DNA of 64,000 nt from Aphelenchoides besseyi (taxonomy: Eukaryota; Nematoda; Chromadorea; Rhabditida; Aphelenchoididae). Numbering within the stretch: the stretch's first letter is position 1; each line of letters starts with the position of its first letter. Location: assembly GCA_024699855.1 (NCBI GenBank), contig JAMPIQ010000002.1, forward strand, positions 5,270,001 through 5,334,000. Reading direction: 5' to 3'. Shown here piece by piece: positions 1 to 64,000 of this stretch. The notes under the pieces are model-generated. The model did no database searches and was not told the DNA's origin. It saw nothing but the letters and a program-made list of their open reading frames with translations. A program made the translations under genes and the position numbers.

Positions 1-1411
1 CCAAAAACTTAAAAACTGAGGGTCGTGATCGTCGCATCTTTACGTCCATTCGATCAACATTGGGAGCAAATACCTCAACGGCGCCAAGACGAAATTTTAA
101 GCCTAAAAATTCTGATGTCCGACCCTCTTATCAGACTCTCGATGAAGCGCTTCGAGAGTTGGACAAAGCCATCGAACAGCCGTCAACATCTTTGCTCGAT
201 TTTGGTAAGTTGTTTTGTGGTCTTTACACCTTAATTAATTTTGCAAAATTTACGACCTTTACTCGGTAGTCGTAATCCAACTGCTGTTTTACAGCTTTCA
301 ATTTCGTTTTTTTCAATTAAAACCATGACTTTGTTATCAATTTACAATTAAGACTGTAAAATCGGCTTGTCGACGACGATTCGTTTTAATTCGTAATCCT
401 GCCGCGTTCAAAACAGACATTTGCCATAGAATTTAGTTAAATAATATAACTGACGGGTTTAAAATGTTTACGAGAATGATAAGCAATCAACCAAAAAACA
501 ATTGATTACAGAAGTTTACCTGCGAAAGAACGGCTCGAAGTTTGGAGAAGAAGAATGCCAGGAGGCAGCGTCCAAATTGCTCAAATACACAATGGCATCA
601 GGAGAATTTCGATTCTTCATCAAAATTACGTCAGATTGCATCAGTAATTAAAAATGTAAAACTTTAAATAACAAAAAATCTTAAGGCCATCACGAATTAG
701 CTAGTGCTATTTCTCGAGAACTTATGCTCATTGCGAGTGATTATTTTTTGAGTGGAGATGACACAAATCAAAATGTTCCCGAGCTTTTCGGTCACATCGT
801 TGCTTCGCGATGGCCACCAGGTAGAGGAAAAGCTATGGAATCGGTGAATCCAGTGTTATTCGTCGTTCACAGCCTCATATGTTCATGGGTTGATGTAATG
901 CAACAATATGTGCAGGCAAGTCAATAGTTTTTTAAAATTTTAATTGCTTCTTTTAGAATGAGCCCGATGTTGCCAATGAAGAAAAAAGAACAGATGAGTC
1001 TTCAACTGTAGAGGATGAAAATGTGGTCAAATCTCCAAGCAGGAGCAAAAAACAAGAAGCTACCTTAGATGGAGAAGAAAACGAGGCAGGCCAAATCGAA
1101 GTTGAAGTCTACGATAAACAAATGGCAACTATGGCAGCTCTAGCAATCTGTACAGTTTGTAACATTGCTCAACGAAACTTTTGGTTAAAGTGAGTTGCGA
1201 GTATGTAGACCGTGGTTATAACTGTTATTGAAGTGCAATGGAGGCGTTTGACAATGTCTTCATGGCGACCAAACATCTTCTAACCGAGCCGAAAGCCGAT
1301 CTCTCTCGCAATGTCAAACAATCATTACTACAATTGTACGTTAATCTCTTCAAATGGTCCGCAACTGGTCAACCGAAATGCACATCAGTGTCAACACAAG
1401 CCTCAAATTAA
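1..1411 (+). CDS. Unidentified helical protein, 3' part (5' end outside window)
   Basis: The reading frame is open from the first base, so the gene starts upstream. Five exons join in frame: one ending near 205 (LLDF/E), one from 511 (VYLRKNGSKFGEEE), one near 686-915 (HHELASAISRELML to MQQYVQ), one at 957-1190 (NEPDVANEEKRT to NFWL) and the last (NAMEAFDNVFMATKHLL), which stops with TAA at 1409-1411. The product is about 330 visible residues. It is rich in amphipathic helices with one acidic, Ser/Lys-rich linker in exon 4. It recalls an ARM/HEAT or MIF4G-like helical repeat, but I found no diagnostic motif and give no function. The third intron (916-956) begins with GC: CAG|GCAAGT...TTTTAG. 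Reading through it gives an early stop, while splicing it out keeps the frame. Confidence 0.7.
916..956 (+). other. GC-AG intron
   Basis: 41-nt intron with donor CAG|GCAAGT and acceptor TTTTAG. Without splicing the frame stops within four codons. With splicing, YVQ joins NEPDV in phase 0. Only the +2 T of the usual donor is changed. Confidence 0.65.
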
Positions 1412-3273
1412 CTTATGGGTATCTAATCGCAAAATTTTTATCATTATTTTAAGACGAACCGTATTTACTTGTTGGCATTTAATTTGCCTATTCGTGAAAA
1501 TGATTGATTGTAATAAAAAAGTCATAATCGCAAATGTTTATTTTTTCATCAAAAAGAAATCAGTTTTCTTAAAACTTTTGTGTGAATTTTTTTGGGGATT
1601 TGGAAGATCGATAACCACAAAAACATTTTAATTTTATAATCAACAAACGTGTTGCAAACGTTTGTTGACGTCGTCTTATTATTTAGAAAGCCATAATTAC
1701 ATTCAAACAATTCAGAGAATTTAACAACATTTTTTTTGGTTTCAGTAGTCATATCATTCAATTGGTTGTTATTGGAAGTCACAATATAAAAACAATAAGA
1801 TGATGTGCTTAAAGCTGTGAAGATTGATTGCTAATCTGCTGACATCTGTTCATTGACGTGTTGGAACCGTTTAATACGAAGGTTGAGAAGTTCGTCATCA
1901 TCGGAACTTTGATTTTAATCTCGTACCGCACGCAACATAAAAACCTGCTCACTCACGAAGTTGTCGGTTGAAATTGATTGCGTGAGACAACGAAGAAATT
2001 TATCACAACTTTTGATGGAAGGTCAGATTTCAACGATAATCCGATGGAATTCAAATTTTCAACAGAAAAGTAGCGAATATCATCGAGAGCGATTGAAATC
2101 CAAAATTAGAAATCGACTGTTGCTTTGTGGTTCTTCTTTGCATCAGAGGGATCGTATTTGCGAACCGGTTCCACATATTGCGCCGCCCTTTAAATTGCAC
2201 ACCAGAAATCGATCTCAATCACCTTTTTCTCTTAACTTTCGTTTATTGAAGGACGTTGAACGGTGAATTCGAAGAGACTCTCGCCGTCATCGATTCGTGC
2301 GATTGTACCGTTGCATTTTCACTTTTGGCAGTTGGCTTACGTAGACCGCGCGGTAGTTTAATTTGCTAAAGTAAATGTTTACGTTTGTGTCAATGATGTG
2401 TGAGTGCGTTCCAAACAACACATACCATCTCCATTTTTACAAAAAGGTTCAACAAGTTTGCGAAATGCGCGCGTTTTCCGCGTCGATCAACATCAGGAAA
2501 CGTTACGCTTCCAGGAGTTAGCCCTCGTGATTTTGGGAATATGCCGTGGAACACGCATTTTCATTGGAATCGATCGCATGGCGCTGTCTCTCGAATCGAA
2601 TGATGAATGACGAGCTAATGGAAAGAATCGTCGACATTGCGCGTCCCAAAACCTACCGACCCAATTTCACAGTTAACGCTCTTGACGTGGCATCGAGAGC
2701 GGCACCGTTTTTGTTGACCCCGAATCTCATCGGAGGTGTAGAAGAAGTTCGACGGTTTGACCTGCGACGAGATCGTCTGTCGACGCCGAACGGTCGTACT
2801 TCTTTTCACCACACGTGCCGAAAGTTTACGTAGCCGAAAAGTTTGATATTCAAAGTTTGGTATCTGTTGTTTTACAACGGTGTTAATGCGACGAAACGCG
2901 AATCGTTTCCGCAACTCGCCAAATTGTCGCACGTTCATTTATTGATCTTCACTATGTGTCTGCTTTTCATTGTGAAACAGAATTGTTTACGATAGAATGT
3001 TGCAGTTCGCTTATGCTTCTTTTAAGTTGTGCAGTTGACCACTGGAGAAAATGAACGAAATTAAAGTACGAGCTCTTTCATTCTTGTGCAGCAATTCGTG
3101 TCGTTATTCGCGATCAATTTCCATTCTCGGGAATCGTTTGCAGATTGTCAGTTAATTATCACAATCTCCTACAGGGATCTCCGCTATTTCGAATCGAGAG
3201 CGGAGCGGTGCAACGATTTTGATCGACCTGACAACTTTGGGCACATCCGACGATTACGCCGACGGCAGGCGAA
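1412..3273. other. Intergenic region, no supported gene
   Basis: Between two plus-strand genes. 1412-1960 is A/T-rich. 1961-3273 holds several 60-107 codon open frames on both strands (for example 2615-2938 minus), but none has a recognisable motif or a convincing exon/intron arrangement. It probably holds the 3' UTR of the left gene and the promoter/5' UTR of the isomerase gene. Confidence 0.5.
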
Positions 3274-5148
3274 ATGCAGCGACTTGACTGTCATGTAAAA
3301 GAATATACTTGGGGTAAGTTATTGTAAAGTGAAGGTTTGATAACAGCTAATTTTAGGTAAAAGAGGAGTTACATCAGAAGTTGCGAGATTGTTTGCTGCG
3401 GGTCATAAAAAATTCAGGATCGGACCAAAAACACCGTATGCTGAGGTAGATTGCGGTGCTTGTCCTACCAATGACCGTTATCTTTAGTTATGGATGGGAA
3501 CACATCCCGACGGTCCTGCAAGAGTTCAAGACACTGCTGAACGCTTGAGCAGTTTGATAGCGCGGAGTGATTCGTCTAGCTACTTGCTCAACAACAACGG
3601 AAAGAGTGCGGACGTTGATGAAGTTCATTTGGCATTTATCATGAAGGTTTCCAGAGTTTTTGATACTCAATTCGACAACCCCCTGTTTAGATTATGTCCA
3701 TTGACCACACTCTTTCACTTCAAGTCCATCCAACAAAAGTAAACATAATCGAATGACAATTGCATAATCTTAATCACAATTCAGGAACAAGCTGCTCGAT
3801 TGCACAAAAGTGATCCATTAAATTATCCCGATCGAAATCACAAACCGGAACTTGCTTATGCCCTCACTCGTTTCGAATTACTTTGTGGCTTTCGGCCGGC
3901 AGTTGAGATTCTGGAAAACATGAAAGGTAAGATTGAAATAAAAGTTCGCTTATGGATACGTTTTTAGCGTTTCCCGAGCTATCTGAATTAATGGGTTATA
4001 AAAAACAACAGAAATTTGAACGTTTGGTGCAGAGCGGAGTTCCACAAGAATCCACAGAAATGAGATTGGCATTACGAGGGTGTTTTAAAACGATGATGTA
4101 CGCATCACCAGATGTGATTGCCAAGCAACTTGCCAGTCTAAAGGCTCGTATTGCAAGTGGTGGTATGTTTTTTCAAGAACTTAAAAGAATTGATGTTTTA
4201 GTTCGTGGTTGTTTGATTGAAGACACGATAAAAGTAATGGAACAGACCTGGACTCTTTTTCCCAATGATGTTGGATGTTTTGCTCCTCTGTATCTCAATC
4301 ACATGATTCTACAGCCTGGACAGTGCTGTTTCTATGAAGGTAAGTAACACGAAGGTTAATTGCTTCAATCCAACTTCCGCATGATTTATACATTGTGCTT
4401 TTAGCCGAAGAACTACACGCTTATCTTAGCGGAGGTAAACTCAAGTAAAAAAGAAGTTTATCTGATTGACATTGTTGTAGAATGCGTTGAATGTGTTGGC
4501 TGCTCAAACAATACGATTCGTGCAGGACTTACACCCAAATTCGTGGATCGTGAAAACTTGATCGATGTGCTCAACTATCGAATGACCGATCCGTCGTTTT
4601 ACATGGTTCCAAGAACATCGTTAGATGGATACGATTGTGTTTCCGAATACGCGCCCAACTGCAAAGATTTCACTCTTCATCAAGTGGATGTGAGTTGTAC
4701 AATAACGTCTAACTATTCATTTGTGAGATTTTAGCTTCCATCGCAACGAGCTCCACACGCCGTTGTTGCCGAATTGCCCGTTTTGAATTGTGCATCGATT
4801 ATTGTGATTGTGTCTGGAGACGTCGAATGTCAGGAGCTGATTGCTGAGATCGAACCGTCCGGTCGTCAAGGCGAGTGGGGACTTGCGAATTTGAGAGAAG
4901 GCAAACGCGGTGACATCTTCTACATTCCACCGCAATCACAAGTCCGATTGATTAAACGCGGAGACGAAGATGTTCTCGCCTATCGAACTTTCAGCTACGA
5001 AGTAGGTCCCGATCACGCTTCACGTATCAAACTGCCAACCAACGATGTGGCAACGAAAATTGCTATGCCCATCAGAACATTCGATCATATGCACAACGGT
5101 GTTGCGGACTACATTGATAAGACAATCGAAATGGACGGATTCATTTGA
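3274..5148 (+). CDS. mpi: Mannose-6-phosphate isomerase (type I, zinc-dependent)
   Basis: Cytosolic enzyme that interconverts fructose-6-phosphate and mannose-6-phosphate, supplying mannose for N-glycans, GPI anchors and GDP-mannose. The first exon (3274-3313) gives [14 protein letters not shown]; exon 2 (3357-3445) ends in TPYAE; exon 3 begins at 3488 with [11 protein letters not shown], the family signature. Zinc ligands are visible in order: Q and H in SLQVHPTK, E in [10 protein letters not shown], and H in AEELHAYL. The catalytic segment [14 protein letters not shown] is intact. The C-terminal cupin part runs to IEMDGFI and TGA at 5146-5148. Length (about 410 residues) is normal. All introns are short with GT-AG borders. 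The start was chosen because it is the first ATG in frame before the conserved YTWG. I see no defect. Confidence 0.95.
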
Positions 5149-5221
5149 ACTAAGAAAACTAATATCTTTTGTTACAACCAAATTCTTTCAGTTTCCAATC
5201 ATTCTAATTGAGTAATTGCTC

Positions 5222-5455
5222 TTAATTCTTCCAATTAATGCTGCCTATTGTGCCATTGAAGTCCTTTGCATAATCAAAGCCCAGTTCCTTCCGAAATATT
5301 ATGCCTTTCAGCTCTTGCAATCGTTTCTTTTCCAACGTTGTTTTGTCGTCGATTTCCAATAAACGAGGATTTTCAAGGCTGCGTGCTGACCAATGAAACG
5401 GGAGCTCTGTATTTCCAGGGTAACCGAACGGCTTAATGACGCGAATTTCCGCCTG
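5222..5455 (-). CDS. Orphan terminal exon of an unidentified gene
   Basis: Minus-strand frame starting right after a CCTAACAG acceptor-like sequence (5456-5463) and ending with TAA at 5222-5224. It encodes about 76 residues beginning AEIRVIKPFGYPGNTELPFH and ending GTIGSINWKN. The mixed, charged composition, the GYPGN turn and the acceptor at its edge suggest a real last exon of a small protein. An upstream exon could lie at 5580-5730, where a minus-strand ATG at 5724-5726 opens a Lys/Arg-rich frame (MQICKRKSVAIKRG), but I could not join the two with confidence. I do not recognise the family. It is convergent with the isomerase gene (73 bp between stops). Confidence 0.45.
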   Translation of the reverse strand, partial: QAEIRVIKPFGYPGNTELPFHWSARSLENPRLLEIDDKTTLEKKRLQELKGIIFRKELGFDYAKDFNGTIGSINWKN

Positions 5456-6606
5456 CTGTTAGGACGAACAGTCGATTCGGTTGCTTCTTGAGAATTCGGA
5501 TGAAATCATGATCGTCTTGTTGTTAATCGTCTGCAGTCTTTTGTTTGCATTAGCAGCGGTGAGATCGGGCATCCACTTAAAAGGCCAAACCGATTTCTTT
5601 CTGCGTCCAATTTTGAGGACGCCATTGACGCGAGTCGCGCCGTTTTTTTGGGTCCTTCAACGCGTTGACATTTTCGGACCAAACGCCGCGTTTGATGGCC
5701 ACGCTTTTGCGTTTACAAATTTGCATTTTTGACATTACAATCATGAGCAATTGATCTTTTGAAATTGATGTTTATGATTGTGGCGTGGAAACACGCTTAC
5801 GGTTATGTTTTGGTTTCCTCTTTGCGGAACGTGTTCCAAACGAAAATTGGGCGACTTTAATTCTGCGTTTTGTTATCTCGGGTTTTATTCGGGAAACTTA
5901 TGTTTGTGAAACGGAACGTTTGGTCGGATTGTTTATCCAAAGACAAACTCAAAAGATCGCAATTCTTTACAGTCGTCCATTTTTTGTGCTGCCGCGCTCC
6001 CGTTTCTCAGCCTCGAGGACATTCAGATCTCGAGTGTCCCTTCGCTCAACCTTGAAGTCCGCATTGAAAGTGCAAAGTCGTTTTCACCCCAAAAATTCTC
6101 AACGTTTGAACTCGAAATTGGATTCGAAACCGTTAACCTTCCAGTTCGATCGTAAGCTACCAATTGGCATCATAGCTATTTGGTCTCATTTTTGCCTTCA
6201 GCTTCGACTGTCTACTTGCTACTGTTATCCATCATTTGATTCATCACTAAGCTTATTCATCCTATTTCGTGATTAAGCTCTTTAATGCGCATCTTGGAGC
6301 TAAACTGTAAAGTTGAGCAAACAAAATCGCGCAACAATTTCACACGTGCAGAATCGGCTTGAGTCGGGTGTAAATTTGAAGAGAAGCGCTGACTCAAGAA
6401 GATTGAGATCTCATGCCCATTCGATGAGCGTGATTCCACGTGCAAACATTGGACGAGGATGTCCACAGTGTTTGAAATCGAGTCTTTTTGTTCCGATGGT
6501 CACTCTCAATCTCGTGTGATTTTACGCAAATGACCAGTTCAGTTAATCGCATTTTAGGTGTTCGGGAGTTTCTTGTTCGAACTTCAATGATAACAAATGT
6601 GACGTT
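5456..6606. other. Intergenic region upstream of the girdin gene
   Basis: Contains open frames on both strands but no gene I can support. A plus-strand ATG at 5508 opens a hydrophobic, signal-peptide-like stretch (MIVLLLIVCSLLFALAA) followed by a GTGAGA donor-like sequence, without a convincing second exon. It overlaps the possible 5' exon of the minus-strand orphan exon, so at most one of the two readings is right. Confidence 0.35.
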
Positions 6607-9600
6607 ATGAATGAGAAACAATTCTGGAATACGCCTTTGGCTGTTTGGTTACAGTTAGTGGTTTGTGTTTACGAACATTAAAGAGTTGGATTTTTCAGAA
6701 ACTCGATTCTCGAAACGGAATGGCAATCAAACCGATCTCTTTGTTACGCCGATTTGTGTGATGGTCATATTCTGACTCTTCTTTTCAATATCATGTTTGT
6801 TCTAGAAAGGTGTTCGATATGATGAATGTGTTTAGCGAACCGGATGTTTTGTCCCGAGATCATTGGGCGGAGAGAAGAAGACCGGATTCGTCTGCCGCAC
6901 CTCGAATACGCACCTATCGTCTTCTGTTGCGCAACGTATTATCGTTTTTCCATGTATGTTCGTTTTTACATGCCTGTTCGCATTTTTTATACGAAAACAT
7001 TTGAAATTGCAGGAACATTCGTTGTATCCAATCACTCTGCCCGATGCACTACGAATAGTCGAGGGACCGCCAATTTCAGGTTTGTTTGTCGATTGTTTTT
7101 GTAATCCAATCACTTGATAACAAGTGGACAGTTGAAATCGCCGCGTTTCCAACCGAAATTTGTTGCGACCCGGAAACTTGAGTCCCAAAATCGTTCTTCT
7201 CGCGAGCATATTTTGCATGTTCCGACTTATGCAATAGAGTGAATCGAAGAGGTCGTGTTTTACATCTGCTGAACAGCTGCGATTATCCGCTTCTTTCTGC
7301 CAATCATTTTAATTCAAATGAAGTGGCGGACAAATCAAAAACGTCTTTTGTTTGTGCGAGGATTGAAGTTAACTCACCACCAGCTCTTTGTATTCTTGAT
7401 TACTAGAAATCACTCATCCGTTTCGCGACCCAATTCTCATCATTTGTGTTATTCAACAATTGCATAAACGAAATAAAGTGAGCGGTTGAATGGAATGACC
7501 TCCGGACGTACAAACAGGATTCCCACTAATTTGTTAACCCGCAAGCATTCGAAATAAGTGCCGCTCGTTGCTCAGTCGGACATCGTCGGCTGGTCATTTC
7601 CATCAGTTATTAGCCACTCTCGGAATTCGCCCGGTCGTTTGAAGGTCACTTGCTCGTTTCCAACATTTTGATGTTTTTCGTTTCTGTTGTTCGTTTCCGA
7701 CTGCTCTCTTAGTCGATCCGTTCGATTGGCTTGTGACTTCGCCACTTGGATTCGAAATGCTTTTCAGCTGTGGATTTCAAACATCGACTTTGCAGCTGCT
7801 CGTTGATTTCGAGTGTATACGCGTGTCATAACAGCGGGTACCCTACGGTCATTGCTTTGCGGAGATCAAAGACGAGCCGCTAACTTAGAATCACGAGTAA
7901 AAGTTTTGAACGAAATTTTTCGTTTGCTTATCAGCACGAGTGGACGACCGTCTGATAACCGCGAGTCGCCAATCGAACGGCCCTCACGCAACAAACCGTT
8001 TTTCTGGTCTTTCCCGTTGACTATTCTTAAACGTACTCGTGGTCTTGCAATTGTACAAACGAATGCACAGCGGGAGCCGTTGCGCGTTCGGCTTTTAGCT
8101 CAATTGGCTTCACGGAGTATTTTGCATTGTGACGTCGTCCCCGTAACTCGCAAATCTTCGTATCTCGTTTCCGTTCACTTTATTACGCGCGTTTAAGGTC
8201 GTTGGTTTCGATTTCTGGAGAATTGTCGGTCCCGTCTTTCTTTGTTGTTACGCAATTCGTAATCGTCGAGGAATGCAAATGAACGCATTCCGTCAATTGA
8301 GGAGCGTCGGCTCTTAATTGGTGGACTTTCGGGGCGTTTGACGTCGATTTGTTTGCATCTTGATTGCAAGTCGTAGTCCCGATGAAAGGAACGTCGATCA
8401 GCTTTGAGCATTCAGTCGGGTTTTATCGCCGAATTCCAACTTTTCATCGATGACTACGCGAAGGATCGTGAGCAAAAGCTCGTAAGCACGGTCAACCTGC
8501 TGATTAAATTTTCCGCCGTACGACCGGTTTCCACTTTTTCAGGTGAACGACGACGTAAAAGCGGAACCTTGGGTTCTTTGCATGATGGCCAGTCGATGTC
8601 ATTCAAATGTAGAAGGCCACTAAATGTTAGTAGCTATGCTTCTTGAGATTGGCTTTGCAAGTGTTAACAGTCGACTACGAGAGTGCAATTCCGTTGATGT
8701 TAGTCGAGAAAGTGATGCAGTTTTGACGTCCATGAAAAGCGTGTCGACGTTCCGGTTGTTCTTCGACGTGAAACTTTCACATGCGCACGTAAAATACGAA
8801 AAAAATCATTACGTCCCGCGCGTCATTAAACTGCGTGGATCGAATGCCAAATTTTGATCGCCCTTTGATTGTGAAATTCCGCTTTTTCGAACACAAAAAG
8901 ACGCAATTCAGATTTTTCCCATCTTGTGCGCATCAGGAATCGTACGTCGTTTTGTTTGTCATTTCTGAGCACAAAACTTGACGGCAAACGATGGCGCGTG
9001 TTCTGTTGATTCTCGTCCACATTTTACAGCCGTTGAACTTGCTGGTCATCGGTCTTTCTCTCTCTCGACCTCGCGTTCAGTTTTTGGCCGTTCACTACCT
9101 TCTCGCTTTCGAAAATGTCGCGCGATCGTTTGCGCGTTCGATTTTCCACACGTTTTTGTGTATTTCCACGCCTCTAAAGTCCACGTTTCGCGCTCGTAAG
9201 TGGGTTTGATTGCAGAAAACAGTGGCCATGAGATGCAAAAGCTGCTCGGACTGCTTTTAGGAGCTGCTGTACATCATCACAACCAGTCGCCGGAGCTCGA
9301 GGCTTTGCGTTGTATGTCGGCGGAGAGTGAAGCGGCAATTATATCTCAATTGGCAAAAGTACGTCGATCACAGTCTCTAGGAAGAGCTTATTCTGTTTAG
9401 ATCACAGGCAATCAAGATCTGTTGATCAAATTGAAGCCGGGCGATTCTACTGAGCTAACCGATTCAGAAGTGGTGCGTCGATTGTTGGAGTCGTTGGCCG
9501 AAGAACGAGACGATTACGCTCTTCGACTACTGAAAATGGCCGAAGAAGCTGCTTCAACATCTTCAACAGATGTGCGTTCCCCATCTCCAAATGATGCAAA

Positions 9601-12600
9601 TTGTCGAGTTCAACAACTTGAAGACGAGAATGCGGAATTAAAGGAGAAAGTGAAACGTTTAATGAGTTCTGAGGAAATGGCACGTCAAGCAGCATTTGGA
9701 TACGAAGAGGATCTCAACAAAAGTCGAGAAGAAAACGAGAAATTGAAATCCAAAAATCAAAGTGTTAAGGATATGGTTGATGGGCTCCAAGAAGAACTTC
9801 GGGAACTGAAAAGTGACAACCGATCATTACAACATGCTGTAAGTCAAATGAATATAACCACTATTGTATCGTTTTTAGCGTGATACGATGCAAGCTGCGG
9901 TCGATGATCGAACCAAACTGTTGGATGAAAAGGAAAAATGGCAAAAGAAAGAAGAAGAATACTTGGTAGGTTATGGAACAGCAAGCAAATGATCATTGTT
10001 ATTTTAGAAAATTTGTAATGAACAAGAAAATAAAATGAAATTGATTTCCAAACTAAAAGCCGAAGCCAGCGAATGTACTACACTACGAATTCGAAACGCA
10101 GAAATTGAAAAGGAACTTCGGAAATTGCGCACCGATTTCAATTCGAGCCAACGGAAACAAAAAGAAGTGAGTTTGAGGTCTTAAAGATACGAGGTCGTTG
10201 TTTTGTTTCGTGTGATGACTCTCGAATTAGCTCTAGTTTACTTATTCTTATGGAAACTTTTACGAAAACTATTGACTTAGAGTTATGGTCTCCAATTTGT
10301 GTTTCAGAACGAAGAAAAAATAAAGCGACTTACTAAAGAGAACCAAGAGCTGATCGAGGAACTTCAACATCATTCGCATCAATCCACGACTCTTAATGGT
10401 ACTTTGAATTTGACTGACATCGAGTTCTCCAATTTGTCTTTGGAGTCACAATTCCAACAAAAAGAAATTTCGGATTTGCAAGAACAAGTGAGACAATTGC
10501 ACTTACAACTGGCCGAGTATGTTAGAAAACAGATGCCCATAATTTGCATTATTTCCAGAGCTGCTCAACCGGAAGAACTTACAAATTTACGCAATGAACT
10601 CTTTAGTTTGAATAATCAGATCGAACAACTTTCCAACGAGAAGCTGACTCTTGAAGAGCAACTGAAGATTCACACCACCGAAGCTAAACGAACTGCCAAA
10701 CTTTTGAGCGACGAAAAACTAGTCAAAATTGAACTGCAAACTCAACTGAGCGATCTTAAAGCCCAAACTCAACAGAATAAGTTGTCAACACGCGAAATGG
10801 AGACATTGACTGCGAAGGTAACGTTTTTTCAATGTCTTTTTTGACGTACAGACTTTTCAGCTGAAAACTGCAGAGAGAACAATTGTTGAGCATGTTAAAC
10901 AACTGAAACGCGTTGAAGAACAACGAATTGAAGCCGAGAATCAAACACGAGAACACAAAGCGAAGTGCCATTCGATAACCGACGAGTTACGCAAGTTAAC
11001 CGATGAACTGAAAACAACACGTGAACAAAGCGAACGACAACGAAAAACAAGTGAATTAGAAAGATGTGGTTTAACTAAACGAATCGAAGAACTGGAAGAA
11101 GAGTTGGGCAATTCAAAGTCGAAGATGGTTGATTTGGAACACGTGCAAAGACGTTTGACCTCGGCCGAAACCAAATTGCACGAGAAGAACAACTTGATCG
11201 GTGAATTGGAGACCGAAATCAAATTACTTCGTCGTCAAGTCGAATTGCAGACCGAAAAAGCTGATCAATTACGCGAAGAACTGACCATCGAAAAAGCTCG
11301 ATTGGCCGATGTTCTAAGTCGAATTCGATCAATTTACAAGACTTATCGAAAGAAGCAAGAAGCCGAAAAACAATCGCAGGATGACGAGATCAACGACGAC
11401 TATTTGATTCTGAGCACCATCGAAACATTCTTGATTCAGGTGTTTGCCGACACACGCTCTGAGAAGGAACGTTTGCGTATTCTCGAGCAAAAACAAATCG
11501 AAGAAATCGACGAGTTGAAACGCAGTATTACAGATCTACAGCGTAAGGGCAACGAATTGGACGCAAACGACGATTTGGTTTACAAAAAAAGGATAATGAC
11601 TCAGGTGCCAACAATCCACTGGTTCACTAATTTTCCGTGTTTTAAGGTCGATAGTCTCAAAGAGCGGTTGTGTGCATCGTTTCAACGTGAAGATAACTTC
11701 CGCGACGAATTAGGCGAATCGAAAAGAACGATCGAAGATCTCCAACGACAACTGGTAACAACTAATGCATCCGATGTCAATTAAGTTTTTGTTTCAGCAA
11801 CACAATGTCAAGATGGAAAATGAATTGAAAAGATTGCGCATGGAACAGACGAGTAATGAAGAAGAACTTAGGACCTTGAGATCCAAATTGTTCGACATCC
11901 AAAACAAGTTGTCGGCATGTGAAGTAGCTCGGGACGATGCAAATCAACGCTTGAAAACTCTGAAATCAAAATATGAAACTCTAAACTACGAGTACGATCG
12001 ATTGAATTCCCTGCACGACAGTGTGACCGTTGACTTTGATCGCGCGAAATACGAAGTTGCCGAACTGAAGCGGAAACTGAAGTTACTGAATGAAGCAGCA
12101 GCGGAAACTCAAATCCACGCAGACGTTCAAGCATCACGGGCCAACGTTGAACAACGTCTTCGCGATTCTCTGCGTACTGAACGAGATCGATTGGCTGTTG
12201 CCGAAGACGAAATCGCTCGAACCCAACGAGAACTGAACGAAACTAGACGAAGCTATGCGGCACTTCTACGTCAAAAAGAAGCCACCACCGATGAGCTGAC
12301 CAGTTTGCGTGAGACAAATGCCGCTCAGAAAACTGCTCTAAATAACTTAAATGCCACTATTCTACAACTGAATTCGTCTCTCGCCGAAAAAGAAGCGGCG
12401 TTGAGAAACGTACGAGATGACTACGAGGTAAAGACCATTAACATACAACTACATCTTTCTGTTTAGACGTTCAAAACACGCGAAGGTTCCAATGGAATCG
12501 AACATGAAATTTTGCAACGACAAGTCGAACTTCTGCTTAAACGAAATGCCACCTTACATCAAGCCGAGCAAATACAGTTGGCGAAACGTTTGGTAGAAAC

Positions 12601-14103
12601 TTCAGAGCAAAATCAAGCAGAAGCTCAAAAATTGGAAAAGAACACGTTTGTCAAACGAGCAACCAAAGCGTTGAGACTGAAAGTAAGAACATTTATAAAC
12701 ATCATATGTTAGTCTTTTACTTCAGAGTCCAGGTAGACGAAATGGAAAACCTCAACAAATTGCCGAAAGAACTTCTGATTCGAATACTGAAGACTCGTCT
12801 ATTTATTCGGCCGATGAGGCTCAGATGCTGCCAAGTCCTCCGTCAAAACTATCCAATGGATCAAATCTTTTATCACGAATGACAACTCAATCGACCGGTC
12901 GGTTAAATGTTTCGCACAACAAACACGTAAACCCGCTTATGCTCACGTTGAAACCAAAAACTGTCGCACTTTCATCGTCCTTGTCACCTTTAGAACAGTC
13001 CGTTTCAAGTGAACTGTCGACCACAAAAAGCAAAAGAGCATCGACTTTACGTCGTTTTCTTGGACGTAAGTCGATCACGGAAACTAAACACGAAGAGAAC
13101 TACCCACAACATCATCGAATTGCTTCGAATTTCCCGTTCGATTGCTGTTTACGATTACCGGGTGCTCGTCGACCCATCTGCCCGAACGAGGAAGAGACAA
13201 CTTAACGTCAATTTTAGTTCATTTGTTCGCTTTTATGTTTATTGCACTAAATTATAATTCGTTTGTTTACGTCCATTCACTTGTCCGTTAATGCTTATGC
13301 TCACGCTTCAAGTTTTGTTAGTTAGCACTTTACTCTTCAATTTGCTGACTTGTCAATGGGTTTTTAGCTCAACACAATGATTCAGTTCGAGTGACTCCGA
13401 ATTCGTCGGATCGTGGATCAGGTTCCTCAGTTGGCTCCGATTATGAACATCCACAGTTCGAAATCAATCATACAAAAAGTAGTTTGCAAGCTTATTCAAG
13501 GTCCAACTCAAACTTTAGCTATCAGCATTGAATCTCAACAGAGCAATAGCTACGCGTCAATTCCATCGTTTCGGTCTCGTAACACGCGAATTGGCGGGTC
13601 GCTTCGATATCCACCAGCATTTCGACCTGCAATCGCGGAAAACTGGAAATTCAAAACTTCAGCTGACGATGGAATCAGTTTGCATGGATCAGAACGATCT
13701 ATTGATGTGACCACTCCGATTAGTTCACTATCACGTTTCAATGGTCGACCTCCACCGCCATATGTTGCTCGTTCCAATGGTCAACCACCCGCTTATTCGC
13801 GGACTGGAAGAGTGAGTCAAGAAGTGACGTTCAATCGTCGATTTTGTGCTTTAGATTACTCCTGCAAATGGACGCTTCTCTCCGTTAGTTACTTCAACTC
13901 CAAAACCCAACTGTCAGAAATCCGTATCTTCGACCACGACGATTTTCGTTCCACCCGAAGGCGAAGATCGTCCGCTGGTTCGTGATCGTTCTGATCGAAA
14001 TGCAAAAGCTCAGAGTATTTACGACAACGCAAATGAACAGACTACCGATGTCCTAAAATCGATGGTACGTCCAGAGCATTGGATTGGCTACGGCTGTGTT
14101 TAG
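6607..14103 (+). CDS. grdn-1: Girdin/Daple (CCDC88)-family HOOK and coiled-coil protein
   Basis: Cytoplasmic scaffold of the HOOK/CCDC88 family, linking microtubule and centrosome/basal-body machinery to actin and signalling; C. elegans has one such gene, grdn-1. Exon 1 (6607-6653, FWNTPLAVWL) and exon 2 (from 6699, DGHILTLLFNI) match the start of the girdin HOOK domain; LPDALRIVEGPPIS and GHEMQKLLGLLLGAAV complete it. About 900 residues of heptad coiled coil follow (roughly 9420-12700). The tail is Ser/Pro-rich, with a PPPPYV stretch. The last exon ends IGYGCV, TAG at 14101-14103: a class of PDZ ligand known from vertebrate Daple, whose C-terminal GCV binds Dishevelled. About 18 exons, all GT-AG. 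One intron (7080-9215) is far longer than the others. I saw no clear G-alpha binding (GBA) motif. Orthology rests on the HOOK alignment plus the C-terminus. Confidence 0.88.
7080..9215 (+). other. 2.1 kb intron inside the girdin HOOK domain
   Basis: The exon ending PPIS/G (donor at 7080) joins in phase with ENSGHEMQKLLGLLLG at 9216. This gives the continuous HOOK sequence expected from other girdins. The stretch has open frames on both strands but no recognisable nested gene, tRNA or repeat. It is about 50 times the usual intron size here, so enhancers or an alternative promoter could sit in it. Confidence 0.7.
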
Positions 14104-14208
14104 TTTTTAATTTATCTTTTCTTCCCGGTCAATCTCATGTTTTATTTTGCAACTATCCATCTCGTCAAATAAACAGATTGTTATCAGGAGATTCGTTTAT
14201 TCGCCAAC

Positions 14209-15571
14209 TTAACTTAGAAATTCGCTAAACTTCAATTTGGAGAAAATGAGATCTGCAATTTGAACGTGTGCTTTTGATGTTGGATGGAAGCTCCCGCCGG
14301 TGTCTCCTTGAACACTAATGGACTCAGCAACTCCTCGAATCAACGGTTTCTGAGCACAGATTCCATTACGAACAAACAAATCGGTTACTTCGGGTACCGC
14401 AGTCCAACCGTAGAGTTTGGCTTTTTGTTCGATCAATCGATTAAGTGGCTTAAGAACATAACTCTCAGCACTGCGTAATCCTCTTTTTGTCATCTAAACA
14501 TGTAAGGATTGTATAAAAATAGGTCCTTGAAGCTCACTCCATGCATTTCATCGCAGTTGCCATCCAGTTCACCGCGATCATTTCTTGCCCACGACCAATA
14601 TGTTGGATAAATGACTTGCGAAGGATTGAGACCTTTTAGACGATCAGCAACTCGATCCAACTGCTTGCTAACAAATTGAAGACGATTTTGACTTCTCACA
14701 CGTGATATCACCGAACCGCTCAACAGTTGGCTTAATATTTCTGCGAACTTCATGTCATTACCGCCAACACTCAGCATCAAAATTTCCGGTCCTTTTCCGC
14801 GTTCACTTCTAATCGAATCGATAATATCTAACTGATCAAGTAGAGAAACCGTTCCATCGTTGACGGCAGCACCAGTACATGCGAGAAATGTGAAATGAAT
14901 TGCAAATTTATCGCGGACCAACTCCAACAATCGCTTATATACAATGAAAGGCCACGCCTTTGTACTACGATGACATTTCTCTGGAAATACAATTCAAGTC
15001 GTTGATCGAATAGTGTTGATACCTGAAAGCCATTGAGGTCGACTCGCTGCTATTTCTCCAGTTCCTTCGCCCGATGCGAACGAATCTCCCACTGCAACCA
15101 ACCAAAAGTCGAGAAAGTGAACGGTCCGTTGAGTTTGAAGAACAATCGAATGACGTTGTTTGGCCGTTAGTTTCACCACAAAAACTCCCTGAAGTTTAAA
15201 CTCATTTTCCATTCTCCACAATTCTCGTTTACCTGCCGCGGAGATTGCCATCGAATTGCGCAGTTCTCCGTGAATTTCTCTTCGATTAAACCTCCGTTTT
15301 CATATTCGAATCTCCATCGATAACTCAAAGCCGTCGATCCAAGACGATTACAGACAGTAAACAGAGCAAGATTGTGATGTTGTTGAAAGCTGTTCAAACT
15401 GTTGGTCAAATTAAGTGGGTCGAATGAAGACAAACGCTCGAATCCGATGTGATTCGTTTCTTCGATTGTCGGACTTTCTATTCGCGTTATTTCGAAAGCA
15501 GGAAGTCGAGTCCAAGTGGCAATCGAACCAAAAACAAACCAAACAAACGAAGGAACAAATGGCAATCCCAT
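14209..15571 (-). CDS. Secreted SGNH-fold esterase/lipase-like hydrolase
   Basis: Start ATG at 15569-15571 gives a hydrophobic N-terminus (MGLPFVPSFVWFVFGSIATW), a likely signal peptide. After an N-terminal module of about 120 residues (which carries CNR and NC cysteine motifs) the SGNH blocks appear in order: GDSFASGEG (block I, catalytic Ser), ACTGA (block II Gly), LSVGGNDM (block III Asn) and GGSFHPTSKAH (block V His). Four exons join through GT-AG introns of about 44 nt: RQ/GVFVVKL, S/EKCHRS and MHG/MTKRGL. The stop TAA is at 14209-14211. The family hydrolyses ester bonds of lipids or carbohydrates; the substrate cannot be told. It is convergent with the girdin gene, 105 bp between stops. 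Confidence 0.82.
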
Positions 15572-16259
15572 GACTTCAATTAGCGATTATTGAACCATGC
15601 TCGTGGTCAACCGAAATGTTGTGATAAAGACGATGATATCAACGGAAAACGACGCGCAATCGGTCCACGCTACGGAAACGGGCGGGTATACCAACCACCC
15701 GAGTTTGCCATCGAGCGGCAAACTTCAAAGCATCCAAAAATTGTCCCTCGCGCCGAAGTGATATGTCTAATCGGTGCTCATTAAGGACCGCTTTTTTGTT
15801 TGCCGCTGTCAAACCTAAGAAATCGCGTGAATCTCAATGGTTTCTGAACATGGCAAACTAAAAGATCATAACCTCAAAACATCTGTGAAGTTATCAGAAA
15901 GATACCAAAAACAGCATTGTTGGCCTTTTGAGTTTGCCGCTATTTCTTATCAGAACACCGAGAGGTCAGTTCGGTGGCAATTTGATTTTTGTCACCGCAA
16001 TTTTCAATCGAAATTCTCCACAAAAAATGCCGCCAAAAAGATGCCGCTCTTAAACTGAGCACATGGCGAAAAGGATTAACAGGCATAGAAAGATGGAGAT
16101 TAATGAATTGATGCGACTGTCCGACGAACAAATCGATTGTTTTCAGATGTTTATATCGTATAGCTGAGCATCGACTATTGAAACAGATATAACGATTTGT
16201 TTGGACCCATAAGATGAAAATACAACGAACGGAGATCAATGGCAGCTGATGAATTGAAG
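15572..16259. other. Intergenic region
   Basis: Lies between the hydrolase start and the PAQR stop, both minus strand. It should contain the hydrolase promoter. Short open frames only; no motif or repeat recognised. Confidence 0.5.
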
Positions 16260-17607
16260 TCAATGCAACTTCTTCTTTCGGGCTTCGTTCAGGAAAACCG
16301 TAACTGAGACAAAGCAAGTCAACAATGCCGTACAAAGAACGTAAAGCAGCGGTTTGATCATAGGATCGTTCCAGAGACCCGGTGGTCCAGAAGCTCGAAC
16401 TGCACAGTCGACATGGGCGGTCTCACAAACGCACCAAGTAACACAAGTGATGCACAAATGGAAGAGCTAAACTATGATTTTGTTAATATCAACAATGCTT
16501 CTTGTTTACCTGATGTCCGTATCCAATCAAATCGAATCGACCGGGTGCACAGGATTCCGGGAAATTGACTCCCATGAAAAATGCCGCAAGCATAAGCCAT
16601 TGAAATCCTCGGTTATGAATTACAAGTGAAATATCATTCTCGGCGGACTGATAAATCGAACTCCCATTTCCCGCAGCAAACGCTTGGATCAATCCACTAA
16701 CCAAGTATCGATCGTATAATGGAATGTAAATCCAAAAAGCTACGGCTCCTTAATAAACAATCAGATAGTCTGAATAAAACATTTGTTACCACAAGACATA
16801 ATTCGAATCATATGTCGAGTTTTCCAGAATGGACGCAATACGAAGAAGCCACAAGTCGACAAATATTGAAGAAGAATAATTGCAGCCAAAGTTGGAACAT
16901 AAAACTGAAAATCAGATAAACGATTGCTCATCGAATACGTATCGTACACTCGCAAATAGCGGCGAATTGTACGGTCGACATGAGAAGCGAGTTACTCCTA
17001 CACTCAAACTGAACATTGCAATCCCACTGAAATCAATGAGCAACCAGAAGATGTGATCGATCGGTGAACGTGAGTGCTGGAAAGCAAACTTTCAATCAAT
17101 AGTTTTGTACAAACCATAAGATGAGTGACAGCAGAGCATAGGAACAGACACGAAACACCGATATGTGCAAAAAGAACGATTGCGCGTGGACGTTCGCTGG
17201 CCAGTTCGGGCAGAATGTAAAAGACGTAAAGTCCAATCAATGGAATCAAATGAGTCCAGAAATTAATCTAAAACTGTATGAGTCAAACACTTCACGAGTC
17301 GACATACCAGTTCATTGTGCCACGAGAATGCAGAACCGAAGTAATAACAAAGCGGACGATTCAATGGACGATAGCCGTGTTTCACGTAACTGCGTCGAAG
17401 TAGAATCGGTATCTCTTCATCGCTTAGCATTCCACGAGCTTTTGGAGCCCAACTTCGACGACGAAACGATTTGATCGTCTGAAAACCAAACTCAATTACT
17501 TTACACCATTTAAGTGTTAAACGAGTGAAATAGCACAACCTGCTTAAAACCGTTGAAGCAACGATAAAGCTCACAATCCCTGCGGACTGAATACAAAAAC
17601 TTTCCAT
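16260..17607 (-). CDS. PAQR-family seven-helix receptor (progestin/adipoQ receptor)
   Basis: Integral membrane protein of the PAQR/hemolysin-III superfamily (adiponectin and membrane progestin receptors; members with the metal site have ceramidase-like chemistry). Start at 17607; the N-terminus is unusually hydrophobic (IVSFIVASTVLSRLCYF) ahead of the conserved box GYRPLNRPLCYY...FSWHNELINFWTHLIP. The TM2-end His is in SAVTHL. The last box is FDLIGYGHQLFHLC, with the HxxxH metal pair. Several TM helices are visible (FVFYILP..., VLFAHIGVSCLFLCS, TLAAIILLQYL, GFQWLMLAAFF, PLLYVLCTALLTCFVSV). It ends in a basic tail (NEARKKKLH), stop at 16260-16262. Introns are as short as 38 nt, all GT-AG. The mPR-like or AdipoR-like subgroup was not resolved. 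Confidence 0.85.
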
Positions 17608-18753
17608 CTGTTTTTTCTCTTTAGTCTTGAAAACTGCAATTCACAAAATTTGTGGCCCACAGCTCAAATCCCCGTAGGTCAAGGCGCGACGATCCTCGTT
17701 CTCAAAAAAACAAACGGTCGTCTTTCCAACTGTTTTTGGACCCGGAGTTAAGGGAAAATGTCAATCTTTCTAATTCACTTCTTCACGCACCTCATGACTT
17801 TCGCTTTCAAACTCGCATTTGCTGTTAAAGCACGGCGTCGACAAATCGTGACCCATTGGTTGGATGTCAATCCTATTTAAGAACGGAACCAAAAGATTGA
17901 CAGCGGAACTTCCAACGTTTTTAAACGTAGCTTTCATTTAAGGACTTTGGAGACACCGACGGCCATTCAGCTGTTGAAACACAGTCGATGATTGGGAGAA
18001 AACTGAAAAATTTAGACGCACAACTCAAATATCAATTGGGTGTTATAAAACAACAAAAAGTTTGTTTGTTCACCTGCGGGAAGACTCGAAAGGTGTGGTC
18101 GTTTTAAGGATAATCACCGAGTCGAGAACGAAGTTTCGCTTCTCAAGCAAATTTTGTAAACCCAATGGCTATCGAGAAAGTGGAATAAAACGGCCGAGTG
18201 GAACGACGCACCAAACACACATCATATCCTCAAATTTCAACGTTACGAACACTCCAAAAAGTTTGTCCAACCGTTTAAACTAGCCCACTTCTGGACGTTG
18301 CCGTTCAATCTCCGATTATGAACCTCAAGTTGTGGCATTGAAAAGCGAGCAAACCGCGAGAAAATTTGGGCTTCCAAAACTCACCTCCATGTCAAATCGA
18401 AATACAAAAAAGTGAATGATTGGCGATGCGTTTCGATTTTCAATTAACATATGCAGCAGCCTATTTTCGGAGTTTTATGAGATCACTAGGAGCCTGAACA
18501 TAATCATAAACGTAATGTTGATCGTGATTTCCAGTTATTCCTTAGTAAGAGTTAGTGGAGAAAAGAACTGAGCTTTTAACGTCGTCAGTTTTTGACAATT
18601 GTGTAGACGTTAGAGATTGTAAGTTCTGTTCATTTTTCAATAGTAAAAGTCATCGTAATGGCACACTCGAATCTCATCAGGACGACTATCATTATTTTAA
18701 TTTATTTGCAATTAAAAAATGAGGTAAGCAATAAAAAGATTTTGTGGCGGTAC
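17608..18753. other. Intergenic region
   Basis: Upstream of the PAQR start and downstream of the GRL stop. No coding frame with recognisable content on either strand; probably PAQR promoter and UTR sequence. Confidence 0.5.
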
Positions 18754-19763
18754 CTAAAGTTGACGATAAACATAACACGAAACACTTATTGGCTCGACGG
18801 TATGTTGGCACCATAGTTCGGTATTCGAAAGATACGAAAAGTCGGAAGCTGCGCAAATAACCTAAGATATAAAAACTTTAAATGGCTTAGAAAACCAAAA
18901 CATACGTCAAAACGTCCTCCAAACTTTCGTTCTGCAGCCACTTGGATCAATCGTTTGCTCGTATTTAGATCTTCGCTTATATTTTCTTTGATGATTTCAC
19001 GAAGTTCCTGAAATGAAAAAGGTCAAAGAACAGCAAGAACCTTCGATTTACATCGCTGTTACATTCCGAATCGTTGGTTAACTTCAAAAGCGAAATATCG
19101 ATTGGAGGAGATGGTTCGTTGGCTAATGTTGCATTTGCTACAACCGCACTCAGCTCAGCTTTGGCTGCTGCTTCTTCGTCTTCAACTTTCTGCGTTAAAC
19201 TGCTGGCAACAATCCGTTCAGGTCCGCTTTCAGTGTATTGACTTTCACGTTGAATTGTTGATGGAAGTACTTGTTCGTAGTTTACGGGTGGAGGTGGAAT
19301 TGGATCTGGATAGCTACTGGATTGCTGAGCTACAGGCGCAGGTCGATAACTCGGTTGCGGTGCGGATTGATAGCTTTTCTGTGGAAGTGGTGGAATGTAA
19401 CTTGAAATCGATTGATAAGAAGGTGCCGGTTGCGGCTGAACATAAGATGTTGGAACGGGTGCAGCAGAGACGTAAGAAGGAGCTGGAGGCTGAGCATAAG
19501 ATGCACTTGCAGATGCATATCCAGTGTTTGGAATTCCAGAAGAAGAAGGATAATAACTCGAACCACCAAAACTCCTGCCACAAGACGATGCACAAGCGGC
19601 TAAAATGCGTCTGTTAAATGTAAAAACGTGACCACTTACGAATACATGGCGAGGCAGCAGGGGCTGAACAACAACATCCACCTGAGCTAGCCGGTGGTAG
19701 CAGAAAAGAACTGCAAGTTAATGGAAGAATAAGGAAAACAAAGTCGATTAACTGCAATGCCAT
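18754..19763 (-). CDS. Ground-like (GRL) domain secreted protein, hedgehog-related family
   Basis: Secreted nematode-specific protein with a C-terminal ground-like domain, a relative of the hedgehog-related grd/grl/wrt proteins found in cuticle and apical matrix. Start ATG at 19761-19763 encodes a signal peptide (MALQLIDFVFLILPL) followed by a Cys cluster (GGCCCSAPAASPC), typical of GRLs. A second Cys motif (ACASSCGRS) opens exon 2, then a long low-complexity linker of Pro/Ser/Tyr/Gln with repeated PAPSY. The ground-like domain follows: NDSECNS/DELREIIKENI, SKRLIQVAAERKFGGRFD/VICAASDFSYLS, and CQ before the tail. Stop TAG at 18754-18756. Four exons with GT-AG introns. The linker suggests a structural matrix role. 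Confidence 0.88.
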
Positions 19764-20259
19764 GATCTAAACTACTAACTAGTTACTAAACAATCAAAAA
19801 CTCGCGATCAAGTATTCGTTATGTCTATTAAATGGCATCTATAAGCCTATCAAACGTTCGATGCGACCTCTTTCAAAGCGATAAAAAACGAAACGACGCA
19901 TCTTCTTTTTATTCTGGCGTCTAAACGACATCCGATGTTTCTTTATTCTTCCGTTACTTATATCCGACTTGAGGTCGTCGACTTCTTGCCACCCGAAATG
20001 TTTCGGCGGAAAACTCGTTCCGCCGTTCCACCGAAAACTTCCATTAGGCGTCAATAGCTAATGGTCAGCGGGCGGCGACATTTGTCACTTCGACGGAAAA
20101 GAAGATGAAACAACAATGCGGGATTACTGTCGGACGTTTCGATTAGACGCCGTTGATCTCCACGTTACACTTAAAATCTCTCCCCTCAATAATTACTTTC
20201 ACTTTTCGGATGATTAGTAGAACGGAAACGAAGAGATTTATTCGGCGGCAAAAACCCTT
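19764..20259. other. Intergenic region
   Basis: About 500 bp between GRL start and the UBASH3-like stop. Likely the GRL promoter. No coding motif seen. Confidence 0.5.
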
Positions 20260-21327
20260 TCACTCGTAACGTGGAACTTGTATTTGATTGCTCATATGCA
20301 AGAAAGAAATCGGTGGAATCGTATCTGTATTCAATTCCCATTTAGCTTTTGTTGTGCGTATTGCTGAACGAAATTCACGTTCGAGAACGACCGTTGAACC
20401 GAACGGATAAGCCAATCCACATCGAATCAAATCGTGTGAACCGTGCGGTAAATCTCGACGTTCTGAAATCACACGAAAACTTAATAGTAAACTGAAATGA
20501 AAGACCTTGAAAGTGACGAACAATTGCATCTATTGTAGTTGCATGGCAAACAACTAAAATTGCTCCATCAGAAATTCGATTGCACGATTCCATGAGCATT
20601 TCGGCGACTTTCTTCAAACGTTTGTATAAGTCACTCACTGATTTCTCCTAGATGTTCAGTGGGATCAACGTTCTTCATTACTCAACTCACTTTGTAAAGT
20701 TCTTCGTTCAATTGATTAACGCTGATAATCGGTTGATAATCCCGATCCATTGGATAACCGTGTTCCGACATTTCCTCAGCGCTCAGAAACTTCGGCACAC
20801 CATCTTGCCAATAGAAAGACAACGGTTCGAATAGTCCCGGCTCAACGCAAATTCTTGGTTGATGTTTTTGCATGCTCATACTCAAAACCGAACTGCATGA
20901 CTGAATACAACGAAGTGATGGAGAGCAATAAACCGCGTGAACTCGTATACCACGCATTCCAATGGCACGACCAACAAATTGCGAACAAACGGAACCGACC
21001 TAAATAAAACCAATCAGTAAACAAACAGATGACAAAGCAAACAGCGGTAAGTGGAGAATCGTTCTTGAAAGAATCTGCCGCATTGGGACGACTGATCACT
21101 TTAGTTGGTTGATTCAAATCCATGGTGTGATAGCGACCATCAGAAGGAAACGCTTTGAAACGCCACGCAGAATGCAAACGATCACATGGTTCACCATTGC
21201 GCACCAAAATCAAACGAACTTTGTCGCCGTTCAAATGCCAAGTCGACGGAGACACCTGAACGAACGGACTCTCATTAGCCATCTGACTGCTCTCTTTCTC
21301 ATCATCGACTTCTTTGTTCATTGACAT
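20260..21327 (-). CDS. UBASH3/Sts-like histidine-phosphatase-fold protein, probably inactive
   Basis: The fold matches the C-terminal phosphatase (2H) domain of UBASH3/Sts proteins, which remove phosphate from tyrosine kinases. Start at 21327. Recognisable blocks: DKVRLILVRNGEPCDR, GRYHTMDLNQP, VYCSPSLRCIQS, VEPGLFEPLSF, YRP-like DYQPIISV, and ILVVCHATTIDA. No UBA or SH3 domain is present, so this is the phosphatase module alone (about 290 residues, four exons, GT-AG). The usual RHGER is RNGEP here: the phospho-accepting His is Asn and the second Arg is Pro. The later Arg (SPSLRC), Glu (VEPGLFE) and His (VCHATT) remain. It is therefore probably a pseudophosphatase or ligand-binding protein. 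Stop TGA at 20260-20262. Confidence 0.85.
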
Positions 21328-21458
21328 GACGACCGATCACCACAAATGGACAAACGGAAACTGAGTTTATTTAAAAGAATTAACTTTAATTAATGCAAAA
21401 TGTACATTACATTGAACAAATTTAAACATCAAAAAACGTGATGGTAATCTATCATCAG

Positions 21459-23179
21459 TCAATCCAAACAAATGACATCGTTGTCTTCTTCTTTACTTTC
21501 ATTATTCAATATTTCATCCTTGAGTTTGACTCCAAATCCGGGCAGTTTGATCGAGCATTCGTCTACGTAGTCCACGAATGTTTGACCGTACGAGAGACCG
21601 ACTCGAAGCAGAGCAATGCAGTCATCATAAGCGTAATGTTCATTGTAGGAACCGTTGACAACATCTAAACACATGAACATCACTGCGGTAATCGAAGTTT
21701 TTTACCGTGGTACAAAGTTCTCAAACGAAAAGAACCGCGAGTACGAAAATGTTGATTTGCTGAAATGCTCTCGAAATTCCAATCTCCATTGTCTTTACGC
21801 CTGAAAATTGATCATAAAGAAGAAGTATGTCAAAGGACGTACGAAAAGAAGTTCTCATTTAATCTCCTCCTTTTTGCCGGAGCCCAATCGTCCGTGTTCA
21901 TAAAATTCAATGGATTAGCTATTCGATAGTCTTCAGATGTGGGTCGTCTTCCTCTAAACATCAACGTCAAAGTTCGACAGTAAACAACGAACTTACAAAG
22001 CGATAGAAAACGCGTGATTTTCATTGTTTTCTCTTTGTAGTCGTGGCGGCGTAATTTGTTCGATGTTGTCCGGTGGCCGTAGAATTTTACGCGCTTCAGC
22101 TTCATCTTGAACAGTTTTTTCAAGGTAGATTTCGCCGTCATTGATAACTGACCGAACCGAAGCTTGCGAATCTTGGTCTTCAGTTTGACTGGTACTCGGT
22201 TCTTCTTCTTGTTCATTTCTCTTGCAATGATTGTTGAGTGCCATTTCAGTGACTGTAATATTTTGCACTCATTTTCTTACGAAGATTAAACGACTCACTT
22301 CGTCTCCAGTTGATCCCGTACATGATTTGCTTCACGTCTTGGTGATAAGTCTTTTCGATGTCGGCAAATGCCATGTACGAGTCGAGAAAGTAGATGTGCT
22401 TCGGAAAGGGATGTGTTTTTTGAAGATCGTACCTTTGAAGCTCGGAAAGTAGAATGCGATAGTCAAAATGCATTCCTAGAAACACTATGTTTAATAGCCA
22501 AGTCTTTTCTCGAGATACCATTATGAGCTATCAGTGCAATCGGAGATGGGAATGAAAGCAAAACAGCCCGAATCAACGGCCAAGCTTCTTGGAAAGTTTG
22601 TTGAGGTAAGAGATCTTGTTTTCGTAAATGCATTCCTAAACTTAGTCAACAATAATTTTCAATAAAATCAACGCTACCAGAACACTTTTTCTGTATGGCT
22701 TCGTAATCAGACCACTCTGATGGACTGAGATTCGGGTTAACTTGTTTGACATAGGAAGTGGTTGCAACATTAACAAAAATGTCCGACTTTTCAAACGACA
22801 TGTTTGTATGTTCCTTTTTCAAACGGTTCATAGCTGTAGCAGATTATTGAACCTGCGAATCGGATTCTAAGTTACCGTCAATATACAAATCACGATCGAC
22901 TGCCACAATAGCAAATTCCGTAATCCGCGGCATCAAAACATCTTTATTGGTGTCAACTGAAAAAACTTCTGAACAAAAGTGTGAATTCCAAAACTTACAT
23001 ATTTCGTTGTATGTCTTGAATCGTAAAAAGTTATCGCGAGAGTCTCCAGGATACCATCGTTGTGGTGCTCGCGGATCATCTAGGCCTTTGCCGCTAATCA
23101 ATCCTGTGGTTTCGAGATCAAAGAAAATGAAGGTCTTGATTTTTTGTCCATCGATGAGTTGGGCCCCATTTTCTGCCAT
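21459..23179 (-). CDS. TREX-type 3'-5' DNA exonuclease (DEDDh) with an insert
   Basis: Member of the DnaQ/TREX 3' repair exonucleases, which degrade single-stranded or mismatched DNA 3' ends. Start ATG 23177-23179 (MAENGAQLIDGQK). Exo I is FIFFDLETTGL; PRITEFAIVAVDRDLYID follows. Exo II is split by an intron: IALIAHNG/MHFDYRILLSEL. Exo III is GSYNEHYAYDDCIAL, with the catalytic His and Asp. All five DEDDh positions look intact. Between Exo II and Exo III lies an extra stretch of more than 120 residues (NHCKRNEQEEEPSTSQTEDQ, then TPPRLQRENNE and a PAKRRRL basic patch), predicted disordered, with a possible nuclear-localisation signal. Nine exons with GT-AG introns of about 42-45 nt. Acidic C-terminus, stop TGA at 21459-21461. 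Confidence 0.88.
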
Positions 23180-23346
23180 CAATCTCAAAACAACTTGTTT
23201 TACAATTTAACTCGTTCGCAAATATCGAACTCGTTGGTACGAGTAGTCTTGTACATACGATTCAAGCGGAAGTAAAGCATATTATCTGTTTATCCTACGA
23301 AAAAGACCACTACAAACGTTTTGTTACTATTAAAAAAATAGACCGC

Positions 23347-25205
23347 CTATAAATCCAAGATGATCGTTTCCGGCTCTTCAACCGCACGTTTCACGGCCCG
23401 AAGGAAAAGAACCGCTTCTCTGCCGTCGATGAGTCTATGATCGTATGTCAAAGCGACATACATCATTGGGCGAATTTTCACTTCACCATTCACAGCCACT
23501 GGACGCTCGACAATCGAGTGCCTGAAATCAAAAATGATTTTAAAACTTACTACCTGTTGAATCGACTTACATTCCAAGGATTGCAGATTGTGGCGGATTG
23601 ATGATTGGAGTTCCATAGAGGGAACCAAAAACACCACCGTTACTGATCGTAAACGTACCACCCTGCATATCCTCAATTGCCATTTTACCATCACGAGCTT
23701 TAGCACCCAATTCGGCTAAGGTCTTCTCGATTCCGGAGTATCCCATCGTTTCGACATTGCGAATAACCGGCACAACCAAACCTTTGGGCGTGGCAACAGC
23801 AACCGAGATATCGACATAATTACGATAAACAATTTCTTCACCCTCAATGACTAAATGTCGATTGTGAATCCTTGCATAGTGTTATTCACATACCCGCATT
23901 AACAACCGGCTGATCTTGCAATGCAATGGCAGAAGCACGAATGAATGGAGACATAAGACCCAACTTGATCCCGTGCTTTTTAACAAACGCTTCTTGATAC
24001 TTTTTGCGGATGCTCATAATTTGACTGCAAATATGGAATCGGAATGGTCAGTGATAGGAAGCAACATACGACATGTCAACCTCGTTGAAAGTCGTAAGCA
24101 TCGCATTCACGTTCTGTGCTTCTTTCAATCGTGCGGCAATACGTTGACGCATACGGTTCATTTTCACACGTGTTTCCGAACGATCGCCGCTAATCGCATT
24201 CTTTCCGTCAGAAGGAGCTGTAATTTCAGAGTATAGAAGCTTGAAACTATCGTGCTAACTTACCACGTAGACCCGCAGTTGATGTCGTAATTTCAGCAAC
24301 AGGTTTTGAGCTAATCGGCTGAGACGGTGGTTTTGGAATTGGCGGCATTGAGGATGGAATCGCTGAACACCAACATGTACGACGAAAATCGTGACATAAA
24401 CTTACGACTTGATGCCGATTCTCTCGGTTTCTCTGACTTCGCCTGTTGTCCTGTTTTTTCCTTGTCCGAAGGTTTCGGTTTTGATTCATCAGGTTGTGGT
24501 TTTTCTTTAACCGGTGGTTTCTCGTCTTCTTCACGTTTTTCCGCCTTCTCTACTTTCTTTTCCGTTGATTCGGACGATGAAGCCGCAGCTCCACCTTCGC
24601 CTTTTTGCAGCTTGTAGAGTTTTTGTTTGGCCGTGACTTTATCGCCGTCGGCAACCAGAAGCTCGACGATCGTACCGGAAAACGGAGCCGGCACTTCAAC
24701 TGACGTCTGAAATCAAAGATGTTCGATGAAAAAGATTGAATCTGGACTCACCTTGTCGGTTTCGATTTCTGCCACCAATTCATCGCTGTTAACGAAATCT
24801 CCTTTTTCTGCAACATGAACGTCTATTTAGTCAAGGATGTCGATGAACTTACGTTTTATCCAACGAATATCACCCTCGGTAATGGACTCAGCGAACGCCG
24901 GACCTTCGACTTCGACAACCTCGCTGTCTGAAATTTCTGATTGAAAAGAGCGAATTCATCAACAAAAATACGCAAAACGGACGAAATATGAATCCAACGA
25001 ACGTAGGGTACCACCAGATTGTTCGCGGCGACCACGTTGTTGACTGGCAGCGATAAGCAGACCCGGGAGGCAGTTGATCGTTTAAGGACCGTGGAAAATT
25101 GCTGTGAATGAATTTGATGTAAAAACTGGAAAGTTGACTTACTTGTTTTCGCACAGATTTTGCGCATTCTTGTCGAATTCGAGTGCAGAATTGTCGACTT
25201 AACAT
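23347..25205 (-). CDS. dlst-1: Dihydrolipoamide succinyltransferase, E2 of 2-oxoglutarate dehydrogenase
   Basis: Mitochondrial TCA-cycle enzyme that transfers the succinyl group from lipoamide to CoA. Start at 25205 ([20 protein letters not shown]), an Arg-rich presequence ending near YVRWIHISS. The lipoyl domain follows: [17 protein letters not shown] and the lipoylated Lys in [12 protein letters not shown]. Next is a long charged hinge rich in Lys/Glu/Pro ([20 protein letters not shown]), then Ser/Pro; no E3-binding domain is visible, as usual for animal DLST. The catalytic domain has [51 protein letters not shown] and the active site [15 protein letters not shown]. Stop TAG at 23347-23349. 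Introns are GT-AG. Confidence 0.95.
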
Positions 25206-25816
25206 TCCTATTGAAATCGAAAACAATATCGCGCACAATCGAACGAAAAGATCAGTCGGCCGTGAGTTTCTTTGGTTCTTGGGGTAAACTGAGACGAATG
25301 TTCCGCTCGTTCCGAAGACTCAAACACTTGACACAAACGTGGGCTCGTGCTTGAGAGTTACGAAACCTTTTCATTGCAGGGAATACAACAACAAAGTTAG
25401 TCAACGGAGCACTCCAAATACGTGGATCGTACTCTCAGTTTGGTGAACATTCAAAGTACCAAGCTTCAGATGTTGATTAAGTTGTTCAAGTTTTCGTTTG
25501 ATTCCTTCTTGCATTCTAGTGGAAATATCAACAGTTGACAAGGCAATAATGATGATATCTTTATTCAAATAAGCACTCTTTGTTTAACACGGTACTCGTT
25601 TTACAAACAAAGCAAATCAGGTATTTACACAGTTATTTACAAACGATTAAAACTCTGTTATAACCTCGTAGAGAGAAATTAATGGAAATAGTCTAAGAAA
25701 GATCGGGAAGATGACGATCGAATCGTCAGACCTGCAGTAAAAATTGCAACCTAAGAAGCGGAATGTAAGCGCAATGCGTGAGAATACTCAAATACGATAA
25801 TTGAAAATTACGAGGT
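25206..25816. other. Intergenic region
   Basis: About 600 bp between the DLST start and the stop of the next minus-strand gene; presumably the DLST promoter plus a 3' UTR. No gene seen. Confidence 0.5.
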
Positions 25817-26834
25817 TTAATTACAACACACGGCTGTTTGTTCGGATTCTTGGACCAAACTGAATCGGCGATTTTGAAGAAGATCTGTTTTCACGATTTC
25901 TTCCACTGGTTTCACGGCTTGAGCACGTTGTTCGTTGCGTTCGAATTCCGTACGATCCAGATTGTAGAACTCCAAATTGGGGAACAAGGCGCTCAATCGT
26001 TCACGTGGTGCATTCATGAGTCCAACCAATTCGAGGCGTTCCAACGATTCCAAAACGGGTTTCACTGGACCGAAAGTTGATGGATCGGTAATTGGAGTTC
26101 CTTTTTGCATTGTAAGTCGCAATGAACGGACACCCAATTGTTTAAGCATGAAAAGCGTTGGATTGCGTGTGATTTCAAATCCAGAGAAGCAGGTGAAGGA
26201 AAGATGCCAACTCGTCGAGCCCAAACCACCGAGACGACGAATGCAGTCACGAGTTCGTTGCTCCAAAAGCGGGTGTTCGAGTTCGTTATCAGAAACCAAA
26301 TCGAAGTTCATGAGTGACAGACGTTCCAAATGAATCTACAATGGAATTCATAAGTAAAACGTCATGACAAAATTAGAAACTGCGGGCGTTAACTTGATGA
26401 GGCGGGCAGTTGCGTAAACATTAAGTAAAAAAACTTGCCTTTTCGTTGAATCCATCAACAGCTTCCGAAAGCCCAATTCGGCCCACAATGCGTAAGCTTT
26501 CGGCGTTGGTTGCGATCAAGTCACTCAACAAAGCGAAGCGTTGAGAGACATATCGTCTTCGAACCTTCAAACATTCCAATCGAACATTGTCGGCGTCCAA
26601 AAGCTTTTCGATCATCGCATCGACTTCTTTCGTGCTTGAGGTCTCGTTGTTCAAAGTGAACGTGCGAACACAACGCATATGAGCAATCAAGTAATTGAGA
26701 CGATCAAGCGCCTTGTCCAGATCATCCATTTCGAAGCCTTGGAGCTTGATTATCGGACTGACTTTTCGACTGACACCCCACAAGACGTCGACAGCGATTT
26801 GATCGCAGTGGAAAAGAGCGTAATCGGTATTCAT
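25817..26834 (-). CDS. Unidentified two-exon protein with leucine-rich stretches
   Basis: About 304 residues in two exons. Exon 1 (26834-26439) starts MNTDYALFHCDQIAVDVLWG and ends FNEK; exon 2 (26335-25817) starts IHLERLSLMNFDLVSD. Stretches such as LERLSLMNF, VRSLRLTM, LESLERLELVGL and FPNLEFYNLD look like irregular leucine-rich repeats, as in nematode F-box/LRR or FBXL-like proteins. No F-box is evident at the N-terminus (DQIAVDVLWGVSRKVSPIIK). No signal peptide or membrane segment. The single intron (26336-26438, 103 nt) has a GC donor, AAG|GCAAGT. The nearest GT (one codon on) would shift the frame. Function unknown. Confidence 0.75.
26336..26438 (-). other. GC-AG intron
   Basis: Only intron of the LRR-like gene. 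Donor AAG|GCAAGT, acceptor TTGTAG. Splicing here joins NEK to IHLERL in frame; the nearby GT gives a frameshift. Confidence 0.7.
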
Positions 26835-29041
26835 TTTAATTGTATATTCTGAAATGGCAACCAGGAATTAAAATTCGATCTTTATAGAAAAGTCACGACA
26901 TGAAAACACGTCGACTATCCAACTGTTTAAACTAAAGTCGCAAAAAGAACCACGAGCTTGGGGAAGTAAACAACAGAATTACATTTCGCCCCTCGTGCTA
27001 CCAGCACATGGCTTGGGGACCAGCGAAAAGCGGGATGTGAGGAGCGCAACGAATGTTGTTGTGTGGTAGTCAGAAGAGCGGACCATGCGGTTTTATTTGC
27101 CAAAGAAAAGGAGGAGAGCGAAACGATTGGGCGGAAGGTAGGCGGTTCATCAACGTTTTAAAGCGAATTTTGATAAGAAGAATAAGCAGAACAAACGTCA
27201 ATCGTTAGCGTAAACGAGGAAGTACCAAAAGCGCCAAGTGAATAGGAATTCGAACGAAACAACTCTAACGTTTTTCATGTATCAATTTGATAAGCGAATG
27301 TTCATGGAAGCGAGAGAAATTAACTACGGAAAAATAAGCTCCAATTACCGGGAACATTTCCACAGCGCTGAAGAGGAAAAGGACCACCGAAGCCTTCTGT
27401 TGTGTTGGAAAGCGGGAATGAGTGTCCTCGTATTTATTCCGCTCACTCGGACCGCCCGCCGTCACGTGCTGCTTCTTTCTTCCGAGAACTTTGACCATTT
27501 CGTATGACAACAAAAACAAACGGCGTCGAAACTAGGGGGAAAACATGATCGAAAACCACGCGCACGGCGGAGCCGCTTAACACAAACGAAAGTGTAAAGT
27601 CCGTCGTCGATGTTCACGTTTCCTTAGAATTTGCAGGAAACTTTAAACTCGAAGTTGACCACCGTTTCCTCATACCGCTTCAAAGTTCAGAATAGCAATC
27701 ACTTGTTATCAACTTTGTTTTGATGAGGAACCTGGTGAACTCCGTTTATTGTTCTACGTAATCGAATTGTAAACGTTTGATTGTCGAAGTTGTCCTTGAA
27801 AGGCTGTCAATTGATCAACACACTCACAACTGGCTATTTTGAGTTCACTCAAAATTACCGCACGGTCAAAGTCATTCGTTTCCGACGTTGATGGATGAGC
27901 TGATTCGCTAATACGCCGTGGAACGCTCGATGGGAACCACGTACTCAAAGTGGTCACGTTGAAATTAATTAAATTCACTTTTGAAGGTCATAGAATTTTG
28001 CAGAAAGCTTTGAAAACCTAATCGCTTTTCGATTTCTTCACGATTTCTATTTCTGACGACGTTGATCGTCCACGTAATTCCCGTTATCGAAGAATTAAAA
28101 AAAGGAACAAGAAATTTTAATACCCGACTACACTTCACGTTTGAAGTTCCAACGAGAATCGATGAGTTGGCGATCGTTCTGCTGCAGAACGTAATTTTCG
28201 ATCACCGGTTTATCAGTGCCGACCAATTAGATAAAGCTGCCAGAAGCCAAAACAACAAATTAGACGACCGACGATCACAACTGTCGGGGAGTCCCTAGCG
28301 ATCGGCAGCAGGTGCTGTTGACCCGCCGTTTTCCGGTCCAAAGTCCAGATGAACTCGATGGCATTTTCGACGTCAACATCCGCTTACGTGTGAGCTGCGT
28401 TGTCGACACGTGTTTCTGACAACTGTCGAGCAGGAAGAACGTGATTCGACATTCCATCGCTTTGTGGTCCCCGACAAACCGTAGTCGGAAGTTGTAAACT
28501 ACAAAATACGTCGGGAATTTTGTTTCTCTTCAAATTTGCAAAGTGATTTCTTTTTGCAGCATAAACCGCTTTTTAATCGTTGATTTGATTCTTAAACCGA
28601 CTTTAATTTTTGATCACTGCTCCAAAAACGACTCGAGATTAGCGCTTGCAAAGAATCGGAGCGATGTTGTCACAGCGGCGATGCTATCGGAGCGCATTCG
28701 TTCCCGAATCGTAAAGTCCACATGATTCCAGAGCGGTTGATTTTGCAATCGTGCAACGCTCTTATCAGTCGTCCATCCACGACAATTACACGTGCGACGA
28801 AAACAACATATCCCGATGATCACCTGGAAGTTTCGAAACTTTTGCGCGTCGACTAGTTCGAGAAGCAAAGGTCTTCGTTTCAAAGTACACGGTTTTCAGC
28901 AACTTCTTACGTTTAATTGTGAAATTATTGACAAAAATAGAGAATTGAGAGTCGATGAACGAGAATCAGCCGCCGTCATAGCAAACAGAAGATGTGGAGA
29001 ACAACGCCAAGTGCCGGAGAGATGAACCAAAATTGTTTCAA
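26835..29041. other. 2.2 kb region without a supported gene
   Basis: Between two minus-strand genes. Several frames look protein-like but could not be joined. A minus frame at 27754-27978 encodes NVTTLSTWFPSSVPRRISES and ends SNVYNSIT; minus frames at 28265-28480 include ENAIEFIWTLDRKTAGQQ and FFLLDSCQKHVST, with a GTAAGC donor-like site between them; a plus frame at 28090-28298 encodes PTRIDELAIVLLQNVIFDHR. I give no gene call. A small or rapidly evolving gene, or a decayed one, may lie here. Confidence 0.35.
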
Positions 29042-29829
29042 TTACTGCAAGAGAACTTCCAATTCCGCGCTGCCAGTTGACTTCTTTCCGCTTTCCGGTT
29101 GAACGTTCGAAATCAATTCCATTACAGGAACAGGCCCGCTTGTTGGCGAGATACGATGAGAACCTCCGAGCTTCGATGGAGTCACTTTGAATCGACTTCC
29201 CGCGCCCACAGCCGCATAAACCTTGGGCGCTTCGTTTGGTGTGTTGTCTTCAGAAACAAACGGGAGACGCTTAGAAGACCCAAAAACGTGAGCACAACTT
29301 GGCACAATCAAACTGATCGCCAACAAACATGCTCCAATCGAGAATATGCAGAAGCCAGCCATCTTGTAAACGTGCATTGGGTCCATAAGAAGTGCGTTGA
29401 AACGTTCGGGTGGAATGTAAAAGCTGAAATAGTTAATTACAAATGAATACAATGCAAACTTCTGACTCACTTTCCATCTTCATCCTGATCGATTGAGATT
29501 CGTAGAAGAGCGTCTTCGATATTTCCAGTTGATTTCCACGTGTATCCAAAGACGATCAAAGCGGCGCCGGCTAAAAGAAGCAGAAGTCCAATCAACGTGA
29601 CACATCGACACAAATAGACGCTCAACCGTTGCGCTGGACTTGGAGGCAAAAGATACCAAGCGCCCGGATTATCCAACTCCTCGATGGACGGCGAGTAGAA
29701 TTGCTTCAAGTAGGATCGAACTCCAAACTTCTTTTCATTCAATACGACCCCATCGACAACACCGATGTCTTCATCCAACGGTTGATGTTCGTCTTTTCGT
29801 GGAAACAAACGCAACGAAAATCGCTTCAT
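29042..29829 (-). CDS. Neurensin-like two-pass vesicle membrane protein
   Basis: Two exons. Start ATG 29827-29829 gives a basic/acidic cytosolic N-terminus, then KFGVRSYLKQFYSPSIEEL, matching the GVRSYLHxFY signature of neurensins, small vesicle proteins of neurons. Two membrane helices follow: LIGLLLLLAGAALIVFGYTW and, after a loop with FYIPPERFNALLMDPMHVYK, MAGFCIFSIGACLLAISLIV. The C-terminal tail is hydrophilic (SSKRLPFVSEDNTPNEAPKV) and ends LEVLLQ, stop TAA at 29042-29044. Length (about 245 residues) fits the family. The intron is GT-AG. The family link rests on the signature and helix spacing; a vesicular role is inferred. Confidence 0.75.
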
Positions 29830-31099
29830 GATTGTAAGCGAAAACCGTTTTCAATCGGCCAATGCGACAAAACGCATAAACTGAGACCAATTTGAGGTTG
29901 CCGAGCCTAAACCTTCCAATTAAGAAATGTATTTCGTATAAATCACGCAAAGAAACACCGGATAAGCCGTGTGAATGTATTTCTGGACAACATATTCAGT
30001 CGTGGGTGTCAGACGTAAAACCAAAGTTTTCAAATGCATTCGCTCGTCATTTGGAAGTGCAAGAAAAAATAGCCTTGAATGAGAAGACTGTTAACATCAG
30101 TCAAATTTTAATGATTTCTGAAACCAAAAATCGTAACGTGATGGGAATTACGAATGAAGTAGAAAGCAGAAGAAAGTCTGCCCAAATAGTTGTCATGTGC
30201 TAATCCTGTGACGTTGGATTCCAAAACAATCTTCGGATCATCAGTACCGGAAATCACGCCTCTTCACCATGACAACTAATTTACATGGTGATGTGACTGC
30301 CTATCCAATCAACAACCGTATGTTTCAGTTGCAATTGAGAGAGAAAACTCATTCACAGCAATCAAGATTTATTCCTCAAAATAAACTTAAGAAACGAAAA
30401 ACGAACATTCCAACCAAACGAAAGAACGACTGCTGGATTGTGCGTAGTTGGACCCACGCTGTTTACGCAAAATGATATCATGACCAAGGGACGGCGTGCG
30501 TGTGCCGACAATTGTGCTCGTAGTACGACCGAAAAAGGACAACTGCCTGCGGCCTTGATGTCCAATTCATGGCCTTTCGTACTCACGTTTTTCGTACTCA
30601 ACCGAATTGCCTGAAGAGTTTTTTTGGTTGGTGGAATGTGCGCGAATTGGAGGACTATGACAGGAAGCAGTCGCGTGCATTCGACCGAAAATTGATCCCC
30701 AAGTATACGAATTTGGAGCCTTAAAAGTGACCATCAAATTGGCTCATTACTCAGAATTACAATTCTCAAATACGAAACCAATTGGTTTTGAATCTAAAGC
30801 ACACTTATTCAAACTCAACGTAATAAAAGTTCATTCAATAGGTAACAAGCTCGTATCTTGTGCTCAGTTTTACGTTGAATTATTTACGTTTTTGTGTTTG
30901 ATTATGAATTTATCGCCCAAAAACCAATTCGAATATCATTTTCGTCCGAATCGAATAAAATGAACGATCCGGGAACACGTTCGTTCCTCCCGTTGACTGA
31001 GCATTTGGTCGCACTGTTCGACTGCGCAATTTTTGTTTGCATTGGATTGGCAAAAGTGAATGAGCTTCAGTTTTGTCCACGGAGCTCTGTCGACAGGAA
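29830..31099. other. Intergenic region between divergent genes
   Basis: Divergent spacer between the neurensin-like gene (-) and the phosphatase gene (+); both promoters should lie here. One plus-strand frame, 29892-30203, is open for about 100 codons but has no early ATG or recognisable motif. No repeat or RNA gene recognised. Confidence 0.5.
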
Positions 31100-32861
31100 A
31101 TGCTGTCGATTATTGTGCTCCAGTTATCTGTGATCTCTGTGATCGGAAGCCCATTTGTTTCAAGAGAAATCCCAATCCCTGAACAGGTGCATTTGAGTAT
31201 TGCGGATCAACCGCGAAGCATGCGAGTTCATTGGGTTACATTAGAAGAAGTCGTGGGCGAGAGTCCAATGGTTCAATATGGGACTCAACCAAACGCACTT
31301 GATCACACAGCAAATGCACGTATGACTATCTTTGAAAGCGATGGTGTCATTCGTTTTATGCACTCAGCCGATATGCTGAATCTGACACCAGCTACTACTT
31401 ATTGTAAGTTGATCCAAAATGTCAACAAAAACCTCGAGAGTTTAGTTTATCGCGTTGGTTCGCCTTCTGTTTTTAGTCGGATCTTCGAATTTCGGTCGTT
31501 TCCTTCAGATGGAGATTTTCCATTGAGAGTTTGTATATTCGGTATGTTCTTTGATGAACTTTGTTCTATTTAAACTTTAGGAGATCTCGGCGTAGACAAC
31601 GGTATCTCGTTGGTTCATTTGCAACGAGCAGCAGAACGTGACGAATTCGATTTGGTTATTCATGTCGGTATGAAAGAACTAAAAAAAGTAGTCTAACGAT
31701 TTAAATCAGGGGATATCGGCTATGATTTGCATAAGGAGAACGGTACGGTTGGCGATTCGTTCATGAGAGGAATTGAAGTGGGTGCAAAGTTTGTGAATCA
31801 AAATTTCCTTTTTTAGTCGATTGCAAGCCGAGTTCCATACGTAGGTGCCGTCCGAGTAAAGGTTAACATCCATTTCAGATGGTTATTGCTGGCAATCATG
31901 AACAGTACAATAACTTTACTCACTACCGACATCGGTTTCAATTTCAACCAAACGATGCTTTTGGAGACTCGCAAACTTATAGTTTTGATCTTGGAAATGT
32001 TCATTTTGTGGGTGTTTCAACGGAATACATTGGTTTCTTTTACGAGTATGGAAAGCAATCGGTTATTCGTCAGCATCAATGGTTGCGGAATGATTTAGCG
32101 GTTCTTTGAGACTTTTACACATTTAAACCGGTAATTCAAGTTTAGAAAGCAAATGCAAATCGTGACAAAACTCCGTGGTTAATCGCCTATCAGCACCGGC
32201 CTTTTTACTGTTCGAACAAAAACAGTTTTGAATGTAATTCATTTGAAAACACACTGGTTAGTCACCGTGACAAGAACCCCTAAACTCGTTTGTTTCAGAT
32301 CCGCAAAGGTTTCGAGGAAATGGAAGGACTTGAAGCTCTTTATCTGGACTACAATGTGGACATAGGTTATTTCAGTAAACAAAAAATTTCAAAACAAGTT
32401 CAGGATTCGCTGGGCACGAACACTCCTACGAACGATTGTATCCGATTGCTGATCGCCGAGTTTACAATCTTACGCGCGATCCTTATCACAATAGTCAAGC
32501 ACCAGTTTACGTGTGTTCGGGAAGCGCTGGCTGTCATACTCCACATGCGTCGTTTCAAGAAGAAACACCAACTCCGGGCTCAGCTTTTCGTTCCGTTGAT
32601 TACGGTTGGACTATGATGCATGTTCTGAACAAAACGACCATCTATATTGAACAGATTTCGATAGAGAAGGGAGTAAAACCAATCGATGCATTCTGGATTA
32701 CGAAAGACATCGGACATAGACATTTAACTAAACGTTCCAACAACTTCTATCCTTTTCCTTCCTACGAAATCCAAAATTTTTGTGACATGGAAGATCCACG
32801 ATGCAGATTTAAACGCGATAATGGTCTCTTAAATTATGAACCACGCAAATTAGACGATTAA
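31100..32861 (+). CDS. Purple acid phosphatase (ACP7-like), secreted
   Basis: Metallophosphoesterase hydrolysing phosphomonoesters at acid pH, in lysosomes or secreted. Start at 31100 gives a signal peptide (MLSIIVLQLSVISVIGSPF). An N-terminal fibronectin-like domain contains EQVHLSIADQPRSMRVHW and FESDGVIRFMHSADM. The dinuclear metal site is complete: CIFGDLGVDNG (GDxG), HVGDIGYDL (GDxxY), VIAGNHEQY (GNHE), IAYQHRPFYCS and, across an intron, DI/GFAGHEHSYERLYP (GHxH). C-terminal part: YVCSGSAGCHTP and WTMMHVLNKTTIYIEQIS. Stop TAA 32859-32861. About ten exons, all GT-AG. Reading straight through 32366-32409 loses GHEH, so that intron matters. Confidence 0.93.
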
Positions 32862-32973
32862 ACTTAATTTTATTGGCTGTGACCTTTCTCGTATAAAAGA
32901 GTAAATGCAAAGACAGGAGACGACTAATGTTCTTTGATTGTTGACTATTTCAGAACTAACGACTCGAAAAGAC

Positions 32974-34101
32974 TCAGGGCAAAAGACGACCCGAACGTGC
33001 GAAAAATGATCGGTAAATAAGAGCTGAAATGGCGGCTCCCAAGAGTGGTCCAATCCAATAAATCTGAAATGCGAGTTGACTAAAACAAATAAGCTTTTCA
33101 CTTACGTAATGAAAGTTCCAGATAAAGTTTGTATCGACATTGTCAATGAATAAGTTTGCTGCAACACACGGCCCCAAACTCCTTGCGGGATTCATTGATG
33201 CTCCCTGAAATGAATGGCTTCTTAATAGTTTAAATGCATTCCCAAACCGAAATACTTCCTGCACCGAAGATGCATATCGTCAGACTGAAACCAATAGCCA
33301 GCGGAGCCAAAACATTGTCTCTGTCGATAGCCGAGTTCAAAACAACGAAAGTCAAAAGGAATGTCAAAACTGCTTCTGCCAACAATCCCTGATACCATTT
33401 ATCGTCCGGACTCAATATCGTTGCTCCGCCCATAATTGCATCGAATTCGCTTTTTTGTGTGACGGCCTAAGCACACAAAATCAATTAATAACATTTTCTT
33501 TTTGAACTCTTACTCGAACTAAACAGGCCCCAATGAACCCACCAAGTAGTTGAACCTTAACTTTTACATTTCAGGTTTTCTGTAATTCAAACTAACAATC
33601 CAATATGGAAGCACGAGGTAGGGATGCAGTTTTCCAGCTAATGCCGCAGCGAACGATACTGCCGGATTGAAATGGCCACCGGAGACGTGACCAAGAGAAT
33701 TCACCATGACCTAGAACTTCATATGTAATCATCGAAGTCCAACAAATCGGTTAAATTCAGCATTTAAACTTACGAAAATAGTTAAACCGTGCGCAAAAGC
33801 AGCATGTGTTAATACGTTGTCGCTGTTTGACTTTAAAGCACTCAATGAGCCTACAAGTTATCGTTGACTGTAAATCAATTATTCAGACAAAACTAACCAA
33901 AGAATACCAGCATCATTGGACCTATGGCTTCCGCCATCAGCTTTGATAATAGTGAATGTGGTTTGTCAACCGCATCGGTTCCCATTGGTTCGACTGTTTC
34001 TTTTGCGATAACCTAAATTCATTCAATTGCAATAGAATAAGAGTTAATTTGAAAAAAGCTTCACAAATTGAGACCTTGATCTTTTCGATTACAGTAGTCA
34101 T
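32974..34101 (-). CDS. Aquaporin (MIP family water/solute channel)
   Basis: Six-helix MIP channel. Start ATG 34099-34101 (MTTVIEKIK, then VIAKETVEPMGTDAV). First half: MAEAIGPMMLVFFG, then HAAFAHGLTIF, and the first NPA box GHVSGGHFNPAVSFAAALAG. Second half: QLLGGFIGACLVR, GLLAEAVLTFLLTFVVLN, LAIGFSLTICIFGAGSIS and the second NPA box GASMNPARSLGP with the selectivity Arg. It ends YWIGPLLGAAISALIYRSFF, a short basic tail and TGA at 32974-32976. The missing Asp after the second NPA box (R instead of RD) argues for a water-type aquaporin, not an aquaglyceroporin. Eight exons, GT-AG introns. Convergent with the phosphatase gene, about 110 bp apart. Confidence 0.93.
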
Positions 34102-35642
34102 CTTCGATCGACAAACACCTTGTGAGTAATTTTTTGAGAATAAGTGAACAATAGTCTACGATTACGGCAAAAAACGAAGAAGGAGCGGCCAACGGCAAAG
34201 GTGCATAGTTCAAGTGGTTGAACACAATAATTTCAATTCACCTTTCCGACGGCTATTGTTCACGATTGAGAGGTGAAAACATCGGAAGAGCAATTTCGCG
34301 AGAAAAAAAACCATTGAAAAAACGACAGTTTGCAAATGACAAACATGGAAAGAGATAAATGGGTTCGTACAAACAGTCTTTGGATTCGAATCGGTCCAAG
34401 TGAATTCGACCGTAACGTCTTGCTACTTCCGGACTTCGATTTGCCAGCCGAAGTGCTATTTCTTTGTAGGCAACTTGCCAACAACTGAAACCGTCGTGGA
34501 AACTATTTTACAACATTTTCGTTTACAATGATGTTTGTTTGGGCTTTCGTTTACATCGCTTTTGGATGGCAAGCTTATTTCTATGTGTCTACGTTGAAGC
34601 GTGTGCTTAAGAAAGGAAAATAAACAAACAGAAGGAGTGGATTCAAATGGAAAGTTGCGCACATCTTACGAATCCGATTAGAATCGGGTAACTTACCGCT
34701 TTGCTGAAATCTAAGAGCGCCGTCCATGGACGGAGTTTCGGCATTTGAAATAAACGCAGGGATCAGTTGAAATCAAACGATAAAGTGATCGCAGTTTTAT
34801 ATGAAGCTAGAGAATTCTGACGCCTCGAAATGACGCGCTGAAGCTCCGGCAATTGGTCGGGCATTGAACTTTCGAGTGTATCGTGCTCACGATATCAAAC
34901 AAAAATTTTGGTCACCATTTGTCTTTAAGATCAAGAATTCGAATGCTGCGGGAATTGTGCCTTAGATTCGGAATTGAGAACGTGGTGTCATCAAAAAAAA
35001 CCGGAGGTGTCAGATCACGTGTAAACTCGAAAAACCAAATTACTTACATCTTTCGGCAACGTTGTCCAGGGGCGAAAGGCGGTCGGATGGGAAGTTCGAC
35101 GACTGTGAACCTCAATGTTGCTCATGAGTCTCAGTGCTGATTACTCGGCGATTGCCAGCAGGTGCTTTCCAGCGGGAGTTTCGCACTGTTCGCCTGAAAT
35201 TCGTTCGATATTCTGATTGAAAAACGTGAAATGACATCTTTTGCGAAATAAAAAACACACACGAACAACTGTGCATACGAATTGAGTGAGGAATCTTGTC
35301 GTTGTTTCTCATCGTCAAAGAATTCGCTTCCGCTTATCAGAATAAGTGTAATGCAGCAAAATTTGGTCGGAATCTTGTGTCAGTTAAATGCTGAAGCTAT
35401 TAAAAGGAGTGGCTCGTTAATATCGAAGGCAAAGTGCGCAAAACCAAAGAAATTTCTGTTGACAAATGATTCTTGAAGTGTCGGCTCCAAAAAATGTTTT
35501 GTTGGCCGTGCAATTGACTCGGCAGTTTCTTTTCGCTTCATATGATAATTAGATTTTATTATTATGCACGTCAAAACCAATGAGAGTAGGTTCTAACAAA
35601 AACAAGAAACTATGTACAGTGAAAATAAACAATAGAGATATG
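34102..35642. other. Intergenic region
   Basis: 1.5 kb between the aquaporin start and the MFSD8-like stop. Only short frames, none recognised. Aquaporin promoter expected at the left edge. Confidence 0.5.
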
Positions 35643-37556
35643 TTAGACCGGATGCACACGTCTTGAGTCACTACGAGTTGAGATCTTTGTCGATGATTTA
35701 TGAACGGATCGTGTTGAAGCTCGTCTTAAGGACGGCGGAAGCTGAAGAGGAATCATACGCCCGTAGAATACAAGCCAAGTTGATATCGTTGATCCAATGA
35801 CGAAAAATTCCATAAGCCAAACTGCTTGTGGTCCGTAACCTGTGTAGAGTGAGGACGAGGCTATAGGCGACACCATTCGGGCAACTCCGGATGATGCTTG
35901 AAGAAGGCCCTGTTCAGTACCTTAAGATTGATGTTATCATCGCAATTAAACGAATGTATTTACCTTGACGAACAGGTCCCAAAACTTTAGAGAAAAGGGT
36001 GTTCAACGAAATTGTCAACATTGGAAATGATAGACCAATGATGATTGAATAGGAAATGTAATAAACCCAAATGTTAACAGCAGGCAGATCATTGCACCAA
36101 GAGAAACGTGTGGCGTCACAGCCAAGCGTGTAGTTTGTTGTAATGTTTGCGATGTTGACTTTGTTTGGTAAGAAAGGCCACGAGAAGGTGATCAAATGGA
36201 AAAGAAGTAAACCGATTAATGCAACCACACAACCAATACGCAGTTTGATGCTAGGAATTAAACATTTAGAAAAATTAATTTGTTATTAAACTCACTATCT
36301 TTCAAGTTTCAAAAAAATGTAAGCCAAATAAGTCAAAAACGTCAGAGCACCAACGATTCCTTGGGCTTTTGCTTGATACGCAACAACGGTCGCTTCCGTT
36401 ATTGTAAAGTACATCATCGAGAGAGGAGAAGCAAGCGCTTCAAGTGCAGAACGAATATACATATCAGCGAATCGCGATAAGTAACAGATGAAAACTGCCA
36501 AGCCATCAGGTTTCGGGATTTTTGCCGGTGATTTCTCAACGTCAGATGCTGCGGGAGTGTCAATAACGCCTGCGTAGCTTTCTTTGAACATCAAATAGAG
36601 CATAACAAGTCCCATTAGATTCATGAAAAAAGCAGCCCACGGGGGTCCAGTATACAACGACAAAGATAATGGACTATGGAAGATTTTAATTCCTAAAATT
36701 GATTTGTTTACGAATTTTTGTTGAAATTCATACCAGGATGTTCTAAATTCAGAAATAGAAGTTGAAACGCTGGACCAACAACAAGACCAAGAGACTGCCC
36801 GCAAGTAACGTAGGCAATCGCTTTCGATCTATCGGCGTCTATTGATGCTGTGGAAGCGTAGGATCTCAAGACTGACACATTTCCAGAACCAGCACCAACA
36901 ACTAGACGCGAAATTAATAGCAAATATCGTTTCGGAACAACATGAATAACCTCCATGGCTATGTATATGAGATTGCCAATTAGCATCAACATTAATCCAA
37001 CGGTCAATGGAGGTGTGACTCGCTTGATGCGATTCGACCAGACACCAAAGAGCGGTGATGTAATAACTTGTCCCAAACTATAGAGTCCGATTGTCAGTCC
37101 GAAAAAGGTTTCGCTCATGTTCTAAACTTGAAATCATTATAACAATGAATACAAACAACAATATTCACCTTATCCAGGATCTTTAGATGCGGAAACATTG
37201 ACGATTGATCTAGAACATCAAAATAATGATTGTCTGTTGAAATAAGCGTCTACAGTAAAAATGAGCGAATTTGCAAAAAATTGACATTTCTCTTTTAAAA
37301 CCTCCAACATTTTGCTCATTTCTGCAGACAATCACTATTTCAATGACTCACATAAATTAGATTGGATCGATCCGACGAACGATAGAATTGCAGCACAATA
37401 AATCGATTTCCAGTCGGTTTGTGGTTCGTCGTCGAGCTCATCCGAATCGTTATCCCTCACATAGTGATCGTCTGAGATGATTTGCTTTTTGTCTGCCATT
37501 CTAGCTAGTATAGGATGTTTGTCAGAATAGTGAAAACCACCACGACTCTTCGACAT
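35643..37556 (-). CDS. MFSD8/CLN7-like lysosomal major-facilitator transporter
   Basis: Twelve-helix MFS protein. Start at 37556; the N-terminal tail is hydrophilic and acidic (DNDSDELDDEPQTDW), then SIYCAAILSFVGSIQSNLY/QSSMFPHLK. The first-half MFS block is FFGLTIGLYSLGQVITSPLF followed by GVWSNR; then RLVVGAGSGNVSVLRSYAST and AIAYVTCGQSLGLVVGPAFQ. A long cytosolic loop precedes AQGIVGALTFLTYLAYIFLK. The second half contains a glycosylatable lumenal loop (NITTNYTLGCDATRFSWCND) and the block TLFSKVLGPVRQ/GTEQGLL, close to the LFSKVLGP motif of human MFSD8 (CLN7, a lysosomal membrane protein mutated in neuronal ceroid lipofuscinosis). Ser/Arg-rich C-terminus, stop TAA 35643-35645. GT-AG introns. 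Confidence 0.85.
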
Positions 37557-38505
37557 GATCGAGAATTTCGAAACACGCGTTTTCTACGGCACTTGCAATC
37601 GATTGAACGGATTTTGCTGCGCAACTAAGTAAACGTCAACGTTATAAAGATGCGTAAAGAAGTGGGCGGAGATCATTTTTGTTGATCAAACGGACGATAA
37701 CCGCAAATCATTACTACGCGTCAATGATTCGTAGGTGTCGCATGTGAACCGCATCAACACAAACATGGTTTTTAATGATCGGGCAGAAGTTAGGAACAAA
37801 CAGATGGGTAACAAAAAGTTCAATTACCGTAACAAAAAGATCTGAGTTCGCCTGTTTCCGGCAACCGTTTAAATACCGCTCAAGAGTTCGACCAGATCTC
37901 CGTTCTATTGTACAGAATTGAATGGGAATTCGAGGCGAATACGTCAATCAGATCGAACTTTGTTTGTATTCGTAAGGAGCGGGAGTCAAACTTCTGAGTT
38001 CGCAACCATTTCTCAATTAAAGTTTGTCTCCTTCATCGAGTAAACAAACTGCGACTTACGATATGACCCCGGACTTAATAGTTTTCGTTTATCGCGCACT
38101 CAACTCGAACTTCGCACTTTAAATACGAGAATTGACTGTGCAATTTACGTGATCAATGACGTCGTTCGTGTACATTTACAGTTCATTCTAATGACGTAGA
38201 AACGGTTATTACGTTATGGTCGCACAACGATTTCGCAAGGTATTTGATATGCAATCTACGAAACACTGTTAATTGATTACCCGGAATTCGGGTTTTAAGT
38301 TCAATGTGATCAAGTTCTCATCTCTGTTTTACAACTATCGATTCACGTGCGTTTATTGTCGATAAATGTTAAATTTTCGGTCAATTACACAGGAACAGAT
38401 CAATCATCAAATTATAGCCGATTATGTGTTAGCAGGAAGAATTACAACGATTGGTCATTTCACAACTCTTAAGCAAAAGAAACAAAAATCACTAGAACTT
38501 TAATG
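37557..38505. other. Intergenic region
   Basis: About 950 bp between the MFSD8-like start and the stop of the first cyclase. No supported gene; A/T-rich toward the cyclase end. Confidence 0.5.
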
Positions 38506-41500
38506 TCAAGACTCGACAGATTCTGCTGCTTCAATTTCGAGTAGTTGTTTTTCGACATCTGGATCACCTGAAACCTCAGACCACTTGTGTTCGATTATCT
38601 TCGAATCATCAACTTGCCTTCCATTCCCAATAGCCAAAATGTTTGCATGACACCTAAAATATGTTCTTACAGTGTCTATGATTATTGGTGCAAATTGCCT
38701 TTTCCATTAACAAGTATTTCGCCGCGTGATACGGTCAAATATCTACCAATCACTTTTGTAAGGTAATGGTTTGTGTCGGGAGAGATGTGAATACGATTAG
38801 CTGAAAGATCACGTGTGCAACTGATCTTTGGATTCGCGAATTTTGGAGTTTGTAGTCTTTTACTCATCGTTTGTGCGCGAACTTTGATACCTTAACGCTC
38901 CGAACAACCGAGACGTTTCTATTTGCAAAGACGTCGATTTCTCTCCGCAATCAGATGTCGCGCTCATAACTTTCAAACCACAATGAGTTGTAATAATGCG
39001 CTACGATCTTTAAAAATGCGATCCCAATGATACTTGTTTTTAGTTCCCGATCATAAACAACAAATGACATACGTTTGCCCTTGCTTTCCATTTGAGAAGC
39101 GATGTTGATCGAGTCGCCGAATAAGCAATAACTAAACAACATTTAAAAAACCTTGAACGATTCAATTACCGTGGCATTGCCAAACCCACGACTCCTGAAA
39201 ACAACAAGTAGTTTGTTGTTGTTTTAGTCTCCTTTCCGAAAATCTAGCAAGATATACACCAATCGACTTCGTTGATGAGCAGTGTCAATGGGACGCAATT
39301 TTCAGAAAGAACTCAAAATACAATAACTTCCCTGCAACCACCGGACCTGTGTGATTTCCAATCCTCAAACGAACTTCCTCTCCTGGCAAATGTGGAATTG
39401 TGAAGTGTTTCATGCTACGAACAAAACTCAAAGACATGTTTGCGATGTGGCGTGCATGTTCATTCCCATTTCTATGCGGGAGACCGCTAGTACACAAATA
39501 ACCGTCTAAAATAACGTTTTTAAACTCGAAACTAATTGTTGAGTTTCCTCCAATAGTCTCCACTTTGTACACATCGTGCTCACTGATAATCGAATCCAAG
39601 AGTGAGTATAAGGTATTCAACAAACTAAGTTCATTTCTATCCTTATTCTTTACACACGCTGCTTACTTAACAACTTGAAGCGGTGTACAACGACTTGAAA
39701 TTGTTGTGAAACCAACGACATCAGAAAAGAAGATGGTCACCGATTCAAAGGCCTCCGGTTCAACTGATTGTCCGAGTTTCAGTTTTTCGGCAACCTGTCT
39801 GCACAGTTAATGTTAAACTTAAATTTATACAAATAAACGAACTTTGGAAGCATTCTGTACAACAAAATATCGGCCTTCTTCTTCTCTTCAACCAACTCCT
39901 ATAATCTCAGAACATTTGGAACATAACATTCATTTCCATTACCCGTGTTCGATCTTCGATTTCAGATTCCAAATTCTAAAGCATTAAATGATATTTCAAT
40001 TTAGCTTGAATCAACTATACTCCTGCATAATTCTCCAACATCGCGAAAATGTGATCCATTAAATTGGAAGATCTAGAATTGAAATCATAAGGTCAGGTAT
40101 ATGTGGAGATACCGTGAAGTGTTCATTGACCCCAAAAGAGTGTAAATGGTTTCCACGCGTGGTCGTTCAGAACTGTTTTCACTCCAACAATCACGAATCA
40201 AATGCTGGAAAGCGGGACTCAAATCTTGAGCCACTGGATCAAGTACAGGCCTTAAGGGAGTCTTTCCGCCTTTCTAAATGCATCAAAAGTGTTAATTGAG
40301 ATACTGATACAAACTTTAATCATGTAGATGATATCTGAAAATACAAAATTGTAACAATGAACGTTTATTTACACTTACCATCAGTGTCCAATTTTGCTTC
40401 GCCCTCAAATGGTGGTTTCATGTTTCTATAATAGATCTTGTTGGTCATTTTTAACCGCAAACTCTTTACAATATCTCGCTAGCTATGATAGCAAACGAGT
40501 AGACATCACCGGCTTTACTCCCAATGAAGTTATTGTCTCGAAGATGTTCTGGTGAAGTCCAAAGCAAATCAGCCGGTTGTCGTGGTTGTGAATTGCGAAT
40601 AAACTTGAGTCCAAAGTCTGATAACTAAAATGAATGATCAGTTTTATTGCTTTGCTCATTTTGTTACTTTAACCAGCCATCGGTCATCGATGAGACAGTT
40701 TCTGCTCGTCATGTTTCCGTGCCAACCGACCGAACTTGCATGAATGTATTTCAATCCACTGCATATGTCTTTCACAAGTGAGAAAATGAAGAACGCGTCC
40801 ATTGTGGACAGCAACGAATTTCCCATAAGCACATCGCAAAGTGCACCACGATTGCAATAACGCCAAACCGAAATCGTCTCGGCTCCTCCATTCACTGCCA
40901 ATCCTACGAAACGGTTAATGTTATCGTGATCCATCGATCGCATCGATCGCATCTCGCTCATATCACTTGTGTTAATACGAACTTGTGTTGGCGAAATATT
41001 GTGATTCAAACCAATTACTCTTTCTCCAGCATAAATATAAACCGTATAATGTTTTGTCGACTTGACTGAATCAAACGTGAACTTTGTTGATGTAGTTGAC
41101 GGTCCACTTTGAATTGAACGAGCCGACTCCATCGCTTTGTTTTTGCTTGTCATTTGAACCAAATTTTGCATGTTCACTTGCCACATTCGATTTCGAGCCT
41201 CGATATCTTTCATACGTAATCTAATAGAATTGATTAAACAAAACGATTTCAAGACCAACCGGATAATGTAGACGATACCTCCAATTACTCCAAGTATCAG
41301 TAGTACACCGATCAAAATTGCGGCAATCATATAACCACGATATTCCGTAAAAAAGTCAATTGGACATCCTTTTCCATCTTGAATAAAAAATCACAGTTTA
41401 CACGTTTGCTTACAACGAGTACTTACCGAAACCACATTTTGGTGTTGACGGTGGATGAAAACCACCTCTTGATGCCCACATGGAATCTGAATCATTCGTT

Positions 41501-43624
41501 ATTGCACTGCTGTTCTGAATTTCCTTAATTATCCATTGTTGTCTCAAGTAACATGTTCGCTTACCACTCCACGATCCGCAACAACAAATGAAAGATAAGG
41601 CTTTAAGTTTCCTTTTTGATCAACATATACACTCAGCATGTAAATACTGTTTCTTACACCTAAAACAACATTTTCGATCTTTTTGTTCGATCAAAACTAC
41701 CGTCTTCACCAATGGCAACTGTTCCTGATAAACCTAAGACAATTGTAAGCCAAATCGACAACTCCCACCTTCGAATTCGATGTTTGAGTTTCGAGTTAAC
41801 AGCGTTCCATCTCGATAGTATTTTGGATCTGTGCCGGATGAATTCACAACCCGGCTTAAAGCCATAGCGTAGAGATACATTGCATCGTAAAGTGTTGATG
41901 CGTAAATTGATGCCTAAATTTGTATACTTCAATTATTTCTTGCATTTGAAAACATACTTCCGTTTGAGTCTTAGCACAATACTCACAATAAAACGGCCAA
42001 TCGGCCATTCGTTGGACAACTTCGGTGCTAAAGTTTGTGAAACTATCTGCTTCATCACTGAAACAAACAAATATACGAAAATGTTTGAATACACGAACAA
42101 ATCTAGCCTTGTTTTATCGACATGCAGCAGGAATGACCTAAACCAATAGCTCCTAAAACAAGATTGTTCTCACAAACCGTTGAACTATTTTCCACGATTC
42201 GGCATCCTTTCCATCGGTTGTTTTGTTCGTGTCAATCCAGAAAGGAGTATCAGTGAGACCTTCTGAAGTATGAGCTAAATAACAAAAGAACCTCTGCTTT
42301 TATATTGATTTCTATTTTGTTATGTTCAAACCACAAAACTAACCATTTTGCATATCTAAACTTATGCACTTTATACGCATATAATCTCATTAAGATCAAA
42401 CCTGTATCGACAAAAAAGTACTGCAAATCAAACTAATCATTAAACATTTCAACCGTGAACTCACAACATAATCGACCGTATCCATTCCAGCTTCCTCTAA
42501 CTTGATCGTAAACAACCGTTGTTGCACCGTATCATCAAAACATAACAATACAATTCGAGCTTTGGCTTTTATTTGTGATATTGTATACTGAATATCTGAC
42601 TCGGCCCAAGAATCGATAACTTCTTTATAGGAAATTACACAACGCTCTCGATCGTTCGCTACAGCTTCCATGTCTTCTTGAAAACTAAAACATCTGAAAA
42701 TGCAATCTGTTTCATTTCGACGTCATTTTCAAACTTACCCCCCATCTTCGTTTTGTTGGTAAATCAACGCAAAAAGGTCCCAGTTGTTGTAATTCAACGC
42801 TTCACAGAACACGTTCCCCAAATCCTGGTAGTTTGGAAGAACACTCATAACGGTAGGGTACGTTGATGCGTCTGTAAACTGTAAACGAATGCGATCAATC
42901 AAATCCTCGATTATGACTAACTTCGCTATCAAATGTGTAACCCCAAAGCATCACGGGAATATCGTAATAAGCTCCAACATGAGCAGCCAAAACAGCACTC
43001 TGAAACACGACGATATACTTTGTTTTATTCTGATAACAAACATCAATGCATGGAGGACTCAATAGTACGTCGACCTTTTTTTGAACGATCATCTCGAATG
43101 CATAACCGATGGCCGTCGATTCAACACATTCCTCGATCTTCCATGTAAAAGTAAAATTGGTTCCCGGAGGGAGAATCTTCTCACGATAAACTCGATCCAA
43201 CGCAATTGTAACCGCAGAAGCTGTATTGTCGTAGCCCATAGTTTTTGAGCGGTTAGAAGGAATCATAAGACCGACAAGAATGTGCAGTTGACCCTGAAAA
43301 ATAGATTAAGTTTGATGGTCGTTCAAAACTCACGGGTATTGTAACATTCACCGCTGGCGAAAGTGTCGGTAATAACGGTTGCAAACTAGCGGCTGTTGGC
43401 AAAGTTGGCAACGTCAACGGAGCAACAGTCGTAGATGGAGCGGCAGTCGGCACTTGTGCCAAAGTAACGGGTGGTTGTGTAGTCAACGAAATTGCAGGAG
43501 AAGTCGAAATTGAGCTTTCTAGTTCTGTTGTACCAGTAAACGTGAAATTGGTTAATGTGTTCAGCGGTCGAGTGGTTTCAATTTCTGTTAAAAACAGTAG
43601 AAGAAACAAACAAAATCTTGTCAT
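38506..43624 (-). CDS. Receptor-type guanylyl cyclase (copy 1), catalytic Arg replaced
   Basis: Single-pass receptor that would make cGMP; nematodes use many in sensory neurons. Start at 43624: signal peptide ([15 protein letters not shown]), a Thr/Pro/Ser-rich stretch, then an ANF-receptor-like ectodomain ([43 protein letters not shown]). TM helix [23 protein letters not shown]; kinase-homology domain with HGNMTSRNC in place of HRD, keeping SDFG. Cyclase domain: [16 protein letters not shown] and VETIG/DGYL (metal Asps kept), [33 protein letters not shown]. The last block normally reads NxASR; Gln stands at the Arg. With a GC donor the tail is [19 protein letters not shown], stop TGA 38506-38508; read through, the stop is at 38595. 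The model uses one GA, one GG and three GC donors, an unusual load. Confidence 0.88.
38568..38617 (-). other. GC-AG intron, last intron of cyclase copy 1
   Basis: Donor GAAG|GCAAGT, acceptor TTTCAG. Splicing gives an acidic tail ([19 protein letters not shown]); not splicing ends the protein at KLMIRR. Both are possible; the spliced form looks more protein-like. Confidence 0.5.
38654..38698 (-). other. GC-AG intron in cyclase copy 1
   Basis: Donor AAAG|GCAATT, acceptor TTTTAG, 45 nt. It joins NGKG to VMQTFWLLG, the conserved C-terminal cyclase block. Copy 2 has a normal GT donor at the same place ([12 protein letters not shown]). Confidence 0.7.
39195..39331 (-). other. Apparent GG-AG intron in cyclase copy 1
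   Basis: VVAG must join VVGLAMPR. The exon ends GTTGCAG and the intron begins GGAAGTTATT; acceptor TTTTCAG. No GT gives the right frame (the nearest, after GGGAA, shifts it). Copy 2 has no intron here. Confidence 0.55.
39506..39547 (-). other. Apparent GA-AG intron in cyclase copy 1
   Basis: VETIG and DGYLC flank 42 nt beginning GAAACT and ending TTTTAG. Splicing at GGAG|GAAACT restores the invariant ETIGDGY motif. Because 42 is a multiple of three, retention would insert 14 residues in the active-site loop. Confidence 0.65.
42058..42107 (-). other. GC-AG intron in cyclase copy 1 ectodomain
   Basis: Donor ACAAG|GCTAGA, acceptor TTTCAG, 50 nt. It joins LLHVDKT to [11 protein letters not shown], which lines up with copy 2 ([20 protein letters not shown]). 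No GT keeps this frame. Confidence 0.55.
42344..42355 (-). other. 12-nt microexon in cyclase copy 1
   Basis: ATATGCAAAATG flanked by TTTAG and GTTAGT. It supplies DMQN after VDT; copy 2 encodes the same stretch (FPDTDMQ) within one exon. Confidence 0.6.
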
Positions 43625-44867
43625 TTTCTCAAATGTGAATGATGAGAAACGTGGATATTATCGAGATCTTTCATTTACAGTTGTCTTGAGAAGACGAATT
43701 TTTATGGCTTCTAAGACAATCACATGAGAACCGGAAGCTTTGCGTAAAGACTACCGTACTGTTTGTCTACTTGTCATATTCATCAAAAAGATTAGCTGAT
43801 GATACGAAGAAATAAATTCGTTAGTTATTTCATTTCCATACACTCTGAATGTTGTTGAGCAGTCTGTGAAGCTACAAGTCGATCTTTGTCTGTGGAGCTG
43901 AAGCAGCGCTCATTGGCTCCCTGTCTTTCTTGGCAAGAGAACGCGCGGACTGTATTTTGAGAAGAAAAGAAGTCACAGGGTGAGTGAGAGATCGCTTGTT
44001 CTCTTCTTCTCTCGCTCTGCTCGACAACCACTGGCCAGACGGTCCTCTGACTGAGCGGCTCCTTTAAAGACAACGTGCTTTCGGGTCGTTGTGTCCACTT
44101 GTAATGTGTCTCCTGTACAAGAGTACTTTCAAGTAGACCTGAAGGAAAACTGTAAACCCTAAAGTTATTCCACGTGCTTTGGTACCCAGGATATCAAAAG
44201 GAGTCTCGGTCGGTCGCGGCGTAACTGTGCTTCGACGCAGATGGTAATCCGGGTTAGTGATCGTCTGAGAATCCTGTCGAGTATGTTAACTGCTAGGAAG
44301 ATCCTGGTTAACTTTTTTTGGTTAGGCATAAGATCTTTGTTACGAAAATCCGGTAGCTTTTGAAAACTTTTTGATTGATAAGAAAAGATCAAGTTGCATA
44401 GTGTTTGATTTTAAGTGCCTTTAGTACTGAATAGTGCTAGAACGCAAATTTGACCTTCTGGAGGTCTTCACGACGCAACATATGAACTCCGCTTTTAATT
44501 TGCGTTCAATTTGCTGTTAGGATGATTAGCAAAATTTCATAAAATCAGCAGCACGTTGCATCTTCCATAAATTGAAGCTTGCAAAAGAACCATTTTTAAT
44601 CACCAACTACGAACTCTATAGCATGAAGAGTATGCATAGAATTATTCTTCATTACATTCTGAATACAAATAACCAAGCACTCATAAGACCGATAGCAACT
44701 GCTTAATATCGAGTTGTTTGTTTCATTAGTAAAACAGTCCTTCTGAAGTCACTCAACAAGGATACTGAACGTAGAAGTTTATTGTACTCACTGGTTCATT
44801 AAACACAATCACCGGAAACGAATAAAATTCATAGAAACCGCAGTTATCGAATAAAAAGATTGTCGAT
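43625..44867. other. Spacer between the tandem guanylyl cyclases
   Basis: 1.24 kb. It should hold the copy-1 promoter. Open frames at 43825-44073 and 44165-44392 (minus) have no recognisable content. No tRNA-like cloverleaf or repeat noticed. Confidence 0.5.
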
Positions 44868-47800
44868 TCAATTGCTGTGATTTTTGAAATCATTGTACAT
44901 TGTTTGTGACGAGAATTCTTCGTCCTTCCCCAACAACCAATAGGTTTCCATGATCCCTAAAAGAGTAAACAGTAGATTTTTCGTGTTGTTTGAATACCTT
45001 TTCCTTTGATTAACAGTTCTCCACGACTCTCAGTTCGATAACCGCCGATTACGGTGTTCAAGAAATGATTAGTGGCTCCCGATAAATGAATCTTATCGGC
45101 TAAAAAAATTTTCATGATGTCATTTACGTATATCGTTAGGGAAACTTCAGTGTAATTTGAAACCCGAATTTTCAATTGCATTGAAGTTGTTCTTTTCACC
45201 GTACTCTTCATTACTTATTTTGTATCAATTTTGTCTCCGGCTTTTTAATGCGATTTACAACTTAAGCGAGTTAAAGCAAAAGCAGCTGAAATCTGAGAGT
45301 CGAATCGTCCGTTGAGCGTTTGCCGTTAAAAAGACGCGTAGTTTTGATCGAAAATTTGAAGACCGCTTGCGACCATCACCTCCAAACGTGCAAACCATAT
45401 TCTGAACGAAGAATAGGTACCCGTAAATAACTGCTGCCGCCGTTCTTTTGTTGGTCACTTCATCTAATAAACCCTGTGCTTTTGACGAAGACTATCGAAT
45501 CGTTGCGGTTAAAAGGCACTATAACCTCGTTTCCCTTTTCGCGCACAACAAACGACGTCGATTTGTCATCCGTAATTAACTAACACAGCGAAGACCGAAC
45601 TCACCTAAGCCATTACTTTGCATTCTCGAAGCTGTGTTGATCGTATCTCCGAATAAACAGTAACTAAACAACATAAACAAACATTTGAAAAAATCGAATT
45701 ACCGCGGCATCGCCAAACCCACGACTCCGGCGACAACCGGTCCGGTGTTTATTCCGATTCGAAGTCGAATTTTCTCGTCCGGCAAATGTGGAATTGAGAA
45801 GGACTTTAGAGCTCGTATAAAATGTAAACTCATGTTGGCGATATTTCGAGCGTGTTCGTTTCCATTACGTCTCGGTAATCCCGAAGCACACATGTAGCTA
45901 TCTAGAAAAATTCAATAACTAAAATATGATCTTCAACTTTCCTCCTATAGTTTCCACCTTGTAGACATCGTACTCGCCGATGATTGAATCCAGTAAACCA
46001 TATAACTCATTTAACAAACTATAGAAACCAAACGGTAACTTGAAACCTTCAAATCGTTAACCTGATCACTTGTAATGGAGTGCACTTCGAAACGATTGTC
46101 ACGAAGGAAACAACATCAGAGAAGAAAATCGTTACATTATCGTAGCCTTCAGGTTCCACTGACTGCCCAAGCTTCAGCTTTTCGGCAACAGTCCTGAAAG
46201 TACTTTAGCAGTAAAAACAATTTGACTACGGTAGTCATCAGTGTTTTCTGGGAAATGAGAGATGTAATTAAAACGTCGGCTTTCGTAATTTGCCGACCAA
46301 TGATTGGGCGAGGATCTAAGCTTACTAATCCGCCGCAATCGGACGCTTTTTTAGGGCTTCAGCTCTGGTTACTGTAAACTCACTCTGGCAGCATACGGTG
46401 CAGCAAGAGATCAGCCTTCTTCTTCTCTTCGACGAGTTGTTTTGTTTGCTCTTCAACTTCCTGAAAGACAACAATACAAAACACAATGGTCAAAAGTTAC
46501 CATTTCCAGATTACTTGCATGTTGTTCCAAAATCGAAAATACATGGTCCATAAGAGAAGTGCTTCTGAAATAAACGAAAAGTAATTTCCGAGTGTTAGCA
46601 AAAATTACCGTCCACCATTCAAAGACTTCAAAACCGCGCGAATTTGCTCACTCTTCGGTCGTTGAGCGGGTTCTTCACTCCAACAATCTCGAATCAAATG
46701 AAAGATACCTTGAGATATGTCGGGAATGTCCGTTTCAAGTGACGGTCTAATTGAACGAGCTCCACCTAAAAAGCTTGCAAATCAAATACTTCGGACTCCT
46801 TGAACCTTTTTTGACCAAATAAATGACCTCTTCGTGATTCCCTTTCAATTCGTTGTCCCAGGCCGGCTTCATTGTAATAATTTCACTACAAATAATTCCA
46901 AAAGCATACACATCCGATGGCTTAGTTCCTCTCGTGTCTTCACTTCGTAGCTGAAAGCAAAACAATACGTAAAACAAATTCATTCATTTTCACTTGTTCA
47001 GGAGAAGTCCATAACAAATCTAAAATTAAATAAAAACAACTGCATCTTTTTGTAAACCTTTTGCTTCGGGAGTTGACTGATCGCGCAGAAATGTCAATCC
47101 ATAATACGAGATCTTCGCTTGCCAACGATCATCAATCAAACAGTAGGAGGAACGTAAACGACCATGCACCTGCAACGCACTGCTGTGAATGTAGTGCAAT
47201 CCTTCGGCTAGATCTCTAATCAACGAGTAAATGAAGAAGGAATCAATGTTAATGTTTCCGCGTTCAATCACATCTTGTAAACTTCCTCGACCAGCAAATC
47301 GCCAAACTATAAATCCAAACATAACCAAAAGTGTTTGAAACAACGAACTCGACATAAACTCGGGTCCATCGATGCTCAAGCCCAAAAACTTGTTGATGTT
47401 TTCGTGATCACTCTGTCGCATAATTCGAAGTTCGAGCATGTTGTCCGCATTCAAAGAACGACGAACTTGGTATTTTCGGGCAATGACCAACTCGTTCTCG
47501 TATCGATACAAATTGAAGTTCTTCGAACTCTTCACCGTATCGAACGTAAATTTTGTGGATGTGGTCGATGGTCCACTTTGAATTGAACGTTGAGATTGTG
47601 CTTCGTTCTTTGATGTCACTCTCGTTAGGAGAGCGAAAGGAATTTGCCACATTTCGTTCAGACGACGCGTTTCTACTGACTTAGAATGTAGGATGTAGAA
47701 GTAGACGAACAACAAAGCGGCAATAATCAATACGACGATTATAATAACAGAAATAAACAGTCCTAAATAAGTCTGCCAAACCGGAGCTGGACAACCTAAA

Positions 47801-50106
47801 AACACCGATGCAGTAAAACGATCAGTTATTTTTGACTTACCTTTCCCATCAAATCCGCAAACCGGTACTGCCAGAGGACGAAAATTGTTTCGTGACGCCC
47901 AGATCACACTTTGATTTACCAGATCTGTGACATTAACCTCGGAACCGACAACTTGGAATAGAATCTAAATTCACTCGTATATGCATTCAAATATTTCCGA
48001 CTTACGTATTCATTCAACTGGTTCTTTTTGTCGTATTCTACGATCGTATTGATTATTTCATCTTATTTAAATTACCGCTTAGGACATAAGATGAATCACG
48101 AACTCCATCGGTTCCCATAACGACTCTACCGGTCAGACCTAAAGCCGTTAAAGTTCATTGTTTGCTCCAGTACTCACCTTCAAATTGCACATTTGAATTG
48201 TCACTAATCAAAGTACCGTTTTTTAGTGATTGAAGATCGTATCCACTTTGATTGATTGTTCGGGCCAAAGCGATACCGTACAAGTAGATAAGGTCAAAAA
48301 GATACGGAGAAAACATTGACGCCTTAAATCTTAGCCAGTTAAAACCAATGAGCTTGTTCCCTTACATTTGCTTTTTGATCACAAGTCGTACAGTAAAATG
48401 GCCATCCTTTCATTCGAGATATCAAATCGGCAGAAAAATTTTTGTACGTAAAAACTTGGTCACCAGCAACGGTTTCTTTGTTGGAGTGTAACTGAACAAT
48501 AATCTACGTTGTCTATTACACCATCCTACATCTACCTTAAATCTCACCTATAAACTTATAAGTTCCAAAAAAAGTTTCTTTTCGTCACCTGAAATCCGCG
48601 GCGTCCAATCACTTCAGCATCCGCATTTCGTCCGTCTGTTGGTGTAAACTGATCCACCCAAAATGGTTGTGTTCGATCGTCTAAACGTTTTAGTGTAATT
48701 ATTCCACCGTTTAAAAGCCATTCAACCACCAGCCAATAGCCTGAAAAGAAGACAAAATGATGAATCAACTCAAAGGCACTTGCATGTCGGTATCCGGAAA
48801 AATGTAAACGTATTCTTCGCTTGTTAGACCCGCATCAAATAGTGAAAGTGCAAACGATCGCTTCTGATCAGGATCATCAAAACACAAAACAACAATTCGA
48901 GATCGTTGCTGAATCATACTGATCGTATAATTAATGTCTTCTCTGAAAAACACTTTTAATCTCAAACAATTCTCTCGTGATTTTACGGATCCCACGAGTC
49001 GATGTTGGCTTTAAAACTGATCACACAGTCAGAACGCGTTGCAGTCGCCTTTTCCAAATCGCGTTGAAATTGAAAACACCTACGAGTAGTCAATAATTGA
49101 CGTATTTCTACTGTCAAACCGACCCGCTATCATCATCTGCCTGATAAATGAAAGAAAAGGATTCCCATTGAAATTTCTCCATCACATCGCAAACGATTTT
49201 CGAGAAACTGAAACAAGTTCACCGTCTACAATCATTGCCTACAATTCAGCTTACTCTCCATAAGTAGGCATAATGTTGATTACCGTTGGGAACAAAATCG
49301 GATTTGCAAGATCTGAAAATTGTGGTCAAATCGTCTAACTGTTCCCAAGATTCATTCAAATTTTCAGACCAAATAGTTAATTTCTCATTTTAATAACCAA
49401 CCTGAGACCAATGTTTGTCCATACATAAGAACAGCAAGATTGTAGTAGGACGCCAAATGACCTAAAATATCTGGATATGAGAACAGCAACAAAAGCCACC
49501 GGCCACTCGTGTTGTAACAATCGTCTTCCCCTCGCAACTATCTTTCAATAAAGTATTTTCTCTTTATTGTTCAATCAAGAATCCCGTCGCTTATTAAATT
49601 AACTGACCACTAACAGTCGCTCCCTTAAATTCGAGCATTAAAGGCTATTTAAGATTATGCGAACAAACATCGGTACATGGTGGTGCAATGAGAGCGTCGA
49701 TACTTTGATTCATTATCAATTCGTAAGTGTAACCGGCAGCCGTCGATTCGATACACTCTTCGAAACGCCAACTGATACTAAAACAAGAAGATTATAACCA
49801 GTTAGCCTATTAGTGTTGCAAAAGATTATGCAAAGAGGTTAAAGTTTACGTGAAATTAATCATATCGCGACTGAGAATTCGATCTCTGTAGATCCTGTCG
49901 ATGGCCATTGGCACTGCAGCCGCTGTGTTGTGGTAAGCATACGGTAAGCTCTCGTTTTGTGGAATGAGCATACCGAGTTTGATTTGCAACGGTATCGCAG
50001 CTGCAAGATTGTTGGCGAGACAGAAGACGATAAAAAGCCGAAAAGCTGACAGGTGGTTTCTTGCCAGTAAGGAAAACGAGCAAAAGCCGCCAGTCAGAAA
50101 TGCCAT
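44868..50106 (-). CDS. Receptor-type guanylyl cyclase (copy 2)
   Basis: Tandem paralogue of the neighbouring cyclase, same orientation and architecture. Start at 50106; signal peptide region [18 protein letters not shown], then [20 protein letters not shown]. Ectodomain blocks: [75 protein letters not shown]. The kinase-homology domain has [14 protein letters not shown] and ISYYGLTF, so both HRD and DFG are lost (copy 1 keeps DFG). Cyclase domain: [66 protein letters not shown] with the catalytic Asn and Arg intact, so it should be active. It ends [14 protein letters not shown]...KNHSN, TGA 44868-44870. All introns are GT-AG except one GA-AG (45902-45941). A long intron separates SNGL from ADKIHLS. 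Confidence 0.9.
45902..45941 (-). other. Apparent GA-AG intron in cyclase copy 2
   Basis: 40 nt between VETIG and DSYMC, beginning GAAAGT and ending TTCTAG (GGAG|GAAAGT). Read through, the frame stops after eight codons, so splicing is required for a functional enzyme. Same position and nearly the same donor as in copy 1. Confidence 0.7.
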
Positions 50107-50592
50107 TCGCCTACGGTATTATGCGGTCGATCTGAAAAGAAGTCAGAATGACCTGTGGATAAGGAGAGGCCAATGTCGCGTTGAAATGGACAACAATTTG
50201 TGTTCTTACAAACGAATTAGTCCGACAGTTGATTCTACCGTTGTTCCAAATACAAAAGTTCTGAATCGATTCATTTGACGTTTGAATTTGGACAACAGGA
50301 GACTCACACCGTCGCCTACGGTCGAATAGCAGTTAACTGACTGCTTTGCTCGTACAATTGCCGTCCGCTCAAAACAAATCCCTACAAACTTTCTGGCTTC
50401 TTCTTTGACTACGACTTTGGTGGATTAGTTGATGGGCTGAAATTGCCAATGAAAGTGCTCCGACTTTTTTCGAGTGATATATCGTATACTTTATGTGATG
50501 ACCGTAGATTCTAATTATCATATCTTCCTTCATCACCTTATTGTTTGTAATGAATTTATCGTTGGAATTGTACCACAAAATGATTCGCTTAA
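50107..50592. other. Intergenic region
   Basis: About 490 bp: cyclase copy 2 promoter and 3' UTR of the ZP gene. No gene seen. Confidence 0.5.
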
Positions 50593-52293
50593 TCAGTTGT
50601 AAGTTCTTGCCGCAACTTCCATTTGCGCTGAATGATTTCGACGACAGAGCAGTGCAATAGCAATTGTGGCTATCATAAGTGTAATCAAATTACTGGTTGT
50701 CAGTGCAATGATAGTCATTTTTGAATATCGAGGCGAATCATTCAATGGACATGGTGAAGCAGTTACGGCTAAAACAAGCATATTATCACATTTCAAACTT
50801 GTAATTCACATTGAAATTCGATCACTGGTGCCGTCAAAATGGTTCCGGGACTTTGTACGTGTGTTTCTTCTTGCGATTCATCTTTTCGTTTCGCAAACTG
50901 AATTGGTTTCTTATTGGATATTGCTGAGATGGTTGTGCTCTTTAGACGTTCTTCTTCAACTTCCAATTCCGCCTTTTTCAGAAGTTCATCTGTCCGTTCT
51001 CTCGATCGCTCCAAACTCTGTGCTGACGATTCGTTTAGTTCAAATGGCATTGAAGCGTTAACACTGTAGATTGTATCCAAGTTTTTATGTCCAGTGATTA
51101 CTCCTCGACGTTGTCGTTTAGAACAATTTGGTGGCTGAAATGACGCGTTGAAAAAGCGACTACTCAAAACTTACAACCGACAAACGACAAGCTGGATCCG
51201 TTTTCGGACACATGTATAGCAAGCAGTTAAAGTACATTTTCTGAGATGATGCGAATTTGAAGACTCGACTCGGAGCAAATGCAAAATTAAGTTTGGGATC
51301 GTATGTGATTTCGGGTACGATCGTCTTGTCGACGGAACAACCACGCTCATCAACAAGTTGATAACGACGGTTCTTACCATCAGATACAAAACAGGAGTAA
51401 ACTGTAATCTTAAGTCTAAGTACCCAGTTTCCCGTCGATTTCACCTTTTAATGCAAAACTCGAATCAACACAACGCCATTCATGAAAAACCTGAACTAAA
51501 TGTTATGTTGTTTAATGCGATTTTCTTCGACCTTATCTCCAATTTTTGCGTTCGTAGCCGGTGGTCCATTCAACGAACCGTAATGAAGCGAATATTCACA
51601 AGCCGGTCCATTGCGCCCGCCAACGAGATAGCTTTTCGAGTAGGTGCTGAAGTGAACATTTGAAATTGTCTTATCTAATATTGCAAATACCTTACTTCCA
51701 TAACAGTTCCAACGTTCCGATGATTTGTGTAGTAGCGACAGCTTAGTGCAAACATTCGATCGTCTTCTGTCATATGTTTTTGATCGCGACTAACAATCAC
51801 TGTGATCGAGTACTCCAGTCCAGGCCGTGGATGAACCTGAAATGACATTAAAACATCAATATTGCACCCCAATGTTCACCATTCTTCTCGACTTGATTCC
51901 ACAAATTTGGAAATTGAACGGAATCTCCAATCGAACTGTTCGATCGGACTGGAAACAGCTTGAATGATTACTTCAACTTTTTGATCTTACAGTTGAAAAA
52001 TGTCGAACGCAATTTGGGTTCTCAGCATTTCGCAGAGCTGAAATAATGCCAATTAAAAGAAGTTATAAGTGTGTTAACCGAAAATTCGACCGTCGAAATC
52101 ATTTACATTCAATTCGATTCCAATCGAATCTTCACCACAAATAACTCGGGCCTGAGCTAAAACAATCAATTGAAATGTAATCGCGCAATTCAAACTTACT
52201 AGTGGAGCCAAGAGACGCTGCTGCTTGAGCTGTTGCGTCAGTGAGAGCCTCAACCCATGCAAAGATCAAGAAAAGAATAAACATTCCTAACAT
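50593..52293 (-). CDS. Cuticlin-like ZP-domain transmembrane protein
   Basis: Extracellular-matrix protein of the nematode cuticlin type. Start ATG 52291-52293, signal peptide MLGMFILFLIFAWVEA. The ZP domain opens with RVICGEDSIGIELNVNDFDG, then NPNCVRHFST, then FQVHPRPGLEYSITVIVSRD and FALSCRYYTN. The second ZP half includes GRNGPACEYSLRYGSLNGPP, GDKV, LVDERGCSVDKTIVPEI, VFKFASSQKMYFNCLLYMCP and CRLSVPPNCSKRQRRG. RQRR is a furin-type cleavage site right after the ZP domain, as in cuticlins. A charged juxtamembrane stretch (SLERSRERTDELLKKAELEV) precedes the TM helix ALTTSNLITLMIATIAIALL and a short tail ending ARTYN, stop TGA 50593-50595. Short GT-AG introns. Confidence 0.88.
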
Positions 52294-52800
52294 TTGTTAA
52301 GTTTATGTCGTTCTTTCAGCGTCGTTTGTTGTTCGATCGTTCACGAATGACCATCGAAGAAAAGCGAAAGTCCCTTTGAAGTGAGGCTCGACCTAAATAG
52401 CGCCAATTTGTTCTTCTACTTGTCGGGATGTCGGCGCCATCTTTCGCTTGTAAACCTTACGGCGTATTTGCGAACGATTCGAAAAGCGATTGGAAGTAAA
52501 GAATCCAAAGATGTCGTTTACCGTTCGCTTGCGATCCGCTCACTTCCGTGTTGACTACAAAACAGCATTCAACATCTAGTCTGATCTTTTGGTGTTATTC
52601 TGAATCGTCGTTTTATGTGAAAACATTGTGCGTTTGTTTGCGATCAGTCGAAACTTTCATTGTACTAATTAGGAGAATACGTCGATGGTCGTTTTTCGAT
52701 TTAACAAGCAAAGTCGCTTTCAATGTACACGAATTTATTGGTTGGGTTTAACGTGACAATAAATCTTAAGACGAATAGAAACTGAGGAGTCCGTTGAGAT
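52294..52800. other. Intergenic region
   Basis: About 500 bp upstream of the ZP gene. A plus-strand frame (52548-52751) has no recognisable content. Confidence 0.5.
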
Positions 52801-53699
52801 TTACCACATCGGACCAAAACCACCACGATTGTAATATGATTTGTACGGATAGGCTCCGAAAGCTCCCTAAAAACATGCTGTTCACATGTAAACATATTGT
52901 TGGCTAACTACTACCTTATTCGGACCAATGAAAGTAAAACGACTAAAAGGGTAATGTCCAGCTGTTAGGAAATGTGCGAGTAACAAGTTGTGTGGTGGCA
53001 TTCCGTAGAGTAAAGGCTGATTGTAACTAAATTTAAAGTTATGAATGCCACTTGCACTCGTTTAACTTACCCATAGCCGGCATACGACGAAACTGCACCG
53101 GGAGTTACGGTTCTTGGCGGCGGGCGAGAACCGTAAGTTGGATAAGGATTTTGATTTGGAGCTTGTTCGTGACGATAATTGTAATTCGTATCCACAGACG
53201 ATGGTGATCGATCGTCTGGCGAATAGCGGGAGTGCTGTAAAGTTCAATCGTGAATATGATTTGACTTTTTGTTCTACCGGTGGAGGAACCGATTGAGAAC
53301 GCGGCGATCTGACCATATCGGCAGCAGCAATGTATCCTTTTTCCGGTTGAACAAACGAGTAGAACTTCAATTTACCACGCATTTGATGTAGCGCCTGTCG
53401 CACATCAGCGTCATTGTACAAAATCACCTGCAGTTCAACAATTAATTATTGTTCGTAGTTATAAAACCACCTGCCGACCAGTCTGGTCGTTGTACGCAAT
53501 AACACCTTGAAATTCGGGTACTTGATCACGAACTTTTCGTATTAACACCTGCAAACAAGTGTTCATAACTTCCGTTCGGCTGCTCTTCGTTACCTGGAAC
53601 AAGTCCCCACCGCGGTCAATTTCATCTTTTGAAAAGTACAAACGATACTTCTTGCCAAAGTGATTCCACGGTACTTTTGTATCCGAAAAGATTCCCATT
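52801..53699 (-). CDS. PB1-like domain protein with Pro/Tyr/Gly-rich tail
   Basis: Start at 53699 (MGIFSDTKVPWNHFGKKYRL). The first about 110 residues resemble a PB1 interaction domain: KKYRLYFSKDEIDRGG, VMNTCLQVLIRKVRDQVPEF, and an acidic-loop-like GVIAYNDQTGRQ/VILYNDADVRQAL (pattern YxDxxG...lyxDxDvxxA). The rest is low complexity: SPRSQSVPPP, HSRYSPDDRSPSS, YRHEQAPNQNPYPTYGSRPP, then Gly/Tyr/Phe-rich (GAFGAYPYKSYYNRGGFGP) ending MW, TAA 52801-52803. One intron is only about 31 nt. No signal peptide. PB1 domains form heterodimers, so an adaptor role is possible; the tail could be a prion-like or RNA-granule segment. Domain call moderate. Confidence 0.65.
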
Positions 53700-56502
53700 C
53701 TGAAAGAGGATAAAGTAAAAAATATCTGAGCTAAAAATAGAGAACCGAGAGATGAACAGAAGACACGAATGGAACTCGTTTTTATGTCGAACTGATTTCT
53801 CTGCTCTTCAGCTTACGACTTTCGTGTAAGTTCACGCCCTCCGGCCGTTCTGCGCATTTGCAAAACAAACAAAGTTTCAATTCATTTTCTGAGGAACACA
53901 AAAAACGACCGCATTCAAAAGTCAATCTCCCGAGAGAGCTGTGGTGTGCAAACGTGCAGTTTCCGTTCTCAAAGTGATGCCAACGGAAGTGTCAAACAAA
54001 GCGAGTCCTTGTCTCCAATGGGATTACCATCTGATGGCTAGAGTAAAGAAGTTTGATTTGTGGACGACGAAGTCGGAGATAATTGGAAACCTTGCAACAA
54101 AAACAACTTTTTCTAATTTCGTTGGCTCCTTTTTGAAGACCTACGGGAATTCGAGTCCAAAAAGATCAGAGATGTTTTCATAGAAGTTTGTTGAATAATC
54201 GAAATAAACTCAAAATTGACAAAAAAAAAATCTTTTACTACTGGAGCACTGACTTCTATAGTATACCTAGAAGAAATTGTTTTTTAAAAAACACTGATTC
54301 CAAAAACGTTCATCCCAACAAAACCCAATTTCCAGTGATACGAAAACAACTGAACAGTAAGAAAGACAAAAAAACCCACTGCTACAGTGGGACGTTCATT
54401 TTATATCTTTTGAGCTCAACGTTCGTGAAATCAAAACCCGGAACGACAATACGAATCAACAAATTGTCGTTCGAAAACAAGACCTCTGGGAATATGGAGC
54501 CCTCATTTCCGAAAATGGATACTAATTGACCGAGATTACGATAGATGGATGGATTCTGTCAAATGGCACGTGTAATCAAACAACATTCATGCTGATTCGA
54601 TTTAACTGTTAGGAGAGTTGCGTCAAGAATCCTAAAAACGGAAAGTCGCAAATCGAATTGCTCAACTTCGGGTATTTTGCAGGGAATGTTTCGTCATTGG
54701 CTCGAAGGCGAGAACGCGGTCACAAACAAGAGAATATGTAATACACTATTTCGATGTTTTTGCTTCATTCTAATGACCGAAAAGACGATTGAGTAATCGT
54801 TGTGTTTTCGAAAGGAAGTGTTCGCTGAGCTCGTAGTCGAAAATCGTTATGTTGAAACTGCGGCGGCGATGGAAGTTCAGAGATTTCGAAACGTCCGGAT
54901 TGGCACAAAAACACGTGAAGTTCGCTTCAAAGAACGAACTCCAGAGGAGAAAATTAAAGTTCTACGGTGTCACTTGTAATTGACAATCGCGTGCCGAATG
55001 CACATTTAAATTCAAGACGGTGCCCCGCAGTTTGCTTATAAACCAGAAACTAAGCGGAAGTTGATTTCCGCGACGTTTCTTCAGACTCCCACGTTTTTGG
55101 AAATTGATTGGCAGGTTCTCACACGAGAACTGCGAAACAACAACCATCGTATTGCTGTTGGCCAATTAAAGGAAGTTGTTTGACTAGATTCCGTGTATCC
55201 AATGGAATGCTGAGCAATAACAAGTGACATGTGAGGTTTCATTATGTCGGGCAAACGCTTCAATGGACCGTGATTTTTGACGGAAGTACGCAAAAAGCGT
55301 AAGAATTCGAATTCTCTCATCAAAAAGAACGTTCCGGTTACCTGCTTTCGTTGTTTTGTCGTGATCGATCAGAAGTTCGAGAGAATGGACGAGACAGTGG
55401 ATCGAAAACTGTTTCATGAAACTTCGCTTCATGCGGTTTGTTGTAGTCGTGAAATATTGTCGACATCTTCGTCTAAAACACCAAAATAACTCGTCAATGA
55501 GAGCAAACAGGTTCTTGCACGTGAATCACGCTCGGAGGGCCAAAAGAATGTTGGGTGCAGCTGAACAATCCGGATCGCCACGCAGCTGATCGTGCGGTTC
55601 TTTGCACAGAAACCGGTGGCCATGAGAACAATCAAATTTACTTCACGGATATCAGTTTTAGTTGTTGCTTCAAATGAAAAAACAGTGATAAGCTCATGAA
55701 CAGAAGCTCAAATTTGAGTTTACACTTATGTCTGCAATAAATGAGCAGTAAAAGTTGAATACTAGTTAGTGGTTTTGTCAAGAGATTACGAGCTTGAAGG
55801 TGAACGTTATTCAACAAGTTTGTTAATATGCAAAAACTACAACCACTTCGCTTATCGTTTGTTGTCTGCACGCGCAGAAACACTGTGACGGGGGTGTTCA
55901 ATCGAACTGATGGATAAGTGAGTCCACGGATTTGCGTGATGGGGTCCGGATTAAAGATTGTTTGCACAACGAATTGTCGCCTTTCGACTCTTTCCGTTCC
56001 GGTTGTTGACATTGTTAGGAACGAAGGATCCGTTCAGATGAGCGTGCTGACTTCCGATTACTAGCAGTCGTTTAGAAAGTGTGTTAAATACCGGTGCTCT
56101 TGGAACCGAAGTTCAAACACGAGATCAAAAGATTGAAATTACTTGAAGTGCTTGTTCACATTTTAAAGCAGCAAATCACCCACGTGTTTGATTACAAAGT
56201 TGAATTACGGTAATTAAAGTTCTTTCAATAACAAGTGTGTTCATTTGCATTCCTTGGAAAGTTAAATATTGCTACCAACTCATATAACTGTCTGACTACA
56301 GCAGGAAACCGCACTTTTTATCGGCATTTTACAAAATCGTAGAGTGAAACGTTTAGAAACATCGTCGCTTGTAACCACCGGTTGCCTATGGGTGCGTTGT
56401 CGTTTTTCGACTTTTGTCGTCGCCATTTGTTCTTCTAAAGATGAGCCCAAAATAGCAACAAAACGAAAATAGTTGAGTGTTTTATACGAACCCACTTATT
56501 AA
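53700..56502. other. 2.8 kb region without a supported gene
   Basis: Divergent spacer between the PB1-like gene (-) and the vWA gene (+). Frames of note: minus 55638-56012, 124 codons from a true ATG (MSTTGTERVERRQFVVQTIF); plus about 54815-54979, no ATG at its start, containing AMEVQRFRNVRIGTKTREVR; plus 55277-55489 with VPVTCFRCFVVIDQKFERMD. None can be spliced into a convincing gene. A decayed or fast-evolving gene is possible. Confidence 0.35.
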
Positions 56503-59159
56503 ATGGAATTAGTAATCCAATTTGCTGGCTATCTTCTACTTCTTCAATTAGTCAATGCGGTTTGCACGTGGCCAAAAACAGACGTCCTTTTTGCCCTCGA
56601 TTCAACAACGAACGTTGACACTACGGCAAATCATCGACGTCTTGTCGACTTTGTTCGAGCCCAATGTGAATTGAATATGTGAATAAAAAGGCGATTTATA
56701 ATTTCAGCTCGACATATGAAATGGGGACCCGATGGAAATCAAGTTGCTGTCGCTCAATTCACACCACACGCCAAATATGAATTCGGCTTCGTCTCCAACA
56801 ACCTTGAATCTTTGGATCGACAGTTAAATGTAAATGATCACAACATACGTTTCAAGTTTTGTTCCTTTAGTCTGTTCCTTATGTACCTTGTCAAAGTCGT
56901 GGGACTTATTGCATGCAGGATCTTGCAAGTAAAGACTACGCGATAACTACGATATATTCATTTCTTCTAGGTCTAAACACTCTTGTACGTGGAGCATTGA
57001 GCGCTGATGAGGGAAATCGTGTAACCGTTCCGGATGTTTTGGTTGTCATTTCGACGAGTTTGTATGAGCCGAGAGAAGTCAGAGCAGGCGAATTGCTCGT
57101 CCGACCACTTTCGCCAACTCACGTCTTCATAATAACGATTGGAAATGGTGCACCGTCTACGTACACTCGCAACGTTCAATTTGCTGCAACTACGAATCGC
57201 TTGGCTGCCATCGATTTCAATTCGTTGATCGATTTGGAACTACCACTCTGCGAGAGTGTGAACAGTTTTTTAGGTAAATTGAGATGAGTAATCGGTTGTG
57301 GTTGTTTGTGTAATTGTTGTTATATTTCTTAGTTTTACGAAACCCACTCATTTGTTCGTGTGCCAAATTTCTCCATCTCCATGGACAACGTGGCGGGAGT
57401 TCAAACGGCGACTTTTCAACTTCGTAAATCCCCAAATTTTCGTTTTTGTCGAGGTTTTTTTATTGTTCGTACAGCAAAGTGGACAATTTGAGCGCCGAAA
57501 TTGTGAAGCAGCTCAGTGGTTTGTGATGTCCATTTCGGGTTCGGCGTTTGCTGACGAAGTACATGCCGACCTTACATGGTGGCATTATTTGCAGTGGAAT
57601 GTATCGAGTTGCTCGAAAACCAATGATCTAAACACCATCTATTGGACCTTTGCTTGTGGGTGTTGTGATTGATCTCAATTCATTAGCCAATCGATTTTGT
57701 TGTTTTGATGCTCGATTTTAGGTGAAGAACAAACTCGAACGAGCGGCTTCTTAAAACCATCTCTTTGTGTTCTGATTATCGCGTTGACTTCTGTGATAGC
57801 AGTTCTTATTGTTTTGTGTCTTAGTTACACCATCTATCGATTTCGAAATGACAGTAAGATCGAAATCTTTTTCTTCTGATCTTCTCGCCTCTGTTGCAGA
57901 CCGTCGTCTCGGTTCCCAATTACGTGCCGAACAAGAAAACTTGAGAAAACAAGAAGAATATTATAATGAAAAACTGAGAGAACGTTCAGCTCACGTGAAA
58001 GAACGTGAGAAAACGATGTTGGATTTGATCAACGAAAGTCAACGAATCCGTGAATATCGGGATCAACCGACGATGCCATTGCCGGTTACAGTCGTGAATA
58101 ATGGTACGCAACGCTCTCTACCTCCTTCATTTCGTCTTCCACGTGGAGCGGCACGTCGTGGGGTTGCAAATTGAAACAAATTTTTACTGCAACTCATGAT
58201 CTGCCCTCCACTGTTCATTGTAAAATTGATTATGAAATAAATGAATCTATTGATTTGATCGTGTTAATTTCTACAGTGTTGCAGAAGAAGAAGAAGATCT
58301 CACTCTCGATGACCGAACACTCTTTAATCTCGAACGTTCTCATTCGCATTTGCCTGCCGATCATCCTGCTCGTGCACTTCCACCCATCGATCTGTTGCTG
58401 TTGGTTGACGCAAGTTCGAGTATTGGAATCAACAGCTACGAGACGGTTAAACAAACACTACGCGAATTCGTCAACGATATTGACATTGCTCCTGGTCGTT
58501 CACGTGTTGCTACGATTGTTTTTGCTAATGAACCACAAGTTTACTTTGGTTTTGATCGCTACTATACAGTTCGTTCAGTTAGAAGTAAGCTATCCAATGT
58601 TATCAACTTGAATTCAACTTTTGTTTTTCAGCTGCAATACGTCGAATGCCCTATCTTGGTGGACCAACATTTCTAGCAAAAGCACTTTCGTTTTCTGCCG
58701 GCGTATTCTATCAGGAACAGAATATGAAAGAAGTGACACATCGAAATCGTACGATGCCAACACCTCGACACGATCGACCTCAAATAATGATTGTCGTATC
58801 CGATGGTATTTCGGATGATAATTTCGATCGTCAAGCAACCCAATTACACGAAAGAATGTTGGTCAAAATTGGAGCATTGGTAACCAAAAGTTTCAAGTGA
58901 GTGCTAATTTCAAGCATTGCAATTTGATTGGTTTAGCAAAGAACGTTTGATACCGGTGACACGTTTTGATGGCGCTGTTTTCACTTTGGATCAACGAGAA
59001 GCAATGAGCTTATGGTTGTGGCGAACACAAGTTGAATTGCAGTTACATTCAATTGACAACAATCAGTGATTTCAGAGACTATGGAATGAGAATTATGCGG
59101 GATATGTGGAACGCGAGAAGACTTTCAATCTCACTGGACGCCGAACAAACCGCAATTAA
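56503..59159 (+). CDS. Transmembrane protein with two vWA domains
   Basis: Start ATG 56503: signal peptide MELVIQFAGYLLLLQLVNAV, then a first von Willebrand A domain (KTDVLFALDSTTNVDTTANH; VAVAQFTPHAKYEFGF; DVLVVISTS; HVFIITIGNGA). Its MIDAS reads DSTTN, not DxSxS. A Cys-bearing stretch (LICSCAKF, WNVSSCSKTND, ACGCEEQ) leads to a TM helix (SLCVLIIALTSVIAVLIVLC). Next come a charged helical segment (NRRLGSQLRAEQENLRKQEE) and an acidic linker (EEEDLTLDDRTLF). A second vWA domain follows with a perfect MIDAS (PIDLLLLVDASSSIG), VATIVFANEPQVYFGF, GGPTFLAKAL, IMIVVSDGISDDNF. Stop TAA 59157-59159. The second vWA frame has no ATG of its own, so it must be spliced to the upstream exons; donor near 58154 or 58157, acceptor near 58286, is the uncertain join. 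Role unknown; adhesion or ligand binding inferred. Confidence 0.75.
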
Positions 59160-59623
59160 TCGCATTTGAATTGTCTTTCATGCAAACTGTCTTTCCATTA
59201 CAAAATAAATTCTTGACTATTCTTGCTCAGTTTTGTAAGTCCAGCAGTTCAACTGCAGTTTGTCGGACAACATTCGCCAAAGTACTCGTAGGAGTGAGAA
59301 ACCCTTAGTCAAATTCAATTTTGGCGTTTACGTGGGCGAACGTTTTTTCAACAACTTTCACTCCATACTTGTTGAATTAACAACAGTTTACGGCTTTAAT
59401 TGTCAGGAAGATCATTTTTTGAGTTAACTTTCGAATTGAGGTTTCTTCGCTGAACTTTTTGACGTCAAAGTACCCACACGTTCAATTGGGTCTTGGCATT
59501 TTATCCAAGTTGTGAGGTTCTCTCGAGTTTAACGTATAGTAAAGCATGTGGGCGACACAGTTTTCATGATATTTAAAGTTGTTGAAAAGCAATGGAATCA
59601 ACAAGTTCAGTCAACTTTTCATT
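59160..59623. other. Intergenic region with poly(A) signal
   Basis: An AATAAA near 59203 probably ends the vWA transcript. The rest is the upstream region of the first small peptide gene. Confidence 0.5.
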
Positions 59624-59936
59624 ATGCGATCTTCGACCCTTTTACTATTGATCGTTCTAATGTCGGTCGTAGCAAAGGTTAATGCTTATGGCTACAGCGG
59701 AGGTTTCTACCCGCCACCAAGACCTTTTCCATATTTTCATCATCACCATCACCACTGGAGACCTTGGTATCGACCAAGCTATGGTAAGTAATTGAATTGG
59801 AATGATTGTAGTAACGTTTTAAGGAGGCGGATATGGCTATCCAAGTGGCTACGGTAAATAATTGAGTTAATAGACTGAGCTTATATCACATTTAGGTTCA
59901 TATTACAATGGATGTGGTTGTGGAAAAAAGAAATGA
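59624..59936 (+). CDS. Small secreted Gly/Tyr/His-rich peptide 1
   Basis: Three exons. ATG 59624 gives signal peptide MRSSTLLLLIVLMSVVAKVNA, then YGYSGGFYPPPRPFPYF, six consecutive His, WRPWYRPSYG, and after two short introns GGYGYPSGYG and SYYNGCGCGKKK; TGA 59934-59936. Mature peptide of about 53 residues, basic at the end, with two Cys. It resembles nematode YGGW/caenacin-type epidermal antimicrobial or neuropeptide-like peptides. The His6 may bind metal. Function inferred from type only. Confidence 0.75.
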
Positions 59937-60223
59937 AGCAGTCGAGTACGAATTCACATCTACTGATGCATCCTACAGTATTATTTGTTATTGCGAATCA
60001 CGTAATCCCATTTGTGTTCTAATAAACAAATCAATCCAGTTTTCGTTGAAATGCGTGGGCGAACAGATCAAGAAAATTGGGTCGAGACGCGCGGCGCTGA
60101 ACGGGTTTCTGAAGTTCGATGGTCAGCGAAAGTCGAGCGGATTGACGTTCGTAATTAACTGGAAATTCGCCCAATTCGAATGAGATTTCGTTAATCTACT
60201 TAGACGTCGTGCCCATTTTCGCG

Positions 60224-60231
60224 TATAAAAG
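60224..60231 (+). promoter_or_regulatory. TATA box of peptide gene 2
   Basis: TATAAAAG, 60 bp upstream of the ATG at 60284. It fits a core promoter with transcription starting about 30 bp downstream. Confidence 0.6.
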
Positions 60232-60283
60232 TGAAGCAGACTGTTGGATTTGATATCGCAGTTTGTGAAATCAGTTTCTAGTC

Positions 60284-60472
60284 ATGATTCGACAAGTGAT
60301 TCTTCTTCTCGTCGTTTTCGCTTTCGCTTCAATCGTCAACGCTCAATTCTACGGGCCCTACGGGCCACGTCCGTTCTTTGGTCCCAGACCTTACTTCGGA
60401 GGACCTCGATACTTTGGAGGTGGACCTTGGGGATACGGAAATCGATTTGGATACAATCCTTACTACGGCTAA
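60284..60472 (+). CDS. Small secreted Gly/Tyr/Phe/Pro-rich peptide 2
   Basis: Single exon, 62 codons. Signal peptide MIRQVILLLVVFAFASIVNA, then QFYGPYGPRPFFGPRPYFGG and YFGGGPWGYGNRFGYNPYYG, TAA 60470-60472. It consists of repeats of (Y/F)(F)GPRP and FGG. Typical of small nematode epidermal peptides (nlp/cnc-like), many induced by infection or wounding. Poly(A) signal AATAAA near 60530. Confidence 0.8.
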   Translation: MIRQVILLLVVFAFASIVNAQFYGPYGPRPFFGPRPYFGGPRYFGGGPWGYGNRFGYNPYYG

Positions 60473-61339
60473 GCGATCACCCATAAATCATTTCTTTAAC
60501 CTCATATTTGTCTGACATGTGTCTGTGCAATAAACTCGGATTGTTTTTCTTAGTGGATTGTGTTGATCAAAAGAAAGTTACAAACGAAAATTCACATAAC
60601 AAATTCAATAAAGTTTGAAATAACGAGACAAAAGAATCAGCGAAATGGATCCTTGGCGTCCACTTCTTTCTTTCGACAGTCTCTAAACAACAAGATTACA
60701 AATGACGATCTTCTCGCAACTTGCATTTTTGCCAGATGAGCTGAAATTCATTATAATCCGCGCATACTTCATGGAACATTGGGATTATCGAAGTACATAT
60801 GTAGAGCGGTTTTCTAATTCTATCTCAATTCTTCTACTTACTAGCTTTTTCATCGGATTATGGACACTTTTCGTCTTCCAGCAGGTCACGCAGATTCCAT
60901 CTGTCCACTCATTTGATGTTCGACTTGTGTTGGGATTCCGTTAGTTTGATTAGTTCTCTTACACTTACGTGCATTGTCACCAACTCAAATCACAAACGAG
61001 CTTATTAGTCAAAATCTTTTCGTGTAAAATCGGAATTCGCACCACCAGTCACGAAGATGCTAGAAACCAAATTCACCGGAAGTCGTGGAAAATTGAAGCC
61101 AATTGTTAACTTCCGTTTAAAACTAATTTTCATCAACAACTTTTCATTTCTGAACAAATTCATCGACATGCGCAGGAAGATGGCGCAAAAAAGTTTCGTG
61201 AATATTCGAAATAACATTAATTAATACGAACAGATCAACAGTTGGAACACAAACCCCAACACCTTTGAATGAGTATAAAAACCGAAACTTTCAAGTTACT
61301 TACAACAAATACATTCAATCCAATCGATTACTAGTGAAC
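60473..61339. other. Intergenic region, one doubtful ORF
   Basis: Contains an 80-codon plus frame at 60702-60944 with an ATG and a hydrophobic stretch (SISILLLTSFFIGLWTLFVF). No neighbouring exon or family match, so I do not call it a gene. Confidence 0.4.
61274..61280 (+). promoter_or_regulatory. TATA box of peptide gene 3
   Basis: TATAAAA, 66 bp before the ATG at 61340; same spacing class as the other peptide genes. Confidence 0.6.
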
Positions 61340-61528
61340 ATGTTGGGACTTAAACCGCAAGTTCTCATTCTCTTTGCGCTTCTTTTCATCGCCGTGGTCG
61401 ATGCTCAATGGTATTTGCCTTATAGACGCCACCGTTACTACGATGATATGGACTATTACGGCTACTATCGTCCACGCTACTCGTCTCGCTATTACTCGCC
61501 ACGTCGTTACTATTTGGACTACTATTGA
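61340..61528 (+). CDS. Small secreted Tyr/Arg-rich peptide 3
   Basis: Single exon, 62 codons. Signal peptide MLGLKPQVLILFALLFIAVVDA, then QWYLPYRRHRYYDDMDYYGY and a Tyr/Arg/Ser tail (YRPRYSSRYYSPRRYYLDYY). TGA 61526-61528. The mature part is about 40 residues and nearly one half Tyr, strongly basic. Cross-linkable cuticle or antimicrobial peptide are both possible. Poly(A) signal AATAAA near 61575. Confidence 0.78.
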   Translation: MLGLKPQVLILFALLFIAVVDAQWYLPYRRHRYYDDMDYYGYYRPRYSSRYYSPRRYYLDYY

Positions 61529-61749
61529 ATTCAAATGTGAAGATTGTTTTTTGCGGCAACCATGTTTTTTGTCGAATAAACTGATGAGCAAATAGTTTCT
61601 AGTCGATACATCTGATCAAGTAAACAAAGATCAATGACGTGCTTTTTGTTCAATAGAACCGGCTATACGCCCGAAAATCAAATCCGCCGAACGCGGATTT
61701 CAATCACCCACATACTCTATTACGTCAATATGATAGATGATTGTGTCCA

Positions 61750-61757
61750 TATAAAAA
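61750..61757 (+). promoter_or_regulatory. TATA box of peptide gene 4
   Basis: TATAAAAA, 43 bp before the ATG at 61793. Confidence 0.6.
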
Positions 61758-61792
61758 CAAACAGGTGACTGTTAAAATTCACATTCGACGTC

Positions 61793-61984
61793 ATGTCATT
61801 CCCTCGTATCTACTCCTTCTTTGTCTTCTATTTGTTGGCCATTTTCGCATCACAAACCAAAGCAGCTCCATGGGGTGGTTATCGTGGTTTTAACGGCAGA
61901 TTTCATCGAGGCGCTCACCATCATTACAATGGTTTCCATCGAGGGCATTTTGGCCGAGGAGGTTACCATCACTATCGCGGCTAA
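61793..61984 (+). CDS. Small secreted Gly/His-rich peptide 4
   Basis: Single exon, 63 codons. Signal peptide MSFPRIYSFFVFYLLAIFASQTKA, then APWGGYRGFNGRFHRGAHHH and YNGFHRGHFGRGGYHHYRG; TAA 61982-61984. The mature peptide of about 39 residues is rich in Gly, His, Arg and aromatic residues. Similar to glycine/histidine-rich antimicrobial peptides; His clusters may bind Zn or Cu. Fourth of a same-strand block of small secreted peptides. Confidence 0.78.
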   Translation: MSFPRIYSFFVFYLLAIFASQTKAAPWGGYRGFNGRFHRGAHHHYNGFHRGHFGRGGYHHYRG

Positions 61985-62248
61985 AGAGTGCAACACGATT
62001 GACCGTCTTCAGATAGTACCTGTTGTCTAATTAGTTTTCTGATAAAGAGTCTATAGTTGAACGTTCGAAAGAACTTTTGCTCAAGAGCTCGAAAATGTTC
62101 GCTCTCAAAACGCACGCACTTACAAAACCAGTTCGCCGGCGATGTCTTCGATTGATCAACGAATTCTTGGGTGAAAAAAGCAAACAACGAAAAATCAGAT
62201 CATCCTACGATTTGACCCCGAAAATCACTTCTCCCGTATCTTCAAAAT

Positions 62249-62753
62249 ATGCAGTTTCTTTGCTATTTTATTTCATTTGTTGTGTTCAATTGTGCTACGG
62301 GTAATCACAGTTTAAGTCTTTTGTATTTGTCTTTTAAGGTCTGCGAGTGGAACGAAGTGATCAAAACAATTTCGGTATATGAATTCGACAACGATACTTG
62401 AGATGGTGTATATTTAGTTGAAATATGTAATGCCACATGGAGTTCAGTTGACGCGTTGGTTAAATGCGACGGAGGCGAGAAATGTACTGATGGTTTCGAG
62501 TGCATCAACAAATTTTGCTGTCCAACAAAAAGTAAAAACAAACCAATTGGTTTATTGAACATCGTTTTCAGAACACGTCTGCACGTCTCCTGTGGATTCC
62601 GGTCATGAGGTAGCAGATTTTGAGCATAGTGGGAAATTTGCGTACTCTGCGGAACTGAAGAACTGCATCAAATTCTCGTGGTTTGGCCACGGCGGGAACT
62701 TCAATCGCTTCGACAAGTACTTGTCGTGTACTCGTTTCTGCTCCGGTTTTTGA
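62249..62753 (+). CDS. Secreted Cys-rich plus divergent Kunitz protein 1
   Basis: ATG 62249 opens a signal peptide (MQFLCYFISFVVFNCAT) in a frame that splices cleanly: G/LRVERI/EICNATWSSVDALV. A Cys-rich module follows (KCDGGEKCTDGFECINKFCC), then a Kunitz domain: CTSPVDSGHEVADFEHSGKF, NCIKFSWFGHGGNFNRFDKY, CTRFCSGF; TGA 62751-62753. The Kunitz domain keeps four cysteines but lacks the second and fourth: GHEV replaces GxC and GHGG replaces GCGG, so the C14-C38 disulfide near the inhibitory loop is missing. Same module order as the second half of the next gene. Protease inhibition is doubtful. All introns GT-AG. Confidence 0.78.
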
Positions 62754-63027
62754 TCACAAATTGTATTCGCCTTGAAATTATACGTGTACACTTTAAAATA
62801 AACATCTTCCCATTGTTCCACCGTTGTAATCGCCGCTGTTGGGGAGGAAATATGAAGAACACGCTCTTCCATGCCGACTGAAGAAGCGCGAAGAAAACAA
62901 AAAACTTCACGGAGTCTGCCCCCAATGTAAAAACTGTTTTTGCCTGTCGGCGGCTGGCGAACTTTTCCATTGACAATTTCCAAACAATCAACTTTATTTT
63001 CCCTCTGACAGTTGATTTTACTCGAAA

Positions 63028-63820
63028 ATGAGTTTTCTGACTCCAATGATTGGATTTCTGCTCATTGGATCAGTGTTGGCTCAAGGTAGCTGATAACAAG
63101 TTGAACAAACTAATCCATCACCTTGCAGATTGTTCTTCACCCAAAGACTCCGGAGCTGCGTGTAGTGAAAATGCGGGCAGTCGAATGTTCTATTATGATC
63201 CACGAATGGGCGTATGTCAGCCGTTCCAATACAACGGATGTGGTATCATTACACGTTAGTTACTTTTCTACTTTATCTTAAGGTGGAAACGAAAATCGCT
63301 ACTCATCTGCTGCGGAATGTCGAGAAACGTGCAAGAAATCAAGTGATACGCCGCGGCCTTCGAAAACTGGACACGATCAATGGGTTCACGGTAACTCAAA
63401 CAAGATTTATCTCTGTTGATCGGATGCATTGTAGCCGAGAAGTGCAATGCCACGCATTTGATTCCAAATGGAAATTACATCGACTGTCGAAAAGGACGAT
63501 CGAAATGTCCGGATAATCACAAATGCAAGAACGGTGTTTGTTGTCCGAAAAAAGGTCGATTGATAAGACAACTGAATATGAATTCCTTCTTTTTAGAGTA
63601 TGTCTGCTCTTTACGCGACGACACCGGGACTTTTGCTGACGGCATTGAGGATAAACCACGATTTGCGTGGAGTGACGAAATCAATTCCTGCTTGAGATTT
63701 TCTTACTACGGTAAACTATCATTGCCAGCTGTGTTAGCGCAAAGTATTTTAGGTGCCAAAGGAAACTACAACAACTTCCGATCATTTCAATCGTGTGTGA
63801 AATACTGTAAAAAGAACTGA
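63028..63820 (+). CDS. Secreted Kunitz / Cys-rich / Kunitz protein 2
   Basis: Signal peptide MSFLTPMIGFLLIGSVLAQ. Kunitz 1 is canonical, with six Cys: DCSSPKDSGAACSENAGSRM, VCQPFQYNGCG/GNENRYSS and ECRETCKKS. Next is a Cys-rich module (EKCNATHLIPNGNYIDC, KCPDNHKCKNGVCCPKK) like that of the neighbouring gene. Kunitz 2 is divergent: CSLRDDTGTFADGIEDKPRF, CLRFSYYG/AKGNYNNF, SCVKYCKKN; it lacks the C14/C38 pair, as in gene 1. TGA 63818-63820; AATAAA near 63940. Six exons, GT-AG. Domain 1 could inhibit serine proteases; domain 2 probably has another binding role. Confidence 0.85.
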
Positions 63821-64000
63821 GCTTCAAGTTTACTTGAACGTGGTGCAGCTTTAAATTTGAGTCTTGCATTGAAGAGTCCCATTAATTCTCTAGAGAATTA
63901 CACTACCAAATGGTTATCTAATTTATTACCCGTATAAAATAAAAACATCGTTATGTTCATCTTTTCTTTCGTACAATATGACATTCAAAACGTCGTAGTT

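Follow-up and report, generated by a model that had tools for sequence, protein, structure and literature searches.

In two receptor guanylyl cyclase genes of Aphelenchoides besseyi, the codons for the catalytic motif VETIG-D(G/S)Y are interrupted by a short segment that ends in AG but begins with GA, and this raises the question of whether GA serves there as a 5′ splice site. The genes lie in a window, meaning the whole 64,000-nucleotide stretch of DNA that was analysed (G000:C2:5270001-5334000), and both are encoded on its minus strand. Copy 1 (38506..43624) was modelled by hand over its kinase-like and cyclase domains. Copy 2 (44868..50000) has an approximate 5′ limit, and our gene finder joins it to the gene lying upstream (to 53698). 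The latter is a distinct minus-strand gene that runs from 53698 to ~50300, directly upstream of copy 2, and by eye it possibly encodes a ZP-like domain. Copy 2 is matched best by guanylyl cyclases from Bursaphelenchus xylophilus (66%) and B. okinawaensis (64%), and the source genome is that of a nematode close to Bursaphelenchus. Our answer to the question is that both segments are very probably real U2-type introns with GA 5′ and AG 3′ splice sites, constitutively removed, and members of a class of GA-AG and rarer GG-AG introns that is small but spread over the genome.

The putative copy 2 intron is 40 nt long (45902..45941, minus strand) and reads GGAGGAAAGTTG..TTTTCTAGATAG in context, with boundaries GGAG/GAAAGTTG and TTTTCTAG/ATAG; exon, intron and exon together are ACTATAGGAG/GAAAGTTGAAGATCATATTTTAGTTATTGAATTTTTCTAG/ATAGCTACATG. 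Its counterpart in copy 1 is 42 nt long (39506..39547, minus strand), with boundaries GGAG/GAAACTCA and TATTTTAG/ACGG within ACTATTGGAG/GAAACTCAACAATTAGTTTCGAGTTTAAAAACGTTATTTTAG/ACGGTTATTTG. Both have G at +1, A at +2 and AG at the 3′ end. The initial annotation had placed the two segments correctly (45941-45902 and 39547-39506 as read on the minus strand), and its description of a GAAA(G/C)T start with A at +2, a TAG end and a preceding GGAG is borne out by the sequence of both copies. It had also called their length normal, and 40 and 42 nt are indeed typical for this genome, because the introns called by our own gene finder have a median length of 43 nt (5th to 75th percentile 38-45). Taking U2-type flanks to mean AG before the donor, AAGT at +3 to +6 and a TTTYAG-like end, we see such flanks in copy 2 (AG, then GAAAGT..TTTTCTAG) and, with a deviation at +5, in copy 1 (AG, then GAAACT..TTTTAG). 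By inspection, boundary shifts that leave the copy 2 mRNA unchanged give GG-TA or AG-CT, and therefore GA-AG is the sensible register. A further register, ATAG/GAGGAAAG, is still GA-AG but deletes the conserved Gly, and was not preferred.

Read-through of the copy 2 segment was said to hit a stop and shift the frame, and we do find an in-frame TAG and a length that is not a multiple of three. The copy 1 segment keeps the frame and contains no stop, which means that the frame alone imposes no requirement for splicing in this copy; read-through would place 14 extra residues immediately ahead of the catalytic Asp. Exact excision restores VETIG/D(G/S)Y in both copies, which fits the earlier claim that the segments interrupt this motif, and none of the relatives listed has an insert at the junction. 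Of the relatives listed, 120/120 carry the Asp without an insert, and Gly precedes it in 119 (P0078 has Arg). In an alignment with 12 nematode relatives, which we chose from the 120 listed matches, both Gly and Asp are found in 12/12 and VETIGDGYL in 11/12, the twelfth having VESVGDGTL, again with no inserts. The sequence thus supports the functional GA-AG interpretation, since no other reading brings back the motif in the two copies alike and both genes show protein-level constraint downstream of the intron. Constitutive removal of both segments would yield a complete cyclase catalytic domain.

A canonical option for copy 2 was overlooked in the initial annotation. From a donor GT lying 4 nt inside the GA segment to an acceptor AG 4 nt past its end, a 40 nt GT-AG intron can be drawn in frame (45898..45937, minus strand; boundaries GAAA/GTTGAAGA and CTAGATAG/CTAC), giving the product VETIGGNYMCA. 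There is no GT-AG reading for copy 1, where short introns within the segment were rejected by eye (inner GT donors leave ≤27 nt); copy 1, having no stop codon in the segment, would keep its 14-residue insert, and both cyclases would be altered or inactive. When limited to GT and GC donors, the gene finder picked 45937-45898, but it dropped this intron for the GA site once GA was allowed at a prior of 1%, the GA model scoring 6.9 nats above the best GT/GC model despite a GT prior of 96%. Offered GT and one other dinucleotide at equal cost, it chose the copy 2 GA site unaided; the copy 1 GA site was not chosen, and that segment was called as exon. Canonical splicing of copy 2 would also delete the Asp found in all 120 relatives listed, which we take to be the second metal ligand of the cyclase, and would use an acceptor, CTAGATAG, that deviates from TTTYAG, while the insert retained in copy 1 would have no counterpart at the junction in any relative listed. 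We consider this combination of outcomes unlikely, and GA-AG splicing of both copies remains the preferred reading.

If the two genes were instead decaying copies, their donors would have mutated and splicing would be failing, and the mixture of GA, GG and GC donors in copy 1 could be read this way. The GG-AG intron of copy 1 (39195..39331, minus strand; 137 nt; boundaries GCAG/GGAAGTTA and GTTTTCAG/GAGT) was identified by gene finder and inspection. It joins GPVVAG to VVGLAMPR, and read-through meets a stop codon. GT donors for this intron were rejected on inspection, as those lying after the exon end and before the stop are out of phase and an in-phase GT upstream deletes PVVAG. Downstream we modelled by hand a GC-AG intron of 45 nt (38654..38698, minus strand; boundaries AAAG/GCAATTTG and TATTTTAG/GTGT), and the gene finder called a probable GC-AG intron of 50 nt (38568..38617, minus strand; boundaries GAAG/GCAAGTTG and GGTTTCAG/GTGA) that results in an open C-terminus. 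Against decay, frames are open across the modelled kinase-like and cyclase parts of both copies, and a GA donor is likewise present in the gene of a conserved enzyme, prolidase. Furthermore, pN lies far under pS on either side of the introns. The copies are identical at 322 of 570 residues, with a pS of 0.75 and a pN of 0.31 across these codons; the corresponding values are 0.75 and 0.28 downstream of the GA intron (149 codons), and 0.79 and 0.22 in the interval between the GA and GG introns (58 codons). The low pN downstream of the intron indicates that the frame beyond it is in use in both genes. By this measure purifying selection acts on either side of the GA intron in these two old paralogues, and decay is very unlikely.

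To place the two introns in a wider context, scans were performed over the whole genome (47.4 Mb in 31 contigs, of which C1 has 18.1 Mb, C2 17.8 Mb and C3 10.0 Mb). The chromosome number given for A. besseyi is 2n=6 (PMC11555361). After training on GT and GC donors, our simple gene finder was run with GT and a single further dinucleotide allowed at equal cost. Over 192 kb containing 566 GT introns, the summed gains among 15 non-GT dinucleotides were 54.4 for GC, 15.2 for AT, 9.8 for GA, 7.5 for CT and 6.0 for TG, with others less. The summed GA gain alone does not single GA out, as it is below that of AT and little above those of CT and TG. The GA picks in this set include the copy 2 intron and an intron in a third cyclase (L021 1489-1450; gain 4.0) that joins HG to AYKVETVGD; the GG picks include 39331-39195. 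Two other GA calls are doubtful and were left uncounted: L010 2840-2566, which is 275 nt long and has a poor acceptor, and L031 6936-6995, for which a GC donor at 6954 is the better fit.

The genome-wide GA pattern, AGGAAAGTN{24,40}TTTYAG (i.e. AGGAAAGT..TTTYAG), matched 24 places, compared to 36 for the reversed-pattern control. The equivalent counts were 304 and 60 for the GT pattern AGGTAAGT, 4 and 19 for the GG pattern AGGGAAGT, and 212 and 321 for an AGHAAAGT control pattern. As the raw GA count shows no excess over its reversed control, only a coding-frame test can separate true GA introns from chance matches. In this test, performed with ~1.5 kb flanks and repeated with 400-base flanks matching the controls, GA was adopted at 6/24 places (L044, L048, L052, L056, L058 and L063); the others had GT introns or no gene model at the site, and one had a strong gene on the opposite strand. 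A non-canonical donor was adopted at none of 20 AGHAAAGT places, sampled as roughly each fifth listed row of the 212 (one-sided Fisher p 0.019 against 6/24). Three of the four GG-pattern places are one repeat, and GG was adopted at one place, L070. The L070 GG-AG intron (1537-1501, minus strand) lies in a histidine acid phosphatase gene, with its junction at residue 267.

Four of the six adopted GA places have their junction in a well-supported domain, and two of these are aligned across it to solved structures. The junction falls at residue 340 of the prolidase L056, gap-free there against PDB 5m4g; at residue 316 of the MsrA protein L063, aligned to 4u66, with a gain of just 1.8 nats; at residue 405 of L058 (UNC-79); and at residue 221 of L052 (ShK). 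In L048 it lies in a weak GNAT stretch that is below cut-off on its own, and in L044, although counted among the six, it is outside the MSP domain and in no other. A second GA intron in L052 (870-911) gains 4.4 nats alone and has no matched domain. Only this intron and that of L021 were not chosen for being GA, and beside 796 GT introns they give a GA frequency of ~0.25%, an approximate value that a simple gene finder yielded on sets of 124, 230, 184, 225 and 33 GT introns with some duplicated loci. In the unselected 50 kb set, zero GA introns were found beside 124 GT introns. GA-AG introns, with rarer GG-AG introns, thus appear to be a rare genome-wide class in A. besseyi.

These places also bear on sequencing or assembly error, under which the real bases at the two cyclase donors would be GT; GA sites are rare, and each is a single base away from GT. 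The initial annotation had argued from conservation in two copies against such an error, and the argument is strengthened here, as the occurrence of the same donor class in unrelated conserved genes speaks strongly against it. An error would need to have made the same change at +2 in both paralogues and again in eight other candidate introns, several of which are in conserved genes, and it sits poorly with the matched control dinucleotides, where 0/20 sampled places adopt a non-canonical donor. We regard it as very improbable.

How could such donors be recognised? Minor-spliceosome introns tolerate unusual terminal dinucleotides, and a U12-type origin might be considered for this reason. The donors, GAAA(G/C)T, are judged by eye to be unlike the ATATCCTT-like U12 motif, and the GA intron acceptors are similar to TTTYAG, the usual acceptor in this genome, making U12-type introns the least probable explanation that we weighed. 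Turning to the major spliceosome, the U1 5′ end is AAACTTACCTGG, identical and normal in 9/9 copies, and a genome search within 2 mismatches of AAACNNNCCTGGCTGGATGCTC returned no variant U1 besides these nine. A variant U1 was thus rejected as the cause of GA donors, as was an altered U6, the four U6 copies found having a normal ACAGAGA. The U1 start looks nematode-like, and U1 of C. elegans begins with the same bases.

We propose that ordinary U1 would pair with the GA donor in its normal register with a single mismatch at +2, and that strong flanking pairs would compensate, namely those of A+3, A+4, G+5 and U+6, often with AG before the donor and often with U+7. The U1 5′ end (AAACUUACCUGG) has A as its second base, which can pair with U at +7, and a duplex lengthened in this way may offset the lost +2 pair; G+1 would then serve U6 and the steps of catalysis as usual. 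T at +7 is found in 9/9 GA introns compared to 44/88 GTAAGT introns (p 0.004), copy 1, which is outside the nine, having C; we treat this as a lead only, since six of the nine come from a pattern fixed to +6 and the same would follow if a competing GT at +5 were avoided. Counts of U1 base pairs are biased by the search pattern and were set aside as evidence.

The age of the intron can be approached through the cyclase paralogues. Four of these (L022, L025, L026 and L032) have a canonical GT-AG intron that splits the Gly codon in phase 1, 3 nt upstream, and a fifth (L031, two neighbouring copies) has a GT-AG intron just ahead of the Ile codon; other cyclase paralogues have no intron here. The GA introns may be displaced forms of these or independent gains. 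In a tree of 29 sequences and 200 columns, in which 14/26 inner branches are open and some terminal branches are very long, copy 2 clusters with two proteins from Bursaphelenchus (97/93), and copy 1 is placed with P0011 of B. okinawaensis and P0021 of A. bicaudatus (89/92). If this grouping holds, the duplication predates the split between Aphelenchoides and Bursaphelenchus, and an intron at the same base in both copies is older still. It is a tentative possibility that the GA intron is ancient, stably retained from before that split, and that a standing class of GA and GG donors has been read by ordinary U1 in this lineage; the GA intron may also have arisen separately in each copy. Near-identical duplicated cyclase genes are seen elsewhere in the genome, at L031 and at L020/L028 (C1 7420780 and 7427506; C1 8744875 and 8815944).

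The human FGFR GA site was offered in the initial annotation as a parallel, and this comparison does not hold. That site is, like those described here, U2-like GA-AG and conserved in paralogues, but it is reported to be alternatively spliced and to need a GT six bases upstream (PMC4176328, PMC7072748, PMC5714493), which is present in 0/10 of our GA introns. Eurytemora affinis is a better analogue. Like A. besseyi, this copepod combines GA and GG donors with ordinary AG acceptors, with A at +3 and often AG before the donor, a normal U1 5′ end, splicing that is needed for the full protein, and no FGFR-like upstream site (PMC5714493). GG donors occur in the same genome as GA donors in A. besseyi also (window 39331-39195; L070 1537-1501). 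The two systems differ in frequency, GA and GG donors making up 10-12% of E. affinis introns (PMC5714493) against ~0.25% for GA here, itself a higher fraction than the 14 GA introns among 222,263 in human (PMC5714493). They differ too in that AG before the donor is obligate in E. affinis (PMC5714493) but absent from L021 (GGA/GA) and L052 870-911 (ACA/GA), which are two of the four GA introns found without an AG-containing pattern and have modest gains of 4.0 and 4.4. Finally, the copepod introns are young and species-unique (PMC5714493), whereas the A. besseyi intron is common to two paralogues and, if the tree holds, older than the Bursaphelenchus split. In Oikopleura dioica and E. affinis, GA-AG introns have AG before GA and A after it, as in A. 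besseyi, and one E. affinis U1 copy is reported to be variant, compared to 0/9 here (PMC7072748). In Trema orientalis, intron 12 of SYMRK resembles the cyclase introns in that one functional GA donor lies within the gene of a receptor, but it is a population allele derived from GC (PMC10668435), while the A. besseyi state is probably old.

We found no paper on nematode GA-AG introns in the literature, judged by titles and the start of abstracts, and on sequence grounds A. besseyi probably adds a new lineage to those with this type of intron, so far described mostly in a copepod and a sea squirt. Copepod genes have been truncated or mis-joined by predictors and mappers that reject GA and GG donors (PMC5714493), and nematode annotations may be affected likewise. 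With normal U1 and U6, and with one position kept in two old paralogues, a GA class of low frequency would be a clean case for studying how the spliceosome tolerates a wrong base at +2; if extended U1 pairing is true, +2 recognition becomes testable in C. elegans, a tractable test bed.

Non-canonical bases at +2 have been reported in nematodes as GC-AG introns, rather than GA or GG, in Globodera and other species (PMC4901422, PMC5906903), and Meloidogyne graminicola is reported to have varied minor non-canonical splice sites (PMC7593179). In our data, GC-AG introns make up ~2% of called introns (15 beside 662 short GT introns). They are also seen at window 48783-48741 and 916-956, and in L038, L039 and L041. 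An AT-AG intron of 42 nt with U2-like flanks (L027 165-206, plus strand; boundaries ATG/ATAAGTCG and TATTTTAG/GTC) lies in the kinase-like part of another cyclase, where it joins ADIYAFGM to VMYEILYRSLPYPE.
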